Source of the DNA: Barnesiella sp. An55
GTDB taxonomy: Bacteria; Bacteroidota; Bacteroidia; Bacteroidales; Barnesiellaceae
Direction: 5' to 3'
Length of the DNA: 64,000 nucleotides
NCBI RefSeq assembly: GCF_002161555.1
Contig: NZ_NFHZ01000015.1
Location: forward strand, 1-64,000
Shown here: positions 1 to 64,000 of the stretch, one piece after another
Layout: each line of letters starts with the position of its first letter
Position numbering within the stretch: the first letter of the stretch is position 1
Notes under the pieces: model-generated
Databases searched by the model: none
What the model was told of the DNA's origin: nothing
The model's input: the letters and a program-made list of their open reading frames with translations, nothing else
Made by a program: the position numbers and the translations under genes

Positions 1-140
1 CATGTGAAGACCCACAGAAAAAGCATTTTTTGTGCCATATTTATAATAATCTTCACAAAGATATTAAAATCAATGCTTTACTGAGGTTTAATCCTGAATT
101 TTGTCGACTAGGCCAAAATATATTGAAATCTACTATACAA
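1..140. other. AT-rich window edge, no complete gene
   Basis: The stretch is clearly more AT-rich than the genes that follow. One plus-strand frame stays open from base 1 to a TGA at 82-84 (27 codons, hydrophobic and Lys-rich). It could be the tail of a gene cut by the window edge, but it matches no family I recognise. No promoter or repeat is evident. Confidence 0.3.
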
Positions 141-177
141 AAAACGCTATTCTTCAACACTGAAGGATAGCGTTTTT
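141..177 (-). terminator. Hairpin terminator after the Gly/Leu tRNA pair
   Basis: AAAACGCTAT at 141-150 pairs with ATAGCGTTTT at 167-176. The stem continues inward through CTTCA/TGAAG with one G-T wobble around an ACAC loop. Read on the minus strand it follows tRNA-Leu and ends in a T run. The plus-strand copy also ends in T, so it may work in both directions. Confidence 0.75.
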
Positions 178-180
178 TTG

Positions 181-264
181 TACCCGAAGGGGGACTTGAA
201 CCCCCACAGCCGCAATGGCCAAAGGATTTTAAGTCCTTCGTGTCTACCATTCCACCATTCGGGC
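181..264 (-). tRNA. tRNA-Leu (anticodon TAA)
   Basis: On the minus strand the sequence folds as a class II tRNA. The acceptor stem GCCCGAA pairs with TTCGGGT, the anticodon loop reads CTTAAAA with TAA at its centre, there is a long variable arm, and the T-arm is GGGGGTTCAAGTCCCCC. The discriminator is A and CCA is not encoded. It lies 8 nt downstream of tRNA-Gly and probably shares its transcript. Confidence 0.95.
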
Positions 265-272
265 AGCCTTGG

Positions 273-345
273 AGCGAAAAACGGGACTCGAACCCGCGAC
301 CCCAACCTTGGCAAGGTTGTGCTCTACCAACTGAGCTATTTTCGC
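273..345 (-). tRNA. tRNA-Gly (anticodon GCC)
   Basis: The minus strand gives a 73-nt cloverleaf. GCGAAAA pairs with TTTTCGC, the D-arm is AGCTCAGTTGGTAGAGC, the anticodon loop TTGCCAA carries GCC, and the T-arm is CGGGTTCGAGTCCCG. The discriminator is T and a CCA follows directly at 270-272, so the 3' end is encoded here, unlike the adjacent tRNA-Leu. Confidence 0.95.
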
Positions 346-356
346 AAATGCGATTG

Positions 357-388
357 CAAAGATAAAATCCTTTTTTGGTTCTGCAAAA
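357..388 (-). promoter_or_regulatory. Bacteroidetes-type promoter for the tRNA-Gly/tRNA-Leu pair
   Basis: On the minus strand TTTTG (384-388) is followed after 19 nt by TATCTTTG (357-364). This matches the Bacteroides -33 TTTG / -7 TAnnTTTG pattern. The expected start, about 7 nt downstream, falls just before the tRNA-Gly 5' end at 345. Confidence 0.7.
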
Positions 389-410
389 TTACGACTCGAA
401 AATCTATTTT

Positions 411-433
411 CCCCCGGCCCGATTGGTCGGGGG
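411..433 (-). terminator. GC-rich hairpin downstream of the lipoprotein gene
   Basis: CCCCCG at 411-416 pairs with CGGGGG at 428-433. It sits 38 nt past the stop of the minus-strand lipoprotein gene. The minus strand continues with AAAATAGATTTT rather than a clean T run, so it is a weak terminator candidate. Confidence 0.4.
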
Positions 434-470
434 CTGTGGTGTAGGGGCTGATGCCTACGGGGCGAGTGTG

Positions 471-956
471 TCAACGATAGATGAGCTGTCCGCCGGCCGT
501 GCCGTAGGGGGCTATGCTGTAACTTTGCAGGAAGTAGCGACCCTCTTTGGCGGCTCCGCTCATGGGGCCTCCTGTCGAGATGTCGTAGGTCGAGCCGCAC
601 TTGGGGCAGCGCAGGCAGAAGTTGTCTTCGTCGAACTCGATGCGGATGTTGGCATTGATCTCTACGGGGCAGCACAGGTCATAGACAAAGGGTACGGCAT
701 GTTCGTTGGTCACGAGCATGAGGCCTCCGTAGCCGGTGGCCGAAGAGAGGGTGTAGGGAAATCCTGCGGGGAGTTTCTGGCTGAGGATAAAGCGGCGGTG
801 TATGAAACTGCCGCTTACGCCATACTGGTTCCACATGGCTTGGCTGGCAAACTCTACCCGCACGGCTGCGGCGGGTATGCGGTCGCGGTCGCCGGCATCG
901 CACCCGGCGATTGCAAGGATGAGCAGGAGCAGGATGAGTTGTTGCAGCTTTTTCAT
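471..956 (-). CDS. Rieske-like Cys-rich lipoprotein
   Basis: A 161-residue secreted lipoprotein. The signal peptide ends in LAIAGC, so Cys19 is the expected lipidated residue. The C-terminal half has the layout of a Rieske fold: C95-C96-P-V-E near residue 96, then C114 and C117-P-K-C120-G-S followed by a Gly-rich segment. The two His ligands of a classical Rieske cluster (CxH...CxxH) are not in place; Glu99 and Cys120 stand where they would be. I therefore see a Rieske-related domain whose metal site is unknown. It overlaps the preceding aldo/keto reductase by 4 nt and is the last gene of the pyrE-argH run, so it is probably translated by coupling. Its substrate or partner cannot be read from sequence. 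Confidence 0.75.
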   Translation of the reverse strand: MKKLQQLILLLLILAIAGCDAGDRDRIPAAAVRVEFASQAMWNQYGVSGSFIHRRFILSQKLPAGFPYTLSSATGYGGLMLVTNEHAVPFVYDLCCPVEINANIRIEFDEDNFCLRCPKCGSTYDISTGGPMSGAAKEGRYFLQSYSIAPYGTAGGQLIYR

Positions 957-1948
957 TTCAGTATCTCTTCTATATTTTCGATTTCGGCCGGGGTGAGTTC
1001 CAGGGCCGTGGTGGCGTGGAGGCTGTCTTTCAACTGGTCGAGGGTGCGCGCCCCCACGATTACGGTGCTCACTTCGCTTTGGCGCAATACCCAGGCGAGT
1101 GCCAGTTGCGATATCGATTGGCCCCGTTGGTCGGCGATTGCTTTCAGTTGAGTTACCCGGGCTATCTTTTCGGGGGTGATATCGGTTGTTTTCAGATATC
1201 CGTCGGGACGGGCGGCACGCGAGTCGGCCGGTATTCCGTGCAGGTATTTGTCGCTGAGGATACCTTGTGCCAGGGGCGAGAAGGCTACCACACCTATGCC
1301 TTTGGAGGAGCAGAGTTGCAGGTGGTGCTCCTCGACGTGGCGGGCGAACATGTTGTAGCGGTCTTGGTAGGCGAGGCAGGGTACTCCGGCCGTGTGCAGG
1401 TAGTTGAGGGCATAGAGCAGTTTGTCGATGGGGTATTTAGACAGACCTATGTAGAGTGCTTTGCCCTGATGGACGATATCGACAAGGGCCTGCATGGTCT
1501 CGTCGATGGGGGTAACGCCGTCGTAACGGTGGCTGTAAAAGAGATCGACATAGTCGAGACCCATGCGCCGCAGGCTCTGGTCGAAGCTGGCCATGAGGTT
1601 CTTGCGCGAGCTGTTGCCTCCGTAGGGGCCGGCCCACATTTCGTGACCGGCTTTTGAGGTGATGAACATCTCGTCGCGGTGTGCGGCGAAGCTCTGTTTC
1701 ATCATGCGGCCGAAGTTTTCTTCGGCGCTACCGGCGGGCGGGCCGTAGTTGTTGGCCAGGTCGAAGTGGCAGATGCCGTGGTCGAAGGCATACTTGACCA
1801 TCTCGAGTTGGCTGGCATAGGAGCCTATGTGGCCGAAGTTGTGCCAGAAACCGAGCGAGATGACGGGTAGTTGTATGCCGCTGTTGCCGCAGCGGCGATA
1901 GCACATCCCGTTGGTATAGCGGTCTTGTTTGGGTTGGTAGTTGTCCAT
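953..1948 (-). CDS. Aldo/keto reductase, YghZ/Gpr-like
   Basis: A 331-residue NADPH-dependent reductase of the aldo/keto reductase superfamily. The catalytic tetrad is visible: Asp63 (FDLANNYG), Tyr68, Lys99 (TSKAG) and His140 (YSHR). The C-terminal cofactor segment STVIVGARTLDQL is near residue 295. The N-terminal region and overall length resemble the E. coli L-glyceraldehyde 3-phosphate reductase group (AKR14), which acts on small aldehydes and methylglyoxal; the exact substrate is inferred only. It starts 4 nt after the argH stop and overlaps the downstream lipoprotein gene by 4 nt, so the three are almost certainly cotranscribed. Confidence 0.9.
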   Translation of the reverse strand: MDNYQPKQDRYTNGMCYRRCGNSGIQLPVISLGFWHNFGHIGSYASQLEMVKYAFDHGICHFDLANNYGPPAGSAEENFGRMMKQSFAAHRDEMFITSKAGHEMWAGPYGGNSSRKNLMASFDQSLRRMGLDYVDLFYSHRYDGVTPIDETMQALVDIVHQGKALYIGLSKYPIDKLLYALNYLHTAGVPCLAYQDRYNMFARHVEEHHLQLCSSKGIGVVAFSPLAQGILSDKYLHGIPADSRAARPDGYLKTTDITPEKIARVTQLKAIADQRGQSISQLALAWVLRQSEVSTVIVGARTLDQLKDSLHATTALELTPAEIENIEEILK

Positions 1949-1952
1949 AGTC

Positions 1953-3302
1953 TTATGCGTTTTGGCGACCGAGGAGCCGGGCTTCGGCCTCTTCGGCGCG
2001 GGCGAAATCGAAACTGGCGACCGTCTTTTGCATGAGTGCCGTAATGCGGTCGTTGCACAAGTTGCCTATGCTGCCTTCGTGGGTGTGGGCAATGTGCTTG
2101 TCGGGGGTGAACTGGCCGGCTTCGATTTCGAGGCCCACCTGTTTGTAGGCATCGCGGAAGGGGGTGCCGGCCTGTACACGGCGGTTCACCTCCTCGACGC
2201 TGAACATGTAGTTGTAGCGCGGGTCGTCGAGTATGTGGGCATTGACCTCGATTTGCGCCATCATGAGCTCGACCATGTGCAGGCAGTCGTCCAACTCGTC
2301 GAAAGCGGGCAGGAAGAGTTCTTTGATAATTTGCAGGTCGCGGAAGTAGCCCGACGGCAGGTTGTTGGCGATGAGTGTAATCTGGTAGGGCAGCGCCTGC
2401 AGTTTGTTGCACTTGGCCCGGGTGAGTTCAAAGACGTCGGGGTTCTTCTTGTGCGGCATGATGCTCGAGCCTGTGGTGAAGGCATCGGGCAGCTTGATGA
2501 AGGCAAAGTTTTGCGAGTTGTATAGACAGGCGTCGAAGGCCAGCTTGGCCAGCGTGGCAGCTATCGAGGCGATGGCCGAGGCGACGATGCGTTCGGTCTT
2601 GCCGCGCCCCATTTGGGCATATACCACGTTGTAGTCCATCGATTCGAACCCCAGCAGATCGGTTGTGCGGGTGCGGTCGAGGGGAAACGACGAGCCGTAT
2701 CCGGCTGCCGATCCCAGCGGATTGCGGTTGCATACCCGGTAGGCGGCCTGCATGACCATGAGGTCATCGACCAGACTCTCGGCATAGGCGGCAAACCACA
2801 GACCGAACGACGAGGGCATGGCCACTTGCAGGTGGGTGTATCCCGGCATGAGTACCTGTTTGTAGCGTTCGCTCTGGTCGATGAGGGTATCGAACAGGCG
2901 GGTTACCCCCTCGACGGTATGTCGCAGGCGGGCCCGGGTGAAGAGTTTGAGATCGACCAGCACCTGGTCGTTGCGCGAGCGTCCGCTGTGTATCTTCTTG
3001 CCCATGTCGCCCAGGCGTCGGGTGAGCAGCAGCTCGACTTGCGAGTGTACATCCTCGACGCCCTCTTCGATGACAAATTTCCCCGACTGGGTGTCGGCGT
3101 AGATATGTCGCAACTCGGTGGTCAATGTCTCCAGCTCATCGGCAGTGAGCAGCCCGATCGACTGCAGCATGTTGATGTGAGCCAGCGAACCCAGAATGTC
3201 GTAGGGGGCCAGGTAGAGATCCATCTCCCGGTCTCGGCCCACGGTAAAGCGTTCTACATCGTGATCAACTTGTACCGATTTTTCCCAAAGTTTCTGTGCC
3301 AT
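1953..3302 (-). CDS. argH: Argininosuccinate lyase
   Basis: A 449-residue enzyme that splits argininosuccinate into arginine and fumarate, the last step of arginine synthesis, in the cytoplasm. Three conserved blocks of the fumarase/aspartase superfamily are present: HSGRSRNDQ at 105-113, GYTHLQVAMP at 154-163, and the signature GSSIMPHKKNP at 278-288, which carries the flexible catalytic loop. Length fits the family. It lies 54 nt downstream of the SRPBCC gene on the same strand. The pyrE-SRPBCC-argH order is common in Bacteroidales, linking pyrimidine and arginine synthesis through shared carbamoyl phosphate demand (inference). Confidence 0.97.
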   Translation of the reverse strand: MAQKLWEKSVQVDHDVERFTVGRDREMDLYLAPYDILGSLAHINMLQSIGLLTADELETLTTELRHIYADTQSGKFVIEEGVEDVHSQVELLLTRRLGDMGKKIHSGRSRNDQVLVDLKLFTRARLRHTVEGVTRLFDTLIDQSERYKQVLMPGYTHLQVAMPSSFGLWFAAYAESLVDDLMVMQAAYRVCNRNPLGSAAGYGSSFPLDRTRTTDLLGFESMDYNVVYAQMGRGKTERIVASAIASIAATLAKLAFDACLYNSQNFAFIKLPDAFTTGSSIMPHKKNPDVFELTRAKCNKLQALPYQITLIANNLPSGYFRDLQIIKELFLPAFDELDDCLHMVELMMAQIEVNAHILDDPRYNYMFSVEEVNRRVQAGTPFRDAYKQVGLEIEAGQFTPDKHIAHTHEGSIGNLCNDRITALMQKTVASFDFARAEEAEARLLGRQNA

Positions 3303-3356
3303 ACGAGTTACATTTTGGATGTCATGAAAAAGTGTCTGGTCCGTTCTCGACCCCGC

Positions 3357-3788
3357 TTATTGTTCGTAGGGGAGAACGACCAGCATGTCGGCCATTTTAT
3401 CGACGCCCTCTTGCAGAGGTTTCGACACCATGGGCTTGATGAAGGGGTTCAGGTCGGCCTTGACGGAGACGCGCGAGGCGGTCTCGCTTTCGCCGGTGGG
3501 GACGAACTGTATCCACAGGTTGAGGGGCAGCGGCGAGTTTTCGGCCTCGAACTTGATGGTCTTGTTGGGCTCCCGGTTCACGATGCGGAAGGTGACCGAG
3601 CCTATGGGGCTCACCTCGATCGAGAGGCTGTCGCTGTCGTATCCCGTGATTTTGAGTTTGTTCTTGTTCTCGGGAGCGTTCAACACGCTTTGGAATCGGT
3701 CGAGGTTCGAGAGGTCGGAGAGCAGGGCATACACCTTCTCTACGGCGTGGGCGATCCGCACCGTTTTGCTTTCGAAACTGCTTGTCAT
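3357..3788 (-). CDS. SRPBCC (START-like) family protein
   Basis: A 143-residue protein predicted to have the helix-grip fold that encloses a hydrophobic pocket. Evidence is the N-terminal ESKTVRIAHAVEKVYALLSDL, where a beta strand leads into the first helix with a LSDLSNLDRF turn, and a long C-terminal helix (INPFIKP-like region through KPLQEGVDKMADML). No catalytic residues can be assigned and the ligand is unknown. Its start overlaps the pyrE stop by 4 nt, which implies translational coupling. Proteins of this type sit beside pyrE in many Bacteroidales, but a shared function has not been shown to my knowledge. Confidence 0.8.
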   Translation of the reverse strand: MTSSFESKTVRIAHAVEKVYALLSDLSNLDRFQSVLNAPENKNKLKITGYDSDSLSIEVSPIGSVTFRIVNREPNKTIKFEAENSPLPLNLWIQFVPTGESETASRVSVKADLNPFIKPMVSKPLQEGVDKMADMLVVLPYEQ

Positions 3789-4438
3789 ACGGCGGGCGTG
3801 TTGTTGGGACCTTGCCAGCTCGAGGGGTCTTTACGCCACTCTTGCAGGGTCTCGAGGTCTTCGGGTTTGATATAGTTGGTCTCGAGAGCGGTCTCGAGCA
3901 TGGTGTTGTAGTTGCTCAGCGTAATCAGTTCGACTTGTGCAGCCTTGAATTTACGGGTGGCTACGGGGAATCCGTAAGTGAAGATGGCTACCATGCCGAT
4001 GACTTCGCAACCGGCGTTGCGGATGGCTTCGACAGCTTTCAGACTGCTGCCACCGGTAGAGATGAGGTCTTCGATAACGACTACCTTTTGCCCGGGAACC
4101 AGGTTACCCTCGATGAGGTTTTCGAGACCGTGGTCTTTCGGTGCCGAACGCACATACACATAGGGCAGGCCCAGCGTGTCGGCTACCAGGGCGCCTTGTG
4201 CAATGGCTCCGGTGGCTACGCCGGCAATGGCATCGGCCGAGCCGAAGTTTTCCATGATGACCCGGCAAAGTTCTACCTTGATGAAACTTCTCACCTCGGG
4301 GTAGGAAAGGGTGCGGCGGTTATCGGTGTATATGGGTGAATTCCAGCCCGATGCCCATACAAAAGGATTCTCGGGTTGCAGTTTGATGGCTCTGATTTTT
4401 AAGAGTTTCTCGGCCAGTAATCGTTCTACCGTTTTCAT
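3785..4438 (-). CDS. pyrE: Orotate phosphoribosyltransferase
   Basis: A 217-residue type I phosphoribosyltransferase that joins orotate to PRPP to make orotidine 5'-phosphate in de novo pyrimidine synthesis. The PRPP-binding motif VVVIEDLISTGGSS lies near residues 119-132, preceded by the flexible catalytic-loop segment VRSAPKDHGLENLIEG. The N-terminal hood (WASGWNSPIYTDNR) is typical of PyrE. It opens a new transcription unit: a -7 box lies about 30 nt upstream, and the gap to comF is the only sizeable one in the prmC-argH run. Confidence 0.97.
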   Translation of the reverse strand: MKTVERLLAEKLLKIRAIKLQPENPFVWASGWNSPIYTDNRRTLSYPEVRSFIKVELCRVIMENFGSADAIAGVATGAIAQGALVADTLGLPYVYVRSAPKDHGLENLIEGNLVPGQKVVVIEDLISTGGSSLKAVEAIRNAGCEVIGMVAIFTYGFPVATRKFKAAQVELITLSNYNTMLETALETNYIKPEDLETLQEWRKDPSSWQGPNNTPAV

Positions 4439-4467
4439 ACTGAATAATATTTAGGATAATCGAAAGA

Positions 4468-4475
4468 CAAAGGTA
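4468..4475 (-). promoter_or_regulatory. -7 box upstream of pyrE
   Basis: The minus strand reads TACCTTTG, a match to TAnnTTTG. It is 30 nt before the pyrE ATG, in the only sizeable gap of the run. I see no convincing TTTG at the -33 spacing. Confidence 0.5.
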
Positions 4476-4526
4476 AGAAAAATAGCAGATAAACTATCGC
4501 GCGCGGAACTAAAAATATAAAAATAT

Positions 4527-5222
4527 TTACTGCGTGGCAGCCAGGGTGAGGCAGCTGACGCGGGGGTTGCCGTGTGCCTGGAGGGCTTGGGCGCAGGCCA
4601 GCAGGGTGGCGCCGGTGGTCACTACGTCGTCGATAAGCAGGAGGTGGCGGCCAGCGAGGTCGGGAGCCGAGTGGGCGTCGTAGGCCGAGTGGGTATCGAG
4701 CCAGCGGTCATAGACCCCTTTGCGGGTTTGCGAACGGGTGTGGCGGGTATGGCTCAACCAGTGTGGCGAGAGATCTATGCCGGTAGCACGGGCCACACCG
4801 CGGGCTATCCATTCGCTTTGGTTGTAGCCCCGCTGCCGCAGTTTGGCGGGGTGCAAGGGGACGGGCACCAGTGTGTCGATTCCGTCGAAAAAGCGGCTGG
4901 GCAGGAGCTCACGCGCAAAGAGTTCGCCCAGTACGAGTCCGCACCGTTTACCTCCGTGGTACTTGATGTGGTGGATGAGGTCTCGGGCATCGCCCGGGGT
5001 GGTGTAGTGAAAAAAGGCGGCGCATCGCTCGATGGGGGTCTTGCCGAGGAAGAGCTGGGCCATGGGGCTGAGCGGGTCGAGGTGGTAGTGGGTGCGGGGC
5101 AACCGATGCAGACAGCCGATGCAGATCTCTCGTTCGTCGCGGTTCATCGCCCGGTGGCATACGGGACAGAGGCGGGGAAAGAAGAGGTCGAGCAGTTCGT
5201 CGAGCGGGCTGAATAGGGTCAT
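4527..5222 (-). CDS. comF: ComF-family phosphoribosyltransferase-like protein
   Basis: A 231-residue ComF-type protein. The N-terminus has a double Cys pair (C19-P-V-C22 and C34-I-G-C37), a probable zinc site. The C-terminal half is a phosphoribosyltransferase domain with the PRPP loop LLLIDDVVTTGATL at 194-207. Family members (ComFC, GntX) act in DNA uptake for transformation, though many genomes carry the gene with no known competence. Its start overlaps the recX stop by 4 nt. With dprA also present in this window (41429-42526), two of the conserved natural-transformation genes are nearby. Confidence 0.88.
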   Translation of the reverse strand: MTLFSPLDELLDLFFPRLCPVCHRAMNRDEREICIGCLHRLPRTHYHLDPLSPMAQLFLGKTPIERCAAFFHYTTPGDARDLIHHIKYHGGKRCGLVLGELFARELLPSRFFDGIDTLVPVPLHPAKLRQRGYNQSEWIARGVARATGIDLSPHWLSHTRHTRSQTRKGVYDRWLDTHSAYDAHSAPDLAGRHLLLIDDVVTTGATLLACAQALQAHGNPRVSCLTLAATQ

Positions 5223-5692
5223 GGTTCAATCTGTTTCAAGACGTTGAAAATGAGGTTGCTTTCAAATCCTCGGGAGGTAGCGAAGCGAAAGAGCTTGGCT
5301 CGTCGTGTCTCGGGATTGTCGTCGGCGATGGTGCGGGCTTTGGCTTGCATCAACTCGAGCAGCCGTTGGGCATATTGTTCCTCGTCGAGAGTGGCAAGTG
5401 CCCCTTCGATGTCGCCGTTGCCGATGTGCTTCTGTTGGAGGGCGTAACGCATCTTGATGCGCCCCCAGCCCGAGAATCGGAATTTGTCTTTGACAAACGC
5501 CGTGGCATAGCGTTGCTCGTCGATGAAGCGCTCTTGAACGAGCCGCTCGATTATCGTGCGGCTGTCGGCCTCGGTCACGCCCCATCGGGCAAGTTTCTCG
5601 CGAATGTCGGCCAGGCAGTGTTCGGCCGAGGAGCAGAGGGCGGCAGCCCGGTGCAGGGCTTCGGGGGGAGTCAAAATCTTAGCCATGGGCAA
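5219..5692 (-). CDS. recX: RecX-family regulator of RecA
   Basis: A 157-residue, basic, all-helical protein made of tandem three-helix repeats. It has the RecX hallmarks: the WGVTEADSRTIIERLVQERFIDEQRYATAF segment (residues about 38-67), followed by KFRFSGWGRIKMRYAL. RecX limits RecA filament growth. It overlaps the 3' end of prmC by 14 nt and comF by 4 nt. A second in-frame ATG two codons downstream (5686) is an alternative start; the two cannot be separated by sequence alone. Confidence 0.92.
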   Translation of the reverse strand: MPMAKILTPPEALHRAAALCSSAEHCLADIREKLARWGVTEADSRTIIERLVQERFIDEQRYATAFVKDKFRFSGWGRIKMRYALQQKHIGNGDIEGALATLDEEQYAQRLLELMQAKARTIADDNPETRRAKLFRFATSRGFESNLIFNVLKQIEP

Positions 5693-6539
5693 ACGGTTTT
5701 ACGGCCGATGCAAATCGGTCTTTGTTGTAGAGGTCTTTGACGATTCTCGTCTGTTCATATCCGTAGCCTTGCAGCATGCGGGCGCAGTTCTCGCCTTGGG
5801 TCTCGTTGATTTCGAAGTAGAGCCGACCGCCGGGAGAGAGCAGGGTGAGGCTGTCGCGGGCTATCTTGTCGTAGAAGAGGAGCGGAGTCTCGTCGGGGAC
5901 GAAGAGGGCTTCGTGCGGCTCGTAGTCGAGCACATTCCCGCTCATCGCCTTGCTCTCGCTTTGCAACACATAGGGAGGGTTGCTCACGATGAGGTTGAGA
6001 GAGCCGGCCGGTATCTGCGAAAGATCGTAGTGGAGAATGTCGCGCTCGTGAAAGTCGATTGCGACTTGCTGCTTGAGGGCATTGCGCCGGGCGATGGCGA
6101 GAGCTGCCGGCGAGAGGTCCCAGGCCTCGACCCGGCTGCGGGGGAGCTCCCGGGCCAGAGTCACGGCAATGCAGCCGCTTCCTGTTCCCAGGTCGGCGAT
6201 GCGCAGCGGGCGGTCGTGATTCTCGGCGATGATGAGGCGTACCAGCTCCTCGGTTTCGGGGCGGGGAATGAGTGCGCCGGGAGCAATGTCGAAGCGGCAA
6301 TCACAAAACCAGGCATACCCCAAAATGTACTGGATGGGCTCCTGCCGGGAGAGTCGCTCGGCTATCTCCTCGATTTTTCGGTGCATATCCTCAGATAAAA
6401 TCGTATCTTTGCGGAGCAGTATGTCGGTAGGGGTATAGTTGCACAACGCTTCGAAAATCAGCCGGATGAAACCGGTGATTTCGCCGGGAGGATAGACTCC
6501 CTCCAGCTTGTGTCGTAGCAGGTCGATACTTTGTTGCAT
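5679..6539 (-). CDS. prmC: Release factor glutamine methyltransferase
   Basis: A 286-residue SAM-dependent enzyme that methylates the GGQ glutamine of peptide release factors. Motifs are the N-terminal helical domain ending in EPIQYILGYAWF (residues 67-78), IPRPETEELV (91-100), the SAM loop DLGTGSGCIA (116-125) and the catalytic NPPY (187-190). The frame stays open upstream into ribD on the other strand, but PrmC proteins begin with a helix like MQQSIDLLRHKL, so the ATG at 6539 is taken. It is divergent from ribD across about 117 nt and heads the prmC-recX-comF unit. Confidence 0.95.
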   Translation of the reverse strand: MQQSIDLLRHKLEGVYPPGEITGFIRLIFEALCNYTPTDILLRKDTILSEDMHRKIEEIAERLSRQEPIQYILGYAWFCDCRFDIAPGALIPRPETEELVRLIIAENHDRPLRIADLGTGSGCIAVTLARELPRSRVEAWDLSPAALAIARRNALKQQVAIDFHERDILHYDLSQIPAGSLNLIVSNPPYVLQSESKAMSGNVLDYEPHEALFVPDETPLLFYDKIARDSLTLLSPGGRLYFEINETQGENCARMLQGYGYEQTRIVKDLYNKDRFASAVKPFAHG

Positions 6540-6630
6540 GAGCAGTAGCGTGTTTGGTGTGTCGAAACGAAGTGTCCCGCGTTTCCCCTTCGCAGCTGTC
6601 GGGTCGGGATATTTGGGTCTCGGCGTGTGG

Positions 6631-6638
6631 CAAAGGTA
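6631..6638 (-). promoter_or_regulatory. -7 box for prmC in the divergent prmC/ribD gap
   Basis: The minus strand reads TACCTTTG. The expected start leaves an 85-nt leader before prmC. No TTTG stands at the right -33 distance. No equally good box faces ribD in this gap. Confidence 0.45.
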
Positions 6639-6656
6639 AATAAAAAAGTTCAAGAT

Positions 6657-7715
6657 ATGGATAGAGATAGAAATGTCGATGCCGCATTTATGCGTCGTTG
6701 TCTGCAACTGGCCGCGTTGGGTTGCGGTCATGTGTCGCCCAATCCCATGGTGGGGGCGGTGGTCGTGCACGAGGGTCGTATTATTGGCGAGGGGTATCAC
6801 CGCTGTTATGGCAAGCCTCATGCCGAGGTGAATGCCATTGCCTCGGTTGCCGATGAGTCGCTGTTGCCCCAATCGACGCTCTATGTCTCGCTCGAGCCCT
6901 GCTCGCACTATGGCAAGACGCCGCCCTGTGCCGAGCTGATTGTGAACAAGCAGATTCCCCGGGTGGTCGTGGGGTGTCTCGATCCCTTCCCGGCTGTCTC
7001 GGGACGGGGCATCGCCCGGCTGCGAGAGGCGGGAGTCGAGGTCATTACCGGGGTACTCGAGGACGAGTGCCGTGAGTTGAATCGCACCTTTATGACTTTC
7101 CAGACGCACCACCGGCCATTCGTGACGCTCAAGTGGGCGCAGAGCCGCGACGGCTACATTGATCGCAGACGCGAACCGGACGAACCGGCAGCCCGCATCT
7201 CGGACGACGTATCGTCGGTGTGGGTGCATCGTCTGCGGGCCGAAGCCGATGCCATCCTGGTAGGCACGCAAACGGCCATTGCCGATAACCCGTCGCTGAC
7301 GGCCCGGCTGTGGCCCGGGCGCCAACCCCTGCGTATTGTCCTCGACGAGCATGCCCGCGTGCCGGCCGATCGTCGTCTCTTTACCGATGGCCTCCCCACT
7401 CTGTTGGTGACCGGCGAGCAGACCGACTACCGGGAGTTGCCCCCGTCGGTCGAGTTGCTGCGGTTGCCATTTGGACAGGCCTTGATACCGGCTTTGCTCG
7501 ACGAGCTCTACCGCCGTCGCTTGCAACACCTTGTGGTCGAGGGCGGTGCCGCTCTGCTTCGGTCGTTTATCGATTCGGGCATGTGGGATGAGGCGCGTGT
7601 CGAGACGGGGCCTCTTGCCTTGGTCGATGGGGTTGCCGCTCCGACGATAGACCGGTTGCCCCGGCAGACCGAATGGTGTGGCCGCTCGCGCATCGACTGG
7701 TATGAAAATAGGTAA
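6657..7715 (+). CDS. ribD: Bifunctional riboflavin deaminase/reductase
   Basis: A 352-residue two-domain enzyme for the second and third steps of riboflavin synthesis: deamination of the diaminopyrimidine, then reduction of the ribose side chain with NADPH. The deaminase domain (about 1-145) has the zinc motif H55-A-E57 and PC82SHYGKTPPC91. The reductase domain follows from about residue 150 (TLKWAQSRDGYID, VEGGAALLRSFID). The open frame extends 10 codons upstream, but MDRDRNVDAAFMRRCLQLA matches the usual N-terminus, so the ATG at 6657 is preferred. It is divergent from prmC, as often seen in Bacteroidales. Confidence 0.95.
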   Translation: MDRDRNVDAAFMRRCLQLAALGCGHVSPNPMVGAVVVHEGRIIGEGYHRCYGKPHAEVNAIASVADESLLPQSTLYVSLEPCSHYGKTPPCAELIVNKQIPRVVVGCLDPFPAVSGRGIARLREAGVEVITGVLEDECRELNRTFMTFQTHHRPFVTLKWAQSRDGYIDRRREPDEPAARISDDVSSVWVHRLRAEADAILVGTQTAIADNPSLTARLWPGRQPLRIVLDEHARVPADRRLFTDGLPTLLVTGEQTDYRELPPSVELLRLPFGQALIPALLDELYRRRLQHLVVEGGAALLRSFIDSGMWDEARVETGPLALVDGVAAPTIDRLPRQTEWCGRSRIDWYENR

Positions 7716-8009
7716 AAAGGCACCGTTTGCCCGGCTAATCTTGCGGTTTGTCTAAATTTGTGCGTGTAGCTTTGAGATTTTCTCTATTTTTGTGGAAAAT
7801 AGGATAGGGCTCGGCACGGTCAAATTGAAAACCGGGAGTTTTTATTGGTCTATGTGCGCGCCTCTGCTATTCGGACTGTGCAAATGCAAAAGCCGTGAAC
7901 AGAAGCTTATCCATAAATAATTATAATTATCGAAGTTTGTAGTGTGCAAAGAAAAAAATGTTGCTAAATTTGCCGGTTGTAACTGCAAACTTGTAACACA
8001 TATCTGTTG
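7716..8009. other. Intergenic region before the DUF6242 lipoprotein
   Basis: This stretch of 294 nt has no gene. It becomes AT-rich toward its right end, and a -7-like TAAATTTG lies at 7965-7972, giving a leader of roughly 30 nt. A TTTG at 7936-7939 is 25 nt upstream, longer than usual. I see no repeat or RNA motif. Confidence 0.5.
7965..7972 (+). promoter_or_regulatory. -7 box upstream of the DUF6242 lipoprotein
   Basis: TAAATTTG followed by GCC matches TAnnTTTG and sits 38 nt before the ATG at 8010. The nearest upstream TTTG gives a 25-nt spacer, so the -33 part is weak. Confidence 0.45.
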
Positions 8010-9509
8010 ATGAAGACGCAAAAAATATATTTTTTCCTGTGTATCGCAGCTCTGTTTTTATCTGGAATTTCGTGTAATTCGACCGACGAGGAGGAGATAA
8101 CCTATACCCTGTCGGAGAGTGTGCGGGTTACCAGTTTCTCTTTGGCCGCCAACGATTCGGTGTTGGCCCACCTCGATACCATCTTCTTTACCATCGACTT
8201 GAACGGGGGGCAAATCTACAATGCCGATTCTCTGCCCAAGGGTACCGACGTGTCGGCTCTTATTGCCAACATCTCGTTTGACAATGTGGCCCAGGCCAAA
8301 ATAATCATGGACCGTGGCGATGCTACCAAAAACGATACTATCGATTACCTGGCTACTCCCACCGACTCGATCGACTTTACTTCCAAAGTGTCGCTGGTGG
8401 TGACTGCCCAAAATGGAGTGACCGAAAAGTGGTACTCGGTGAAGGTGAACGTGCACCAAATCGATCCCGATTCGCTCTATTGGAACACCCCCTTTGGAAT
8501 GAGAACGTTGCCTTGTGGCCCAGGTACGACGGTGACGGCTCAAAAAGCGGTCTATTTCAAGGAAAAAGTCTATTCGTTTATCGAGGTTAACTCGACTTAT
8601 ACCGTATATACAACCGACAACCCTTATGCCGACAACTGGACGACACAGGAGTTGAACCTGCCCTTTACGCCCAATGTGAAGTCGGTGCAGGCTACGACCG
8701 ATGCCTTGTACATGCTCTCGCAAACCGGTGAACTTTATCGCTCGGAAGACGGGACGAACTGGACCTCGACAGGCCAGTCGTTCTATTCGCTCGTAGGTTC
8801 GTGGAAGTCACGGCTGCTGGGTGTTGTACTGGACAACGGCACCTACAAACACGACTGTTATCCGCGGCCCGAAGGGTTCACACCCTATCCTGTACCGGCC
8901 AATTTCCCCATCACCGGCAGCAGTCAAATGGTGACTTTCGTCTCGGAGTATGATTTGGATTCGCCCCAGTCGATTATGATAGGTGGTCGCACAGCCAGCA
9001 ACAAACTCACGGGCGCTACCTGGGGTTACGACGGTGAAGCCTGGGCGCAGCTGGGAGGAGCCATTACCCCCTGTGAGGGAGCTCTGCTCTTTCCCTATTT
9101 CACTTTCACGACCAGCGCATATTGGATAACAACCCGATATACCTCGTGGATTGCAATCGGCGGACGCGAGTCAGGAGGCGTATCCGACTCGGTTTATGTC
9201 TCGATCAACAACGGCAATACCTGGAGCAAGGCCCCCGACTTGTTGGCCATGCCCTCTTATATTGCTCCCCGGGCATTTGCCTCGGTGCTGGTTGTCGAGG
9301 CCGATTTTGCCGCTTCGCAGAAGTCCTCGCCTCTGTGGCGGTTCATGCCCGTGCGCCCGATGCCGGCCATGGCTGTTACGCGGGCTACCAACGACGATTA
9401 CAAGATTCCCTACATCTATATCTTTGGCGGAGAGAGCGACGCCGGTACAACCTATAACCAGATATGGCGAGGCGCGATAGGACGCCTGAGGTACCCGCCT
9501 ATACCGTAA
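8010..9509 (+). CDS. DUF6242-type surface lipoprotein
   Basis: A 499-residue exported protein. The signal peptide ends in FLSGISC, so Cys at about residue 22 should be lipidated; the acidic STDEEE that follows resembles a Bacteroidetes surface-export signal. The N-terminal third (about 30-150) looks like an Ig-like domain ending in VSLVVTAQNGVTEKWYSVKV. The C-terminal part has repeats resembling a beta-propeller, such as LYRSEDGTNW, VYVSINNGNTW and IYIFGGE. This matches my recollection of the DUF6242 family; function is unknown. A TTG directly before the ATG extends the frame by one codon, but ATG 8010 is preferred. It leads the envelope-gene block. Confidence 0.75.
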   Translation: MKTQKIYFFLCIAALFLSGISCNSTDEEEITYTLSESVRVTSFSLAANDSVLAHLDTIFFTIDLNGGQIYNADSLPKGTDVSALIANISFDNVAQAKIIMDRGDATKNDTIDYLATPTDSIDFTSKVSLVVTAQNGVTEKWYSVKVNVHQIDPDSLYWNTPFGMRTLPCGPGTTVTAQKAVYFKEKVYSFIEVNSTYTVYTTDNPYADNWTTQELNLPFTPNVKSVQATTDALYMLSQTGELYRSEDGTNWTSTGQSFYSLVGSWKSRLLGVVLDNGTYKHDCYPRPEGFTPYPVPANFPITGSSQMVTFVSEYDLDSPQSIMIGGRTASNKLTGATWGYDGEAWAQLGGAITPCEGALLFPYFTFTTSAYWITTRYTSWIAIGGRESGGVSDSVYVSINNGNTWSKAPDLLAMPSYIAPRAFASVLVVEADFAASQKSSPLWRFMPVRPMPAMAVTRATNDDYKIPYIYIFGGESDAGTTYNQIWRGAIGRLRYPPIP

Positions 9510-9595
9510 TTGTGCGATGGGGGAAAGGGCAATCGATATACTTTTCGTCGGAATATTTCGTTTTATGTATGTAGGCATGTAAAAATGGTGCGCAC

Positions 9596-10273
9596 ATGAA
9601 AAAGATAATTCCGATTATAGTCATATTGATGAGTTGCACGGCAGCCGTATCGGCGCAAGACTACCGTTTCGATGCGGGTCTGGCGGGCGGTATAAGCTGC
9701 TATATGGGCGATGCCAACCAGGTTTCGCCGTGGCATCGGCCGGGTGCTGCGATAAGCGGGGTATTCCGCTTTTTGCTCAATTACCGGTGGGCTGTCAAGA
9801 CCGACATCTCGGCCATGCAGTTCTCGGGCGATACGCGCGACTTCGACAACCAGTTCCCCAACGGGGGTGCATATTCGTTTGAGAGTTGGCAATACCGGTT
9901 GGGCGGACAGATAGAGTTCAACTTCTTCAATTACGGGATGGGGTACTCTTATTTGAACACGAAGCGCATCTCGCCCTATCTGTTGGCCGGCGCCGGGGTA
10001 GGCTACTCAACGGTCGATGGCGGATATGTGAGTGTAGATGGCTCGTTGGGCCTTGGTGTAAAATACAAGATAGCCCCGCGATGGAACATAAGTTTGGAGT
10101 TTGCCATGCACAAGACGTTGGGCGATAGCTTCGACGGGAAGGCATTGGGCGATCCCTACAACATAAAAAGTAGCGTGCTGAAGAATACCGATTGGTTTTC
10201 AACAACGTTGTTTTCGATCACGTATGAATTTGGCCGCAAAAAAGAGATTTGTAACAACAACGATAATCGTTGA
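9596..10273 (+). CDS. DUF6089/PorG-like outer-membrane beta-barrel protein
   Basis: A 225-residue protein with a cleavable signal peptide (ends AAVSA/QDYRFD). The body is a series of amphipathic strands rich in Tyr, Gly and Phe, such as WQYRLGGQIEFNFFNYG and ISPYLLAGAGVGY, consistent with an 8-10-stranded barrel. The GISCYMGDANQ segment is typical of DUF6089/PorG proteins. PorG takes part in type IX secretion where that system exists; nothing here proves that role. It sits just before uppS and bamA, an order common in Bacteroidales. Confidence 0.82.
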   Translation: MKKIIPIIVILMSCTAAVSAQDYRFDAGLAGGISCYMGDANQVSPWHRPGAAISGVFRFLLNYRWAVKTDISAMQFSGDTRDFDNQFPNGGAYSFESWQYRLGGQIEFNFFNYGMGYSYLNTKRISPYLLAGAGVGYSTVDGGYVSVDGSLGLGVKYKIAPRWNISLEFAMHKTLGDSFDGKALGDPYNIKSSVLKNTDWFSTTLFSITYEFGRKKEICNNNDNR

Positions 10274-10278
10274 AGAGA

Positions 10279-11016
10279 ATGACTTACGCAGAGCAGATAA
10301 ATCGTACTCGTGTGCCTAAGCACATCGCCATCATTATGGACGGTAACGGCCGTTGGGCCAAGGAGCGGGGATTGGACCGTTCGGAGGGCCATCGCAAGGG
10401 CCTCGATGTGGTTCACGAAATTACCGATGCCGCCGCCGAAGTGGGGGTGCAATACCTTACGCTATATGCTTTCTCGACCGAGAACTGGAATCGCCCGCAA
10501 GCCGAGGTCGATGCCCTCATGGCATTGGTAGTTTTTGGAATCGAGCGCGAGACTCCCGGCATGATCGAGAAGGGGGTGCGTCTGTCGGTGATTGGCGACA
10601 TAGACCGTCTGCCGGCCGATGTGAAAGCCCGTTTGCTGAAATGTATCAGCGATACCTCGGGCGGCAAACGCATCGTGCTGAACCTGGCGCTCAGCTATTC
10701 GTCGCGTTGGGAGATTGCCCGGGCCACTCGCTGCATTGCCCGGGAAGTGCTGGACGGTCGCCTGTCGGTCGATGACATTGACGAGACGACCCTCGACCGC
10801 TATATGACAACGGCCGATATGCCCAACCCCGATTTGCTCATCAGAACAGGTGGCGAGATACGTCTCAGCAACTTCCTGCTGTGGCAGTTGTCCTATGCCG
10901 AGTTCTATTTTACCCATGAGTATTGGCCCGATTTCACCGACGAGAGTCTCTACAAAGCCATTGTCGAGTACCAGTCGAGAGAGCGCCGGTTCGGGAAAAC
11001 GAGTGAACAACTATAA
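10279..11016 (+). CDS. uppS: Isoprenyl transferase (undecaprenyl diphosphate synthase)
   Basis: A 245-residue cis-prenyltransferase that adds isoprene units to farnesyl diphosphate to make the C55 lipid carrier for cell-wall and O-antigen sugars. The catalytic motif HIAIIMDGNGRWA ends near residue 27, with Asp21 the metal-binding residue; further family blocks are LYAFSTENW and RTGGEIRLSNFLLWQ. The TTG at 10270 would add three residues and overlap the previous gene; the ATG at 10279 gives the usual N-terminus (MTYAEQINRTRVPKH). BamA begins on the very next base after the uppS stop, so the two are coupled. Confidence 0.95.
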   Translation: MTYAEQINRTRVPKHIAIIMDGNGRWAKERGLDRSEGHRKGLDVVHEITDAAAEVGVQYLTLYAFSTENWNRPQAEVDALMALVVFGIERETPGMIEKGVRLSVIGDIDRLPADVKARLLKCISDTSGGKRIVLNLALSYSSRWEIARATRCIAREVLDGRLSVDDIDETTLDRYMTTADMPNPDLLIRTGGEIRLSNFLLWQLSYAEFYFTHEYWPDFTDESLYKAIVEYQSRERRFGKTSEQL

Positions 11017-13686
11017 ATGAAGAATTTGAATTTGAAAATGCAACATACTATGCCTTTCAGGTATTTGGCCGTCCTTTTGACATTGTCTTTGTGTTCATTG
11101 GCGGCAACCGCACAGAACGAAGAAAAGCTCGACACGATATACAACCCCAAGGTGGTGTATTCGGCTATCCCGCAAAAGTATGAGATTGCCGGTATTACCG
11201 TGACCGGGGCGCCCAACTACGAGGACTATGTGCTCATTGGCTACTCGGGTCTCGAGGTGGGACAGGTAATCGAGATTCCCGGCAACGCCATTACCGACGC
11301 GGCCAAAAAATTCTGGCGGCAAGGCCTCTTTTCCGACGTGATTATCAAGTTGGCCAAGGTCTATGGCGACAAAGCGTGGATTGAGATTCAGCTCAAGCAG
11401 CAGCCGCGTATTTCGCAAATCAACTATCACGGCCTCAAGAAGAGCGAACGCGAAGACCTGGAGATGCGACTGGGTCTGGTGAAGGGTAACCAGATAACCC
11501 CCAACATTGTGGACCGTGCCACTACCATCATCAAGAAGCACTTCGAGGAGAAGGGCTTCAAAAATGCCGAAGTCAATATCAAGCAGACCGACGACCTTAC
11601 CCACGAAAACGAGGTAATCGTCGATATCTATATCGACAAGAAAGAGAAAATCAAAGTCCACAAGATATACATCGAGGGCAACAAGGTTCTCTCGGATCGC
11701 AAGATCAAGTGGGCCATGAAGAAGACCAACGAGAAGGGCAACCTGCTCCACCTCTTCCGCACCAAGAAATTTGTCGAGGAGAACTACAAAAACGATAAGA
11801 ACCTCGTTATCGAGAAGTACAACGAGCTGGGCTACCGCGATGCTGCCATCGTGAGCGACAGCGTGGTGCGCTTCAACGACAAGACAGTCGATGTCTATCT
11901 CACCATCGACGAGGGCGACAAATACTACATTCGCAACATCGAGTGGGTGGGCAACACGATTTATCCGTCGGACTACCTCTCGGCCGTGCTGGGTATGAAG
12001 CCGGGCGATGTCTATAACCAGAAGATGCTGAACAAGCGTACGATGGAAGACGAAGATGCCGTAGCCAACCTTTACATGGACCGTGGTTACCTCTTCTTCC
12101 AGTTGGTACCCATCGAGGGGAATGTGCAGAACGACTCCATCGATCTGGAGATTAGACTCTTCGAGGGTCCGCAGGCGCGTATCAACAAAGTGGTTATCAA
12201 CGGTAACGACCGCTTGTATGAGCATGTAATACGGCGTGAGTTGCGTACCAAGCCGGGCGAACTCTTCAGCAAGTCGGACCTCATGCGTTCGGCTCGTGAG
12301 ATTGCGCAGACCGGCCACTTCGACCCCGAGACGATGGATATCAGGCCCGAGCCCAACGAAGAGAACGGTACGGTGGACCTCATTTACAACCTCGAGTCGA
12401 AGGCCAACGACCAAATCGAGTTCTCGGCCGGTTGGGGCCAGACGGGTGTGATTGGTAAACTCAGTCTTAAATTTACCAACTTCTCCATTAAGAACTTGCT
12501 GAATCCCAAATCGTTCAAGGGTATCATACCGCAGGGCGACGGACAGACTTTCACCATCAGTGCGCAGACCAATGCCCGCTACTACCAGCAATACAGCATT
12601 TCGTTCTACGATCCCTGGTTCGGCGGCAAGCGACCTAACTCGTTCCAGTTCTCGGCCTATTACAGCCGTCAGACCGGTATCGAGAGCTCGTTCCTGAGCA
12701 ATGCCTACAACAGCATCTACAACAATGCGTTGTATGGGGGCTACTATGGTGGTTATGGCAGCTATTACAACAACTACTACAACGACTATTACCAAAATGC
12801 CTACGAGAATGCGCTCGACCCCAACAAGTCGTTGCAGATGGTGGGCGTGTCGTTCGGTTTCGGTAAACGGTTGGAGTGGCCCGACGACTACTTCACCTTC
12901 ATGGCCGAGCTTGGTTATCAGGCCTATATCCTCAAGAACTGGGAGTATCTCTATTACATGCAGAACGGTACCTCGCACAGCTTCACGCTGGGCCTGACCT
13001 TGGGACGTAGCTCTATCGACAACCCCATCTACACCCGCCGCGGTTCGCAGTTCACCCTCTCGGCCCAGTTCACGCCGCCCTATTCGCTCTTCTCCAAGAC
13101 CGACTACAAGAGCCTCTACGAAAGCTCGTCGCGAGCCGACCGCGAGAAACTCTACCGCTGGATCGAGTATTACAAGATTAAGTTCAAGAGCCGCGTCTAT
13201 ACGCCGCTGAACAACTCGGAGAAATATACGCTGGTGCTCATGGGCCGTGCCGACTTCGGTTTGCTGGGCTCGTACAACAAATACAAACAGACCCCCTTCG
13301 AGACCTTCTGTGTGGGAGGTGACGGTATGACCGGTTCCTATACCTATGCTACCGAGACCATCGGTTTGAGAGGTTATGACAACAACTCGCTCACGCCTTA
13401 TTATGACGGTCGTGCCTATACCCGCTTCTCGATGGAGTTGCACTTCCCGTTCCTGTTGCAACCCTCATCGACCATCTACGGTTTGGCCTTTGTCGAGGGC
13501 GGTAATGCCTGGACCCAGCTCGAGAATTTCAACCCCTTCTCGCTGAAACGTTCGGCCGGTGTGGGTGTGCGCATCTTCCTGCCGATGATTGGTCTGATGG
13601 GTATCGACTGGGCCTACGGTTTCGACAAGGTACAGGGCGAACGCGGTGGAGGCCACTTCCACTTCATCCTGGGTCAGGAATTTTAA
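11017..13686 (+). CDS. bamA: Outer-membrane protein assembly factor BamA
   Basis: An 889-residue Omp85 protein that inserts barrel proteins into the outer membrane. A signal peptide ends in LAATAQ. The periplasmic part (about residues 45-460) contains POTRA repeats with the usual hairpin pattern (VTGAPNYEDYVLIGYSGLEVGQ, IYIEGNKVLSDRKIKWAMK). The barrel occupies about 470-889 and ends in the terminal aromatic FHFILGQEF, the BAM recognition signal. Near residue 570 is a Tyr/Gly/Asn-rich stretch (YGGYYGGYGSYYNNYYNDYY), probably a surface loop; such an insertion is frequent in Bacteroidetes. ATGs at 11038 and 11050 are alternative starts that would shorten the n-region of the signal peptide. A terminator follows. 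Confidence 0.96.
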   Translation: MKNLNLKMQHTMPFRYLAVLLTLSLCSLAATAQNEEKLDTIYNPKVVYSAIPQKYEIAGITVTGAPNYEDYVLIGYSGLEVGQVIEIPGNAITDAAKKFWRQGLFSDVIIKLAKVYGDKAWIEIQLKQQPRISQINYHGLKKSEREDLEMRLGLVKGNQITPNIVDRATTIIKKHFEEKGFKNAEVNIKQTDDLTHENEVIVDIYIDKKEKIKVHKIYIEGNKVLSDRKIKWAMKKTNEKGNLLHLFRTKKFVEENYKNDKNLVIEKYNELGYRDAAIVSDSVVRFNDKTVDVYLTIDEGDKYYIRNIEWVGNTIYPSDYLSAVLGMKPGDVYNQKMLNKRTMEDEDAVANLYMDRGYLFFQLVPIEGNVQNDSIDLEIRLFEGPQARINKVVINGNDRLYEHVIRRELRTKPGELFSKSDLMRSAREIAQTGHFDPETMDIRPEPNEENGTVDLIYNLESKANDQIEFSAGWGQTGVIGKLSLKFTNFSIKNLLNPKSFKGIIPQGDGQTFTISAQTNARYYQQYSISFYDPWFGGKRPNSFQFSAYYSRQTGIESSFLSNAYNSIYNNALYGGYYGGYGSYYNNYYNDYYQNAYENALDPNKSLQMVGVSFGFGKRLEWPDDYFTFMAELGYQAYILKNWEYLYYMQNGTSHSFTLGLTLGRSSIDNPIYTRRGSQFTLSAQFTPPYSLFSKTDYKSLYESSSRADREKLYRWIEYYKIKFKSRVYTPLNNSEKYTLVLMGRADFGLLGSYNKYKQTPFETFCVGGDGMTGSYTYATETIGLRGYDNNSLTPYYDGRAYTRFSMELHFPFLLQPSSTIYGLAFVEGGNAWTQLENFNPFSLKRSAGVGVRIFLPMIGLMGIDWAYGFDKVQGERGGGHFHFILGQEF

Positions 13687-13729
13687 TTTGTGAAAAAAGA
13701 GATACATTTTGTGTTAAATGCTTTAAAAG

Positions 13730-13769
13730 GATAGCGCGGTTTAATAGAATCGCGCTATCTTTATTTTTT
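13730..13769 (+). terminator. Rho-independent terminator after bamA
   Basis: GATAGCGCG (13730-13738) pairs perfectly with CGCGCTATC (13751-13759), loop 12 nt, followed by TTTATTTTTT. It separates bamA from the OmpH genes. Confidence 0.88.
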
Positions 13770-13840
13770 GGAGACTGTGGTGATTGGTTCGCTCTCTCCC
13801 CGAGAACGTAGAAATGTATAACTAAACCCTGTAAAGCAAT

Positions 13841-14356
13841 ATGAAACGAATTGTCCTTTTGGCGATAGCGGTTGTAGCTTTTGCCGCGTCGTCGGTAGCC
13901 CAAAAGTATGCTTTGATCGATATGGAGTATATCCTCAAGAATATACCCTCCTACGAGATGGCCAACGAGCAGTTGAACCAGGTGTCGCAACGCTGGCAGA
14001 AGGAGTGCGACGACAAGGCTGCCGAGGCCAAGACGATGTATCAGAACTACCAGTCGGACCTGGTGTTCCTCACCGAAGATATGAAGGTGAAACGCGAGGA
14101 AGAGATTCGTGCCAAGGAGACCGAGGTGGTGGAGTTGCGCCGTAAATACTTCGGCCCCGAAGGCGAGTTGTTCAAGAAACGCGAGAGCCTCATGAAGCCT
14201 ATACAAGACGATATCTACAATGCCGTCAAGAAGATTTCGGAGGAGAAAGGCTATTCGATGGTCATCGACCGAGCCTCGTCGCCCAACATCATTTTTGCTT
14301 CGCCCAAGATAGATATAAGTAATGAAGTGCTCTCAAAGTTAGGATATTCAAAATAA
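13841..14356 (+). CDS. OmpH/Skp-family periplasmic chaperone, first copy
   Basis: A 171-residue secreted protein with signal peptide ending in AASSVAQ. It then follows the Skp plan: a short strand (KYALIDMEYILKNIPSYE), a long charged helical coiled coil (about 40-125) that would form the tentacles, and a closing strand (YSMVIDRASSPNIIFASP). Skp holds unfolded outer-membrane proteins in the periplasm for BamA, which matches its position downstream of bamA. A second, differing copy lies 53 nt further on. Confidence 0.9.
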   Translation: MKRIVLLAIAVVAFAASSVAQKYALIDMEYILKNIPSYEMANEQLNQVSQRWQKECDDKAAEAKTMYQNYQSDLVFLTEDMKVKREEEIRAKETEVVELRRKYFGPEGELFKKRESLMKPIQDDIYNAVKKISEEKGYSMVIDRASSPNIIFASPKIDISNEVLSKLGYSK

Positions 14357-14361
14357 ATGCG

Positions 14362-14369
14362 TACTTTTG
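14362..14369 (+). promoter_or_regulatory. -7 box before the second OmpH gene
   Basis: TACTTTTG, followed by CAC, matches TAnnTTTG and gives a leader of about 35 nt. It begins 5 nt after the stop of the first ompH, so the second copy may be expressed on its own. No clear -33 TTTG is present. Confidence 0.5.
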
Positions 14370-14409
14370 CACTGTTATTCGTAACTAACAATAAAAACAA
14401 AATTATAGT

Positions 14410-14925
14410 ATGATCAAAAAACTTCTTTTTGCTGCTGTGTGCTTCTGCTCGCTGAGCTTCATGGCACAGGCGCAACAGGCCCTTAAATTCGGTACCGTAA
14501 ATTCTCAGGAGATTTTCATGCTGATGCCCGAGAAAGCAACTGCCGAGAAAACTCTTCAAGATATCAATAAGAAATATGAAGATGAGTTCATGAAGATTCA
14601 GGAAGAGTTCACCAAGAAATACAAAGAGTACATGGCTTTGGGTGATACCATTCCCGAGACAATACGTGCCCGTCGTGCACAAGAGGTTCAAGACTCGCAA
14701 TCGCGTATCGAGAGCTTCCGCGAAATGGCCACTCAAGATATTCAAAAACAACAAGAGGCTCTCTTCGCTCCCATTCAACAGAAGTTGATGGATGCCATCA
14801 AATCGGTAGGTGCCGAGGGTAAGTTTACCTATATCTTCGATCTGGCTTATCCTATTGTAATTTATCAGGGAGCTCCCAGTGAAGATGTGACTCCGTTGGT
14901 AAAGGCCAAATTGGGATTGAAATAA
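14410..14925 (+). CDS. OmpH/Skp-family periplasmic chaperone, second copy
   Basis: 171 residues with a signal peptide ending in FMAQAQQ. Same plan as the previous gene: LKFGTVNSQEIFMLMPE, a helical region with Lys/Glu/Gln heptads (about 45-125) and a final strand FTYIFDLAYPIVIYQG. Identity with the first copy is low by eye, so this is an old duplication, and mixed or separate trimers are possible. Codon use here is less GC-rich (more AAA, GAA) than in bamA, which may indicate high expression. A strong terminator follows. Confidence 0.9.
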   Translation: MIKKLLFAAVCFCSLSFMAQAQQALKFGTVNSQEIFMLMPEKATAEKTLQDINKKYEDEFMKIQEEFTKKYKEYMALGDTIPETIRARRAQEVQDSQSRIESFREMATQDIQKQQEALFAPIQQKLMDAIKSVGAEGKFTYIFDLAYPIVIYQGAPSEDVTPLVKAKLGLK

Positions 14926-14950
14926 TTCTCCCTCATCGAGGAATTTCATA

Positions 14951-14982
14951 AAAGGGTGATAACGCAACTTATCATCCTTTTT
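14951..14982 (+). terminator. Rho-independent terminator after the second OmpH gene
   Basis: GGGTGATAA (14954-14962) pairs with TTATCATCC (14969-14977) with one G-T wobble, loop CGCAAC, followed by TTTTT. Confidence 0.82.
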
Positions 14983-14999
14983 CCATATCTAAGCGAACA

Positions 15000-15848
15000 A
15001 TGATAAACGTGAACAAAGAGCACATGGCTATGGGCCCCATCGGCGTGTTCGATTCGGGTTACGGCGGTCTCACCATTCTCGAGCAGGTGCGCAAGGGGTT
15101 GCCGCAGTACGACTACCTCTACCTGGGCGACAATGCGCGGGCTCCCTATGGTACCCGCTCGTTTGAGATAGTGTATGAGTTTACCAAGCAGGCGGTGCTG
15201 CACCTCTTCGACGAAGGGTGCTCGCTGGTGATATTGGCCTGCAACACGGCTTCGGCCAAGGCTCTGCGCAGTATCCAGCAGAACGATCTGCCCCGTATTG
15301 CCCCCGACCGACGGGTGTTGGGAGTCATACGCCCCACGGTCGAGGCATTGGCCGAGTTGTCGCATACCGGTCACATAGGGGTACTGGCTACGCCGGGAAC
15401 CATCCAGTCGCACTCCTACGAGATGGAGATTAAAAAGATGTATCCCCATTTCAAGGTCTATGGACAGGCCTGCCCCATGTGGGTGCCGCTGGTCGAGAAC
15501 AACGAGGCACAAGGTCCCGGAGCCGACTATTTCGTGAAGAAGTATATCGACGAACTGCTGGCCCAGTCGCCCGATATCGATACGGTGGTATTGGGGTGTA
15601 CCCACTATCCGCTGCTGCTCGACAAAATCAGAGCCTATCTGCCCCCGTCGGTATCGGTGGTGATGCAGGGTCCGCTGGTTACCGACCGTCTCGACGACTA
15701 CCTGCGCCGTCACCCCGAGATAGAGACCCGTTGCTCGAAGGGCGGCCATTGCCGCTATCTGACCACCGAGGCTCCCGGCAAATTCTCCGAGGCCGCCACT
15801 CTCTTCCTTAACGAGCCGGTAGAGGCCGAACACATTGTATTGGGATAA
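15000..15848 (+). CDS. murI: Glutamate racemase
   Basis: A 282-residue cofactor-free racemase that makes D-glutamate for peptidoglycan. The two catalytic cysteines are C81 in ACNTAS and C200 in VLGCTHYPLL. The N-terminal substrate motif GPIGVFDSGYGGL is at residues 12-24. ATGs at codons 9 and 11 are also possible starts; the first is used because nothing upstream rules it out. It closes the envelope cluster and is followed after 21 nt by the S4-domain gene, with which it is probably cotranscribed. Confidence 0.95.
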   Translation: MINVNKEHMAMGPIGVFDSGYGGLTILEQVRKGLPQYDYLYLGDNARAPYGTRSFEIVYEFTKQAVLHLFDEGCSLVILACNTASAKALRSIQQNDLPRIAPDRRVLGVIRPTVEALAELSHTGHIGVLATPGTIQSHSYEMEIKKMYPHFKVYGQACPMWVPLVENNEAQGPGADYFVKKYIDELLAQSPDIDTVVLGCTHYPLLLDKIRAYLPPSVSVVMQGPLVTDRLDDYLRRHPEIETRCSKGGHCRYLTTEAPGKFSEAATLFLNEPVEAEHIVLG

Positions 15849-15869
15849 CGATAAAAACAATTTTCGACT

Positions 15870-16403
15870 ATGGCAAAGAAAGAATCACAACCGGGTATCC
15901 GGGTCAACAAATACATTAGCGACTCGGGCTTCTGTTCTCGTCGGGAAGCCGATAAGCTCATTACCGACGAGCGGGTTACCATCAACGGCGAACCGGCTAC
16001 GTTGGGCAGTCGGGTAGAAGAGGGCGACAAAGTAAAGATCGACGGTGAGCCTCTGCACTACATTCCCATGGAGCAACGCGAGTACAAGCTGCGTCGATAT
16101 GGCGCCGCTTCTCGTCGAAACAGCTCGTTCGGGGCCGAAGCCGCCGAGGAGAAGTCGGCTCACCGACCTTCGCGCAATCGTGCCGCCGGGCGTGACGAGG
16201 AGCCCCAGGGCGGACGTCGCACCCGGCATGCTGCACCCGCTGCTCACGAGGGTGGTCGCCGGGGAACCCAGTCGGGCAAGTCGCATCCAACGGCCGCTTA
16301 CCCCGACAAGAGAGGTACAGACCGAGGTGTCTCGAGCGAACATTCGCGGGGTCGTGGTGCGGCCTCTAAAGCTCGTCCCGACGAGAAACGTCGTCGGGGT
16401 TGA
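15870..16403 (+). CDS. S4-domain RNA-binding protein with Arg/Gly-rich tail
   Basis: A 177-residue protein. Residues about 9-65 form an S4 domain as in the N-terminus of RluB/RluF pseudouridine synthases: IRVNKYISDSGFCSRREADK, then RVTINGEPATLGSRVEEGDKV. The synthase catalytic domain that normally follows is absent. Instead, residues about 70-177 are low-complexity and strongly basic (Arg, Gly, Ala, Ser; pieces such as GGRRT, GGRRGTQ, SRGRGAAS, EKRRRG). No fragment of a synthase domain appears in any frame downstream, so this looks like a stand-alone RNA-binding protein rather than a broken gene. RNA partner unknown. Confidence 0.82.
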   Translation: MAKKESQPGIRVNKYISDSGFCSRREADKLITDERVTINGEPATLGSRVEEGDKVKIDGEPLHYIPMEQREYKLRRYGAASRRNSSFGAEAAEEKSAHRPSRNRAAGRDEEPQGGRRTRHAAPAAHEGGRRGTQSGKSHPTAAYPDKRGTDRGVSSEHSRGRGAASKARPDEKRRRG

Positions 16404-16481
16404 TGTTTGCCGCACGATCCGGAAACGCGACAATCGCACAAGAGAGCTTGTCCCTCCCGGCAAAACCATACGATACGAAAA

Positions 16482-16526
16482 ATCCCCTTACAGGCCTTTA
16501 GGACCGGTAAGGGGATCTGTTTTTTT
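16482..16526 (+). terminator. Rho-independent terminator after the murI/S4 unit
   Basis: ATCCCCTTAC (16482-16491) pairs with GTAAGGGGAT (16507-16516), followed by CTGTTTTTTT. It lies between the convergent S4 and YeiH genes. Confidence 0.88.
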
Positions 16527-16563
16527 GACCCTATTTTGAAATCTCCTGTTTTTTATCAGAGGG

Positions 16564-17625
16564 TTAGACCAGCCACTTGGCCAGCAGGTATCCGCCACCC
16601 AGCAACCAGATGAAGAGTCCGAAGGCCAAAATGAAAGGTTTGGCTCCTGCCTGCTTGAACTTGTCAATGCTGGTGTCTGTACCCAGAGCCGTCATGGCCA
16701 TGGTCAGCATAAAGGTATCGATGTATTCGATGGCTCCGTTCAGGGGAATGTCTTTCACGGTCGGGGCATCGAAGAGGTACTGGAGCAAGGAATTCAGGCA
16801 GATGATGCCGATGAATCCGAAGGCAAACCAGGGAATGGTAATCTTGCTCTTGGCCACTGTGCCGTCGGCTGATACTTTTTTACGTCTGGCAAGGGCGAAG
16901 CTCATGATGACCAATACGGGGGCCAGGAGCATGACACGGATCATCTTAGTGATGGTGGCTGTGCCGGCAATGCCCAGCGTATCGGTGGGGTCCATCGCAT
17001 TGCCTGCACCGGCAACGTGGGCCACTTCGTGCAGAGTACTTCCTGTGTAGATGGCCACCTGGGTATCGGACAGACTGGAGAGCAGCCCTGATCGGTACAT
17101 GATGGGATAGAGGAACATGGCAATGGTCCCGAAGATAACCACCGTCGATACGGCGATGGCGGTCTTGTGGCCTTCGCACTTGATAACCGGCTCGGCACCG
17201 AGTACGGCGGCTGCACCACAGATGGCACTGCCGGTAGAGGTAATCAGGGCGGTGTCTTTGTCTATCTTCAACAGTTTGCCCAGGAAGATGCCCAGGAAGA
17301 TGGTGCCGCAAACGATGATGCTGTCTATCGCGATGGCCGGGAGACCTACGGCGGCCACTTCGGTCAGCGTCAGCCGGAAACCGTAGAGCACGATACCGGC
17401 CCGCAAAATCTGTTTCGAGCAGAATTTAATACCCGGCACCCACGTATCGGGCAGTCGGTTGCGCAGGCTGTTGGCATAGAGCATACCCAGAATGATACCC
17501 ACGATGAGCGGGCTGAGTGAGAGGTTTTTTATGAATTGGATTTCGGCAATGTAGAAGGCCGAAAACGAAAAGAGTACAATCAAAAGAATACCGTGGAGTA
17601 CGTTCCCTTGTTTTTCGTTGATCAT
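16564..17625 (-). CDS. YeiH/UPF0324-family membrane transporter
   Basis: A 353-residue inner-membrane protein with about ten hydrophobic segments, running from LLIVLFSFSAFYIAEI near residue 11 to the last span FILAFGLFIWLLGGGYLL. Family blocks are LPDTWVPGIKFCSKQILRAG, STGSAICGAAAVLG and GSTLHEVAHVAGAG. Members are annotated as putative sulfate exporters; the substrate is not proven here. The frame is open 34 codons further upstream, but that stretch spans a -7 promoter box and the ATG at 17625 (MINEKQGNVL) gives the normal N-terminus. Confidence 0.9.
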   Translation of the reverse strand: MINEKQGNVLHGILLIVLFSFSAFYIAEIQFIKNLSLSPLIVGIILGMLYANSLRNRLPDTWVPGIKFCSKQILRAGIVLYGFRLTLTEVAAVGLPAIAIDSIIVCGTIFLGIFLGKLLKIDKDTALITSTGSAICGAAAVLGAEPVIKCEGHKTAIAVSTVVIFGTIAMFLYPIMYRSGLLSSLSDTQVAIYTGSTLHEVAHVAGAGNAMDPTDTLGIAGTATITKMIRVMLLAPVLVIMSFALARRKKVSADGTVAKSKITIPWFAFGFIGIICLNSLLQYLFDAPTVKDIPLNGAIEYIDTFMLTMAMTALGTDTSIDKFKQAGAKPFILAFGLFIWLLGGGYLLAKWLV

Positions 17626-17666
17626 GACTGTTGAATAATTAGAGTGTATTTTTTTGTTTCGCGCTG

Positions 17667-17674
17667 CAAAGGTA
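17667..17674 (-). promoter_or_regulatory. -7 box upstream of the YeiH-family gene
   Basis: The minus strand reads TACCTTTG (followed by CAGCG), 41 nt before the chosen ATG. Its position inside the longer open frame supports the shorter start. No good -33 match. Confidence 0.5.
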
Positions 17675-17764
17675 AGCGAATATTCCGAAAGAAGCGATTT
17701 CTTTGTCGTTATAAGCCATAACCTCACGTTATACCCTTTGCGACCCCGGGGCCGTTTAAACGCA

Positions 17765-17796
17765 AGCCGGGCTACCCGTTAAAGGGTAGCCCGGCT
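17765..17796 (-). terminator. Strong hairpin downstream of the gamma-carbonic anhydrase gene
   Basis: AGCCGGGCTACCC (17765-17777) pairs perfectly with GGGTAGCCCGGCT (17784-17796) around GTTAAA. It is 26 nt past the stop of the minus-strand gene. Only a short T-rich tract (TTGCGTTT) follows. Confidence 0.75.
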
Positions 17797-17821
17797 GTAT
17801 GAGAGGGGAGAACGAGGAGGG

Positions 17822-18340
17822 TTATTCCTCTTCGTACCAGGTCGAGTACATGAGGTAGTTTCTGGCAATCTTCTGGTTGATCTCTTTCGACTGCTCGGGA
17901 TCGACCATCTTGATAAATTTGGCCGGTGTCCCGCCCCAGAGTTCGCCAGGCTTGATAACCGTGTTGCTCAGTACAACAGCTCCGGCGGCAACGATGGCGC
18001 CTTCGCCTACCACGGCGTGGTCGAGCACGACAGCCCCCATACCCACGAGAGCACCGTTGTGTATGGTGGCTCCGTGTATGGTCACGTTGTGACCTATCGA
18101 CACGTCGTCGCCAATCTCGATGGTCGATTTCTCGTAGAGGGTGTGCAGCACCGAGCCGTCTTGTATGTTCACCCGGTTGCCAATGCGTATCGAGTTGACA
18201 TCGCCACGCAGCACGGCTCCGAACCAGATGCTACATTCGTCGCCGATGACGGTGTCGCCGATGAGTACGGCCGTATCGGCCAGGAAGCAATTTTTGCCGA
18301 CTTGGGGCGTGAAGCCCCGCACAGATTTTATAAGTGCCAT
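17822..18340 (-). CDS. Gamma-carbonic anhydrase-like hexapeptide-repeat protein
   Basis: A 172-residue left-handed beta-helix protein with hexapeptide repeats from about residue 15 to 140 and a C-terminal helix (SKEINQKIARNYLMY). The three expected zinc ligands are visible as His66 (SVLHT), His84 and His89 (SIGHNVTIHG), with the WFGAVLRGD block before them. Family members resemble E. coli YrdA/CaiE; some hydrate CO2, many have no known activity. The frame is open 43 codons upstream, into aminopeptidase P, but MALIKSVRGFTPQVG is the usual N-terminus. It lies 29 nt downstream of the aminopeptidase gene, so cotranscription is likely. Confidence 0.9.
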   Translation of the reverse strand: MALIKSVRGFTPQVGKNCFLADTAVLIGDTVIGDECSIWFGAVLRGDVNSIRIGNRVNIQDGSVLHTLYEKSTIEIGDDVSIGHNVTIHGATIHNGALVGMGAVVLDHAVVGEGAIVAAGAVVLSNTVIKPGELWGGTPAKFIKMVDPEQSKEINQKIARNYLMYSTWYEEE

Positions 18341-18369
18341 ATCGAATCTAATTTTTTTCTGTTTGATAC

Positions 18370-20148
18370 TTAGATAGAGGTTGTCTTGCGGTGCAGCCAT
18401 TGTTGCTCCTCTTCGTTGAGCATGGGGCTGAGCCGGTCGTAAACCATCTCGTGATAGTTGTTGAGCCATTCGATCTCTTTCTCGGTCATGATCGAGAGGT
18501 CAAGAGCCTCGGTGTCGAAGGGAAAGAGGGTGAGAGTCTCGAAGCGGTAGAACATGCCAAACTCATTCTGGTAGTCGGGGACGGTGAGAATGAGGTTTTC
18601 GCAGCGGATACCATACTCGCCCGTGCGGTAGAGCCCAGGTTCGTTCGAGGTAATCATGCCCGGCATAAGCGGGGTGGGGTTCTCTTCGAGACGGATGTTC
18701 TGCGGCCCTTCGTGCACGTTGAGGAAGTGGCCCACGCCATGGCCTGTACCATGCAGGTAGTTGAGGTGGTCGTCCCACAGGAAGTGACGGGCCAAGGCAT
18801 CGAGTTGCGAGCCACGTGTACCTTGCGGGAAGTGGCAGGTAGCCAGGGCAATGTGTCCTTTCATCACCAGCGTGAAGTCGCGTTTCTGACGGGGCGAGAG
18901 GTTACCCAGCGAAATGGTGCGGGTGATATCGGTCGTGCCGTCGAGGTACTGGGCTCCCGAGTCGATGAGCAGGAATCCGCGACGCGACAACGTGGCGTTG
19001 CTCTCGGGGGTAGCCGAGTAGTGAACGATGGCGCCGTGCTCGTTGAATCCGGCGATGGTGGCAAAGCTCTCACCCACGTAGAGGTTTTGTTGCGAGCGGA
19101 ATTCGCGCAACTTCTCGGCCACGGTAATCTCGGTCACCTTGCCGCTGTCGATATTCTGTTCGAGCCAGCGGAAGAAGCGCACCAGAGCCACACCGTCGCG
19201 AATCATGGCCTCGCGGGTGCCGGCCAACTGGGTTTCGTTTTTGATGCTCTTGAGCAGGGCGACGGGCGATTTGCCCGAAACCGAGGTGGCATTGAGCTTA
19301 TTTAATAAGGTGTAGTTGATCTTGTCGGTGTCGATAAATACCTTTTTCTCGATAGGCAGGGCGGCTACAAAGTCGAAGATGGCTTTGTAGGGCATGATTT
19401 CGACGGCATTGTTCTTCAGATACTGGCATACCGTGTCGCCCACCTTGTCTTTGTCGATGAAAAGGATGCGGCGGTCGTCGTCGATATAGGCATAGCAAAC
19501 CACTACGGGGTTACATTCCACATCGTTGCCGCGAATGTTGAAAGCCCAGGCAATCTCGTCGAGGGCAGCCATCAGCAACGCTTCGGCACCAGCCTGGTGA
19601 ACCTGCTCCATGATGCGGGTCATCTTGTCGGCTACCGACTCGCCACTATATTTCTCTTCATGGATAAATACCTCGTTTTTGGGAATCGACGGGCGTTCCT
19701 TCCAAATGGTATCGAAGGGGGTGAAGTCGGAGACGAAACGCAGTCCGTGGCGCTCGAAATCCTCTTTCATCTTGGCTGCCTTGGAGGCTCCGAAGAGGGT
19801 GCCGTCGATGGCGACGGTAGCGCCTTGGGGCAGAGTATTCAAAAGCCATTGTTCGATGGTGGGAGTATCGGGCAGACCTTCTTTGAAGAGTTCGAAGCCC
19901 GAGCCCTCGAGCTGTTGTGCCGCTTGCAGAAAGTAGCGCGAGTCGGTCCACAGACCGGCCTGGTTGGTGGTTACGACAGCGGTTCCGGCCGAACCGTTGA
20001 AACCCGAAATCCAAGTGCGTGAAGCCCAATGACTGGCATAATACTCACTTTGGTGCGGATCGGTCCCCGGTATGATAAACGCGGTAATACCGGCTTTGCC
20101 CATCTCTTCGCGCAGGGCTTTCAGTCGGGGTAATGTCGATTTGCTCAT
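18370..20148 (-). CDS. Xaa-Pro aminopeptidase P (M24 family)
   Basis: A 592-residue long-form aminopeptidase P that removes N-terminal residues before proline. Two N-terminal creatinase-like domains (about 1-310) precede the pita-bread catalytic domain. Metal ligands are visible in LIDSGAQYLDGTTDITRT (two Asp), HGTGHGVGHFLN (His), ITSNEPGLY (Glu) and IRCENL (Glu). No signal peptide, so it is cytoplasmic. The start at 20148 (MSKSTLPRLKALREEM) is chosen over an ATG 16 codons upstream, which lies in an unconserved leader. It appears to be the first gene of a two-gene unit with the gamma-carbonic anhydrase. Confidence 0.94.
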   Translation of the reverse strand: MSKSTLPRLKALREEMGKAGITAFIIPGTDPHQSEYYASHWASRTWISGFNGSAGTAVVTTNQAGLWTDSRYFLQAAQQLEGSGFELFKEGLPDTPTIEQWLLNTLPQGATVAIDGTLFGASKAAKMKEDFERHGLRFVSDFTPFDTIWKERPSIPKNEVFIHEEKYSGESVADKMTRIMEQVHQAGAEALLMAALDEIAWAFNIRGNDVECNPVVVCYAYIDDDRRILFIDKDKVGDTVCQYLKNNAVEIMPYKAIFDFVAALPIEKKVFIDTDKINYTLLNKLNATSVSGKSPVALLKSIKNETQLAGTREAMIRDGVALVRFFRWLEQNIDSGKVTEITVAEKLREFRSQQNLYVGESFATIAGFNEHGAIVHYSATPESNATLSRRGFLLIDSGAQYLDGTTDITRTISLGNLSPRQKRDFTLVMKGHIALATCHFPQGTRGSQLDALARHFLWDDHLNYLHGTGHGVGHFLNVHEGPQNIRLEENPTPLMPGMITSNEPGLYRTGEYGIRCENLILTVPDYQNEFGMFYRFETLTLFPFDTEALDLSIMTEKEIEWLNNYHEMVYDRLSPMLNEEEQQWLHRKTTSI

Positions 20149-20486
20149 AATATCTATATTTTTGATGTGTGTACCTATCTGTCGGGCCGAAGTCATGGAC
20201 GTGGCTCAAAAAGCAAGACGGCCATCGAGCCTCAAGCGGCCTGTTCACAGCCCGAAAGGGGAAAATCCCAATTGCCCGTAAAGGTAGTCATATTTGTTAA
20301 AATAAGACGATAAAAGGGTGTGAAAATATCGGAACGAAGATGAACGGTTCCCAGAGGTCGTTTTGCAGAAAAAATATCGATGGGGCGTATTTTAGCGGTC
20401 GAAAGTTTTGCTAATCACAAAACAATCTATAATTTTGCACCGCAATTGTTCAAAAAGGAAATAAATAAACTAATCTCTAAATAATT
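20149..20486. other. Divergent intergenic region between aminopeptidase P and rpsU
   Basis: 338 nt without a gene. The right end carries the rpsU promoter (20406-20437). On the left, the minus strand has TACCTTTA near 20280, one base from the -7 consensus, a possible aminopeptidase promoter. I see no RNA motif or repeat. Confidence 0.55.
20406..20437 (+). promoter_or_regulatory. Promoter of rpsU
   Basis: TTTTG (20406-20410), 19-nt spacer, then TAATTTTG (20430-20437) followed by CACC. This is one of the best matches in the window to the Bacteroides TTTG / TAnnTTTG promoter, giving a leader of about 42 nt. Confidence 0.78.
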
Positions 20487-20678
20487 ATGATTATAGTTCC
20501 AGTAAAAGAAGGCGAAAACATCGAAAAGGCTTTGAAGAAATTCAAACGGAAATTTGAAAAAACAGGTGTAATAAAAGAATTGCGTAACCGTCAGGCTTTT
20601 GAAAAACCCTCGGTAACGAACCGTAAAAAGATGATGCGAGCTATCTATATTCAGAAACTCCACCAGAACGAAGAGTAA
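20487..20678 (+). CDS. rpsU: 30S ribosomal protein bS21
   Basis: A 63-residue, strongly basic small-subunit protein. MIIVPVKEGENIEKALKKFKRKFEKTG is diagnostic for bS21, and the body is two Lys/Arg-rich helices. bS21 sits near the 3' end of 16S rRNA; in Bacteroidetes it helps hide the anti-Shine-Dalgarno sequence. The leader here (CTAATCTCTAAATAATT) has no Shine-Dalgarno-like site, which matters given reports of bS21 autoregulation through an SD in Flavobacterium. Followed by xerC and hpf. Confidence 0.96.
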   Translation: MIIVPVKEGENIEKALKKFKRKFEKTGVIKELRNRQAFEKPSVTNRKKMMRAIYIQKLHQNEE

Positions 20679-20727
20679 TTTTTTTATTGCCGGCAGGTAT
20701 TGGATTTTTCAATAATTTCCCTTATAT

Positions 20728-20752
20728 TCGTAGCGTAAGATAAAAGCTACGA
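20728..20752 (+). repeat. Inverted repeat abutting the xerC start codon
   Basis: TCGTAGC (20728-20734) and GCTACGA (20746-20752) form a perfect 7-bp hairpin with an 11-nt loop. It ends 3 nt before the ATG at 20756. It could affect translation initiation or be a short operator. Confidence 0.5.
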
Positions 20753-20755
20753 GTT

Positions 20756-21637
20756 ATGCTGGTCGAATCGTTTTTAAGATATATTCGGTATGAGAAGAAT
20801 CTTTCTACTCATACCGTATTGTCATATAAAAACGATTTGTTTCAGTTTAAAACGTTCCTTGAAACCCTCGCTTCCGGGTGCGAATTGCAGCAAGTTACCC
20901 CCGAGCAAGTGAGGGAGTGGATAGCCTCTTTGGCCGAGAGCGGGCTGTCGGCTCGCAGCATCTCGCGCAAGGTCTCCTCGTTGCGGGCATTCTATCGCTA
21001 TCTTATGGCTCAGTCGATTGTGACGGGTAGCCCGGTAAAAGATGTACGCGTGCCCAAGGTGAGAAAGAAATTGCCGGTCTATCTGCGGCGCGACACGATG
21101 GACGAGCTTCTCGACGATGTATCGTATGGCGACGACTTCGAAGGTGTGCGCGATAAACTGATAATCGAGATGTTCTATAATACCGGTATCCGTCGGGCCG
21201 AATTGATAGGGTTGAAAGACGACGACGTGCGGGCCGATGAGATAAAGGTAACCGGCAAACGCAACAAGCAGCGCCTGGTTCCCTATGGCGCCGAACTGGC
21301 CGGGATGATAGCCGAGTATCGGAAGGTGCGCAGCGAAGCCGGATACCCCGATTCGGAATACTTCTTTATAAAGAAAGACGGCGAGCCTCTCTATCCGCAG
21401 CTGGTCTATCGGGTTGTAAAACGGGCCCTCTCGCAAGTGAGCACCCTCGAGAAGCGCAGCCCCCACGTGTTGCGGCACACCTTTGCCTCGGTCATGCTCA
21501 ACAACGGAGCCGGGCTCAACAGTGTCAAGGAACTGCTCGGGCATCATTCATTGGCTTCAACCGAAGTATATACACATATTACGTTTGAAGAGCTGAAACA
21601 AAGTTATAACCAGGCTTTCCCAAAAAGAGAGCCATAA
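20756..21637 (+). CDS. xerC: Tyrosine recombinase, XerC/XerD type
   Basis: A 293-residue site-specific recombinase that resolves chromosome dimers. The N-terminal SAM-like core-binding domain spans about 1-90. The catalytic domain carries Arg146 (NTGIRRAEL), Lys168 (VTGKRNK), His237 and Arg240 (HVLRHTF), His263 (LGHHSL) and the nucleophile Tyr272 (TEVYTHI), so all active-site residues are intact. Length and position next to rpsU/hpf indicate a housekeeping Xer enzyme rather than a phage or transposon integrase. Whether it is the XerC or XerD partner cannot be settled from sequence alone. Confidence 0.92.
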   Translation: MLVESFLRYIRYEKNLSTHTVLSYKNDLFQFKTFLETLASGCELQQVTPEQVREWIASLAESGLSARSISRKVSSLRAFYRYLMAQSIVTGSPVKDVRVPKVRKKLPVYLRRDTMDELLDDVSYGDDFEGVRDKLIIEMFYNTGIRRAELIGLKDDDVRADEIKVTGKRNKQRLVPYGAELAGMIAEYRKVRSEAGYPDSEYFFIKKDGEPLYPQLVYRVVKRALSQVSTLEKRSPHVLRHTFASVMLNNGAGLNSVKELLGHHSLASTEVYTHITFEELKQSYNQAFPKREP

Positions 21638-21640
21638 AAA

Positions 21641-21647
21641 AAGGAGG
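21641..21647 (+). promoter_or_regulatory. Shine-Dalgarno sequence for hpf
   Basis: AAGGAGG lies 4 nt before the hpf ATG at 21652, in the 14-nt gap after xerC. It is a near-perfect SD match in a lineage where such sites are generally rare and where most other leaders in this window show none. Confidence 0.7.
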
Positions 21648-21651
21648 TAAT

Positions 21652-21954
21652 ATGGAAATCCGTATTCAAGCTATTCATTTCGACGCATCAGAGAAGTTGG
21701 AAAAATTCATTCAGAAAAAAGTTTCCAAACTAGAACAATATTACGATGGCATCATTGCCGTAGAAGTTTCACTCAAAGTGGTAAAGCCCGAAACTTCGCA
21801 AAATAAAGAAGCCGGCATAAAAGTACTCGTGCCCCGCAATGAAGCCATATTCTCGAGCAAAGTCGCTGATTCTTTTGAAGAAGCAGTCGATGTAGCCGTC
21901 GAAGCTCTCGTCAAGCAGCTGGTAAAATCCAAAGAAAAGATGAGAGAAAAATAA
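21652..21954 (+). CDS. hpf: Ribosome hibernation-promoting factor, short form
   Basis: A 100-residue HPF/RaiA protein that binds the decoding region of idle 30S subunits. The fold beta-alpha-beta-beta-beta-alpha is visible: MEIRIQAIHFDASEKLEKFI, then EVSLKVVKPETSQNKEAGIKVLVP, then the helix SFEEAVDVAVEALVKQLVK. It lacks the C-terminal dimerisation domain of long HPF. It is preceded by a strong Shine-Dalgarno sequence, so its translation could depend on anti-SD availability, unlike its neighbours. Confidence 0.93.
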   Translation: MEIRIQAIHFDASEKLEKFIQKKVSKLEQYYDGIIAVEVSLKVVKPETSQNKEAGIKVLVPRNEAIFSSKVADSFEEAVDVAVEALVKQLVKSKEKMREK

Positions 21955-21972
21955 AAAAAAAGCGCCGATATT

Positions 21973-22002
21973 TTTGTAGTTTAAAATTAATGCCTAAATT
22001 TG
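21973..22002 (+). promoter_or_regulatory. Promoter of the tRNA-Tyr/Gly/Thr-tuf operon
   Basis: TTTG (21973-21976), 18-nt spacer, TAAATTTG (21995-22002), followed by CACCC. Expected start about 22009, leaving some 110 nt before tRNA-Tyr. The 3' half of the -7 box is part of an 11-bp inverted repeat with 22035-22045. Confidence 0.75.
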
Positions 22003-22045
22003 CACCCGTTTCTCACCGACACGCAGCGTGAAGGACGGGTGCAAA
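21999..22045 (+). repeat. Inverted repeat spanning the tuf-operon -7 box
   Basis: TTTGCACCCGT (21999-22009) and ACGGGTGCAAA (22035-22045) are exact reverse complements, 25 nt apart. The left arm includes the TTTG of the -7 box and the likely start site, so most of it would not be in the RNA. This favours a DNA-level role, if any. Confidence 0.6.
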
Positions 22046-22119
22046 ATTGTCCCGGAAAGATCGGCGGGCAGGAGATGCAAGAGGCGGCGGCCTCGGCAGG
22101 AGAGACAGATAAAAAACAA

Positions 22120-22202
22120 GGGCAAATACCAGAGTGGCCAAATGGGGCAGACTGTAAATCTGCTGGCTTACGCCTTCGGTGGTTCGAATCCATCTTTGCC
22201 CA
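22120..22202 (+). tRNA. tRNA-Tyr (anticodon GTA)
   Basis: A class II cloverleaf: GGGCAAA pairs with TTTGCCC, the anticodon stem-loop CAGACTGTAAATCTG shows GTA, there is a long variable arm, and the T-arm is GTGGTTCGAATCCAT. Discriminator A; CCA not encoded. Confidence 0.95.
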
Positions 22203-22212
22203 CGAGTGAGTC

Positions 22213-22285
22213 GCGGAAGTAGCTCAGTTGATAGAGCATCAGCCTTCCAAGCTGAGGGTCGCGAGTTTGAGCCTCGTCTTCCGCT
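22213..22285 (+). tRNA. tRNA-Gly (anticodon TCC)
   Basis: 73-nt cloverleaf: GCGGAAG/CTTCCGC acceptor stem, D-arm AGCTCAGTTGATAGAGC, anticodon stem-loop CAGCCTTCCAAGCTG with TCC, discriminator T. The T-loop reads TTTGAGC rather than the usual TTCGANN. CCA not encoded. Confidence 0.93.
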
Positions 22286-22300
22286 CGAAAAGAAATTATT

Positions 22301-22375
<75 letters not shown>

Positions 22376-22417
22376 AGTTTTTAGAACGCTAATCAATTTT
22401 ATAAAAAATACAAAACT

Positions 22418-23602
22418 ATGGCAAAAGAACAGTTTCAACGTACCAAACCCCACGTAAACATTGGTACTATTGGTCACGTAGACCACGGTAAAACGACCTT
22501 GACCGCCGCCATTACGATGGTACTTGCAAAGAAAGGTCTTTCTGAAATGCGCTCGTTCGACTCGATCGATAACGCACCTGAGGAAAAAGAGCGTGGTATT
22601 ACGATTAATACTTCGCACGTAGAATATGAAACTGCAAATCGCCACTATGCACACGTTGACTGCCCGGGACACGCCGACTATGTAAAGAACATGGTAACCG
22701 GTGCTGCTCAGATGGATGGTGCAATTATCGTGGTTGCAGCAACTGATGGTCCTATGCCTCAAACTCGTGAGCACATCCTGTTGGCTCGTCAGGTAAACGT
22801 TCCCCGTATCGTTGTATTCCTGAACAAATGTGATATGGTTGACGACGAAGAGATGCTCGAACTCGTTGAAATGGAGATGAGAGAGCTGCTCAACGCCTAT
22901 GAATATGATGGTGACAACACACCTATCATCCGTGGTTCTGCCCTCGGTGCCTTGAACGGTGAACCCAAATGGGAAGAGAAAATCATGGAGTTGATGGATG
23001 CCGTAGATACTTGGATTCCTCTGCCTCCGCGTGATGTTGATAAACCCTTCTTGATGCCTGTTGAGGACGTATTCTCGATCACTGGTCGTGGTACTGTTGC
23101 TACGGGTCGTATCGAGGCCGGTCGTGTGAAAGTAGGCGACGAGGTACAAATTCTGGGTCTGGGTGCCGACAAGAAATCGGTTGTAACCGGTGTTGAGATG
23201 TTCCGTAAGATCCTCGACGAAGGTGAAGCTGGTGATAACGTAGGTCTGTTGCTCCGTGGTATCGACAAGAACGAAATCAAACGTGGTATGGTAATCTGCC
23301 ACCCGGGACAAGTAAAACCCCACTCGGAATTCAAAGCTCAAGTTTATATCTTGAAGAAAGAAGAAGGTGGTCGTCACACTCCGTTCCACAACCACTATCG
23401 TCCTCAATTCTACATCCGTACGCTTGACGTAACGGGCGAAATCACCCTCCCCGAAGGTGTAGAAATGGTAATGCCTGGTGACCACGTAACTATCAACGTG
23501 AAACTCATCACTCCGGTTGCTTGCGACAAAGGTCTGCGTTTCGCAATCCGTGAAGGTGGCCGTACGGTAGGTTCGGGTCAAATCACCGAAATCTTGGACT
23601 AA
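22418..23602 (+). CDS. tuf: Elongation factor Tu
   Basis: A 394-residue translational GTPase that brings aminoacyl-tRNA to the ribosome. The G-domain motifs are GHVDHGKT (18-25), DCPGHADY (near 80) and NKCDMVD (near 135); domains 2 and 3 follow with the usual RGTVATGR and HTPF blocks. Codon use is markedly different from neighbouring biosynthetic genes (many CGT, GGT, GTA), consistent with very high expression. The downstream hairpin at 23635-23662 probably reduces read-through into tRNA-Trp and secE. Confidence 0.98.
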
Positions 23603-23634
23603 TCCCTTAGGGAAATAGTTTAGATAAAATACAA

Positions 23635-23662
23635 AAATCAGCCCTCATGCAGGGCTGATTTT
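23635..23662 (+). terminator. Terminator/attenuator between tuf and tRNA-Trp
   Basis: AATCAGCCCT (ending 23645) pairs with AGGGCTGATT (from 23651) around CATGC, then TTTTA. No new promoter is seen before tRNA-Trp 3 nt later, so it may act as a partial terminator that lowers secE-nusG-rpl expression relative to tuf. Confidence 0.75.
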
Positions 23663-23664
23663 AT

Positions 23665-23737
23665 ACGGGTCTAGCTCAGTTGGTAGAGCACTGGTCTCCA
23701 AAACCAGGTGTCGGGAGTTCGAGTCTCTCGACCCGTG
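23665..23737 (+). tRNA. tRNA-Trp (anticodon CCA)
   Basis: 73-nt cloverleaf: ACGGGTC/GACCCGT acceptor stem, D-arm AGCTCAGTTGGTAGAGC, anticodon stem-loop TGGTCTCCAAAACCA with CCA, T-arm GGGAGTTCGAGTCTCTC. Discriminator G; CCA tail not encoded. It is 17 nt upstream of secE. Confidence 0.95.
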
Positions 23738-23754
23738 CAAAACTCAATAGAACA

Positions 23755-23952
23755 ATGAAGAAATTAAAAATACTTGCCGATATCCAGGATTCTTACAATG
23801 AACTGGTTCATAAAGTATCTTGGCCTACCAAGTCGGAGTTGGCAAATAGCGCTGTAGTGGTTATGTTCGCTTCCCTTATTATCGCTATAGTTATATTTGC
23901 AATGGATCAATGTATTGACAAAATCATGCACCTCATTTACGGAGGTTTTTAA
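23755..23952 (+). CDS. secE: Preprotein translocase subunit SecE
   Basis: A 65-residue single-span membrane protein of the SecYEG channel. The amphipathic helix with the conserved ELVHKVSWPTKSEL precedes one hydrophobic segment (VVVMFASLIIAIVIFAM, about 34-50). The short single-TM form is usual outside Enterobacteria. The frame extends back into tRNA-Trp, so the ATG at 23755 is the credible start. Confidence 0.95.
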   Translation: MKKLKILADIQDSYNELVHKVSWPTKSELANSAVVVMFASLIIAIVIFAMDQCIDKIMHLIYGGF

Positions 23953-23955
23953 GTA

Positions 23956-23961
23956 GGGAGG
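23956..23961 (+). promoter_or_regulatory. Shine-Dalgarno-like site for nusG
   Basis: GGGAGG lies 7 nt before the nusG ATG at 23969. With hpf it is one of the few leaders in this window with an SD-like element. Confidence 0.5.
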
Positions 23962-23968
23962 TAAATCA

Positions 23969-24514
23969 ATGTCTGAAGAGAAAAAATGCTGGTACGTACT
24001 GCGTGCCATAAGCGGAAAAGAGAGCAAGGTCAAAGAAGTTCTTGATGCCGAAATCAAGAATACTGATCTTGGCAATTATGTATTTCAGGTCTTGATACCT
24101 ACCGAAAAAGTTTATACCGTACGTAATGGGAAAAAAGTAGTAAAGGAGAAAAACCTTTACTCGGGATATGTTTTTGTCGAAGCCATCTTAGTAGGTGAGG
24201 TTATTCACCATCTGCGCAACACAACCAACGTCATCGATTTCCTGGGTGGAAAATCCAATCAGCCGGAGCCCCTGCGGCCTTCGGAAGTTAATCGTATGCT
24301 GGGGGCTGTGGACGAGTTGCAAGAAGTAGGCGACGAGCCCGCTGTTGTATATCACGTAGGCGAAACGGTAAAAGTAAACTACGGCCCCTTCAACGGCTTT
24401 AGCGGAATTATCGAAGAGGTGAACAACGAGAAGAAGAAGCTGAAAGTGATGGTTAAGATCTTTGGTCGCAAGACCCCGTTGGAATTGGAAAATTCGCAAG
24501 TAGAGCGGGAGTAA
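23969..24514 (+). CDS. nusG: Transcription elongation/termination factor NusG
   Basis: A 181-residue protein with the N-terminal NGN domain (KCWYVLRAISGKESKVKEVL, then YSGYVFVEAILVGEVIHHLRN) that binds RNA polymerase and a C-terminal KOW domain (VNYGPFNGFSGIIEEVNNEKKKLKVMV). Links transcription to ribosomes or Rho. It lies 16 nt after secE, the near-universal order. Confidence 0.96.
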   Translation: MSEEKKCWYVLRAISGKESKVKEVLDAEIKNTDLGNYVFQVLIPTEKVYTVRNGKKVVKEKNLYSGYVFVEAILVGEVIHHLRNTTNVIDFLGGKSNQPEPLRPSEVNRMLGAVDELQEVGDEPAVVYHVGETVKVNYGPFNGFSGIIEEVNNEKKKLKVMVKIFGRKTPLELENSQVERE

Positions 24515-24575
24515 TACAAGAGGTTACGCGCTTGTATGAATCCTCGGTATTTTAATAATATCAAAATTAAAAACA

Positions 24576-25019
24576 ATGGCTAAAGAAATTGCTGGACAAA
24601 TCAAATTACAGATTAAAGGTGGTGCAGCAAACCCCTCTCCTCCCGTAGGACCTGCTCTGGGTTCCAAGGGTATAAACATCATGGAGTTTTGCAAGCAATT
24701 CAATGCCCGTACCCAAGACAAAGCCGGTAAAATTCTGCCGGTTGTCATCACCTACTACAGCGACAAGTCGTTCGACTTTGTCGTAAAGACGCCTCCCGTT
24801 GCCATCCAGGTACTGGAAGCCGCCAAAGTAAAAGGTGGTTCGGCCGAGCCCAACCGTAAGAAAGTGGGCGAGATCACTTGGGATCAGGTAAAAGCAATCG
24901 CCGAGGACAAAATGGTTGACTTGAACTGTTTTACCGTAGAATCGGCCATGCGAATGGTTGCTGGTACAGCTAGAAGTATGGGTATCACCGTAAAAGGGGA
25001 ATTCCCGGTAAATAACTAA
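24576..25019 (+). CDS. rplK: 50S ribosomal protein uL11
   Basis: A 147-residue large-subunit protein of the GTPase-associated stalk base. Motifs: [36 protein letters not shown] at the N-terminus and a C-terminal rRNA-binding domain ending [14 protein letters not shown]. First of four ribosomal-protein genes between nusG and rpoB. Confidence 0.97.
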
Positions 25020-25034
25020 TAAACTTCAATTGAA

Positions 25035-25733
25035 ATGGGTAAACTGACAAAAAATCAAAAGTTAGCTTTAGCAAAGATTGAAGCAGGGAAGGCCTACTCA
25101 CTCAGCGAGGCATCTCAATTGGTAAAGGACATCACCTATACCAAATTCGACGCATCGCTTGATATTGATGTACGCTTGGGTGTTGACCCTCGTAAAGCCA
25201 ATCAAATGGTGCGGGGCGTCGTATCGTTGCCCCACGGAACCGGAAAGCAAGTGCGTGTATTGGTGCTCTGTACGCCCGATGCCGAGGCTGCTGCCAAAGA
25301 AGCCGGTGCCGACTATGTAGGATTGGACGAGTATATCGAGAAAATCAAAGGCGGTTGGACCGATATCGACGTAATCATTACGATGCCTGCTATCATGGGT
25401 AAAATCGGTGCTCTGGGACGTGTATTGGGCCCCCGTGGTTTGATGCCTAACCCCAAGAGCGGTACGGTAACTACCGATGTGGCTAAAGCTGTAAAAGAAG
25501 TAAAACAAGGAAAAATCGACTTCAAAGTCGATAAGAATGGTATAGTACATGCCTCTATAGGTAAGATTTCGTTTGCTGCCGAGCAAATTCGCGACAACGC
25601 AAGAGAATTTGTTTCGACCCTGATCAAACTGAAACCGACTGCTGCCAAGGGTGCTTATATCAAGAGTATTTATCTTTCGAGTACAATGAGCCCGGGTATC
25701 AAGATTGATCCCAAATCAGTTGACGAGAACTAA
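25035..25733 (+). CDS. rplA: 50S ribosomal protein uL1
   Basis: A 232-residue L1-stalk protein. Diagnostic blocks are [26 protein letters not shown] and [21 protein letters not shown]. In E. coli L1 represses its own operon by binding the rplK leader; the 61-nt nusG-rplK gap here shows no obvious L1-site copy by eye. 15 nt after rplK. Confidence 0.97.
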
Positions 25734-25744
25734 AACTAGGAATT

Positions 25745-26260
25745 ATGAGAAAGGAAGATAAAGGCACTATTATTGCACAAATAGCAGATACTGTAAAGGA
25801 GTACAGCTGCTTCTACCTTGCCGAAACCGCTACGTTGAACGCCGAGAAAACGAGCAATCTGCGTCGCGCATGTTTCAAAGAAGGTATCAAAATGTTGGTT
25901 GTAAAGAACGCTTTGCTGCACAAGGCACTCGAGGGTCTCGAAGCCGACTACTCGCCTCTGTACGGCTCGTTGAAGGGTTCTACAACGATGTTCTTCTCGA
26001 ATGTTGGTAATGCTCCGGCCAAATTGATCAAGGAGTTCAGAAAAACCTCTGAAGACCTCGTATTGAAAGCCGCTTATGTAGAAGAAGGTTTCTACATCGG
26101 TGCCGATCAATTGGATACGCTGGTTGCCATCAAGAGCAAAAACGAACTTATTGCTGACGTTATCGCCCTCTTGCAGTCTCCTGCCAAGAACGTGGTATCG
26201 GCTCTTCAGTCAGGCGGTTCGACTATCCATGGAGTTTTGCAGACTCTATCAGAAAGATAA
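25745..26260 (+). CDS. rplJ: 50S ribosomal protein uL10
   Basis: A 171-residue stalk protein that anchors L7/L12 dimers. The N-terminal rRNA-binding domain (MRKEDKGTIIAQIADTVKEYSCFYLAE, LRRACFKEGIKMLVVKNALLHKAL) and the C-terminal helix for L7/L12 are present. Only 11 nt separate it from rplA, so there is no room for a classical L10 leader RNA in the gap. Confidence 0.96.
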   Translation: MRKEDKGTIIAQIADTVKEYSCFYLAETATLNAEKTSNLRRACFKEGIKMLVVKNALLHKALEGLEADYSPLYGSLKGSTTMFFSNVGNAPAKLIKEFRKTSEDLVLKAAYVEEGFYIGADQLDTLVAIKSKNELIADVIALLQSPAKNVVSALQSGGSTIHGVLQTLSER

Positions 26261-26311
26261 CTTTTTATACACAAACATTATTACGAATAATAACATTTAA
26301 TTCATACAAAA

Positions 26312-26686
26312 ATGGCAGATTTGAAAGCTTTTGCAGAACAATTAGTTAACTTGACCGTAAAGGAAGTAAACGAACTTGCTCAAATTTTGAAAGACGAATA
26401 TGGTATTGAACCTGCTGCTGCAGCTGTTGCTGTTGCTGCTGCTCCCGCTGCCGGCGGAGCTGCTGCTGAAGAAAAAACATCGTTCGATGTTGTTCTGAAA
26501 GCTGCTGGTGCAAACAAACTGGCTATCGTTAAATTGGTGAAAGAACTCACCGGCCTTGGCCTGAAAGAGGCTAAAGACCTCGTAGATGGTGCTCCTAACA
26601 ACATCAAAGAAGGTCTTGCTAAAGCTGATGCTGAAGCTCTGAAAAAACAACTCGAAGACGCTGGAGCAGAAGTTGAACTTAAATAA
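26312..26686 (+). CDS. rplL: 50S ribosomal protein bL12
   Basis: A 124-residue stalk protein. The N-terminal dimerisation region ([19 protein letters not shown]) is joined by an Ala-rich hinge (about 34-53) to the C-terminal domain that recruits GTPase factors ([20 protein letters not shown]). Followed by a strong hairpin that probably sets the ratio of L12 to RNA polymerase. Confidence 0.97.
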
Positions 26687-26709
26687 TATATCTGGTAATC
26701 AGATAGGTT

Positions 26710-26748
26710 GGTTAAGAATCATCTTAGTCGGTGATTCTTAACCTTTTT
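26710..26748 (+). terminator. Terminator/attenuator between rplL and rpoB
   Basis: GGTTAAGAATCA (26710-26721) pairs perfectly with TGATTCTTAACC (26732-26743), followed by TTTTT. Position matches the known attenuation point between rplL and rpoB in other bacteria. Confidence 0.85.
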
Positions 26749-26790
26749 GTGTATATATTTTAAATTAAGTTCACTTAATCCATTTTATAA

Positions 26791-29700
26791 ATGTCTTCTA
26801 CAATAGGTAAACCACGCGTAAATTTCGCTTCAATTAAAAATCCGCTGCCTTATCCGGATTTCCTTGAAGTTCAGTTGAAGTCGTTTCAAGACTTTTTGCA
26901 ACTTGACACTCCGCCTGAAAAGAGAAAGAACGAAGGTCTCTTCAAGGTATTTGCCGAGAACTTCCCCATTGCTGATACGCGCAACAACTTTGTCCTCGAG
27001 TTCCTGGACTATTATATCGACCCGCCTCGCTATACCATCGAAGAGTGTCTCGAGAGAGGGTTGACATACAGCGTACCCTTAAAGGCCAAATTGAAATTAT
27101 ACTGTACCGATCCCGATCACGAGGATTTCGCTACGGTAATTCAAGACGTTTATCTGGGGCCCATCCCTTACATGACAGCCAAAGGTACCTTTGTCATCAA
27201 TGGTGCCGAGCGGGTAGTCGTGTCGCAGTTGCACCGTTCGCCCGGTGTATTCTTCGGCCAAAGCACACACGCCAACGGTACGAAATTGTATTCGGCTCGT
27301 ATCATCCCGTTCCGCGGTTCGTGGATCGAGTTTGCCACCGACATCAACAACGTGATGTATGCCTATATCGACCGGAAAAAGAAATTGCCCGTGACCACGC
27401 TGTTGCGTGCCATCGGCTTCGAGACCGATAAGGACATTCTCGAAATCTTCGGCCTGGCAGAAGACATGAAAGTATCCAAGACAAACCTGAAGAAAGCCAT
27501 CGGCCGCCGTTTGGCCGGTAATGTGGTGAAGTCGTGGGTAGAAGACTTTGTTGACGAGGATACGGGCGAGGTCGTTTCGATCGAACGTACCGAGATCGTA
27601 ATTCCCCGTGAAACCGTCCTGGAAGAGTCGCACATCGCCGACATTCTCGAGTCGGGGGTTCAAAACATCCTCCTGCACAAAGAGGGCGGAAACACTTCGG
27701 ACTACTCGATTATCTTCAACACCCTCCAGAAAGACTCCAGTAACTCGGAGAAGGAGGCTGTGCTCTATATCTACCGCCAGTTGCGTAACGCCGAGCCGGC
27801 CGATGAAGCCAGCGCGCGTGAGGTGATTACCAACCTCTTCTTCTCGGAGAAACGTTACGACTTGGGCGAAGTAGGCCGTTACAGAATAAACAAGAAATTA
27901 AACCTCTCCACCTCGCCCGATGTGAAGGTGCTCACCAAAGAGGATATCATCGAGATTATCAAATATCTCATCGAGCTCATCAACTCGAAGACCGATGTCG
28001 ATGATATCGACCACTTGAGCAACCGTCGTGTGCGCACCGTAGGAGAGCAACTATACAATCAGTTCGGGGTAGGGTTGGCCCGTATGGCCCGCACCATTCG
28101 CGAGCGTATGAATGTGCGCGACAACGAGGTATTTACCCCTATCGACCTGATTAACGCCAAGACGATTTCGTCGGTAATCAATACCTTCTTCGGTACCAAC
28201 GCCCTGTCGCAGTTCATGGACCAGACCAACCCGTTGGCCGAGATTACCCACAAACGCCGTATGTCGGCCCTCGGTCCTGGTGGTCTGTCGCGCGAGCGTG
28301 CCGGCTTCGAGGTGCGCGACGTGCACTATACCCACTATGGCCGTCTGTGTCCTATCGAGACGCCCGAGGGTCCTAACATCGGTCTTATCTCGTCGTTGTG
28401 CGTATATGCCAAGATTAACGATTTAGGCTTCATCGAGACTCCCTATCGTAAAGTGAAAGATGGCAAGGTAGATTTGTCGCCCGAGGGTGTGGTTTATCTG
28501 ACCGCCGAAGTAGAAGAGGGCCAGATCATTGCTCAGGGTAATGCCCCGCTCAACGACGATGGTACCTTCATTCGCAATAAGGTAAAGGCCCGTTTGGATG
28601 CCGACTTCCCCATCGTATCGCCCGACCAGGTGAACTTGATGGATGTGTCGCCTACGCAAATCGCTTCGATTGCCGCATCGCTCATCCCCTTCCTCGAGCA
28701 CGACGATGCCAACCGTGCGTTGATGGGATCGAACATGATGCGCCAGGCCGTACCTCTGCTGCGCCCCGAGGCTCCTATCGTAGGAACCGGTATCGAAGGC
28801 CAGTTGATTCGCGACTCGCGCACCCAGATTATGGCCGAAGGCGAAGGCGTAGTCGAGTTTGTCGATGCTACCGTCATCCGCATCCGTTACGATCGCACCG
28901 AGGATGAAGAGTTCGTAAGTTTCGAGGATGCCGTTAAAGAATATAAGCTCCCCAAATTCCGCAAGACCAACCAAAGCACCACGATCGACCTGCGACCCAT
29001 CTGCCACAAAGGCGACCGTGTGAAAGCCGGCGATATCCTCACCGAGGGTTACTCCACCGAAAATGGAGAGTTGGCTTTAGGCCGTAACCTCAAGGTGGCC
29101 TTCATGCCTTGGAAGGGTTACAACTATGAGGATGCCATCGTGCTCAACGAGCGTATGGTTCGTGAAGATATCCTCACCTCGGTACACGTCGATGAATATT
29201 CGCTCGAGGTACGCGAGACCAAGCGCGGTATGGAGGAACTCACCTCCGATATCCCCAACGTGAGCGAAGATGCCACCAAGGATCTCGACGAGCGCGGTAT
29301 CATTCGTGTAGGTGCTCAGGTGAACCCCGGCGACATCATGATCGGTAAGATTACGCCTAAAGGCGAGTCCGATCCTTCGCCCGAAGAGAAACTGTTGCGT
29401 GCCATCTTTGGCGACAAGGCCGGCGATGTGAAGGATGCTTCGTTGAAAGCTACTCCGTCGTTGAAAGGTGTCGTTATCGGTACCAACCTCTTCTCGCGTG
29501 CCATTAAGAAGAAAAAATCGAAACTCAGCGATAAAGCCATCCTGCCCAAGCTCGACGAAGAGTATGAAGAGAAGATGAACGGCTTGAAGTCCATCCTCAT
29601 CGACAAGCTGCTCGTCCTCACACAAGGCAAGGTTTCGCAAGGGGTGAAAGACTTCATGGGCACCGACATCGTTCCCAAGGGAACCAAGTTTACCCAGGCT

Positions 29701-30603
29701 GTCCTCAGCAAGATCGACTACACCTCGGTACAGGTGAGCAAATGGACGACCGATGCTGCCAAGAACGAGTTGATTCGCGCCACCATCATCAACTACTTGA
29801 AGAAATACAAGGAGTATGATGCCGAGTTGCGTCGTAAGAAATTCGATATCTCCATTGGCGACGAGCTCCCCTCGGGTATCGTGCAAATGGCCAAGGTATA
29901 TATCGCCAAGAAACGTAAGATAAGCGTGGGCGACAAGATGGCCGGTCGTCACGGTAACAAAGGTATCGTGTCGCGTATCGTTCGTCAAGAAGATATGCCG
30001 TTCCTGGCCGACGGAACACCCGTCGATATCGTGCTGAACCCGCTGGGTGTGCCTTCGCGTATGAACCTGGGTCAGATTTTCGAGACCGTTCTGGGTTGGG
30101 CCGGAGCCGAGCTGGGCGAGAAATTCGCTACACCTATCTTCGATGGCGCCAGCCTCGACGACCTCAATGCCTGGACCGACAAGGCCGGTCTGCCGCGCTA
30201 CGGTAAGACCTACCTCTACGACGGTGGTACCGGCGAGCGTTTCGACCAACCGGCTACGGTAGGTGTGATCTACATGCTTAAACTGGGTCACATGGTCGAA
30301 GACAAGATGCACGCCCGTTCCATTGGTCCGTACTCGCTCATTACGCAACAGCCGTTGGGTGGTAAAGCCCAGTTCGGAGGTCAGCGTTTCGGAGAGATGG
30401 AGGTTTGGGCACTCGAAGCCTTCGGTGCTGCTCACGTACTGCAAGAGATCCTGACTATCAAGTCGGACGACGTGGTAGGACGTTCGAAAGCCTACGAGGC
30501 CATTGTCAAAGGCGAGCCCATGCCTACGCCCGGTATTCCCGAGTCTTTGAACGTGCTCTTGCACGAATTGAGAGGCCTCGGTCTTAGCGTCAACTTAGAA
30601 TAA
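26791..30603 (+). CDS. rpoB: DNA-directed RNA polymerase subunit beta
   Basis: 1270 residues, the usual Bacteroidetes length. The rifampicin-region block (near residues 470-510: [34 protein letters not shown]) and the active-site block [12 protein letters not shown] near 1045 are intact. The rifampicin cluster shows no obvious resistance substitution by eye (Q-F-M-D-Q-x-N, HKRRxSALGPGG conserved). Catalytic core subunit with RpoC, 73 nt downstream. Confidence 0.98.
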
Positions 30604-30622
30604 AATAAAATCCAAACGGTCG

Positions 30623-30645
30623 GGCCGCCGCCCCATGCGGCGGCC
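30623..30645 (+). repeat. GC-rich hairpin between rpoB and rpoC
   Basis: GGCCGCCGC (30623-30631) pairs perfectly with GCGGCGGCC (30637-30645) around CCCAT. It is followed by AATAACTC, not a T run, so it is not a standard terminator. It could stabilise or pause the rpoB-rpoC message or be an RNase processing site. Confidence 0.6.
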
Positions 30646-30676
30646 GGGCCAATAACTCTTTATACATTAAACATTT

Positions 30677-33600
30677 ATGGCTTTTAGAAAAGATAACAAA
30701 ATAAAGAGTAACTTTTCGAAGATTTCGATTGGTTTGGCTTCGCCCGAGGAGATTTTGGAGAACTCGAGCGGCGAGGTGCTGAAACCCGAAACCATCAACT
30801 ACCGTACCTACAAACCCGAGCGGGACGGCCTTTTCTGCGAACGTATTTTCGGCCCTGTAAAGGACTATGAATGTCATTGCGGAAAATACAAACGTATCCG
30901 TTACAAAGGTATTGTCTGCGACCGATGCGGTGTCGAGGTGACCGAGAAAAAGGTGCGCCGCGAGCGTATGGGTCACATCCAGCTTGTGGTTCCTGTGGCC
31001 CACATCTGGTACTTCCGTTCGCTGCCCAACAAGATAGGGTATCTGTTGGGATTGCCCAGCAAAAAACTCGACGCCGTAATTTACTACGAGCGTTATATCG
31101 TAATACAACCGGGTCCTCAAACCGACCTGGCTACCTACGATCTCCTCTCTGAAGAGGAGTATCTCAACATCATGGACTCGCTTCCCCGCGAAAACCAGAT
31201 GCTCGAAGATACCGATCCCAACAAGTTCATCGCTAAGATGGGTGCCGAGGCCATTTATGACCTGCTGTGCCGTCTCGACCTCGACGAGCTCTCCTACGAG
31301 TTGCGTCACCGGGCCAGCACCGACGGTTCTCAACAACGCAAGACCGAGGCCTTGAAGCGCCTGCAGGTGGTTGAGTCGTTCCGTGCCTCGAAAGGCCGCA
31401 ACCGTCCTGAGTGGATGATCTTGAAGGTGATTCCCGTGATTCCCCCCGAACTGCGTCCGTTGGTTCCCCTCGATGGTGGCCGTTTCGCTACCAGCGACCT
31501 CAACGACCTCTATCGCCGGGTAATCATCCGCAACAACCGTTTGAAACGATTGATGGAAATCAAAGCCCCCGAGGTGATTCTGCGCAACGAAAAACGTATG
31601 TTGCAGGAGGCTGTTGACTCGCTGCTCGACAACTCTCGCAAGTCGAGCGCCGTGAAGACCGAGGCCAACCGTCCGTTGAAATCACTCTCCGACAGCTTGA
31701 AAGGTAAACAAGGTCGTTTCCGTCAGAACCTGCTCGGTAAGCGTGTCGATTATTCGGCCCGGTCGGTTATCGTTGTAGGTCCCGAACTGAAGATGCACGA
31801 GTGCGGTCTGCCCAAGAACATGGCCGCCGAGCTCTATAAACCCTTTATCATCCGCAAGCTCATCGAGCGCGGTATTGTCAAGACCGTGAAGTCGGCCAAG
31901 AAAATCGTGGATCGCAAGGAGCCCGTTGTATGGGATATCCTCGAACACGTGATGAAGGGACACCCCGTGCTGCTGAACCGTGCCCCGACGTTGCACCGTT
32001 TGGGTATCCAGGCCTTCCAGCCCAAGATGATCGAGGGTAAAGCCATTCAGTTGCACCCGCTGGCATGTACGGCATTCAACGCCGACTTCGATGGTGACCA
32101 GATGGCCGTGCACTTGCCCCTCGGTAACGAGGCTATTCTCGAAGCCCAGTTGCTTATGCTGGGTGCTCACAATATCTTGAACCCGGCCAACGGCGCACCT
32201 ATCACCGTGCCTTCGCAAGACATGGTACTGGGTCTGTACTACATCACCAAGCTGCGTCCCGGTTCGCTGGGCGAGGGCCTCAAGTTCTATGGCCCCGAAG
32301 AGGCCGAGATTGCCTACAACGAAGGCAAGGTATCGTTGCATGCCCCCGTATCGGTAGTCGTAAAAGATATTGATAAAGATGGCAACATCATCGAGCATAT
32401 GGTCGAGAATACATCGGTAGGCCGTGTGCTGGTGAACCAGTACGTACCCCAGGAGATTGGCTACGTAAACGAGATTCTTTCTAAGAAGTCGTTGCGTGAT
32501 ATTATCGGTAAGGTAATCAAGGTTTGCGGTGTAACCCGTTCGGCCCAGTTCCTCGACGATATCAAGAACCTGGGTTATTACATGGCCTTCAAGGGCGGTC
32601 TGTCGTTCAACCTGGGCGACGTGCTCGTTCCGCCTGAAAAAGAGACTCTGGTTGCCGAAGGTAATGCCGAGGTGGAGCAAATCATGAACAACTACAACAT
32701 GGGTTTCATCACCTACAACGAGCGTTACAACCAGATTATCGATACTTGGACACACGTCAATTCGCGTCTGTCCGATATCCTGATGAAGCAACTTTCGGCC
32801 GACAACCAGGGATTCAACTCGGTATTCATGATGCTCGACTCGGGAGCCCGTGGTTCTAAAGACCAGATTCGTCAGCTCTCCGGTATGCGTGGTCTGATGG
32901 CCAAGCCGCAGAAATCGGGTGCCGAGGGTGGTCAAATCATTGAGAACCCTATCTTGGCCAACTTCAAGGAGGGCTTGTCGGTGCTGGAGTACTTCATCTC
33001 TACGCACGGTGCCCGTAAAGGTCTTGCCGATACCGCCTTGAAAACAGCCGATGCCGGTTATCTGACCCGTCGTCTGGTCGATGTAGCTCACGACGTGATT
33101 ATTCACGAAGAGGACTGCGGAACCTTGCGCGGACTGGTTTGCACCGAAATCAAGAACAACGAAGAAGTAGTAGCCTCGCTGGGCGAGAGAATTTTGGGCC
33201 GTGTGTCGGTTCACGATGTAGTGAACCCGCTCACCAACGAGATTCTGGTTCACGCCGGCGAAGAGATTACCGAGGCTATTGCTCAGAAGATAGAAGAGTC
33301 GCCTATCGAGCAGGTTGAGATCCGTTCGGTTCTTACCTGTGAATCGAAGAAAGGCGTTTGCGCCAAGTGCTACGGCCGCAACCTGGCCAACAACCGCATG
33401 GTACAGAAGGGCGAGGCTGTGGGTGTGATTGCCGCACAGTCGATAGGCGAGCCGGGTACACAGCTGACACTGCGTACGTTCCACGTCGGTGGTATCGCCT
33501 CGAACATCGCTGCCGTGTCGAGCGTCGTTTCGCGCTACGACGGTATTCTCGAAATCGAGGAGCTGCGTACGGTGGACAGCGTGTCGGACAGCGGTGCTAA

Positions 33601-34951
33601 AGTTCAGATTGTCGTAGGTCGTTTGGCCGAGATGCGTATCATTGACGCACACACCAAAATGGTGCTGATGTCGGCCAATATTCCTTATGGTTCGAAGTTG
33701 TATTTCAACAACGGCGATACCGTGAAGAAAGGCGACATGATTTGCGAGTGGGACCCCTTCAATGCCGTTATTGTTTCGGAGGTTGGCGGTAAAGTCAAAT
33801 TCGATGCCGTCGAAGAGGGTGTAACCTATCGTGTAGAATCGGACGAACAGTCGGGTTTGAAAGAGAAGATTATCATCGAGTCGAAAGACCGTACCCGCGT
33901 ACCGTCGGCTCAGATTCTCGACGAGGCCGGACAGGTGATCAAGACTTATGCTCTGCCTGTGGGAGCCCACTTGATGATCGAGGATGGCGATACGATCAAG
34001 ACCGGTGAGGTATTCGTGAAGATACCGCGTGCCGTAGGTAAAGCCGGTGATATCACGGGTGGTCTGCCTCGTGTAACGGAGTTGTTCGAGGCTCGTAACC
34101 CGTCCAACCCTGCCGTTGTTTCTGAAATCGACGGCGAGGTAATCTTCGGTAAAGTGAAACGTGGTAACCGTGAAATCTCGGTGGTTTCGAAGACCGGCGA
34201 GACCAAGAAATACCTGGTACCTCTGTCGAAACAGATTCTGGTTCAGGAGAACGACTATGTGCGTGCCGGTACGCCGCTCTCCGACGGTGCCGTTACCCCT
34301 TCCGATATCCTGGCTATCAAAGGCCCCACGGCTGTACAGGAGTATATTGTGAACGAGGTTCAAGACGTGTACCGCATGCAGGGTGTGAAGATCAACGACA
34401 AGCACTTTGAGGTAATCGTTCGTCAGATGATGCGCAAGGTACAGATTCTCGATCCGGGCGATACCCGCTTCCTCGAACAGCAGATTGTCGATAAACGCGA
34501 CTTTATGGACGAGAACGACCGTATCTGGGGCAAGAAAGTGGTTACCGATCCGGGTGACTCGCAAACGCTCAAAGCCGGACAGATTGTTACGGCTCGCAAA
34601 CTGCGCGACGAGAACTCGGCTCTGAAACGCAAAGATCTCAAGCTCATCCAGGTGCGCGACGCAATCCCCGCAACCTCCGAGCAGATTCTGCAAGGTATCA
34701 CCCGTGCCGCTCTGCAAACGTCGAGCTTCATGTCGGCCGCTTCGTTCCAGGAGACGACCAAGGTGCTCAACGAAGCTGCCATCAACGGCAAAGTCGATAC
34801 ACTCGAGGGTATGAAGGAGAACGTTATCTGCGGTCACCTCATCCCGGCCGGTACCGGTCAACGCGAGTTCGAGAAACTCATCGTGGGCTCCAAAGAAGAG
34901 TTCGACCGTGTGTTTGCCAATCGCAAGAACGTAACCGATTTCTCCAATTGA
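30677..34951 (+). CDS. rpoC: DNA-directed RNA polymerase subunit beta'
   Basis: 1424 residues. The N-terminal zinc ribbon (CHCG ... CDRCG, near 67-85), the catalytic Mg motif NADFDGD (near 470), the trigger-loop region ([16 protein letters not shown]) and the second zinc site ([13 protein letters not shown]) are all present. Ends the tuf-rpo block; a perfect terminator follows 26 nt after the stop. Confidence 0.98.
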
Positions 34952-34977
34952 TAGAGAACTAAATGCTACATAATCGA

Positions 34978-35016
34978 GAGGAGCGATCCACTGCAGTGGA
35001 TCGCTCCTCTTTTTTA
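34978..35016 (+). terminator. Rho-independent terminator after rpoC
   Basis: A perfect 32-nt palindrome (34978-35009; arms GAGGAGCGATCCACTG / CAGTGGATCGCTCCTC) followed by seven T. A 16-bp stem with essentially no loop would open at the tip in RNA. Confidence 0.92.
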
Positions 35017-35101
35017 TATTCATACCTCAGATGGAGGATGATGGAGGGGAGTCTCATGCCCCTCTTACGGAGTGGTTCTTGTTCGTAGAATATAGGTAAG
35101 G

Positions 35102-35147
35102 CAAAGGGCATTGATAATCTTTTGTGAGAATATATCAATGCCCTTTG
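35102..35147 (-). terminator. Long hairpin downstream of the metal ABC ATPase gene
   Basis: CAAAGGGCATTGATA (35102-35116) pairs perfectly with TATCAATGCCCTTTG (35133-35147), loop 16 nt. It lies 26 nt past the stop of the minus-strand ATPase gene. The 3' side lacks a T run, but the 15-bp stem makes termination or 3'-end protection likely. Confidence 0.6.
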
Positions 35148-35172
35148 TAGGTCTTGAGGGTATGGAACTGGT

Positions 35173-35832
35173 CTATCGGTCGCCCAAGGTATGATTGATG
35201 TAGAGGTTGCGGTTCGACAGGGTGATAAAGGGCTCTATCTCGTGCGAGACCATCATAATGGTGGTGCCACGGCTCGAGAGGTCGCGCAGAATTTCAACCA
35301 TACGCCCTTCGAACGGGCGGTCGATATACGACGAGGGTTCGTCGAGAATGAGCATCTCGGGTTGTGAGATAAGGGCACGGCCAAAGAGGGCGCGTTGCAG
35401 TTGTCCGCCCGAGAGTACCCCGATGGGTTTCTCGCGCAGTGCCGTTATGCCCATGAGGTCGAGCATGCGGTCGGTCTCTTGCTTCTGTATCGCTTTGGAT
35501 TGTTTGGCACTTTTACCCATGAGCCCCGAGGCTACTACATCTTCTACCGTAATGGGAAACCGGCTGTCGATACTGCTCTTTTGAGGCAGGTACCCGATGT
35601 CGAGCGAGGGGACTTCCTCTCTATCCTTATAAAAATAGACGGCCCCTTGAGTCGGTTTCTGTAATCCCAGTATGGTGCGCAGCAGCGAGGTCTTGCCCCC
35701 GCCGTTGGGCCCCGATACCAGTAGAAAGTCTCCCTCGAAGATGTCGAGGTTGATGTCTTCGAGTACGGTCTTGTCGGCATACGAGAGCCACAAGTCTTCG
35801 ATAGCAATGATTTTATTCTCCAGCGATGGCAT
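35173..35832 (-). CDS. Metal ABC transporter ATP-binding protein (ZnuC/MntB type)
   Basis: A 219-residue ATPase for uptake of zinc or manganese. Walker A GPNGGGKTS (41-49), Q-loop in YLPQKSS, signature LSGGQLQRA (140-148), Walker B LILDEPSS (161-168) and switch His197 (VSHEIE) are all intact. It overlaps the 3' end of the substrate-binding gene by 20 nt, so the two are coupled. No membrane permease gene follows: 156 nt of hairpin-bearing non-coding DNA lead to the rpoC terminator. The permease must be encoded elsewhere or be lost. Confidence 0.93.
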   Translation of the reverse strand: MPSLENKIIAIEDLWLSYADKTVLEDINLDIFEGDFLLVSGPNGGGKTSLLRTILGLQKPTQGAVYFYKDREEVPSLDIGYLPQKSSIDSRFPITVEDVVASGLMGKSAKQSKAIQKQETDRMLDLMGITALREKPIGVLSGGQLQRALFGRALISQPEMLILDEPSSYIDRPFEGRMVEILRDLSSRGTTIMMVSHEIEPFITLSNRNLYINHTLGDR

Positions 35833-36703
35833 CGGTAATGCGTAAAAGTTCTTCTTTCCAGTTGTAGCTGAGCGGGTTGATGGATACTACTTTGCCATCG
35901 ATTTCCTGGGCAAACGATTCGGCCTGTTTGGCATCGAATTCCTGTTGGATAAAGATGACTTTCACGTGCTTCTCCCGAGCTACGTCGATGGCTTTTTTCA
36001 AGTAGAAGGCCGAGGGTTCCTTGCCGTTATATTCGAGGCTCAGCTGGTGCAGGTGATAGTCTTTGGCCAGGTAGCTGAGCGACGGGTGGTAGATGGCAAA
36101 CATCGTGCCTTTTACCGGTGCCAGTTTGCGAGTCATGATCGAATCGACCTGATTCACTTCGGCCAGCAGCTCCTCGTAGTTCTTGCGATATATCTTTTCG
36201 CCGGCGGGGTCGAGACTCACAAAGGCATCGTACATGTTCTTGGCGATGATGCGCACGTTTTTGGGCGAACTCCAGGTGTGGGGATCGGCATCGAAATGGT
36301 GGTGATGATTGTCGTTCTCGACCTCCGACTCGTTGTGCTCGTGTGTGCCCGTGAGAATATTGATACCTGTGGAGTTGTCGAATATCTTCATTTGCGGGTT
36401 GTTCTGCTCCAGTTTGTCCATCCAGGCCAACTCGAACCCGATGTGACCTATCTTGAAGTAGGCTACACTCTTGCCCAAGTGCACGAGGTGCGAGGGCGAA
36501 GGGTCATAGGCTTCGGGATTACTGCCGGGCGGTACAATGCAGTTAATGGCAAAACGGTCGCCGGCGATTTTTTCGGCAAAGTACTTTTGCGGTTGTATGG
36601 TTACGGTGACAATCTTTTGTTCTTTGTTCCCGGTCGAGCACGATACTGCAAAGAGTGTGAGCAGTATGCATGTGCAATATTTCAGAAAAGAATGATTTTT
36701 CAT
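35813..36703 (-). CDS. Zinc/manganese ABC transporter substrate-binding lipoprotein (ZnuA-like)
   Basis: 296 residues, cluster A-I binding protein. Lipobox LFAVSC gives Cys22. Two of the usual metal His are present: His142 (ADPHTW) and His206 (YHPSLSYLA). The first ligand position, His in most ZnuA/PsaA proteins (DPHxYEP), is Glu64 here (NPEAYDPSP). A His/acidic loop at about 121-137 (HEHNESEVENDNHHHH) precedes the His142 block and resembles the zinc-capturing loop of ZnuA, so zinc is more likely than manganese (inference). The ATG at 36703 starts a normal signal peptide; 18 upstream codons are open but span the promoter palindrome. Confidence 0.9.
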   Translation of the reverse strand: MKNHSFLKYCTCILLTLFAVSCSTGNKEQKIVTVTIQPQKYFAEKIAGDRFAINCIVPPGSNPEAYDPSPSHLVHLGKSVAYFKIGHIGFELAWMDKLEQNNPQMKIFDNSTGINILTGTHEHNESEVENDNHHHHFDADPHTWSSPKNVRIIAKNMYDAFVSLDPAGEKIYRKNYEELLAEVNQVDSIMTRKLAPVKGTMFAIYHPSLSYLAKDYHLHQLSLEYNGKEPSAFYLKKAIDVAREKHVKVIFIQQEFDAKQAESFAQEIDGKVVSINPLSYNWKEELLRITDAIAGE

Positions 36704-36727
36704 AATCAAACGTTTTGCCTCACGGCA

Positions 36728-36745
36728 TATTTTTGTACAAAAATA
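36728..36745. promoter_or_regulatory. 18-bp palindrome over the znuA -7 box (candidate metalloregulator operator)
   Basis: TATTTTTGTACAAAAATA is a perfect palindrome 25 nt upstream of the substrate-binding gene. Its right half, read on the minus strand, is TATTTTTG (36738-36745), a TAnnTTTG -7 box. A repressor bound here would block the promoter, as expected for a Zur-, Fur- or DtxR-type regulator. The identity of the binder is inference. Confidence 0.6.
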
Positions 36746-36860
36746 GTATAATATCATTAATATTCCTTCTCTTGACGGCTATTTAATATGTTAAATCTGG
36801 CTTTTAACATTTTGCCAATCAGTGCGATTGACCTCGGGTGTGAGCTGTGTTCCGGCCCAT

Positions 36861-37394
36861 CTATTCCACCCCATAGACTCGATTGTGAATACGGGTTACT
36901 ACCGTGTCGAAAACCCGGTCAAGGTCAAAGTTGCCATACGACATGAGGTATAGTTCGAGCGGTTGGCGGTCGGGCGAGTAGGGGGGCTGAATATAGGGAT
37001 GGGTATTCAGTACAAAGCCCAACCGTTGGTAAAAGGCGATGCGTCGCTTGCTGAGGTCGTCGGTGGGCTTCTCGACCTCGAGTACCGCCGGTTTGTCCAG
37101 CAGTTTCAGCAAAGCGGTCATGGCTTCGGCCCCATATCCGGCTCCCCGGAACCGGTTGTCGATGGCAAAATGCTCCATGTAGGTGAAGTCGCTCCACGGC
37201 CAATACGAGATAAATCCCACGGGTTGTTCTCCGTTCGACAGCAGGGCTATGGTGAAATCGTCGTTTTCCCGAAGCAGACGCACTACCTCGTCGAAGTCTC
37301 TTCGCTCGTCCTGGGGGAAAGAGTCGGTATAGACGCGCTCGATAAAACTAAGCGCAGCACCGTCATCGGGGCAGACTTGTGAAATTTGTATCAT
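36861..37394 (-). CDS. GNAT-family N-acetyltransferase
   Basis: A 177-residue acetyltransferase. The acetyl-CoA segment RFRGAGYGAEAMTALL (about 82-97) fits the R/Q-x-x-G-x-G/A pattern; it is preceded by YMEHFAIDNRFRG and followed by KRRIAFYQRLGF, the usual C-terminal block. Substrate unknown. The ATG at 37394 (MIQISQVCPDDG) is preferred to one nine codons upstream because GNAT domains start with such a strand and a -7 box TATATTTG lies at 37419-37426. Confidence 0.88.
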   Translation of the reverse strand: MIQISQVCPDDGAALSFIERVYTDSFPQDERRDFDEVVRLLRENDDFTIALLSNGEQPVGFISYWPWSDFTYMEHFAIDNRFRGAGYGAEAMTALLKLLDKPAVLEVEKPTDDLSKRRIAFYQRLGFVLNTHPYIQPPYSPDRQPLELYLMSYGNFDLDRVFDTVVTRIHNRVYGVE

Positions 37395-37758
37395 AGGGAG
37401 GTTGGTTATAAGTTGATACAAATATAATAGATTTAAAGGAATTTTTAAAAAGTATGGTCATAAAGTTTTCTTTATACCTGTCAACCGGCGTATAAATGGG
37501 AGTTGTCGCGATGTAACGAATCGGAAACAAGAGCCATTCTTAATACCTAATAGCCCTTTATTGAGCGTGTTGGCTGTGTCGTATATGCACATAATAGTTT
37601 CAAATTAAAACTATTTTGATGCACAAGTATTGGGCGAAGATCTTTATTAAGGCCGGTTTCCTGCAAAATTAACATCATCGTTAACTGAATCCTGTAAATT
37701 TATTACTATCTTTGTCCTCAGAATAATAAAACAGTTGTAAAAAATCGAAAAGAGAAAC
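37395..37758. other. Divergent regulatory region between the GNAT and Lrp-type genes
   Basis: 364 nt without a gene, AT-rich. Minus strand: TATATTTG at 37419-37426 for the GNAT. Plus strand: TATCTTTG at 37707-37714 for the regulator. The middle (37560-37690) holds several TTAA/ATTAA pieces and GTTAAC-like words but no repeat I would call an operator; Lrp-type autoregulation sites could be here. Confidence 0.5.
37707..37714 (+). promoter_or_regulatory. -7 box upstream of the Lrp/AsnC gene
   Basis: TATCTTTG followed by TCC, 45 nt before the ATG. No clear TTTG at -33. Confidence 0.5.
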
Positions 37759-38235
37759 ATGGGACATCATCAATTAGACGAATTAGACTATAAAATTCTG
37801 AAACTCATAGCTGCAAATGCTCGTATTCCTTTCCTCGAGGTCGCACGTGAGTGTAATGTTTCGGGAGCCGCAATTCATCAGAGAGTGCAAAAGTTGACCA
37901 ATTTGGGTATCCTCAAAGGATCGGAATATATCATCGACTCAAACAAGATTGGTTTTGAGACCTGTGCCTATATGGGTTTCTATCTGAAAAATCCGGGAGA
38001 CTTTGAGCATGTGGTTGAAGAGTTGCACAAGATTCCCGAGGTGGTCGAGTGTCATTTCACGACGGGTCAATACGATATGTTTATCAAACTCTTTGCCCGA
38101 AACAACCAACATCTGCTCGAGATTATTCACACCAAGTTGCAGCCCATCGGGCTATCACGCACCGAAACGTTGATTTCATTCCGCGAGATATTCAGACGTC
38201 AACTCCCCATCGAAGAGGTGGAAGACTTGGATTGA
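37759..38235 (+). CDS. Lrp/AsnC-family transcriptional regulator
   Basis: 158 residues. The N-terminal helix-turn-helix (LDELDYKILKLIAANARIPF, then VARECNVSGAAIHQRVQKL) is followed by the ligand-binding RAM domain (about 65-145; TGQYDMFIKLFARNNQHLLEII). Such regulators sense amino acids and control their metabolism. The His-rich MGHHQ start is unusual. Effector and targets are not evident; the downstream gene is separated by a terminator. Confidence 0.93.
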   Translation: MGHHQLDELDYKILKLIAANARIPFLEVARECNVSGAAIHQRVQKLTNLGILKGSEYIIDSNKIGFETCAYMGFYLKNPGDFEHVVEELHKIPEVVECHFTTGQYDMFIKLFARNNQHLLEIIHTKLQPIGLSRTETLISFREIFRRQLPIEEVEDLD

Positions 38236-38273
38236 ATCACAACCATGCACAAATGATTAAAGAGATATCAGTT

Positions 38274-38325
38274 GGCCCGGCTCGATTCCTTCAGGAAGAG
38301 GAGAGAGCTCGGGCCCTGTTTTTTT
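38274..38325 (+). terminator. Terminator between the Lrp-type gene and the phosphatase gene
   Basis: GGCCCGGCTC (38274-38283) pairs with GAGCTCGGGCC (38305-38315) with a single bulged base; an inner TTCC/GGAA adds to the fold; T7 follows at 38319-38325. It ends only 9 nt before the next ATG (38335), so it may work as an attenuator. Confidence 0.75.
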
Positions 38326-38334
38326 AGTACCGAT

Positions 38335-39135
38335 ATGGAACAGACGGAACAATTGCTAGCTTTTGCCCGGCAGTGTGCTCGGGAGGCGGGGAAGATACAG
38401 CTCGCCTACTTCAGGGGGGCACATTTGAATGTCGAGACCAAGTTTAATTTGCACGATGTGGTCACTGTGGCCGACAAAGAGAGCGAGCGTTATCTCATCG
38501 ACGCGATTGCCAAGTCCTATCCCCAGCATGCCGTTTTGGGCGAGGAGAGTGGCATGCATGCGGGGCACAGCGACTATTGCTGGGTGATCGATCCGCTCGA
38601 CGGCACCACCAATTACAGCCAGGGTTTACCCGTATTCACGGTTTCGATAGCCCTTCAATATCGGGGTGAAACCTTGTTGGGTGTGGTCTATGCACCCTAT
38701 CTCGACGAGATGTACGAAGCCTGCCGGGGACGAGGAGCCTCGCTTAACGGTCATCCTATTCGGGTATCGACCAAAAGCGAAACGGCCCGATCGGTTGTGG
38801 CTACCGGTTTCCCCATCGACAAAGATCGTAACCCCGACAATAACCTCGACAACCTCTCCCGCATACTGCCTCGTGTGCGTGGGGTGCGTCGCATGGGGTC
38901 GGCGGCCTACGACTTGTGTAGTGTGGCCGCCGGATTTCTCGATGGCTACTGGGAGCTCAATCTGCACGAATGGGATGTCTGCGCCGGTATTCTTATCGTG
39001 ACCGAGGCCGGTGGAGAGGTGCGTTCGTTTCGCGACGATCGCAACATCTCGATAGTGGCGGGCAATTCGTCGATGGTTGCCCAGCTTACGGCTTGCCTAT
39101 CCGACAAGCCTTGGCGTGGAAATTTGTGCGTGTAA
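38335..39135 (+). CDS. Inositol monophosphatase-family phosphatase
   Basis: A 266-residue Mg-dependent, Li-sensitive-type phosphatase. Metal ligands are Glu70-Glu71 (LGEESG), Asp86 and Asp89 (VIDPLDGTTNY) and the C-terminal Asp in HEWDVCAGILIVTEAGG. Members act on inositol phosphates, PAP (CysQ) or fructose bisphosphate; the sequence alone does not separate these. An in-frame extension upstream runs through the terminator hairpin, so the ATG at 38335 is used. Confidence 0.92.
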   Translation: MEQTEQLLAFARQCAREAGKIQLAYFRGAHLNVETKFNLHDVVTVADKESERYLIDAIAKSYPQHAVLGEESGMHAGHSDYCWVIDPLDGTTNYSQGLPVFTVSIALQYRGETLLGVVYAPYLDEMYEACRGRGASLNGHPIRVSTKSETARSVVATGFPIDKDRNPDNNLDNLSRILPRVRGVRRMGSAAYDLCSVAAGFLDGYWELNLHEWDVCAGILIVTEAGGEVRSFRDDRNISIVAGNSSMVAQLTACLSDKPWRGNLCV

Positions 39136-39175
39136 AAGGCGTTTTTTTCGGTGAGGCAGGTACCCAACTTATTGC

Positions 39176-39191
39176 TATTTTTGTACCTTTG
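39176..39191 (+). promoter_or_regulatory. Two adjacent -7 boxes before trpS
   Basis: TATTTTTG (39176-39183) and TACCTTTG (39184-39191) stand head to tail. Either would give a leader of roughly 110-125 nt before trpS at 39308. No clear -33 element. Confidence 0.5.
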
Positions 39192-39307
39192 CGGTCGTGT
39201 GCCGGGATTGTGTTGCCGGGCTTGTCCCCCGCGAGGGCTTAGAGCATTGGAACAAGTGCCGGTAAGGCACACAGCGAATGAATGTTAAGTATAAATTTTG
39301 TACGATA

Positions 39308-40366
39308 ATGAAAGAAGTTGTAGTTAGTGGAATACGCTCCACGGGAAATTTACATTTGGGAAATTATTATGGTGCTCTGCGTAATTTTGTAAAAATGCAG
39401 GAGGAGGATAAGTACAACAGCTATTTCTTTATAGCCGATTGGCATGCCCTTACGACTCACCCCGATCCCAAGATGTTGCACGAGAATGTGCGCGACATCC
39501 TTTGTGAATATCTGGCTGCCGGACTCGACCCCGAGAAATCGACCCTTTTTGTACAAAGCGATGTGCCTGAAATCCCGGAGATGTATCTGCTGATGAATAT
39601 GCACGTGGGTATCGGTGAGTTGATGCGTACCGCCTCGTTCAAGGATAAGGCTCGCAAGCAACTGGGCATCAAGGCCGATAGCGATGAAGATATCGAGCAC
39701 GAGATTATAGGCAACAACACCAACAAGCGGGTGAATGCCGGTTTGCTCACATACCCCACACTCATGGCGGTCGATATTCTTATCCAGCACGGTAACTATG
39801 TGCCGGTGGGCAAGGACCAGGAACAACACCTGGAGCTGACCCGTCGTTTTGCTCGCCGCTTCAACTCGACCTATGGCGTCGAATATTTTGCCGAACCGCA
39901 GAATTTCAACTTCGGCAGCGAACCTATCAAGGTGCCCGGGCTCGACGGTTCGGGCAAGATGGGTAAGTCGGAGGGTAACTGCGTCTATTTGATTGACGAC
40001 GAGAAGACCTTGCGCAAGAAAATCATGCGTGCCGTGACCGACGAAGGTCCCAAGGTGCCCAATTCGCCCAAGGCCGAGTCGGTAGAAAACCTCTTTACGC
40101 TGCTCAAGATTGTTTCGTCGCCCGACACGGTAGCCTACTTCGAGGAGAAATACAATACCTGCGAGATTCGCTATGGCGATTTGAAAAAGCAATTGGCCGA
40201 GGATATTCTCAAAGTCACCCTCCCCATTCGGGAACGTTTTCTCGAGATTCAGAGCGATGAGGCCTATCTGGCCCGCGTCGTGAAGATGGGTGCCGAAAAG
40301 GCTCGTGCAACGGCCTCAAAGACCCTGCGCGATGTGCGTGAGATCATGGGATTCAAACCGTTCTAA
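39308..40366 (+). CDS. trpS: Tryptophan-tRNA ligase
   Basis: A 352-residue class Ic aminoacyl-tRNA synthetase. The HIGH-type motif is TGNLHLGN (12-19) and the KMSKS-type motif is KMGKSEGN near 218-225. Asp of MAVDILIQ, the tryptophan-recognition region, is present. Ten upstream codons are open, but MKEVVVSGIRSTG is the regular N-terminus. The leader of over 100 nt contains no run of Trp codons. Confidence 0.96.
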   Translation: MKEVVVSGIRSTGNLHLGNYYGALRNFVKMQEEDKYNSYFFIADWHALTTHPDPKMLHENVRDILCEYLAAGLDPEKSTLFVQSDVPEIPEMYLLMNMHVGIGELMRTASFKDKARKQLGIKADSDEDIEHEIIGNNTNKRVNAGLLTYPTLMAVDILIQHGNYVPVGKDQEQHLELTRRFARRFNSTYGVEYFAEPQNFNFGSEPIKVPGLDGSGKMGKSEGNCVYLIDDEKTLRKKIMRAVTDEGPKVPNSPKAESVENLFTLLKIVSSPDTVAYFEEKYNTCEIRYGDLKKQLAEDILKVTLPIRERFLEIQSDEAYLARVVKMGAEKARATASKTLRDVREIMGFKPF

Positions 40367-40383
40367 AAAATCACACATTGGTC

Positions 40384-41328
40384 ATGGAACACCATCACCA
40401 CCATCATCCGGCCCCCGACTTGCAGAAACTCAACCGGTCGTTCATCATCGGCATCGTGCTGAACGTGCTCTTCGTCCTGGCCGAGGCTGGAGCCGGTTTC
40501 TACTACGATTCGCTGGCTCTGCTTTCCGACGCCGGTCACAACCTGAGCGACGTGGTGAGTCTCGTATTGGCCCTCTTTGCCTTGCGCCTTTCGCTGGCGA
40601 AACCTTCGTTGCAATACACCTATGGCTACAAAAAGAGTACCGTGCTGGTGTCGTTACTCAATGCGGCCATTCTGTTCCTGGCTGTAGCGGTGATTCTCTA
40701 TGAGAGTATCGACAAGCTGCGTCACCCTGCACCGCTCGACGGTAGTGCCATTGCCTGGGTGGCTGCGATTGGCATTGTGGTCAACGCCTTCACGGCCTAC
40801 CTCTTCTTTGCCGACAAGTCGAAAGACCTGAATGTCAAGGGAGCCTACCTGCACATGGCGGCCGATACGTTGGTGTCGGTAGGGGTTTTGATTTCGGGTG
40901 TTGTCATCAAATATACGGGATGGGATATTATCGACCCCATTATCGGTATCGTGGTGGGCTTGGTGATTCTCTACTCCACCTGGCACCTGTTGCAGGAGAG
41001 TCTGCGCCTGGCGCTCGACGGTGTGCCCGAGGGTATCGATGTGGCTAAGGTAGAGCAGGTGCTCCAGTCCGACCCCGATGTCATCAACGTACATCACCTG
41101 CACATTTGGGCTATCAGTACCACGCAAACAGCGCTCACGGCTCATGTGGTAGTATCGGATATCACGCGTATGCATGAGGTGAAGCATCGATTGAAACAGG
41201 CTTTGCACGAGTTGGGCATCGATCACGCTACCTTCGAACTCGAGCTTCAGGAGGAGCATTGCGATGGTCATTGCGATTGTTGTGACGAGCATACCGATTG
41301 CGATGAGGACACGCAACCCTATTTGTAA
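40384..41328 (+). CDS. Cation diffusion facilitator metal exporter
   Basis: A 314-residue CDF protein exporting zinc, cobalt or cadmium against a proton gradient. Six TM segments; the metal site is made by SDAGHNLSD in TM2 and HMAADTLVS in TM5 (HxxxD pairs), the ZitB/CzcD zinc pattern. The C-terminal cytoplasmic domain includes DVINVHHLHIWAIS. Both ends carry metal-binding tails: MEHHHHHH at the start and EEHCDGHCDCCDEHTDCDED at the end. A TTG two codons upstream is possible, but ATG 40384 is preferred. It begins 17 nt after trpS. Confidence 0.93.
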   Translation: MEHHHHHHPAPDLQKLNRSFIIGIVLNVLFVLAEAGAGFYYDSLALLSDAGHNLSDVVSLVLALFALRLSLAKPSLQYTYGYKKSTVLVSLLNAAILFLAVAVILYESIDKLRHPAPLDGSAIAWVAAIGIVVNAFTAYLFFADKSKDLNVKGAYLHMAADTLVSVGVLISGVVIKYTGWDIIDPIIGIVVGLVILYSTWHLLQESLRLALDGVPEGIDVAKVEQVLQSDPDVINVHHLHIWAISTTQTALTAHVVVSDITRMHEVKHRLKQALHELGIDHATFELELQEEHCDGHCDCCDEHTDCDEDTQPYL

Positions 41329-41355
41329 CGGATAGCAAGTCGAAAAGATATTTGG

Positions 41356-41397
41356 CGGGAGAAACGGAGAGAACATCTCTTTTTCTCCCGTTTTTTT
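41356..41397. terminator. Bidirectional terminator between the CDF gene and dprA
   Basis: CGGGAGAAA (41356-41364) pairs with TTTCTCCCG (41382-41390), followed by seven T on the plus strand. It lies between convergent genes. Confidence 0.82.
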
Positions 41398-41428
41398 GTG
41401 GAAGGATAGATTGGGAGAGGCTACCGAG

Positions 41429-42526
41429 TTACAGTTTGTAGATGCCGCCCGGAAGAGCCTTGACCACCCCCTTGAATTCCAGTTCGACCAGTACCGACAG
41501 CAGTTGCGACAGGGGTCGGTCCAACTCGACGGTCATGCGGTTTATCTGTCCTTCGCCCTTCGCCTTGAGATAGTCCACCAGGGTCTGTTCTTCGTCGGTA
41601 AGATCGGGGAAGAGCGAGCGTTGCACCGCCTCGCGCCGGGGCGCGTTCCAGCACATGGCCTCGACGAGATCGTCGGCCGAGGTGATGAGGGCTGCCCGGT
41701 TGCGACGGATGAGGTGGTTGCAGCCTGCCGAACTCTCGCGCTGTATGTCGCCCGGCAAGGCAAAGACATCGCGGTGATAGCTCTCGGCAATCCCTGCGGT
41801 GATAAGGGCTCCACCCTTTTCGCGCGACTCGACAATGACTACGGCGTCGGCCAGTCCCGCCACTATGCGGTTACGGGCTACGAAAAAGGCCGGATGCATG
41901 GCATGATAGCCTGGATACTCGGTAATCAAGCCTCCGTGAGTCACCATCTCAATAGCGGTGTTGCGGTGACTCGACGGGTAAATGTGGTCGAGCCCGTGAG
42001 CCAATACACCCACCGTGTCGAGTCCCTGTTTCAAGGCTGCACGGTGTGTACAGATGTCAATGCCGTAAGCCAGTCCGCTCACGATAACAAGTTGGGGAAA
42101 GTAATCGGCCAAGTCACGAATCATCGCTTCACAGAAACTGCGGCCGTAGTCGGTAGCCCGGCGTGTGCCCACCACACTTATCACCTTGGCCTCATTCAGA
42201 TTGGCCGTGCCCCGGTAGTAGAGCAGAACAGGTGCATCGACACACTCGGTCAGCCGGTGAGGATAAGTCGGGTCGGTAAAGTAGAGAGGTACGATGTTTC
42301 CCTTCTGGATAAACTCCATCTCCTGTCGGGCCGCTTGCAATGCCGTGCGGCGGGCTTCGTCATGGAGAATACGCCCCGTGATACCCGTCATTTCCTGCAA
42401 CTGCGATTCGGGCAACTCGAAGAAAAGCTCGAGTTCTCCCACTGTGTCGTGGATGTGCTGGGCCAGCGACTTGTTCATCCCCTTGATGCGGGAGAGCGCA
42501 ATGCGATATACAATCTCGGGTTCCAT
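41429..42526 (-). CDS. dprA: DNA-processing protein DprA
   Basis: A 365-residue protein that loads RecA on incoming single-stranded DNA during transformation. N-terminal helix-hairpin-helix-like region (1-65), Rossmann core with VISVVGTRRATDYG, IVSGLAYGIDICTH and FFVARNRIVAGLADAVVIVE, and a C-terminal winged-helix (about 305-365). The Rossmann signatures are complete. The upstream thioesterase gene is 21 nt away on the same strand. Confidence 0.95.
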   Translation of the reverse strand: MEPEIVYRIALSRIKGMNKSLAQHIHDTVGELELFFELPESQLQEMTGITGRILHDEARRTALQAARQEMEFIQKGNIVPLYFTDPTYPHRLTECVDAPVLLYYRGTANLNEAKVISVVGTRRATDYGRSFCEAMIRDLADYFPQLVIVSGLAYGIDICTHRAALKQGLDTVGVLAHGLDHIYPSSHRNTAIEMVTHGGLITEYPGYHAMHPAFFVARNRIVAGLADAVVIVESREKGGALITAGIAESYHRDVFALPGDIQRESSAGCNHLIRRNRAALITSADDLVEAMCWNAPRREAVQRSLFPDLTDEEQTLVDYLKAKGEGQINRMTVELDRPLSQLLSVLVELEFKGVVKALPGGIYKL

Positions 42527-42547
42527 GAAACGGGTTGGAGATAGGAT

Positions 42548-42949
42548 TTATTGTATGAATTGCTCGAAGTAGGGAACAAACTCCTCGCCACGGGTGATGC
42601 GCCCTTGTGTGGTACACACCGTCTCGACCACAGCCTTGATACATAGTTCGCCCGATACCTTGTAAATATCCTGATAAAAGACAAACTTGATGCCCTCGCG
42701 GCGCATATAGAGCTTGCACACAAAGCGGTCGCGGCTGCGTAGCGGCGCCTTGTAGTTGATTTCCATGCGGTTCACCACCGGGTCGATGCCCCGTTCGCGC
42801 ATCTCGACAAACGAGATACCTGCAGCAGCCAGAAATTCGTGGCGGGTATGTTCGAGATAATGCAGGTAGTTGGCGTTGTTGACGATGCCTTCCATATCGC
42901 ACTCGTAGTCGCGCACCTGCATCTCCAGTTCAAAAATATATTGCGACAT
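42548..42949 (-). CDS. Hotdog-fold acyl-CoA thioesterase (4HBT family)
   Basis: A 133-residue YbgC/FadM-like thioesterase. The conserved start FELEMQVRDYECDMEGIVNNANYLHYLEH carries the active-site Asp (YECDMEG, where the usual Gly-His-Val is Gly-Ile-Val) and Asn-Asn. The rest is the hotdog beta sheet (MEINYKAPLRSRDRF). Substrate acyl-CoA unknown. The ATG at 42949 is preferred over one nine codons upstream, since MSQYIFELEM starts directly at the first strand. Confidence 0.88.
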   Translation of the reverse strand: MSQYIFELEMQVRDYECDMEGIVNNANYLHYLEHTRHEFLAAAGISFVEMRERGIDPVVNRMEINYKAPLRSRDRFVCKLYMRREGIKFVFYQDIYKVSGELCIKAVVETVCTTQGRITRGEEFVPYFEQFIQ

Positions 42950-43425
42950 AGTCTTTCGGTTATTTATCATTTGCAAACTTACATAAAAAACGAAGAATTT
43001 TCCCTAAATCAGAGTGCCTTTTGTTATCGCAGGGGAAGAGTCTTGAAATAAATATTTTCTTGAGGGGAATAATGATTCTGTTGCAGGCTGTTTGGTAGAA
43101 ACGATCCCCTGTATATGTGCGATTTTAGAATTTTACGGGAGTCAGTTCTTCTCGAGAGTAAAAAAGGGCCCGATATTTTTTTTATAAAAGTGCGTTCATA
43201 AAAAAAAAGTTATTATTTTTGAAATAATAAAATTGAATTGATACTGAGAATTGTGCCATTTTGGACTCGGGAATCAGTTTGATGGAATAAAAATTAGTAT
43301 GGGGACGAAGCAAATAATCAATGCATAGGGGGCAGGATAGAGAAGTGTAATGCTATACTATTCTCTATGTCATGATATTTGTTTACTTATTAAAAGGGAT
43401 ATTAAACAATAACTAATATTGAAGT
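42950..43425. other. AT-rich intergenic region before the GYF-CD225 gene
   Basis: 476 nt with no gene on either strand, clearly AT-richer than the flanks. A -7-like TATTTTTG at 43214-43221 sits inside an A/T hairpin (TTATTATTT / AAATAATAA). From it the leader would be about 200 nt. I see no riboswitch-type fold or known RNA. The composition change marks the left edge of the accessory-looking segment. Confidence 0.5.
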
Positions 43426-43911
43426 ATGGAATACTATTTTTACTTGAATGATCGTAATGAGCAGCAAGGACCTATTTCGGCCGATCAGCTGGCTTCACGT
43501 GGTGTGACTCTCAATACGAAGGTGTGGAAACAGGGTATGTCTCAGTGGCAATCGGTCAGTGAAATTCCTGAATTGGTAGCATTGTTTGAACAACAGCAAA
43601 GAGGGGCAACACCCCCGCCTCCTCCTCCAGCTTTTGATACGGTACCTCCGACTCCAAGACCGCAGCCAGTACCCTCAAAACCCGATAATTTGTTGGTCTG
43701 GTCTATTTTGACTACGGTCCTTTGTTGTCTCCCGTTGGGTATTGTGGCTATTGTTTATTCAAGTAAAGTAGATTCTCTGTGGACCGAGGGTAAATATGAA
43801 GAAGCCAGAAAAGCGGCCGAAAGTGCTAAAATCTATTGCCTTGTTTCTTTGGGATTGGGTATCATAGGTGGTATCATAGGATTCCTGGCCGGATTTTTGA
43901 GCGCATTATAA
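43426..43911 (+). CDS. GYF-CD225 (dispanin/IFITM-like) membrane protein
   Basis: A 161-residue protein with three parts. Residues 1-55 form a GYF_2/DUF4339 domain (EYYFYLNDRNEQQGPISADQL, KVWKQGMSQWQSV) that should bind Pro-rich peptides. Residues 62-86 are a Pro-rich linker. Residues 88-161 are a CD225 domain with two membrane segments; LCCLPLGIVAIVYSSKV carries the double Cys (100-101) that is palmitoylated in animal IFITM proteins. The loop WTEGKYEEARKAAESAK is typical. The DUF2752 gene starts 3 nt after its stop, so the two are coupled. Function in bacteria is not established. Confidence 0.9.
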   Translation: MEYYFYLNDRNEQQGPISADQLASRGVTLNTKVWKQGMSQWQSVSEIPELVALFEQQQRGATPPPPPPAFDTVPPTPRPQPVPSKPDNLLVWSILTTVLCCLPLGIVAIVYSSKVDSLWTEGKYEEARKAAESAKIYCLVSLGLGIIGGIIGFLAGFLSAL

Positions 43912-43914
43912 CCG

Positions 43915-44289
43915 ATGAAGAAGGCAATTGTCTTGCTGGTAATTTTGTGTGGACTCGGGATTTACTTTATGATAGATCCCGAGTCTGTCTCGTTTATGCC
44001 TCGTTGTGTATTTCATTGGTGCACTGGATTGGACTGCCCGGCGTGTGGCACGCAGCGTGCCATGCACCAGTTGCTCCATGGTCATTTGCGTGAGGCTTTT
44101 GCCTATAATCCTTTTTTGCTGATCTCTCTCCCTTATCTGGGAGGTCTGATCTTATGCCGCTGGTTCAATAACAAAGGATGGTTTGATGGGCTGAAGAGAG
44201 TCTGTTATCATCCCGTAATGGTTAATATTTATCTGATTCTACTGGTAGCTTGGTGGATTGGACGGAATATTTGGTTGCACAACGGGTAA
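43915..44289 (+). CDS. DUF2752 membrane protein
   Basis: A 124-residue protein with three membrane segments (about 3-20, 66-82, 102-118). Between the first two lies the family block TGLDCPACGTQRAMHQLLHG, with Cys41 and Cys44 as a CxxC pair, plus Cys31 and Cys36 just before it and AFAYNPFLL after. This could bind metal or form disulphides. DUF2752 genes often sit beside CD225 or TM2-type genes in Bacteroidetes, as here with a 3-nt gap. Function unknown. Confidence 0.9.
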   Translation: MKKAIVLLVILCGLGIYFMIDPESVSFMPRCVFHWCTGLDCPACGTQRAMHQLLHGHLREAFAYNPFLLISLPYLGGLILCRWFNNKGWFDGLKRVCYHPVMVNIYLILLVAWWIGRNIWLHNG

Positions 44290-44437
44290 TGACTTGAAAA
44301 CTATTTCTACTGGGAGGATACTGCTGGATAAAGCTCTTTCGAGTTTTAGAAATCGGGTATAATTTTTTTTGATGTGGATAGCCGGGGCATGGTGCGCTAA
44401 TTTGTGCGTGTCGGGTAGTTGTTTCATGGATTTTTCC

Positions 44438-44445
44438 TAAGTTTG
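44438..44445 (+). promoter_or_regulatory. -7 box upstream of the C45-type hydrolase
   Basis: TAAGTTTG matches TAnnTTTG, 15 nt before the ATG at 44461; a TTG at 44419-44421 lies 16 nt upstream. The leader would be only about 10 nt. Confidence 0.45.
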
Positions 44446-44460
44446 TAAAAAATCAAGGTT

Positions 44461-45666
44461 ATGTATAAGCGGTTGTCACTTCTCTTACTCTTGTGTGTGG
44501 TGGCCGGGGTATCGGCTTGGGCCTGTACGTCGGCCGTGGTTTCGGGTCGGGTGACCCCCGACGGGCGTCCACTCCTGTGGAAGCATCGTGACGCCTCGGA
44601 CCTCAACAACCGCATCGTGCGCTTCGATGCCGTCAAGGGGCAATTCTCTTTCGTGGGAGTGGTCAACGGTACCGACACGCTGGCCCGCGAGGTGTGGACC
44701 GGCTACAACAGCGAGGGGTTTGCCGTGATGAATACGGCTTCGTATAACCTCAAGAGCGATACCTCGTCGCTGGCCGACCGCGAGGGGATAGTGATGAAGC
44801 GGGCTTTGGGTTGCTGTCGCACGGTCGATGACTTTGCCCGACTGCTCGACGAGTGGCCCCGGCCTATCGGGGTAGAGGCCAACTTCGGGGTAATCGATGC
44901 CGAGGGCGGTGCCGCCTATTTCGAGGTGAACAATTATGAGGTGACTCGCTACGACGTAGCCGATAGTCCCGATGGCTATCTGTTGCGCACCAACTACTCG
45001 ATGTCGGGCCGCACCGATGAGGGATTCGGTTATATCCGTTACGACAATGCTGCCCGCCTTTTTGCTCCTGTGGCTGCTCAAAAAGCCATTACGGCCGAGT
45101 GGCTGACGGGCGTCTGCTCCCGTTCGTTTTATCACGATTTCCTGGACCGGGACTTCTCGGGCGACCATTGGGTAGTCGATCAGGATTTCATTCCTCGATA
45201 CAGCACTTCGGCATCGTTGGTGGTCGAGGGGGTAAAGCCCGGGGAGTCGCCGCTGTTCACCACCATGTGGACGGTGTTGGGTTATCCGCCCTGTTCGGTG
45301 GTATTGCCGGTGTGGCTTGGTTGCAACAGCGGGGTGCCTGCTCTGTTGCAGGCCAGCGATGGCACGTTGCGTTCGCCTCTGTGCGAGTGGTCCAATGCGT
45401 TGAAGCACGAGGCTTTCCCCGTTGTGCGTGGCAGCGGGTCGCACTATCTGCACATGGCACGTCTCTTCCGTCCCGACGGTAGCGGTATTACCCAACAGCT
45501 GCTCAATCTCGAGAAGAAGGTCTATGCTCAAAGCCGAGCGCTGCTCGATGAGGCCCGCCACTCCGGCTTGTGGAACGACCGGCGGGTAGAGAAGACGTTG
45601 AGTGACATTCAAGAAGAGGTATCTCAAACGTTCTCTCGAATATTGAAGCAAACCCATGAAAAATAA
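44461..45666 (+). CDS. C45-type Ntn-hydrolase (acyltransferase/amidase-like), secreted
   Basis: A 401-residue protein with a signal peptide MYKRLSLLLLLCVVAGVSAWA directly before Cys22. The sequence CTSAVVSGRVTPDGRPLLWKHRD is that of the N-terminal nucleophile in C45/linear-amide Ntn hydrolases (isopenicillin N acyltransferase and bile-salt hydrolase relatives). EGFAVMNTASYN (about 88-100) and ANFGVIDAEGGAAYFEVNNY follow the fold's second and third core blocks. Signal-peptide cleavage after Ala21 would itself expose the nucleophile. WAC could also be read as a lipobox, but Trp at -2 fits poorly. Substrate unknown; an amide or acylated amino acid is possible. Confidence 0.8.
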   Translation: MYKRLSLLLLLCVVAGVSAWACTSAVVSGRVTPDGRPLLWKHRDASDLNNRIVRFDAVKGQFSFVGVVNGTDTLAREVWTGYNSEGFAVMNTASYNLKSDTSSLADREGIVMKRALGCCRTVDDFARLLDEWPRPIGVEANFGVIDAEGGAAYFEVNNYEVTRYDVADSPDGYLLRTNYSMSGRTDEGFGYIRYDNAARLFAPVAAQKAITAEWLTGVCSRSFYHDFLDRDFSGDHWVVDQDFIPRYSTSASLVVEGVKPGESPLFTTMWTVLGYPPCSVVLPVWLGCNSGVPALLQASDGTLRSPLCEWSNALKHEAFPVVRGSGSHYLHMARLFRPDGSGITQQLLNLEKKVYAQSRALLDEARHSGLWNDRRVEKTLSDIQEEVSQTFSRILKQTHEK

Positions 45667-45713
45667 TTTCGAAGGCGGTGTCTTATTGCCTTCATAACGG
45701 TCTAAGAATACAG

Positions 45714-46808
45714 ATGGTATTAAATGATGATGTAACTCTTTCAAAAACAATTACGTTTTTGAGGTTCCCGTTGATTGTAGCGGTAATTTTTATTCACACA
45801 AACTTGAGTGGAGTGGTGATTAATGGCGCGTTATTGGAAGATGGGGCCCAATTCCATATATATAGGCTGGTGCATTATATCATAAAGGAAGATCTTTCTC
45901 GAACAGCAGTACCTCTCTTTTTCTTTTTCTCGGGGTTCTTGTTTTTTTATCACTCCGATTTCTCATTTCGGGTATATGGACAAAAATTGAAGAAACGTGT
46001 TCGAACTTTGTTGATTCCATATATATTTTGGAACATAGTAGTCTTGTTGTTTACCCTGTTATCCCAACTATTTCTTTCTTCCATGACATCGGGCAGGAGC
46101 AGGTTAATAGCAGATTACACTTGGTTGGATTGGTTGAATCTGTTTTGGAGCCATTGGGATGAAATGCCTATCTGTTATCAGTTATGGTTTATACGAGATT
46201 TGATGATTGTTATCATCTTTACTCCGATACTTTATTATGCCATTAAGTATGGGAAAATAGTTACACTTCTCATACTTGGAGGGCTATGGTTGGCATTTGA
46301 TACATCTGCTAAAGCCCCGGGCTTCAGCTTGGCTGCTTTTTTCTTCTTTACTTTTGGCGCCTGGTATAGTATTAACAAGCAGAATTTTACGGTCAGTTTC
46401 CGATTCATGCGTTGGCCGGCAACTTTTGTATATTTGAGTTTGGTTGCGCTGGATACCTGGTTGTGGTATCGTGGTGTGACCGGCTTCCCTTATATAAACA
46501 GGCTGGGCATTGTTGTGGGACTGTTTGCCGTCATTTCCTGGACTGCATATGGCATAAAGAAAGAAGATTTGCACACCAGTGCTTTGTTGGCCGGAAGTTC
46601 CTTCTTCGTTTATGCTTATCATGGAGTACCTTTGGCTTTTGTTGTAAAGTATTGGGTAAAATTGTTGTACCCCATTAGTGAGTCGATGATGTTATTGAGT
46701 TACTTGCTGATACCGTTTTTCATTGCGGGTATAGGGGTTTGTATATATGCATTATTGCGCAAGTATCTACCTGCCACGACGGCATTAATTACAGGGGGAC
46801 GTTTATGA
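45714..46808 (+). CDS. Acyltransferase-3 family membrane protein
   Basis: A 364-residue integral membrane protein with about ten hydrophobic spans. The family start FLRFPLIVAVIFIHTN carries Arg17 and His28, the expected catalytic pair of the acyltransferase-3 superfamily, and SRTAVPLFFFFSGFLFF follows. Such proteins acetylate or succinylate cell-surface sugars. The ATG at 45714 is chosen over a GTG 12 codons upstream. It is visibly AT-richer than its upstream neighbour and has no partner glycan genes here, which suggests separate origin. Confidence 0.85.
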   Translation: MVLNDDVTLSKTITFLRFPLIVAVIFIHTNLSGVVINGALLEDGAQFHIYRLVHYIIKEDLSRTAVPLFFFFSGFLFFYHSDFSFRVYGQKLKKRVRTLLIPYIFWNIVVLLFTLLSQLFLSSMTSGRSRLIADYTWLDWLNLFWSHWDEMPICYQLWFIRDLMIVIIFTPILYYAIKYGKIVTLLILGGLWLAFDTSAKAPGFSLAAFFFFTFGAWYSINKQNFTVSFRFMRWPATFVYLSLVALDTWLWYRGVTGFPYINRLGIVVGLFAVISWTAYGIKKEDLHTSALLAGSSFFVYAYHGVPLAFVVKYWVKLLYPISESMMLLSYLLIPFFIAGIGVCIYALLRKYLPATTALITGGRL

Positions 46809-46957
46809 GCCGAGAGAGGTTGTGATATGGTTTTCCTTTTCCCTCAAATGTAGAACGACACAGACCGTCACTCCGTATGGTGATGCGGGGGCCAATAGAA
46901 ATCCCGTGCGGTTATTTCCGGGTATTTTCGCTCGGTTGGAATAGTTCGAGTTGCAAA

Positions 46958-48952
46958 TTATATTTCTTCCAACCGATTCAGCCGGTCGATGAGTTCGTTG
47001 CCCAAGGCAGTTTTCTCTTCGATGTGGCGGCAGACCATCTGGACGAAGGGATCGCTCTTGAACTGGCCCCGCACCTGCTCGAAGTCGCCATCGCGCTGGC
47101 TGGTCGAACCATCGACTCCGAAGCCGATGCGCGAAATGGTCGAGAACTCTTTGCGGGCGTCGTCGTAGAGCAGGTGGTCGAGCTTTACTACCGACTCGTT
47201 CCACTGTCGCACGATGGCAATGATATCCTGCGGGGTGAGACTGTCTATCTCTTTCCCGTACCAGCGCTTCATTTGCGAGCATACCCAAGTCCACTCCATG
47301 TCGTAGTAGCGGCGGTGCAGGGCGTGGAAGTCGGCTTCGGCCTGCGCAAGGGTGTAGCCGTTGTTGCCGGTGATGCGGTCGATCTCCTCCTCGACGGCTT
47401 GTTTGGGCAGGATGAGTCCCGCCAGGTCTATCCATTCGCCTTGGCCCAAACTATCGGTGGGTTGGAGCCGACGATGCAGGTCGTCGATATTGGCGAAGGG
47501 GGCCCCTTCGAGCCGTTTGATGATGGAGTTGCCCATGAACTTGTGGATGGCCATCGTGTAGAGTTGTATCCCCTTCTCGAGCGAACTGTGCTTGATGGTG
47601 GTGCTTTGGAACGAGTAGCTTTCGGAGGTTTCGCCCGACGTCTGTTTGAGCCCTTGCAGGGTGTCGATACCTTGCAGCATCTTCTGGATGGTATAGGGGC
47701 TGAGCAGGTTGAAGTTGATGCAGTCGAGCTTGTCGGGGTCGGTGCGTCGGTCGCGCTTGGGCCACTTCTGGGCATCGCGTATGGTACCTACACTCTTGAG
47801 GTTGGCCCCCGGCACGAGGTAGGAGTGCTTGCCGTGCTCGATGAGGTATGAGAAAGGCATGCCCGAGGTGTCGGGGTGGTTGACGTGACGACCCATGATG
47901 AGCGAGAAGGCGCCTATCTTGGCGGGCCACAGCATATAGGAATCGCTGGTGGTCTTCGACCCGCGCTCGACGACTCCCTGATGGATGGGGCCCAGTTTGT
48001 ACATGTGGTTGCTTTGGTTCGATCCGCTGCCGGCGTTGAGGAACGAGAACATGCCGGCAATGAGCAGGCTCGATTTGTGCATGGTCACCGTGTAGGGGCC
48101 GGCAAAGATGGCGCAGGCCTCGCCGTTCTCGCCCTGGCAGTTGCTGAAGAAGAGCGAGTCGTGAGCCGAAAATAGGTGGAAGAGGTGGCAGGCTTGTCCC
48201 ACAAAGCAGCGCGACAATACCGCACCGTCGCTCACACAGGCGCCCGAGCTGATGATGAAATCCTCGGCCGTGACGTTGGCCCCGATCGATACGGGTGCCT
48301 CCCGGCAACTGTTGATACTCCCGTTTTCAAGTCGTGAGGCGCCGTCGATGCAGCAAGCGTCGCCGATGCACACGTTGCGTATCGTGCCCGTGTTGACTAT
48401 ATGGACACCGTTGCCTATGGTTCCACGGTTGCTTGTCACGGTAGCGGCATAATCGGTTACCATCTGCCGGAGCCGACGGGTGAGGTCGGGACGGTGGCGA
48501 TACATGGCGATGAGGTAGGCCAGCTGTGCCGACAGCCGGTTGTAGATGGGTACCTCGCGGCCCCCTGTTTCGTTGAGTACCGATACTTCGGTACCGTTGC
48601 CGAAGGAGCTTTCTCCCTCGGTGAGCAACAGGTTCACGTTTTGTATGTAGCAGTCGTCGCCTATGTGATAGTTGGCTATGTAGTTGGCGACGCCATCGAT
48701 GAGGGTGTTGTTGCCCACCGTGCAGTTGTGCAGCGTGACGTTGTGCAGTCCGGCACGTCGGGTGAGTCCTCCCGGCAGGGTAATGGTCTTGTCGAATACT
48801 CCCAACACGATTTCTCCCGAGAATCGGGTGTGGGTGATGGTCGAGGGCGAAAAGCCTTCGGCTACTTGCATTTGGTTCCAGTCGTCGGCCTCGCATCCCT
48901 GGGCGGTGAGCCGGCTGATTTCTGTAGCATTGAGTTTACGATAATTCGTCAT
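46958..48952 (-). CDS. DUF4954-family beta-helix protein
   Basis: A 664-residue protein. Residues about 40-330 carry hexapeptide-like repeats (NVTLHNCTVGNNTLIDGVANYI, ISSGACVSDGAVLSRCFVG), forming a left-handed beta-helix as in UDP-sugar N-acyltransferases and GlmU. The C-terminal 250 residues are mainly helical with no recognised motif. No signal peptide. This layout fits DUF4954, common in Bacteroidales. A sugar-nucleotide transferase role is possible from the fold alone. It follows hflX on the same strand across 69 nt. Confidence 0.8.
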   Translation of the reverse strand: MTNYRKLNATEISRLTAQGCEADDWNQMQVAEGFSPSTITHTRFSGEIVLGVFDKTITLPGGLTRRAGLHNVTLHNCTVGNNTLIDGVANYIANYHIGDDCYIQNVNLLLTEGESSFGNGTEVSVLNETGGREVPIYNRLSAQLAYLIAMYRHRPDLTRRLRQMVTDYAATVTSNRGTIGNGVHIVNTGTIRNVCIGDACCIDGASRLENGSINSCREAPVSIGANVTAEDFIISSGACVSDGAVLSRCFVGQACHLFHLFSAHDSLFFSNCQGENGEACAIFAGPYTVTMHKSSLLIAGMFSFLNAGSGSNQSNHMYKLGPIHQGVVERGSKTTSDSYMLWPAKIGAFSLIMGRHVNHPDTSGMPFSYLIEHGKHSYLVPGANLKSVGTIRDAQKWPKRDRRTDPDKLDCINFNLLSPYTIQKMLQGIDTLQGLKQTSGETSESYSFQSTTIKHSSLEKGIQLYTMAIHKFMGNSIIKRLEGAPFANIDDLHRRLQPTDSLGQGEWIDLAGLILPKQAVEEEIDRITGNNGYTLAQAEADFHALHRRYYDMEWTWVCSQMKRWYGKEIDSLTPQDIIAIVRQWNESVVKLDHLLYDDARKEFSTISRIGFGVDGSTSQRDGDFEQVRGQFKSDPFVQMVCRHIEEKTALGNELIDRLNRLEEI

Positions 48953-49021
48953 AATGGCAGAGATTAAAAAGGCCGGAGGAGGTAGCCCAGTGAGTATTTA
49001 TGTGGAGAGGGGGCGCCCCGG

Positions 49022-50266
49022 TCAGGAGGCGCCTTCTTCTTCGTTGTCGGTAGCGATTTCGTCGTAGTGCTGGAAGAGGAAATCGTTGTAGGGGAATCGC
49101 GTGGTGTGAATCTCCTTCACGCGCTGGTAGAGCAGCGACTTCAACTCGTCGATGTTGGTTTTGTTGCGGGCCGAGATGAAGATGCAGTTGTCGTGCATTT
49201 TTCCCATCCAGGTCTCTTTCAGCTCGTCGAGCGAGATGTTTTCGCGGGTGCGCGGGGTGAGGTCGTCGGCCGCTTTCTCGACATAGGAGAAGGCGTCGAT
49301 TTTGTTGAAGACCAGAATCATGGGCTTGTTGGACGAGTCGCACACCTCTTGCAGAGTCTTGTTCACCACCTCGATTTGCTCCTCGAAAGCCGGGTGAGAG
49401 ATATCGACCACGTGGAGCAGCAGGTCGGCTTCGCGCACCTCGTCGAGAGTCGATTTGAACGAATCGACCAAGTGGGTGGGCAACTTGCGGATGAAGCCTA
49501 CGGTATCGGAGAGGAGGAAGGGCAGGTTATCGACGATTACCTTGCGCACGGTGGTATCGAGGGTGGCAAAGAGTTTGTTCTCGGCAAAGACCTCGCTCTT
49601 GGCCAGCAGGTTCATGAGGGTCGATTTTCCCACGTTGGTATAGCCTACCAGCGCCACGCGCACCAGTTTACCCCGGTTCTTGCGCTGGATGCTCTTTTGG
49701 CGGTCGATGCTTTTCAGCTCCTCCTTCAGGTTCGAAATCTTGTCGAGGATGATACGGCGGTCGGTCTCGATCTGAGTCTCACCGGGACCACGCATACCGA
49801 TACCGCCTCGTTGCCGCTCGAGGTGAGTCCACAGGCGGGTGAGTCGGGGCAGCAGATATTGGTACTGAGCCAGCTCGACCTGCCGTTTGGCGTTGGCCGT
49901 CTGGGCCCGTTTGGCAAAGATGTCGAGGATGAGGCTGGTGCGGTCGAGAATCTTCACTTGCAGTTCCTTCTCGATGTTCTGTACCTGCTTGGCCGAGAGG
50001 TCGTCGTCGAAGATGACCATACCTATCTCATTCTCATCGATGTAGTTTTTTATTTCGGTCAGTTTGCCCGCACCGACGAATGTGCGGGAGTTGGGGGTAT
50101 CGAGCCGTTGCAGAAATTTCTTCACGGGCTGAGCCCCGGCGGTTTCGGCCAGGAAGGCCAGTTCGTCGAGATATTCATTGGCTTTTGCCTCGTTCTGGGT
50201 ATTGGTAATCAATCCCACCAGGACGGTGCGTTCGGTTTCTTCTTGGGTTAAGATAAATTCTTTCAT
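49022..50266 (-). CDS. hflX: GTPase HflX
   Basis: A 414-residue ribosome-associated GTPase that splits stalled or heat-damaged ribosomes. The N-terminal HflX domain (about 1-185; includes RTFVGAGKLTEIKNYI and the Gly-rich linker GGIGMRGPGETQIETDRR) is followed by the G domain with GYTNVGKSTL, DTVGFIRKLP and NKID. The ATG at 50266 (MKEFILTQEETERTVLVG) is preferred over one nine codons upstream; a -7 box TATTTTTG stands at 50291-50298 on the minus strand. Confidence 0.95.
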   Translation of the reverse strand: MKEFILTQEETERTVLVGLITNTQNEAKANEYLDELAFLAETAGAQPVKKFLQRLDTPNSRTFVGAGKLTEIKNYIDENEIGMVIFDDDLSAKQVQNIEKELQVKILDRTSLILDIFAKRAQTANAKRQVELAQYQYLLPRLTRLWTHLERQRGGIGMRGPGETQIETDRRIILDKISNLKEELKSIDRQKSIQRKNRGKLVRVALVGYTNVGKSTLMNLLAKSEVFAENKLFATLDTTVRKVIVDNLPFLLSDTVGFIRKLPTHLVDSFKSTLDEVREADLLLHVVDISHPAFEEQIEVVNKTLQEVCDSSNKPMILVFNKIDAFSYVEKAADDLTPRTRENISLDELKETWMGKMHDNCIFISARNKTNIDELKSLLYQRVKEIHTTRFPYNDFLFQHYDEIATDNEEEGAS

Positions 50267-50290
50267 GTGTCGTACTCCAAAGACGTACCT

Positions 50291-50298
50291 CAAAAATA
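50291..50298 (-). promoter_or_regulatory. -7 box upstream of hflX
   Basis: Minus strand TATTTTTG, 25 nt before the chosen ATG. No matching -33. It overlaps the first codons of the longer open frame, which supports the shorter hflX. Confidence 0.45.
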
Positions 50299-50320
50299 AT
50301 GCTTTTTATCGGGTCTTTGT

Positions 50321-52861
50321 TTAGTTGTTAAACAGTTTTTCTATCGTGACAATCTGGTAATCGTAAAAATCGCGGGTAGCGCTGTCGGTCGTAGCGGCCC
50401 GTTTCTGCTTGTAGAGCGTGAGTATCTTCTTGAGGGCGCCGCTCATGTAGGGGGCCATTTCGGCTACCGACATCGAAGGCCCTATGGTGAAGCGGGTGAA
50501 CGATTGCTCCCAGGCCTGGTGGCACAACACGTGGCTGCAAGGGAAGGGGGCCCCCTCGAGGTCCACGTCGTCGGTCAGGCGCGAGGTCGAAGCACTCTTG
50601 ACCGGAGTGTTCTCCAGGTTGGAATAGCGGGCCAGCAGGTTGATGGTTTCACTCTGCAGGTCGCGTTCCACCTCGTTCAGTTTACGTCCCTGGTAAGTCG
50701 CCTTGAACACCTCGGCAATCACGTCGTTGAGGTAGCTATCGACGGTGTAGTTTTTCACCGGGTCGATGGCTCCGCCTTCACGGATGCGGAAGAGGGTGGC
50801 CGGTTTGATGAGGCTGGCCGGGAGCGTGCGATGTATCGAGCTGGCATAGTTGACGTTGGCCCCGATGCGTTGCAGCAGATCGGCGGGGGTGAGCCAGTCG
50901 CGATAGGTGCGTGCCTGGTTGAGTATCCATTTCAACGCTTTCCGTTGGGTTGCCTTGTCGAGGTAGGTATAGGGCAGTGTGTCGTCGCCCTGGCGCACCT
51001 CGGTGTAGAGCACACCGCCTATGTAGGGAACCACGTGGCGCAGATGACGGTTGTATTGTTGCACGAGTGCCGTGTATTCGTCGCGTATGGTGCGGTAGTC
51101 CTTACCCTCGTCGAAGAGCCATTTCTCGAAATTCTTCACGATAATCTTGAGGTTCGATATGGCCATTTCGCCCGCCTTGAAGTGGTCGTTGCTCAGGTCC
51201 TCGGTCTGGTCGGTGGGGTCGTAGGTATCGGGGTACTGTTGGGCACCGAAGGTGTACATGGGGTCCGCTTTCTTCTCGGCTATCCAGCGGTCGAGCGTAG
51301 CTACCTCGTCTTGCGGGGTGGGTGCATCGGCAATGAGGCGGTAGCCCCAGTTGATGGCATAGATGTCATAGACTCCCAGGATGGGCGGGGTGAGCCGCAC
51401 GCCGCGCTCATAGTCGCCGGGTTGTGCCACGAAGTTGTTGCGGGCGTAGTCCATGATGCTGGGTGTGGTGCCATACTTCTGGGTGAACGACGGGCTGCGC
51501 AGCGAGTCGATGGTGAAGGCGTAGCTGGCTCCCATGTTGTGCATGAGTCCCAGTGTGTGTCCTATCTCGTGCGAGGCAACGTAGCGCAGCGATTCGCGCA
51601 TGACGTCGTTGTCGAAGGTCTCTTTTCTAACCCGAGGGTCAACGGCTCCCGTCTGGGCAAACCGCCAGTCGTGTACCAGCGAGATGACGTTGTGGTACCA
51701 GATGACGTCGGCCGTGAGTATTTCGCCGCTGCGGGGATCGACGTAGCTCGGGCCCATGGCGTTGGCAATGTCGGTGACGGCATATTTTACACAGCTGTAC
51801 CGCATGTCGTCGGGGTCGAAGTCGGGGTCGTTCTGAGGATAGTCGCGGGCAATGACGGCATTTTTGAAACCGGCAGCCTCAAAGGCAGTGTTCCAGTCTT
51901 CCACACCCTGTTTCACGATGTCGCGCCACTTCTCGGGGAAGGCGCTGTCCACATAGAATACGATAGGCTTCTTGGGTTCTACCAGTTCGCCCCTGAAGTA
52001 GGCCTCGCGATCCTCGTCCTTCGGCTCGAGTCGCCAGCGGTGAATGTATTGCGTGCGGTCTATGCGGTCTTTGTCGCTCGTGTAGATGTTTTTTGTACTC
52101 GAGAAGAAACCCACCCGACGGTCGTAGATGCGAGGCCGCATGGGTTGCTCGGGCAGGAGTACCAGCGAGCGGTGCATGGTCACGGTGCAGTTGTTGTCGC
52201 CGGTGAAGCTGAGTACCGAGCGTATCTCGCAGTTTTTGGGGAAACTCTTGGCTCCCAGAATGTAGGAGTTGGCTGCCGTGTAGGTGCCGGTCTTGATTTT
52301 GGAGGATGGGTTGCTGGGCATGGGGCTGATGATCTTCTCGTTGGTCTTGAAGAAGTCGCTCATGTCCACCACCACACTGTTCCCGTTTTGGACCTCGATT
52401 TTGAAAGCCTTGACGATGGGGTCGCCAAAGTTCTTGTCGAACGAGGCAGCGATGGGGTCGTTCTGGTCGATGATGTTGCTGTGCTGTACCAGGTGCATGA
52501 AGACCGATTGCCCGTTTTTGCTGAATCGTATCATAAAGGGGTCGGTAGTCATCTCGCCGGCCACGAACAGCTTGGGATTGGTGGTGGCAGCCACGCGGCT
52601 CGACAGCAGGAAGATGCGGCTCATCAGCGAGTCGGGTATCTCGACCAGCAGTTTGTTGTCGGTTGTGATGTGCAGGGTGAACATGCCTTTTTGAGTCTTG
52701 GCTCCTTTGACGAGCTTCTCATACTTCGACTCCTTGGCAGTGGTGTCTTTGACCTGCTCTTTCTTATCCTCTTTTTTACTCTTTCTTTTGGCGTAGCAGT
52801 TTGCGGGGGATGCTCCGGCAATGAGGAGCGTTGCAAGAATCGCCCATACCAGTTTCTTCAT
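50321..52861 (-). CDS. Zinc-dependent metalloprotease (DUF5117/DUF4953 metzincin-like)
   Basis: An 846-residue exported protein: signal peptide KKLVWAILATLLIAGASPANCYA, then a Lys-rich stretch. The zinc site HEIGHTLGLMH (His431, Glu432, His435, His441) is a complete HExxHxxGxxH metzincin motif, and SIMDYARN about 35 residues later is the Met-turn. The N-terminal half (about 60-330) and the C-terminal part correspond to the DUF5117/DUF5118 and DUF4953 regions of large Bacteroidetes proteases. Cys22 in the c-region could allow lipidation, but the motif ANC is weak. The ATG at 52861 is preferred to an open extension of 22 codons. Confidence 0.9.
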   Translation of the reverse strand: MKKLVWAILATLLIAGASPANCYAKRKSKKEDKKEQVKDTTAKESKYEKLVKGAKTQKGMFTLHITTDNKLLVEIPDSLMSRIFLLSSRVAATTNPKLFVAGEMTTDPFMIRFSKNGQSVFMHLVQHSNIIDQNDPIAASFDKNFGDPIVKAFKIEVQNGNSVVVDMSDFFKTNEKIISPMPSNPSSKIKTGTYTAANSYILGAKSFPKNCEIRSVLSFTGDNNCTVTMHRSLVLLPEQPMRPRIYDRRVGFFSSTKNIYTSDKDRIDRTQYIHRWRLEPKDEDREAYFRGELVEPKKPIVFYVDSAFPEKWRDIVKQGVEDWNTAFEAAGFKNAVIARDYPQNDPDFDPDDMRYSCVKYAVTDIANAMGPSYVDPRSGEILTADVIWYHNVISLVHDWRFAQTGAVDPRVRKETFDNDVMRESLRYVASHEIGHTLGLMHNMGASYAFTIDSLRSPSFTQKYGTTPSIMDYARNNFVAQPGDYERGVRLTPPILGVYDIYAINWGYRLIADAPTPQDEVATLDRWIAEKKADPMYTFGAQQYPDTYDPTDQTEDLSNDHFKAGEMAISNLKIIVKNFEKWLFDEGKDYRTIRDEYTALVQQYNRHLRHVVPYIGGVLYTEVRQGDDTLPYTYLDKATQRKALKWILNQARTYRDWLTPADLLQRIGANVNYASSIHRTLPASLIKPATLFRIREGGAIDPVKNYTVDSYLNDVIAEVFKATYQGRKLNEVERDLQSETINLLARYSNLENTPVKSASTSRLTDDVDLEGAPFPCSHVLCHQAWEQSFTRFTIGPSMSVAEMAPYMSGALKKILTLYKQKRAATTDSATRDFYDYQIVTIEKLFNN

Positions 52862-52896
52862 ATCTCGTTTTTTGTGTTTCTTGTTTTTACAAAGTG

Positions 52897-52927
52897 CAAA
52901 AATAGAGCAAACCGATTGCAGAAACAA
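52897..52927 (-). promoter_or_regulatory. Promoter of the metalloprotease gene
   Basis: On the minus strand TTG (52925-52927), 20-nt spacer, then TATTTTTG (52897-52904), 36 nt before the ATG. Confidence 0.6.
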
Positions 52928-52943
52928 GGGGCAAGGAATAAAA

Positions 52944-52976
52944 AGCGAGGCAAATGGCTCATTTACCTCGCTTTTT
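52944..52976. terminator. Bidirectional terminator after the DUF2156 gene
   Basis: AGCGAGG (52944-52950) pairs with CCTCGCT (52966-52972), and AAATG/CATTT extends the stem inward. T runs flank it on both strands. It separates the DUF2156 gene from the metalloprotease promoter. Confidence 0.85.
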
Positions 52977-53024
52977 TATGGTAATTTACACGCCCTTTTG
53001 TCAATCTGAGCGTGACATCGGGGC

Positions 53025-53993
53025 TCAATGCAGATAGGCGTCGAGCGGGATGTTGTACTTTTTCAAGATGGTTTCGGGATTGTACGAGAGTTTGGCCTCG
53101 CGCAGCCCCGGGTCGCCGGCATCATCCTCACGGTTGATGTATTGCAGTTGGGGATGGGTCTCGGTCATATGCTCCGAGTAGAAGAAGTTGATAGCCTCGT
53201 AGGCGCCTGCAATCTCCTTGCAGGCCTTCTCGATGTGCACGATGAGGGTGTCGTTTACGACTTCGCCCACCGAGAAGGCGACAATCTCGCCACCCACACG
53301 CAGCAGTCCGCCTTCGAAAGCCAGGCGGTCATACTCGCGCAACACCTGGGCCACTTTTCCCTCTTCGTAGTTAAACAGCTCGCTCTCCTTGCGGTACTCC
53401 TGGCGATAGCGATCGAAGAAGGCAATCAGCTCGGGCAGATTCTGCGGGGTGATGGCCTCGTACTGGAAGTCGGGGTAGGTGCTCTTGAACTTGTTCACCC
53501 GGTTACGCTTCTTGTTGAAGCGGTGCCCCACAAGAGTCGCCAGGTCGGTAGCCCGGTAGAGGTAGTCGCCCCAGTCGGGCAGTTCGGTGATGGGGCAGCC
53601 ATAGAGTTGAGCGATAGCCTGTGCAGCCGGCTCGGGCACAGCCGAGAGGATGAACGGGACCTTGTGCCGTTGGCAATACTCCTTTAACAACGGCAGCGAC
53701 TCGGCCAGTTCGAGGCTGCCCACCGGTACGGCAAAGGCCGTGTTTTGCAGGTGGTCCTCCTCCCCGCCTTTGATAAAGAGGGTGTCGCGACAAATGGCAT
53801 ACTCGTAGCCGAAATAATCGACCCACATGTAGATGCCGCCAATCGAGAAGTCGCAAGTGCGGTAATTCTGACGGGTCAAGTAGGGAGTTATCGCAGATAA
53901 CGAATCGAGGGTGATGGGTTTGAATACCAGGCAGCAGTCGTTTGCTGCCGATTGTGTAGGCTCGGGGGTGGTGCCCAGTCGGGTTGTCTCCAT
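53025..53993 (-). CDS. DUF2156 (phosphatidylglycerol lysyltransferase C-terminal-like) protein
   Basis: A 322-residue soluble protein made of two GNAT-like lobes as in DUF2156/MprF C-terminal domains and FemX enzymes. Blocks are CDFSIGGIYMWVDYFGYEYAI (about 48-68), HRFNKKRNRVNKFKSTYP (about 157-174) and the end block INREDDAGDPGLREAKLSYNP. It lacks the flippase membrane part of MprF. It probably uses an aminoacyl-tRNA or acyl-CoA donor, but no substrate can be assigned. A -7 box lies at 54101-54108 on the minus strand. Confidence 0.85.
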   Translation of the reverse strand: METTRLGTTPEPTQSAANDCCLVFKPITLDSLSAITPYLTRQNYRTCDFSIGGIYMWVDYFGYEYAICRDTLFIKGGEEDHLQNTAFAVPVGSLELAESLPLLKEYCQRHKVPFILSAVPEPAAQAIAQLYGCPITELPDWGDYLYRATDLATLVGHRFNKKRNRVNKFKSTYPDFQYEAITPQNLPELIAFFDRYRQEYRKESELFNYEEGKVAQVLREYDRLAFEGGLLRVGGEIVAFSVGEVVNDTLIVHIEKACKEIAGAYEAINFFYSEHMTETHPQLQYINREDDAGDPGLREAKLSYNPETILKKYNIPLDAYLH

Positions 53994-54320
53994 GAATCTT
54001 TGTTTTGCTGGATGGCCAGGTTAAAAAGGCAGGCAGGCGAATGTCGTACACCTGCGTTACAACGTCGTGTTGCAGCCGGTTTTTTCTCTTTTTTGCACTG
54101 CAAAAATAGATAATTTTTATCAGTACATATTTATAAACAATCTATTTTGTCTTTTGGTTCCGAAAATTTAAAAATATTAGACAATCTTTTTTATAAAAGA
54201 TATGATATTTTTATTCAATATCTCAATTTGATGCAAAAATATTTTTATTATTGGAAAAATGGTATATATTTGCGGATATTTTGTACTAATTGAATGTAAT
54301 TACTAATTAATAAAAACCAA
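53994..54320. other. Divergent regulatory region between DUF2156 and asnA
   Basis: 327 nt without a gene; the right 200 nt are very AT-rich. Minus strand: TATTTTTG at 54101-54108 for DUF2156 (leader about 100 nt). Plus strand: TATATTTG at 54265-54272 for asnA. No other element recognised. Confidence 0.55.
54265..54272 (+). promoter_or_regulatory. -7 box upstream of asnA
   Basis: TATATTTG followed by CGG, 48 nt before the ATG. No TTTG at the right distance. Confidence 0.5.
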
Positions 54321-55355
54321 ATGTCACTAATAATTCCCCAGCGATATAAACTCAAACTTTTACCCGAGACTACCGAAATGGCCATAAAGATGCTGAAGGA
54401 TGCTTTCCAGGAGCGTCTGGCCAAGGCACTCAACCTGCGACGGGTCACCGCCCCGCTGTTTGTACTTTCGGGAACCGGGTTGAACGACGATCTCAACGGC
54501 AACGAGCAGGCCGTGTCGTTCCCTATTGCGGCCATGGGTGGTCGCAAAGCCGAGGTTGTGCACTCGCTCGCCAAGTGGAAGCGAGTGAAGTTGGGAGCCT
54601 ATGATATAGCACCCGGCTTTGGCCTCTATACCGATATGAACGCCATCCGCACCCACGAGGAGCTCGATAACCTGCACTCGCTCTATGTCGATCAGTGGGA
54701 CTGGGAGAAGACCATCACCCGCGACGACCGCAACGTCGAGTATCTCAAGGATACCGTGCGCACCATCTACCGGGTTATCAAGGAGTGTGAGGCTCTCGTC
54801 TATGCCAAGTTCCCTCACATTACCCCCACGCTCCCCGACGAGATAACCTTTATCCACACCGAGGAGCTGTTGCAGCAGTATCCCCACCTCACCCCCAAGG
54901 AGCGTGAGGCTGCTGTGGCCCGTCGCTATGGCGCCGTGTTTCTCATCGGCATCGGGCAGCAGCTCAGCGACGGTACCCGCCACGATGGTCGGGCCCCCGA
55001 CTACGACGACTGGACTACCCCCAACAGCGACGGATACTTGGGACTGAATGGCGATATCATTTTGTGGAACACCGTATTGGATATCCCCTTTGAGCTCTCG
55101 TCGATGGGCATACGCGTCGATCGTGAGGCCTTGCTGCGCCAACTCGACATCTGTGGCTGTCCCGAGCGGGCCCAGCTTAATTTCCACCGAGCCCTGCTCA
55201 ACGACGAGTTACCCCTCTCGATAGGAGGTGGTATAGGGCAATCGCGCTTCTCGATGTTTCTGTTGCAGAAAGCCCACATCGGCGAGGTGCAGGCCAGCAT
55301 TTGGCCCGAGGAGCAGATAGCCGAGTGTGCCCGCCACAACATCCATCTGTTATGA
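54321..55355 (+). CDS. asnA: Aspartate-ammonia ligase (asparagine synthetase A)
   Basis: A 344-residue enzyme that makes asparagine from aspartate, ammonia and ATP; related to class II aminoacyl-tRNA synthetases. Family blocks: VTAPLFVLSGTGLNDDLNG, AEVVHSLAKWKR (substrate-binding), GLYTDMNAIRTHEE and the C-terminal ATP motif LSIGGGIGQSRFSMFLL. Length fits. Own promoter; followed by tRNA-Asp on the same strand, 150 nt away with a separate promoter. Confidence 0.96.
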   Translation: MSLIIPQRYKLKLLPETTEMAIKMLKDAFQERLAKALNLRRVTAPLFVLSGTGLNDDLNGNEQAVSFPIAAMGGRKAEVVHSLAKWKRVKLGAYDIAPGFGLYTDMNAIRTHEELDNLHSLYVDQWDWEKTITRDDRNVEYLKDTVRTIYRVIKECEALVYAKFPHITPTLPDEITFIHTEELLQQYPHLTPKEREAAVARRYGAVFLIGIGQQLSDGTRHDGRAPDYDDWTTPNSDGYLGLNGDIILWNTVLDIPFELSSMGIRVDREALLRQLDICGCPERAQLNFHRALLNDELPLSIGGGIGQSRFSMFLLQKAHIGEVQASIWPEEQIAECARHNIHLL

Positions 55356-55456
55356 TAGGATTCGTTCTCGATTGATAATGAGATTCTTCTATACAAATCG
55401 TGCGGCGACTCTACGAACCGGCCCGAAAATAATTCTGAATTTTTTGAAACGAAGAG

Positions 55457-55487
55457 TTGCAGAATTGAAAAAAGCGTTCTATCTTTG
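55457..55487 (+). promoter_or_regulatory. Promoter of tRNA-Asp
   Basis: TTG (55457-55459), 20-nt spacer, TATCTTTG (55480-55487) followed by CACTC. The expected start lies about 12 nt before the tRNA. Confidence 0.7.
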
Positions 55488-55505
55488 CACTCGCAAAACG
55501 AAACT

Positions 55506-55579
55506 GGTGCGGTAGTTCAGCTGGTTAGAATACATGCCTGTCACGCATGGGGTCGCGGGTTCGAGTCCCGTCCGCACCG
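55506..55579 (+). tRNA. tRNA-Asp (anticodon GTC)
   Basis: GGTGCGG/CCGCACC acceptor stem, D-arm AGTTCAGCTGGTTAGAAT, anticodon stem-loop CATGCCTGTCACGCATG with GTC, T-arm GCGGGTTCGAGTCCCGT. Discriminator G; CCA not encoded. Confidence 0.95.
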
Positions 55580-55624
55580 CGCAAAAGCGCCGAGATCAAT
55601 CAAGGTCTCGGCGCTTTTGCGTTT
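55580..55624 (+). terminator. Rho-independent terminator after tRNA-Asp
   Basis: CGCAAAAGCGCCGAGA (55580-55595) pairs perfectly with TCTCGGCGCTTTTGCG (55606-55621), followed by TTT. It begins on the base after the tRNA discriminator. Confidence 0.88.
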
Positions 55625-55772
55625 ACTCTCTTTCGTGGAATTCGTCCATATTTTTGTCGTTACAGATTCTTTTCCCTTTTTGAAAGAAAAACGTCACACG
55701 GCCGATTGTCTGTTTCAACCTCCATTTTGGTCGTTTCACCGGCAAACAGGGTAGGGGAAAGTATAAAGAAGC

Positions 55773-55780
55773 TAACTTTG
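55773..55780 (+). promoter_or_regulatory. -7 box upstream of the RND metal-efflux operon
   Basis: TAACTTTG, 30 nt before the ATG at 55811. No convincing -33 TTTG, as often for activator-dependent promoters; the operon's own LytTR regulator could act here (inference). Confidence 0.45.
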
Positions 55781-55810
55781 TAACCAGTATAAATTTAGTC
55801 TCTATCACTT

Positions 55811-58800
55811 ATGTTTGCAAAGATCGTACACTTTTCAATCCGGAGGAAGCTGTTTGTAGGGCTCACCACCCTGTTGCTTCTGGCGGGCGGTATATACTCC
55901 ATGCTGACACTGCCCATCGATGCCGTGCCCGACATCACCAACAACCAGGTGCAGATTGTCACTGTGTCGCCCACGCTGGCTCCGCAAGAGGTGGAACAGC
56001 TCATCACCTTCCCTATCGAGATAGCCATGAGCAACGTGATGAATGTCGAGGAGATTCGTTCGGTATCGCGTTTCGGGTTGTCGCTCGTGACGGTGGTTTT
56101 CAAGGAGGATGTCCCCACGCTGGATGCCCGGCAACTGGTCAATGAGCAGATTCAGATGGTCTCGGGTGAGATTCCGCCCGAGTTGGGTACTCCCGAGCTG
56201 ATGCCTATCACCACCGGGTTGGGCGAGATTTACCAGTATGTGCTCAAGGTGGCTCCGGGTTACGAGGACCGCTACGATGCCATGGAGCTGCGCACCATTC
56301 AAGATTGGATTGTGAAACGTCAACTTTCGGGTATCCCCGGCATTGTCGAGATTAACAGCTTTGGCGGATATCTGAAACAGTATGAGGTGGCCGTTGACCC
56401 CGATGCCCTCTATTCGTTGAATATTACTATTGGCGAGGTGTTCGAGGCTCTGAGCCGAAACAACCAGAATACGGGGGGTAGCTATATCGAGAAGGTGAAC
56501 CGTGCCTACTATATCCGCTCCGAGGGTATGATTAACGATCTGCACGATGTCGAGCAGATTGTGGTGGCCAATCGAGGTGGTATCCCGGTGCACATCGGCG
56601 ATATAGGTCGTGTGCAGTTTGGCGCGCCTAAGCGGTTTGGGGCCATGACCAAGGATGGCGAAGGCGAGTGTGTGGGCGGTATTGCCATGATGCTCAAAGG
56701 AGCCAATGCCAACGTGGTGACCAAGGAGCTGGAGAAACGGGTGGCCAAGGTGCAGCAGATGCTGCCCGAAGGGGTATCGGTAGAGCCTTACCTGAACCGT
56801 TCGGAACTGGTGAATAGGAATATCTCTACCGTTATACGCAACCTGGTAGAGGGTGCTATCATCGTGTTCCTGGTGCTGATTCTCTTCCTGGGTAATGTAC
56901 GGGCCGGCCTGATTGTGGCGTCGGTCATTCCGCTGGCGATGCTCTTTGCTTTTATTCTGATGCGTATTTTCAATGTGTCGGCCAACCTGATGAGCCTTGG
57001 GGCCATCGACTTCGGTATTGTGGTGGACGGATCCATCGTTATCCTGGAGGGCATCCTGGCCCACCTGTACGGGCGGGAGTTGCGGGGGCGCACCCTCACC
57101 CGTGAAGAGATGAATGTCGAGGTCGAGAAGGGGGCCGGTCGGGTAGTACGAAGCGCTACGTTTGCCGTACTTATTATCTTGATTGTATTCTTCCCCATCC
57201 TCACCTTGTCGGGTATCGAGGGCAAATACTTCACCCCGATGGCCAAGACGTTGGTGTTCTGTATCATAGGGGCTCTCATTCTCTCGGTTACCTATGTGCC
57301 CATGATGGCTTCGCTCTGTCTCAATCGCCACGTGACGGTAAAGACGACGCTGGCCGATCGCTTCTTTGCCTGGTTGAACCGGGGGTATAAACGAGTACTT
57401 CGTTTCAGCCTGGCCCATATGTGGGGAACTATTGTAGGGGCTTTTGCCGCCCTGTTGCTCTCGCTGCTGCTCTTTACCAAGTTGGGTGCCGAATTTATTC
57501 CTACCCTCGACGAGGGCGACTTTGCCATGCAGATGACCCTCCCGGCCGGCAGCTCGTTGAGCCGGAGTATTGAGCTCTCACTCGAGGCCGAGAAGCGGCT
57601 CAAAGCTCGCTTCCCCGAGATAAAACATGTCGTGGCCAAAATCGGTACGGCCGAGGTGCCCACCGACCCCATGGCAGTCGAGGATGCCGACGTGATGATT
57701 GTCATGAAGCCCTTCGACGAATGGACCTCGGCATCGAGTCGGGCCGAGATGGTCGAGAAGATGAAACAGTGTCTTGACTCGATCGAGGGGGCCGAGTTCA
57801 ACTTCAGTCAGCCCATCCAGTTGCGTTTCAACGAGTTGATGACGGGTGCCAAGGCCGATATCGCCATCAAGCTCTATGGCGAGGATATGGCCGAGTTGTA
57901 TAGCAAGGCTCGCGAAGCGGCTCACTATGTAGAGCAGGTGCCGGGAGCCTCCGATGTGCTGGTCGAGCAGGCCATGGGATTGCCACAACTGCTCGTGCAC
58001 TTCGACCGGGCCAAGATTGCGCGTTATGGCATCGATATCGAAGAGCTGAATACCGTTATCCGCACCGCCTATGCCGGCGAGACGGCTGGTGTCGTCTTTG
58101 AGAACGAACGTCGTTTCGATCTTGTTGTCCGCCTGGATAAGAACAAGGTAAGCGACCTGAATATCGACAAGCTGTTTGTCCGCACAAAAGATAACATACA
58201 ACTCCCCGTGAGCGAGGTAGCCAGCATCGAACTGGAGAACGGGCCTCTGCAAATCAACCGCGACGCTACCAAACGTCGCGTGGTCATCGGTGTGAACGTG
58301 CGCGATGCCGATATCCAGCAGGTGGTAAGCCAGATAAGGGAGTCACTCGACAAGAACGTGAAACTGAAGCCCGGTTACTACTTCGAATACGGAGGCCAGT
58401 TCGAGAATCTGCAAAATGCCATCAGCACCTTGACGGTGGTTATCCCCATTGCCTTGATGCTCATTCTGTTGCTGTTGTTCTTTGCTTTCCACAGCGTGAC
58501 CTACTCGCTGGTCGTATTCTCGACCGTGCCCCTCTCGCTCATCGGTGGTATCGTGGCCCTGTGGTTGCGCGGCTTGCCCTTCAGTATCTCGGCCGGTGTA
58601 GGTTTCATCGCCCTCTTTGGTGTGGCTGTGCTGAATGGTATCCTCATGATCAACCACTTTAACGACATCCGTAAGCGAGGCAAATATCCTTTGACGACCA
58701 ACCGTATCATTGCCGAGGGGTGCCCGCATCTGTTGCGTCCCGTATTCCTCACCGGGTTGGTAGCTTCGCTGGGATTCGTGCCCATGGCGATTGCCAAGTC

Positions 58801-60136
58801 GGCCGGAGCCGAGGTACAGCGCCCGCTGGCTACCGTAGTGATAGGCGGTTTGATTGTCTCGACGGTACTCACCCTGATTATTATCCCCGTATTCTATCGC
58901 GTGGTAAGTATCTTGACCGCCAAGCGGTTGCGCCGCAAGAGCCGTCGCTCCATCCGCAAGGCCGCTATGGTCATTGCCCTGCTGGCACTCTCTACTCCCG
59001 CCCTGCAGGCTCAGCAGAGTGTAACATTGGAGCAGGCTATCGAAATTGCCCAAAGCAACCATCCGCGCTTGAAGATGGCTCAGGCCGAGGTCGATCGTGC
59101 CCGGGTTTCGAAAGGCGAGGCCTGGGATGGCGGCAGCACCTCCTTCAGTTATTCGTGGGGACAGTTGAACGGGGCCGACCGCAACGACAACGAGTTGTCT
59201 GTCGAGCAGTCGCTGGGTTCCCTGCTCACGCCCTTCTATAAAAATGCCTTGGCCAACACGCAGATAAGCAAAGGCGAGAATTACCGCGACATGGTGAAGA
59301 AAGAGGTGACGGCCGAGGTGAAACGGGCCTGGGCCTATTACCAGTATGCTTTCCAGATCAACGCCATGTACCGCGGGCAGAAAGACTTGGCCGAGCGGTT
59401 GCGGAACAGTGGCGAACAGCGTTATCTCCAGGGCGATATCGACTTGGCCGAACGGAATATGATTACGGCTTTGGCCACCGACCTGCATACCCGTTGGATG
59501 GAGGCCGCCGAAGAGTTGGCCCTGGCCGAACGCCGGTTTGCCTGGGCCTGTTACAGCGACCAGCCGCTGGTGCCCGTCGATACCACCCTGGCGGTCATGT
59601 CGTTGCCGACCGATGGTCTTTCGCTCTCGTCGCTGCACCTGAACTACTTCAGTGCCCAGGTACAGGAGAAAAAAGATATGTTGAAGATTGAGCGCAGCCG
59701 TTTCTTCCCCGAGATTTCGGTAGGCTATGTGCGCCAGAAGATAGCCCCTCTCTCGGGACTCAACTCATGGATGGTAGGTGTCTCGCTGCCCATTCTCTTC
59801 TTCCCGCAGCAGAGCAGGGCCAAGCAGGCTCGCATCGACCTGCAAATTGCCAACTGGCAGGCCGAGGACAACCGTCGCCAGCTCTCCAACAAGGTGAGCG
59901 AACTGCAAAGCCAGTTGATTCGTCAGCGCGAGCGGCTCACCTATTACGAGCAGGCGGCTGTCAAAGAGGCCGATGCCCTGCAGAATAGCGCCTTGAAGAA
60001 ATTCCAGGCCAACGAAACCGATATAAGTCAGTTTATCCAGAGCCTGAATACCGCCCGGGAGATCCGGCGGGGCTACATCGAAACGGTTTATGCCTACAAC
60101 ATTACCGTACTCGAGCTGGAACTCTATACCGAGTGA
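55811..60136 (+). CDS. CzcA/CusA-type RND metal pump fused to a TolC-like outer-membrane factor
   Basis: 1441 residues. Residues 1 to about 1040 form a heavy-metal RND pump: TM1 near 12-30, TM4 motif DFGIVVDGSIVILE (Asp400, Asp406, Glu413: proton relay), TM clusters at about 340-530 and 880-1035. The porter segment TAEVPTDPM resembles CzcA-type divalent-metal pumps more than Cu/Ag CusA. Then comes a basic stretch RLRRKSRRSIRK, the hydrophobic AAMVIALLALS and TPALQA/QQ, i.e. a complete signal peptide ending near residue 1067. Residues about 1068-1441 are a TolC-family domain (VTLEQAIEIAQSNHPRLKMAQAE, then long coiled-coil helices). The frame is unbroken across the joint. The adaptor gene follows after 49 nt. 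Confidence 0.93.
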   Translation: MFAKIVHFSIRRKLFVGLTTLLLLAGGIYSMLTLPIDAVPDITNNQVQIVTVSPTLAPQEVEQLITFPIEIAMSNVMNVEEIRSVSRFGLSLVTVVFKEDVPTLDARQLVNEQIQMVSGEIPPELGTPELMPITTGLGEIYQYVLKVAPGYEDRYDAMELRTIQDWIVKRQLSGIPGIVEINSFGGYLKQYEVAVDPDALYSLNITIGEVFEALSRNNQNTGGSYIEKVNRAYYIRSEGMINDLHDVEQIVVANRGGIPVHIGDIGRVQFGAPKRFGAMTKDGEGECVGGIAMMLKGANANVVTKELEKRVAKVQQMLPEGVSVEPYLNRSELVNRNISTVIRNLVEGAIIVFLVLILFLGNVRAGLIVASVIPLAMLFAFILMRIFNVSANLMSLGAIDFGIVVDGSIVILEGILAHLYGRELRGRTLTREEMNVEVEKGAGRVVRSATFAVLIILIVFFPILTLSGIEGKYFTPMAKTLVFCIIGALILSVTYVPMMASLCLNRHVTVKTTLADRFFAWLNRGYKRVLRFSLAHMWGTIVGAFAALLLSLLLFTKLGAEFIPTLDEGDFAMQMTLPAGSSLSRSIELSLEAEKRLKARFPEIKHVVAKIGTAEVPTDPMAVEDADVMIVMKPFDEWTSASSRAEMVEKMKQCLDSIEGAEFNFSQPIQLRFNELMTGAKADIAIKLYGEDMAELYSKAREAAHYVEQVPGASDVLVEQAMGLPQLLVHFDRAKIARYGIDIEELNTVIRTAYAGETAGVVFENERRFDLVVRLDKNKVSDLNIDKLFVRTKDNIQLPVSEVASIELENGPLQINRDATKRRVVIGVNVRDADIQQVVSQIRESLDKNVKLKPGYYFEYGGQFENLQNAISTLTVVIPIALMLILLLLFFAFHSVTYSLVVFSTVPLSLIGGIVALWLRGLPFSISAGVGFIALFGVAVLNGILMINHFNDIRKRGKYPLTTNRIIAEGCPHLLRPVFLTGLVASLGFVPMAIAKSAGAEVQRPLATVVIGGLIVSTVLTLIIIPVFYRVVSILTAKRLRRKSRRSIRKAAMVIALLALSTPALQAQQSVTLEQAIEIAQSNHPRLKMAQAEVDRARVSKGEAWDGGSTSFSYSWGQLNGADRNDNELSVEQSLGSLLTPFYKNALANTQISKGENYRDMVKKEVTAEVKRAWAYYQYAFQINAMYRGQKDLAERLRNSGEQRYLQGDIDLAERNMITALATDLHTRWMEAAEELALAERRFAWACYSDQPLVPVDTTLAVMSLPTDGLSLSSLHLNYFSAQVQEKKDMLKIERSRFFPEISVGYVRQKIAPLSGLNSWMVGVSLPILFFPQQSRAKQARIDLQIANWQAEDNRRQLSNKVSELQSQLIRQRERLTYYEQAAVKEADALQNSALKKFQANETDISQFIQSLNTAREIRRGYIETVYAYNITVLELELYTE

Positions 60137-60185
60137 ACTTCCCGGTCATTCACACAACAACCCACGTCAAAAAAAACTCAAAGCA

Positions 60186-61109
60186 ATGAATAGAAACAAT
60201 CCGATGAAACAGTCTATGATTTATCTGATGCTTGCCCTGCTGGCCGCATCGTGTTCGAGCCCCTCGGGGCAACAGGCCGGGTCGGCCGGTACTGCCGATA
60301 CCGTAGCGCAAGCCGTGGACGACACGGCGCAAATGCCCAAAGTCGATGGGGTGAGCGGAGCCACCAACGTCTCCAACCCGCCGTCGTTCAACGGTGTCAT
60401 CGTGATGCCCCCGCAAAACCATGTCACGGTCACGCTCAGCATGGGGGGCTCGGTAAAGGATATCCACATCCTGCCCGGCAAATATGTGCGCAAGGGCGAA
60501 GTGGTTCTCACGTTGGCCAATCCCGCCTTCATCGAGTTGCAGCAATCCTATCTCGATGCTGCCGCCCAAGCCGAGTATCTGAGAAAAGAGTATGAACGCC
60601 AGCAGAAACTGGTTTCCGACGAGTCGGCCTCGCTGAAACGGTTGCAGCAAAGCAAGGCCGATTACCTTTCCATGAAGAGCCGCATGGAGGCCGCCGCGGC
60701 CCAACTCGCCTTGCTGGGTGTCGATACCGCAGCTTTGAACCGGAACGGTATTCGCACCTATCTCGATGTGCGGGCTCCGCGCAGTGGTTATGTGACCAAC
60801 ATGGATATCAATGCCGGCAAATATTTTGCTGCGGGCGAGCCTGTTTGCGATGTTATCGACAAGAGCAATCCCATGCTCCAGTTGACCGCTTATGAGAAAG
60901 ATCTCGACAAGTTGAAACCCGGTACCCGATTCACGTTCAATGTGAACGGCATGCCCGACACGACGTTTACCGCCGAGTTGGTTTCGGTCGATCAGATGGT
61001 GGACAACGTGAACCGTTCGATCAAGGTCTATGCCCGCATCGTGGAAGGATACTCCAATTTCCGCCAAGGGATGTATGTCTCGGCCAAGATTACAGATAAA
61101 AAACACTAA
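60186..61109 (+). CDS. RND efflux periplasmic adaptor lipoprotein
   Basis: A 307-residue membrane-fusion protein. Signal peptide with lipobox LLAASC. After a linker rich in Thr/Asp, the two halves of the lipoyl domain (VKDIHILPGKYVRKGEVVLTLANP and LDVRAPRSGYVTNMDINAGKYFAAG) flank a helical hairpin (about 120-180). The barrel region follows (LTAYEKDLDKLKPGTRFTFNVNG), ending at GMYVSAKI. Shorter than CzcB, with no C-terminal metal chaperone domain. The ATG at 60186 starts the signal peptide; 32 open codons upstream overlap the pump gene. Confidence 0.93.
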   Translation: MNRNNPMKQSMIYLMLALLAASCSSPSGQQAGSAGTADTVAQAVDDTAQMPKVDGVSGATNVSNPPSFNGVIVMPPQNHVTVTLSMGGSVKDIHILPGKYVRKGEVVLTLANPAFIELQQSYLDAAAQAEYLRKEYERQQKLVSDESASLKRLQQSKADYLSMKSRMEAAAAQLALLGVDTAALNRNGIRTYLDVRAPRSGYVTNMDINAGKYFAAGEPVCDVIDKSNPMLQLTAYEKDLDKLKPGTRFTFNVNGMPDTTFTAELVSVDQMVDNVNRSIKVYARIVEGYSNFRQGMYVSAKITDKKH

Positions 61110-61118
61110 TTTTGTTGC

Positions 61119-62162
61119 ATGAAGTTGTTGCACCGTCATAAAAGATTTCTCCTGATGCTGAATGCCATCTCTATCCTGTTGGCGTTCCTGATGCATCTGC
61201 CCGAGCTGATAGCGCTCTCTAATCCCGAGACAGGCAGCCGCCTCTTCCCCGATGTGCACTGGGCCAACGTCAGCTATGAGATCCTTTTTACCTATTTCTC
61301 TACCTTGCTGCTCTTTTTCTTGAATATCAAGATTATGCGGCTCAATAGCCCGGCCAGGGAGTTGGGGTGGAAACGGGTGACGGTAACCTTTGTGATTACC
61401 TTGGTCGTGTGCAATCTGTTGGGCAAGGGGTTTGTCTTTGTCCATCAATATTTCGATGTGCCGGCCATTACCGCCATGTTGCATCACTACCTGCACCCGC
61501 TGCGCGATATTCTCATTACCAGCATTGTGACAGGTACCTGCTACATGGAGCACCAAAACCGGTGCAGCCAGCGCATGTTGCTCGAGAACGAACAGTTGCG
61601 CACCGAGAATCTGGTCAACCAGTACGAGGCCCTGAAGAGCCAGCTCAACCCTCACATGCTCTTCAACTCGCTCAATACCCTCTATTCGCTCATACGGGAG
61701 TCGCCCGACAAGGCCCAGAACTATTTGCAGGAGTTGTCGCGAGTCATGCGTTATACCTTGCACGACAACCTGGCGCACACGGTGGCCTTGACCGAAGAGA
61801 TGAGCTTTGTGCGCTCCTACATCTATCTGTTGCAGATGCGCTACGAAGAGAACTTGAGTTTCGATATCGATATTCCCCAGGCGATGTTGCAGCGGCAAGT
61901 GCCCCCGATGGCCGTGCAGATGCTGGTCGAGAATGCGGTAAAGCACAACGAAATCAGTAACCGCAACCCGCTCACGATACACATTGGGGTCGAAGGGAAC
62001 AGCCTCTATGTGAGCAATCGCATCCAGCCCAAGCTGTCGGATAGCAGCAATACCTGCATCGGGTTGGCCAACCTCTCGAAGCGTTACCGCCTGCTCTTTG
62101 GTTGCGATATCACTATCGAGGAGAATGAAAAGAACTTTAAAGTAACTTTGCCGCTGATATGA
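61119..62162 (+). CDS. LytS/YehU-type sensor histidine kinase
   Basis: A 347-residue kinase. Four membrane segments (about 9-33, 52-71, 87-108, 126-143) form the sensor, with no large periplasmic domain. A coiled coil (150-172) leads to the phosphoacceptor His179 in QLNPHMLFNSLNTL (His_kinase, PF06580 type) and the ATP-binding N box LVENAVKHN (269-277). Starts 9 nt after the adaptor stop; its stop overlaps the regulator start as ATGA, so the pair is translationally coupled. Confidence 0.93.
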   Translation: MKLLHRHKRFLLMLNAISILLAFLMHLPELIALSNPETGSRLFPDVHWANVSYEILFTYFSTLLLFFLNIKIMRLNSPARELGWKRVTVTFVITLVVCNLLGKGFVFVHQYFDVPAITAMLHHYLHPLRDILITSIVTGTCYMEHQNRCSQRMLLENEQLRTENLVNQYEALKSQLNPHMLFNSLNTLYSLIRESPDKAQNYLQELSRVMRYTLHDNLAHTVALTEEMSFVRSYIYLLQMRYEENLSFDIDIPQAMLQRQVPPMAVQMLVENAVKHNEISNRNPLTIHIGVEGNSLYVSNRIQPKLSDSSNTCIGLANLSKRYRLLFGCDITIEENEKNFKVTLPLI

Positions 62163-62917
62163 AGACTCTCATTATAGAAGACGAAAAGGCCGCGCTGCGC
62201 AACCTGAAGGCGGCGATGAAGGAGGTAGATGCCGACTTTGATATTGTGGGCGAGACCGACAGTGTGACCGGTACGTTGGAATGGTTTGCCGCCAATCCCA
62301 TGCCCGAGTTGGTTTTCATGGATATTCACCTGGCCGACGGGTCGGCTTTCGGTATATTCGACCACATCGACATCACCTGTCCCATTATCTTTACCACGGC
62401 CTATGACGAGTATGCCTTGCAAGCCTTCAGGGTGAACAGCATTGCCTATCTGTTGAAACCCATCGGCATTGCCGACCTGCAAAAAGCTATTGATAAATTG
62501 AAGTTGCTCGGAGGGGCTGGCGCTTCACACCCGGCTACCGACCTGCAGGCCGTGATGCGTGCCTTGAAGCGGGAAGAGAGTTACAAGACTCATTTTCTGG
62601 TACCGGTAAAGGGCGATCGTTTTGTGCCGGTGAGTGTGGATCAGATTGCTTATTTCTATATCGACGGTGGGGCGGTTAAGGCGGTGATGGAGTCGGGCGA
62701 TACTTTTGACTTCCAGCAGACGCTCGACGAGTTGGCCGAGATGCTCAATCCCCGCCAGTTCTTCCGGGCCAATCGCCAATATATCGTGGCTCATAAGGCC
62801 GTTACCGGTGTGAGTCTGTGGTTTGGCGGGCGACTGGTTGTGCAACTCAATCCCCCCACGACCGAGAAAGTAATCATCAGCAAGGCCCGTGTATCGGCTT
62901 TCAAAGATTGGTTTTGA
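62159..62917 (+). CDS. LytTR-family response regulator
   Basis: 252 residues. Receiver domain 1-120 with the acidic pocket IIEDE (Asp8, Glu9), phosphoacceptor Asp55 (LVFMDIHLADG), Thr in FTTAYDEYA and Lys in LLKPIG. The LytTR DNA-binding domain (about 148-250) has FLVPVKGDRFVPVSVDQIAYFYIDG and FFRANRQYIVAHKAV. LytTR proteins bind direct repeats upstream of their targets; the promoter of its own operon is the obvious candidate. Confidence 0.94.
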   Translation: MKTLIIEDEKAALRNLKAAMKEVDADFDIVGETDSVTGTLEWFAANPMPELVFMDIHLADGSAFGIFDHIDITCPIIFTTAYDEYALQAFRVNSIAYLLKPIGIADLQKAIDKLKLLGGAGASHPATDLQAVMRALKREESYKTHFLVPVKGDRFVPVSVDQIAYFYIDGGAVKAVMESGDTFDFQQTLDELAEMLNPRQFFRANRQYIVAHKAVTGVSLWFGGRLVVQLNPPTTEKVIISKARVSAFKDWF

Positions 62918-62943
62918 ATATTGGGGGAAAGGGGGGTGCCGGT

Positions 62944-63615
62944 TTATGCGGAGAGAGCCCCTTCTTCTTTTTTCGTTTCCCCCTCGCCGTTTTGAGTTGG
63001 CTCCTTTGACGGCCCTGATTTCGTTTGGTTGGCCGTGAATCCTATCGGCTGGCGATTCTTTTGTTCCTCTTGTCGTATATTACTGAGTCGTTTGTAATAC
63101 TTGTCCAGCTGTTTTTGGGTGACGAAAAACGAATCGAGAGCAGCCTCTACGTACTCTACATTCTCGGGGGATGCCGGGTGGAGCATCAGGTCGTGATGAC
63201 TGTGGAACCAGATGATTCCATTTTTGTCGGGCTGGGTAAGCACCACGGTTGGACCCCGTTGGGAATTGGTGAGGTTGATGGCTTCACGCACCACGGGAAG
63301 GTTGGGATTGTTGATGCTTATCGTGTTCCAGTTGGGATCCCAAATGTCGGAGAAACGACCCGAGATCGAAGCGTAAAACTTTTCGCCCTGGTAGGCAAAA
63401 TTCAGAGTCCCATCGGAATTGAGTTTGGGTTGGCAACCTATTGCCTCGAGAGCCTGTCGCAAGATTCGCCGGGTTTCCTCCTCAATTTCGGAAATCGGAA
63501 TCTGTTTTTTACCGGGTGATTTCTCGTAGCTTGAATCACTTTTGTCGGAGCGGAAGAGTGTCCAAATGAGATAACCTATCCCAAGGGACAGTAACATTAA
63601 AATAGCTCTGGTCAT
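62944..63615 (-). CDS. Membrane-anchored hypothetical protein
   Basis: A 223-residue protein I cannot place in a named family. One N-terminal hydrophobic segment (about 4-20, MLLSLGIGYLIWTLF) would anchor it. The globular part (about 45-165) contains LNFAYQGEKFYASISG and NPNLPVVREAINLTNSQRGPTVVL, followed by IIWFHSHHDLMLHP; the pattern recalls YbjN/type III chaperone-like folds, but that is weak inference. The C-terminal 45 residues are charged and low-complexity (Glu, Lys, Gly, Ser, Thr). Convergent with the LytTR gene, 26 nt apart; a -7 box TATTTTTG is at 63701-63708 (minus strand). Confidence 0.7.
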   Translation of the reverse strand: MTRAILMLLSLGIGYLIWTLFRSDKSDSSYEKSPGKKQIPISEIEEETRRILRQALEAIGCQPKLNSDGTLNFAYQGEKFYASISGRFSDIWDPNWNTISINNPNLPVVREAINLTNSQRGPTVVLTQPDKNGIIWFHSHHDLMLHPASPENVEYVEAALDSFFVTQKQLDKYYKRLSNIRQEEQKNRQPIGFTANQTKSGPSKEPTQNGEGETKKEEGALSA

Positions 63616-64000
63616 AAAATTTTGGATTTATATTAAGTTGGGCATGTAAAAGCCTTTTGGGAGGGATTCGTTGGGTAACAACTTAACAGTGTCTAAGTTA
63701 CAAAAATAATTTGAATAATCAACCGAAATACTCTTTTTTTTAGTTCGTTTTTGAAAAAAAGTGTGACACGAAAGTTTCAGCTTCACAAAGAGAGAGCGGG
63801 GTACTCGAGATTGGATGAAATCGCAGTACCCCGCCTGGTTGACTTGCTTCCGAAGTGCCCCCGGTGAAATGGGAGCGTGGGTAGGATAGATAAGGATGTG
63901 TGCTTCGGTTGCAAGTCGTCGTCCCCTTTCGGAACTATTATGACCTTATGGAAGTTTGGGTTTCTGTTCTTGAAGTTAATCTCGTTGTCGCTTTATATGG
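63616..64000. other. Gene-free right edge with two inverted repeats
   Basis: 385 nt. The left part holds the promoter for the hypothetical gene (minus-strand TATTTTTG, 63701-63708). Then GCGGGGTACT (63796-63805) pairs exactly with AGTACCCCGC (63825-63834), and GACTTGCTTCCGAAG (63841-63855) pairs with CTTCGGTTGCAAGTC (63903-63917) at 13 of 15 positions. No T run follows either. This could be a structured RNA or the end of a transcript from beyond the window; I cannot identify it. Confidence 0.4.

Follow-up and report, generated by a model that had tools for sequence, protein, structure and literature searches.

Why are a CD225 (IFITM-like) protein and a DUF2752 membrane protein encoded side by side in Barnesiella sp. 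An55, and what might the two do together? Many bacteria carry IFITM-like proteins, which have been proposed as the source of the animal IFITMs and whose function was described as unstudied in 2015 (PMC4488726). The pair considered here lies in a stretch of 64,000 nucleotides (contig NZ_NFHZ01000015.1, positions 1 to 64,000 of the forward strand; hereafter the window) and comprises the following features.

43426 to 43911, + strand: gene 1, 161 aa, with a GYF_2 domain, a Pro-rich linker and a CD225 (dispanin) domain (ORF, Pfam)
43441 to 43575, + strand: GYF_2 domain, residues 6–50 (Pfam E 6.5e-15; fold matches GYF domains including that of GltJ, 7z3c)
43606 to 43683, + strand: Pro-rich linker, about residues 61–86 (translation read directly)
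43678 to 43878, + strand: CD225 domain, residues 85–151 (Pfam PF04505, E 1.1e-25)
43723 to 43728, + strand: CC motif, C100-C101 (translation; partner survey)
43915 to 44289, + strand: gene 2, DUF2752 membrane protein, 124 aa, three predicted TM helices (ORF, Pfam; model pLDDT 89)
44005 to 44148, + strand: DUF2752 domain, residues 31–78 (Pfam PF10825, E 1.9e-19)
44005 to 44049, + strand: cysteine site C31-x9-C41-P-A-C44-G45, predicted to face outwards (invariance in homologues, positive-inside count)

The two genes share a strand and are separated by 3 nt (CCG, 43912–43914), and a single reading frame is common to both, with only TAA CCG between them. A preliminary description of this DNA had given the same gene layout, domains and gap, which ORFs and Pfam matches bear out to the base. 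No strong promoter was found 5′ of gene 1, the only site seen there being TAnnTTTG-like, at 43214. The pair had been described as lacking an assigned function, in keeping with a search of the open literature (most subscription journals and preprints lying outside it) in which no paper naming DUF2752 or PF10825 was found.

The CD225 domain of gene 1 scores 90 bits against a curated cut-off of 27.1 and thereby belongs to the CD225/dispanin profile. Among the motifs described for dispanins (CC, A-x6-A and G-D; PMC3282796), the CC motif in the first hydrophobic segment (C100-C101) and the A-x6-A of the intracellular loop (EEARKAAESAK) are present, and the G-D loop motif is absent (GKYEEA). A G-D-like pattern occurs in 44 of 72 CD225 partners of DUF2752 that were examined; G-D is a common dispanin motif and no strict requirement, and the profile match of gene 1 is unaffected by its absence. 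The GYF fold was confirmed by structural comparison (Foldseek probability 0.99–1.00 to GYF structures; VIA-align Z 4–6), with the GYF domain of GltJ (7z3c) as the nearest bacterial structure. In translation the linker contains PPPPPP plus additional prolines. Gene 1 also matches chain 9zks of SynDIG4/PRRT1 in sequence (E 6.2e-5).

Gene 2 scores 69.9 bits against the DUF2752 cut-off of 27, which makes it a member of that family, and it carries the three invariant cysteines of DUF2752 (C-x9-CPxCG). C31, C41, C44 and G45 are invariant among 32 diverse profile-selected homologues and P42 and R48 nearly so, a figure less biased than the conservation seen in the CD225-type DUF2752 alignment (A6), which arises partly by construction. 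AlphaFold2 predicted three long helices and a helical cysteine loop (pLDDT 89, pTM 0.66), and the CxxC block that the preliminary description had placed between TM1 and TM2 is indeed found there, C41-P-A-C44 lying between model helices 2–19 and 66–85. Comparison with solved structures yielded no informative relative (best Foldseek E, 9.7; best VIA-align Z, 3.4 over 4 chains), which is no proof of a new fold. Mean K+R counts in DUF2752 are 2.0 in the N terminus, 3.5 in the 45-residue cysteine loop, 4.0 in the 15-residue loop 2 and 1.0 in the C terminus, with a net charge of +3.9 for loop 2; on the basis of these charge counts, the N terminus and loop 2 are predicted to lie inside and the cysteine loop outside. 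A CPxC with a helix after it resembles thiol-redox motifs; CPxCG is reminiscent of zinc knuckles. The three-cysteine site is most likely either a metal site or a thiol switch, two readings between which sequence alone cannot decide.

The adjacency of CD225 and DUF2752 is far beyond chance. Among 393 genomes of the order, DUF2752 was present in 225 and CD225 in 40; in 36 of these 40, DUF2752 lay downstream of CD225 on the same strand, its match starting 123–337 nt past the end of the CD225 match, and the adjacent DUF2752 was missing in the other 4. Chance adjacency, on a generous estimate, amounts to about 1.5e-4 per genome and CD225 copy. DUF2752 was found anywhere in the genome in 39/40 CD225 genomes versus 186/353 genomes without CD225 (Fisher p 2.4e-9). 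In the genus of the window, the window's genome has both families and the 8 congeners have neither, and among 296 genomes sampled across the phylum CD225 exceeded the cut-off in 4, the window's genome among them, with DUF2752 directly downstream in 4/4. A scan with the CD225-type DUF2752 alignment, one genome per species, returned 80 loci, all Bacteroidota by their titles and, as a set, biased to DUF2752 of the CPGCGSQR type. CD225 was directly upstream in 71 of these 80 loci from other species at a median gap of 6 nt, and the gap fell between −20 and +30 nt in 49 of the 71 pairs (start codons chosen mechanically). The CD225 and DUF2752 distance matrices correlated with r 0.72 (maximum 0.16 in 500 shuffles), a correlation confounded by shared species ancestry, which contributes to it.

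Further arrangements were seen at individual loci. Nonomuraea gerenzanensis (Actinomycetota) has DUF4190, CD225 and DUF2752 in a row. A human gut contig (L220, MT839860.1) carries a CD225-DUF2752 pair followed by pyrF-, pyrK- and pyrD-like genes, a gene order that suggests a Bacillota origin; this contig is one of two records labeled “Bacteriophage sp.”, both of which proved to carry bacterial genes, and it looks like a piece of a bacterial genome. Tandem CD225 genes (2–3 copies, often one with and one without GYF) stand beside a single DUF2752 at L105, L106, L109, L093, L094, L097 and L132. In a fifth genome of the phylum-wide sample, G659, a weak CD225 match containing three stop codons (L104), with DUF2752 elsewhere in the same genome, probably represents a decayed copy, to judge from those stop codons.

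Neighbor clustering returned no recurrent third gene by the pair, only GYF/CD225 paralogues and apparent local synteny. Throughout Bacteroidota and in other phyla, CD225 and DUF2752 are conserved as a closely spaced gene pair, and, since the genes almost always adjoin, their products very probably act together. The preliminary description had proposed a coupled membrane module of two genes, with an adjacency survey set beforehand as the test that could refute it; the outcome is strongly favorable to that proposal.

The pair had also been placed in an AT-rich pocket between backbone genes. The pocket is real, with a GC content of 40.8% for 42977–44460 as compared to 52.4% for the window, and congener comparison delimits it as follows.

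42995 to 43006, + strand: left boundary GAATTTTCCCTA, equal to the empty-site sequence in congener G004 (congener comparison)
43007 to 44429, no strand: about 1.42 kb of inserted DNA, by comparison with the empty site in G004 (blastn)
44428 to 44439, + strand: right boundary GGATTTTTCCTA, a degenerate copy of the left and not above chance by itself (congener comparison)

In blastn, G004 matches window positions 42408–43006 and then directly 44430–44700. Thioesterase and C45-like acyltransferase/hydrolase genes flank the pair, and the AT-rich pocket is explained by insertion, because five of the eight congeners have these flanking genes together with no cargo (spacing of 66 bp in G004, 165 in G008, 203 in G002, 248 in G005 and 412 in G006). 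At the same site, G001 carries a gene for a WG-repeat protein (L213:949–2634) with an exact 14-bp flanking repeat, and G003 carries a 5.8-kb block (L214) with two ABC transporters, a methyltransferase and a regulator-like gene; the two flanks are on different contigs in G007. The sequence GAATTTTCCCTA flanks the G001 insert as an exact repeat and the window insert as an imperfect one. A defined mobile element was considered as the inserter and rejected, the window boundary repeat being degenerate and, taken alone, no better than chance; no recombinase was seen in the window insert, nor any gene besides the pair. The simplest reading of these alignments is that the pair was gained at a variable site, with loss from a filled ancestor as another possible history.

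A patchy distribution and an AT-rich insert at a variable site, together with the antiviral role of animal homologues, would suit anti-phage defense, in which the pair would block phage DNA entry or fusion in parallel to IFITM. This idea, offered as speculative in the preliminary description, appears quite improbable. Neither protein matches any PADLOC model (E up to 1) or any PHROG family, the neighbors are housekeeping genes, among which a DprA match to ShosA is generic, the cargo found at the same site elsewhere consists of the WG-repeat protein and the ABC-transporter block, and the viral contig collection contained no confirmed relative of the pair. No link to phage defense was found, and such a function, neither shown nor favored, is still speculation.

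The GYF domain is optional, and the constant unit is the two-helix protein plus DUF2752. Among the 72 CD225 partners, GYF is present in at least 43 by a simple pattern (with a few more recognized by eye), a zinc ribbon takes its place in 3, and 17 are nearly devoid of an N-terminal domain, with DUF2752 retained; the CC motif is kept in 71. At L154 (2008–3258), one gene joins a Ser/Thr protein kinase (Pkinase E 1.4e-38) to CD225 (E 6.4e-18); a GYF-CD225 gene and then DUF2752 come next. As kinase domains are expected to be cytosolic, this fusion places the CD225 N terminus inside. These observations bear on the possibility, raised in the preliminary description, that GYF domains bind the Pro-rich linkers of neighboring copies and build polymers, self-assembly then being the function. 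The GYF fold is confirmed, a Pro-rich linker is present and tandem CD225 genes occur in several loci, all compatible with polymers, but many partners without GYF still keep DUF2752. Because the N-terminal domains are interchangeable (absent or nearly so, zinc ribbon or, once, kinase), polymer formation through GYF and linker is disfavored as a general principle and an adaptor role is favored; GYF self-recognition is thus not supported as the organizing principle, and we consider it very improbable as the function of the pair.

CD225 is itself replaceable. At 20 Bacteroidales DUF2752 loci with no adjacent CD225 match, the neighbors were mostly TM2 proteins or CCC motif/DUF4190/MpPF26 proteins. 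By local profiles, among which those for CD225 and CCC cross-match, a CD225, CCC or TM2 gene lay within 600 nt on the same strand in 30/30 top-scoring loci of the order, in 17 of these 20 loci and in 19/29 loci of the phylum sample; the remaining 10/29 phylum loci, with no tested partner within 600 nt, imply that DUF2752 can function by itself or alongside different partners. In profile comparison CD225 is related to CCC (hhalign 85% probability, E 6e-6), and no similarity was detectable between TM2 and CD225. Since CD225, CCC/DUF4190 or TM2 may each take the partner's place, it is DUF2752 that stays constant and the two-helix protein that varies. The pairing itself, as put forward in the preliminary description, is real and more general than stated there, and the name GYF-CD225 is too narrow, because TM2 and CCC/DUF4190 proteins are partners of DUF2752 as well. 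Among loci of other kinds, L079 and L080 have DUF2752 with no two-helix partner, the YitT and PAP2 matches in the neighbor set pointing to its two flanking genes, and at L117, L119, L131, L142 and L147 (Muribaculaceae-type) DUF2752 stands by a large multi-helix MATE-transporter-like gene with no CD225 nearby.

Two further explanations were considered. The pair could be a membrane-shaping or lipid-ordering unit, in which CD225 would oligomerize and stiffen or bend the membrane as IFITM3 does, with DUF2752 assisting or tuning it. Consistent with this, the CD225 domain bears the CC motif, nearly always kept as noted above; IFITMs from mycobacteria restrict influenza virus in human cells (PMC4488726); and the GxxxG motif that drives IFITM3 multimerization, according to one report (PMC13386968), has a counterpart in the second helix of gene 1, read directly from sequence. 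Membrane shaping leaves unexplained, however, why DUF2752 should be the constant member and why TM2, with no detectable CD225 similarity, should occupy the same place, and we regard it as unlikely. Somewhat less probable still is a role in envelope quality control, the two-helix protein and DUF2752 being either a substrate of membrane proteolysis or a regulatory subunit in it. This explanation draws on four Bacteroidales loci (L068, L069, L073 and L075) in which genes for TM2, DUF2752, DUF4870 and an M48 peptidase follow one another, DUF4870 and M48 being fused in L075; yet no M48 gene was prominent by CD225-type pairs in neighbor clustering, and none lies beside the window pair.

To model the pair, gene 1 and gene 2 were predicted as one linked chain with TAA read as glycine, using 21 in-frame paired rows (the window and 20 others) and 68 unpaired rows. 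The domains were predicted with confidence (mean pLDDT 85.6) and their arrangement was not (pTM 0.54), so that no interface is readable; the two-residue linker may hinder docking. In this model the CD225 part of gene 1 forms helices at 90–100, 103–120 and 124–160, compatible with the architecture of SynDIG4/PRRT1, which in native AMPA receptors has a re-entrant H1a-H1b and a TM helix H2, with H2 touching receptor helices and the protein binding CNIH (PMC13262616).

We tentatively propose, with somewhat less than even confidence, that the pair forms a small inner-membrane complex in which a DUF2752 core with an outward three-cysteine site is joined by CD225 as an adaptor to cytosolic domains that can be exchanged; the existence of the complex, its ligand and its output are inferred. 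The two genes would encode two subunits of this complex, with DUF2752 as the core embedded in the membrane and CD225 (or, at other loci, CCC/DUF4190 or TM2) as a re-entrant-helix-plus-TM adaptor that would dock on DUF2752 within the bilayer. The analogy is with a mammalian CD225 protein, SynDIG4/PRRT1, which docks on TM helices of the AMPA receptor and its subunit CNIH. The GYF domain would recruit a cytosolic protein via a proline-rich peptide. The C-x9-C-P-x-C-G site would most likely bind metal or act as a thiol/disulfide switch, and it is because of this putative site in DUF2752 that the chemical state outside is proposed to be coupled to the cytosolic adaptor.

A near-constant DUF2752 partner offers a direct entry point to the role of IFITM-like proteins in bacteria, and DUF2752, which roughly every second Bacteroidota genome in the samples carries, gains a common context with small two-helix adaptors. 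A broader idea, which we judge unlikely, is that the ancestral job of CD225 (IFITM) was that of adaptor subunit of a DUF2752 membrane sensor, in a two-subunit signaling module running from an outward metal/redox site through an exchangeable adaptor to a GYF domain, zinc ribbon or kinase.

Among known systems, gene 1 resembles the bacterial dispanins (CD225, PF04505) in its above-cut-off CD225 domain, CC motif and A-x6-A, and differs from that family in its N-terminal GYF domain and in having G-K where the family has G-D. Bacterial dispanins in several phyla were already described, by sequence, in the family-defining paper (PMC3282796), the text of which contains no word beginning with “DUF” and no mention of a DUF2752 partner. 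The CCC motif membrane proteins (NF040945)/DUF4190/MpPF26 occupy the place of CD225 by DUF2752 and have profile kinship to it, but are families separate from CD225, gene 1 scoring 18.9 bits against the NF040945 cut-off of 65. TM2 proteins (PF05154) are likewise small two-helix proteins that adjoin DUF2752, sometimes with zinc ribbons, and have no detectable similarity to CD225. GltJ of Myxococcus (7z3c), a bacterial motility protein, provides a structural match to the GYF domain of gene 1, whereas the full-length GltJ model is unmatched by gene 1 (9.7 versus 450 bits) and no gliding genes were seen by the pair. To animal IFITM3 and PRRT1/SynDIG4, gene 1 is akin in its domain, by profile and sequence, and in its two-helix arrangement, and it differs from them in having GYF where they have an N-terminal region of their own. 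Animal CD225 proteins are not known to have a DUF2752 partner. SynDIG4 is an auxiliary subunit that touches the TM helices of its partner (PMC13262616), a behavior reminiscent of the adaptor role proposed here for gene 1.
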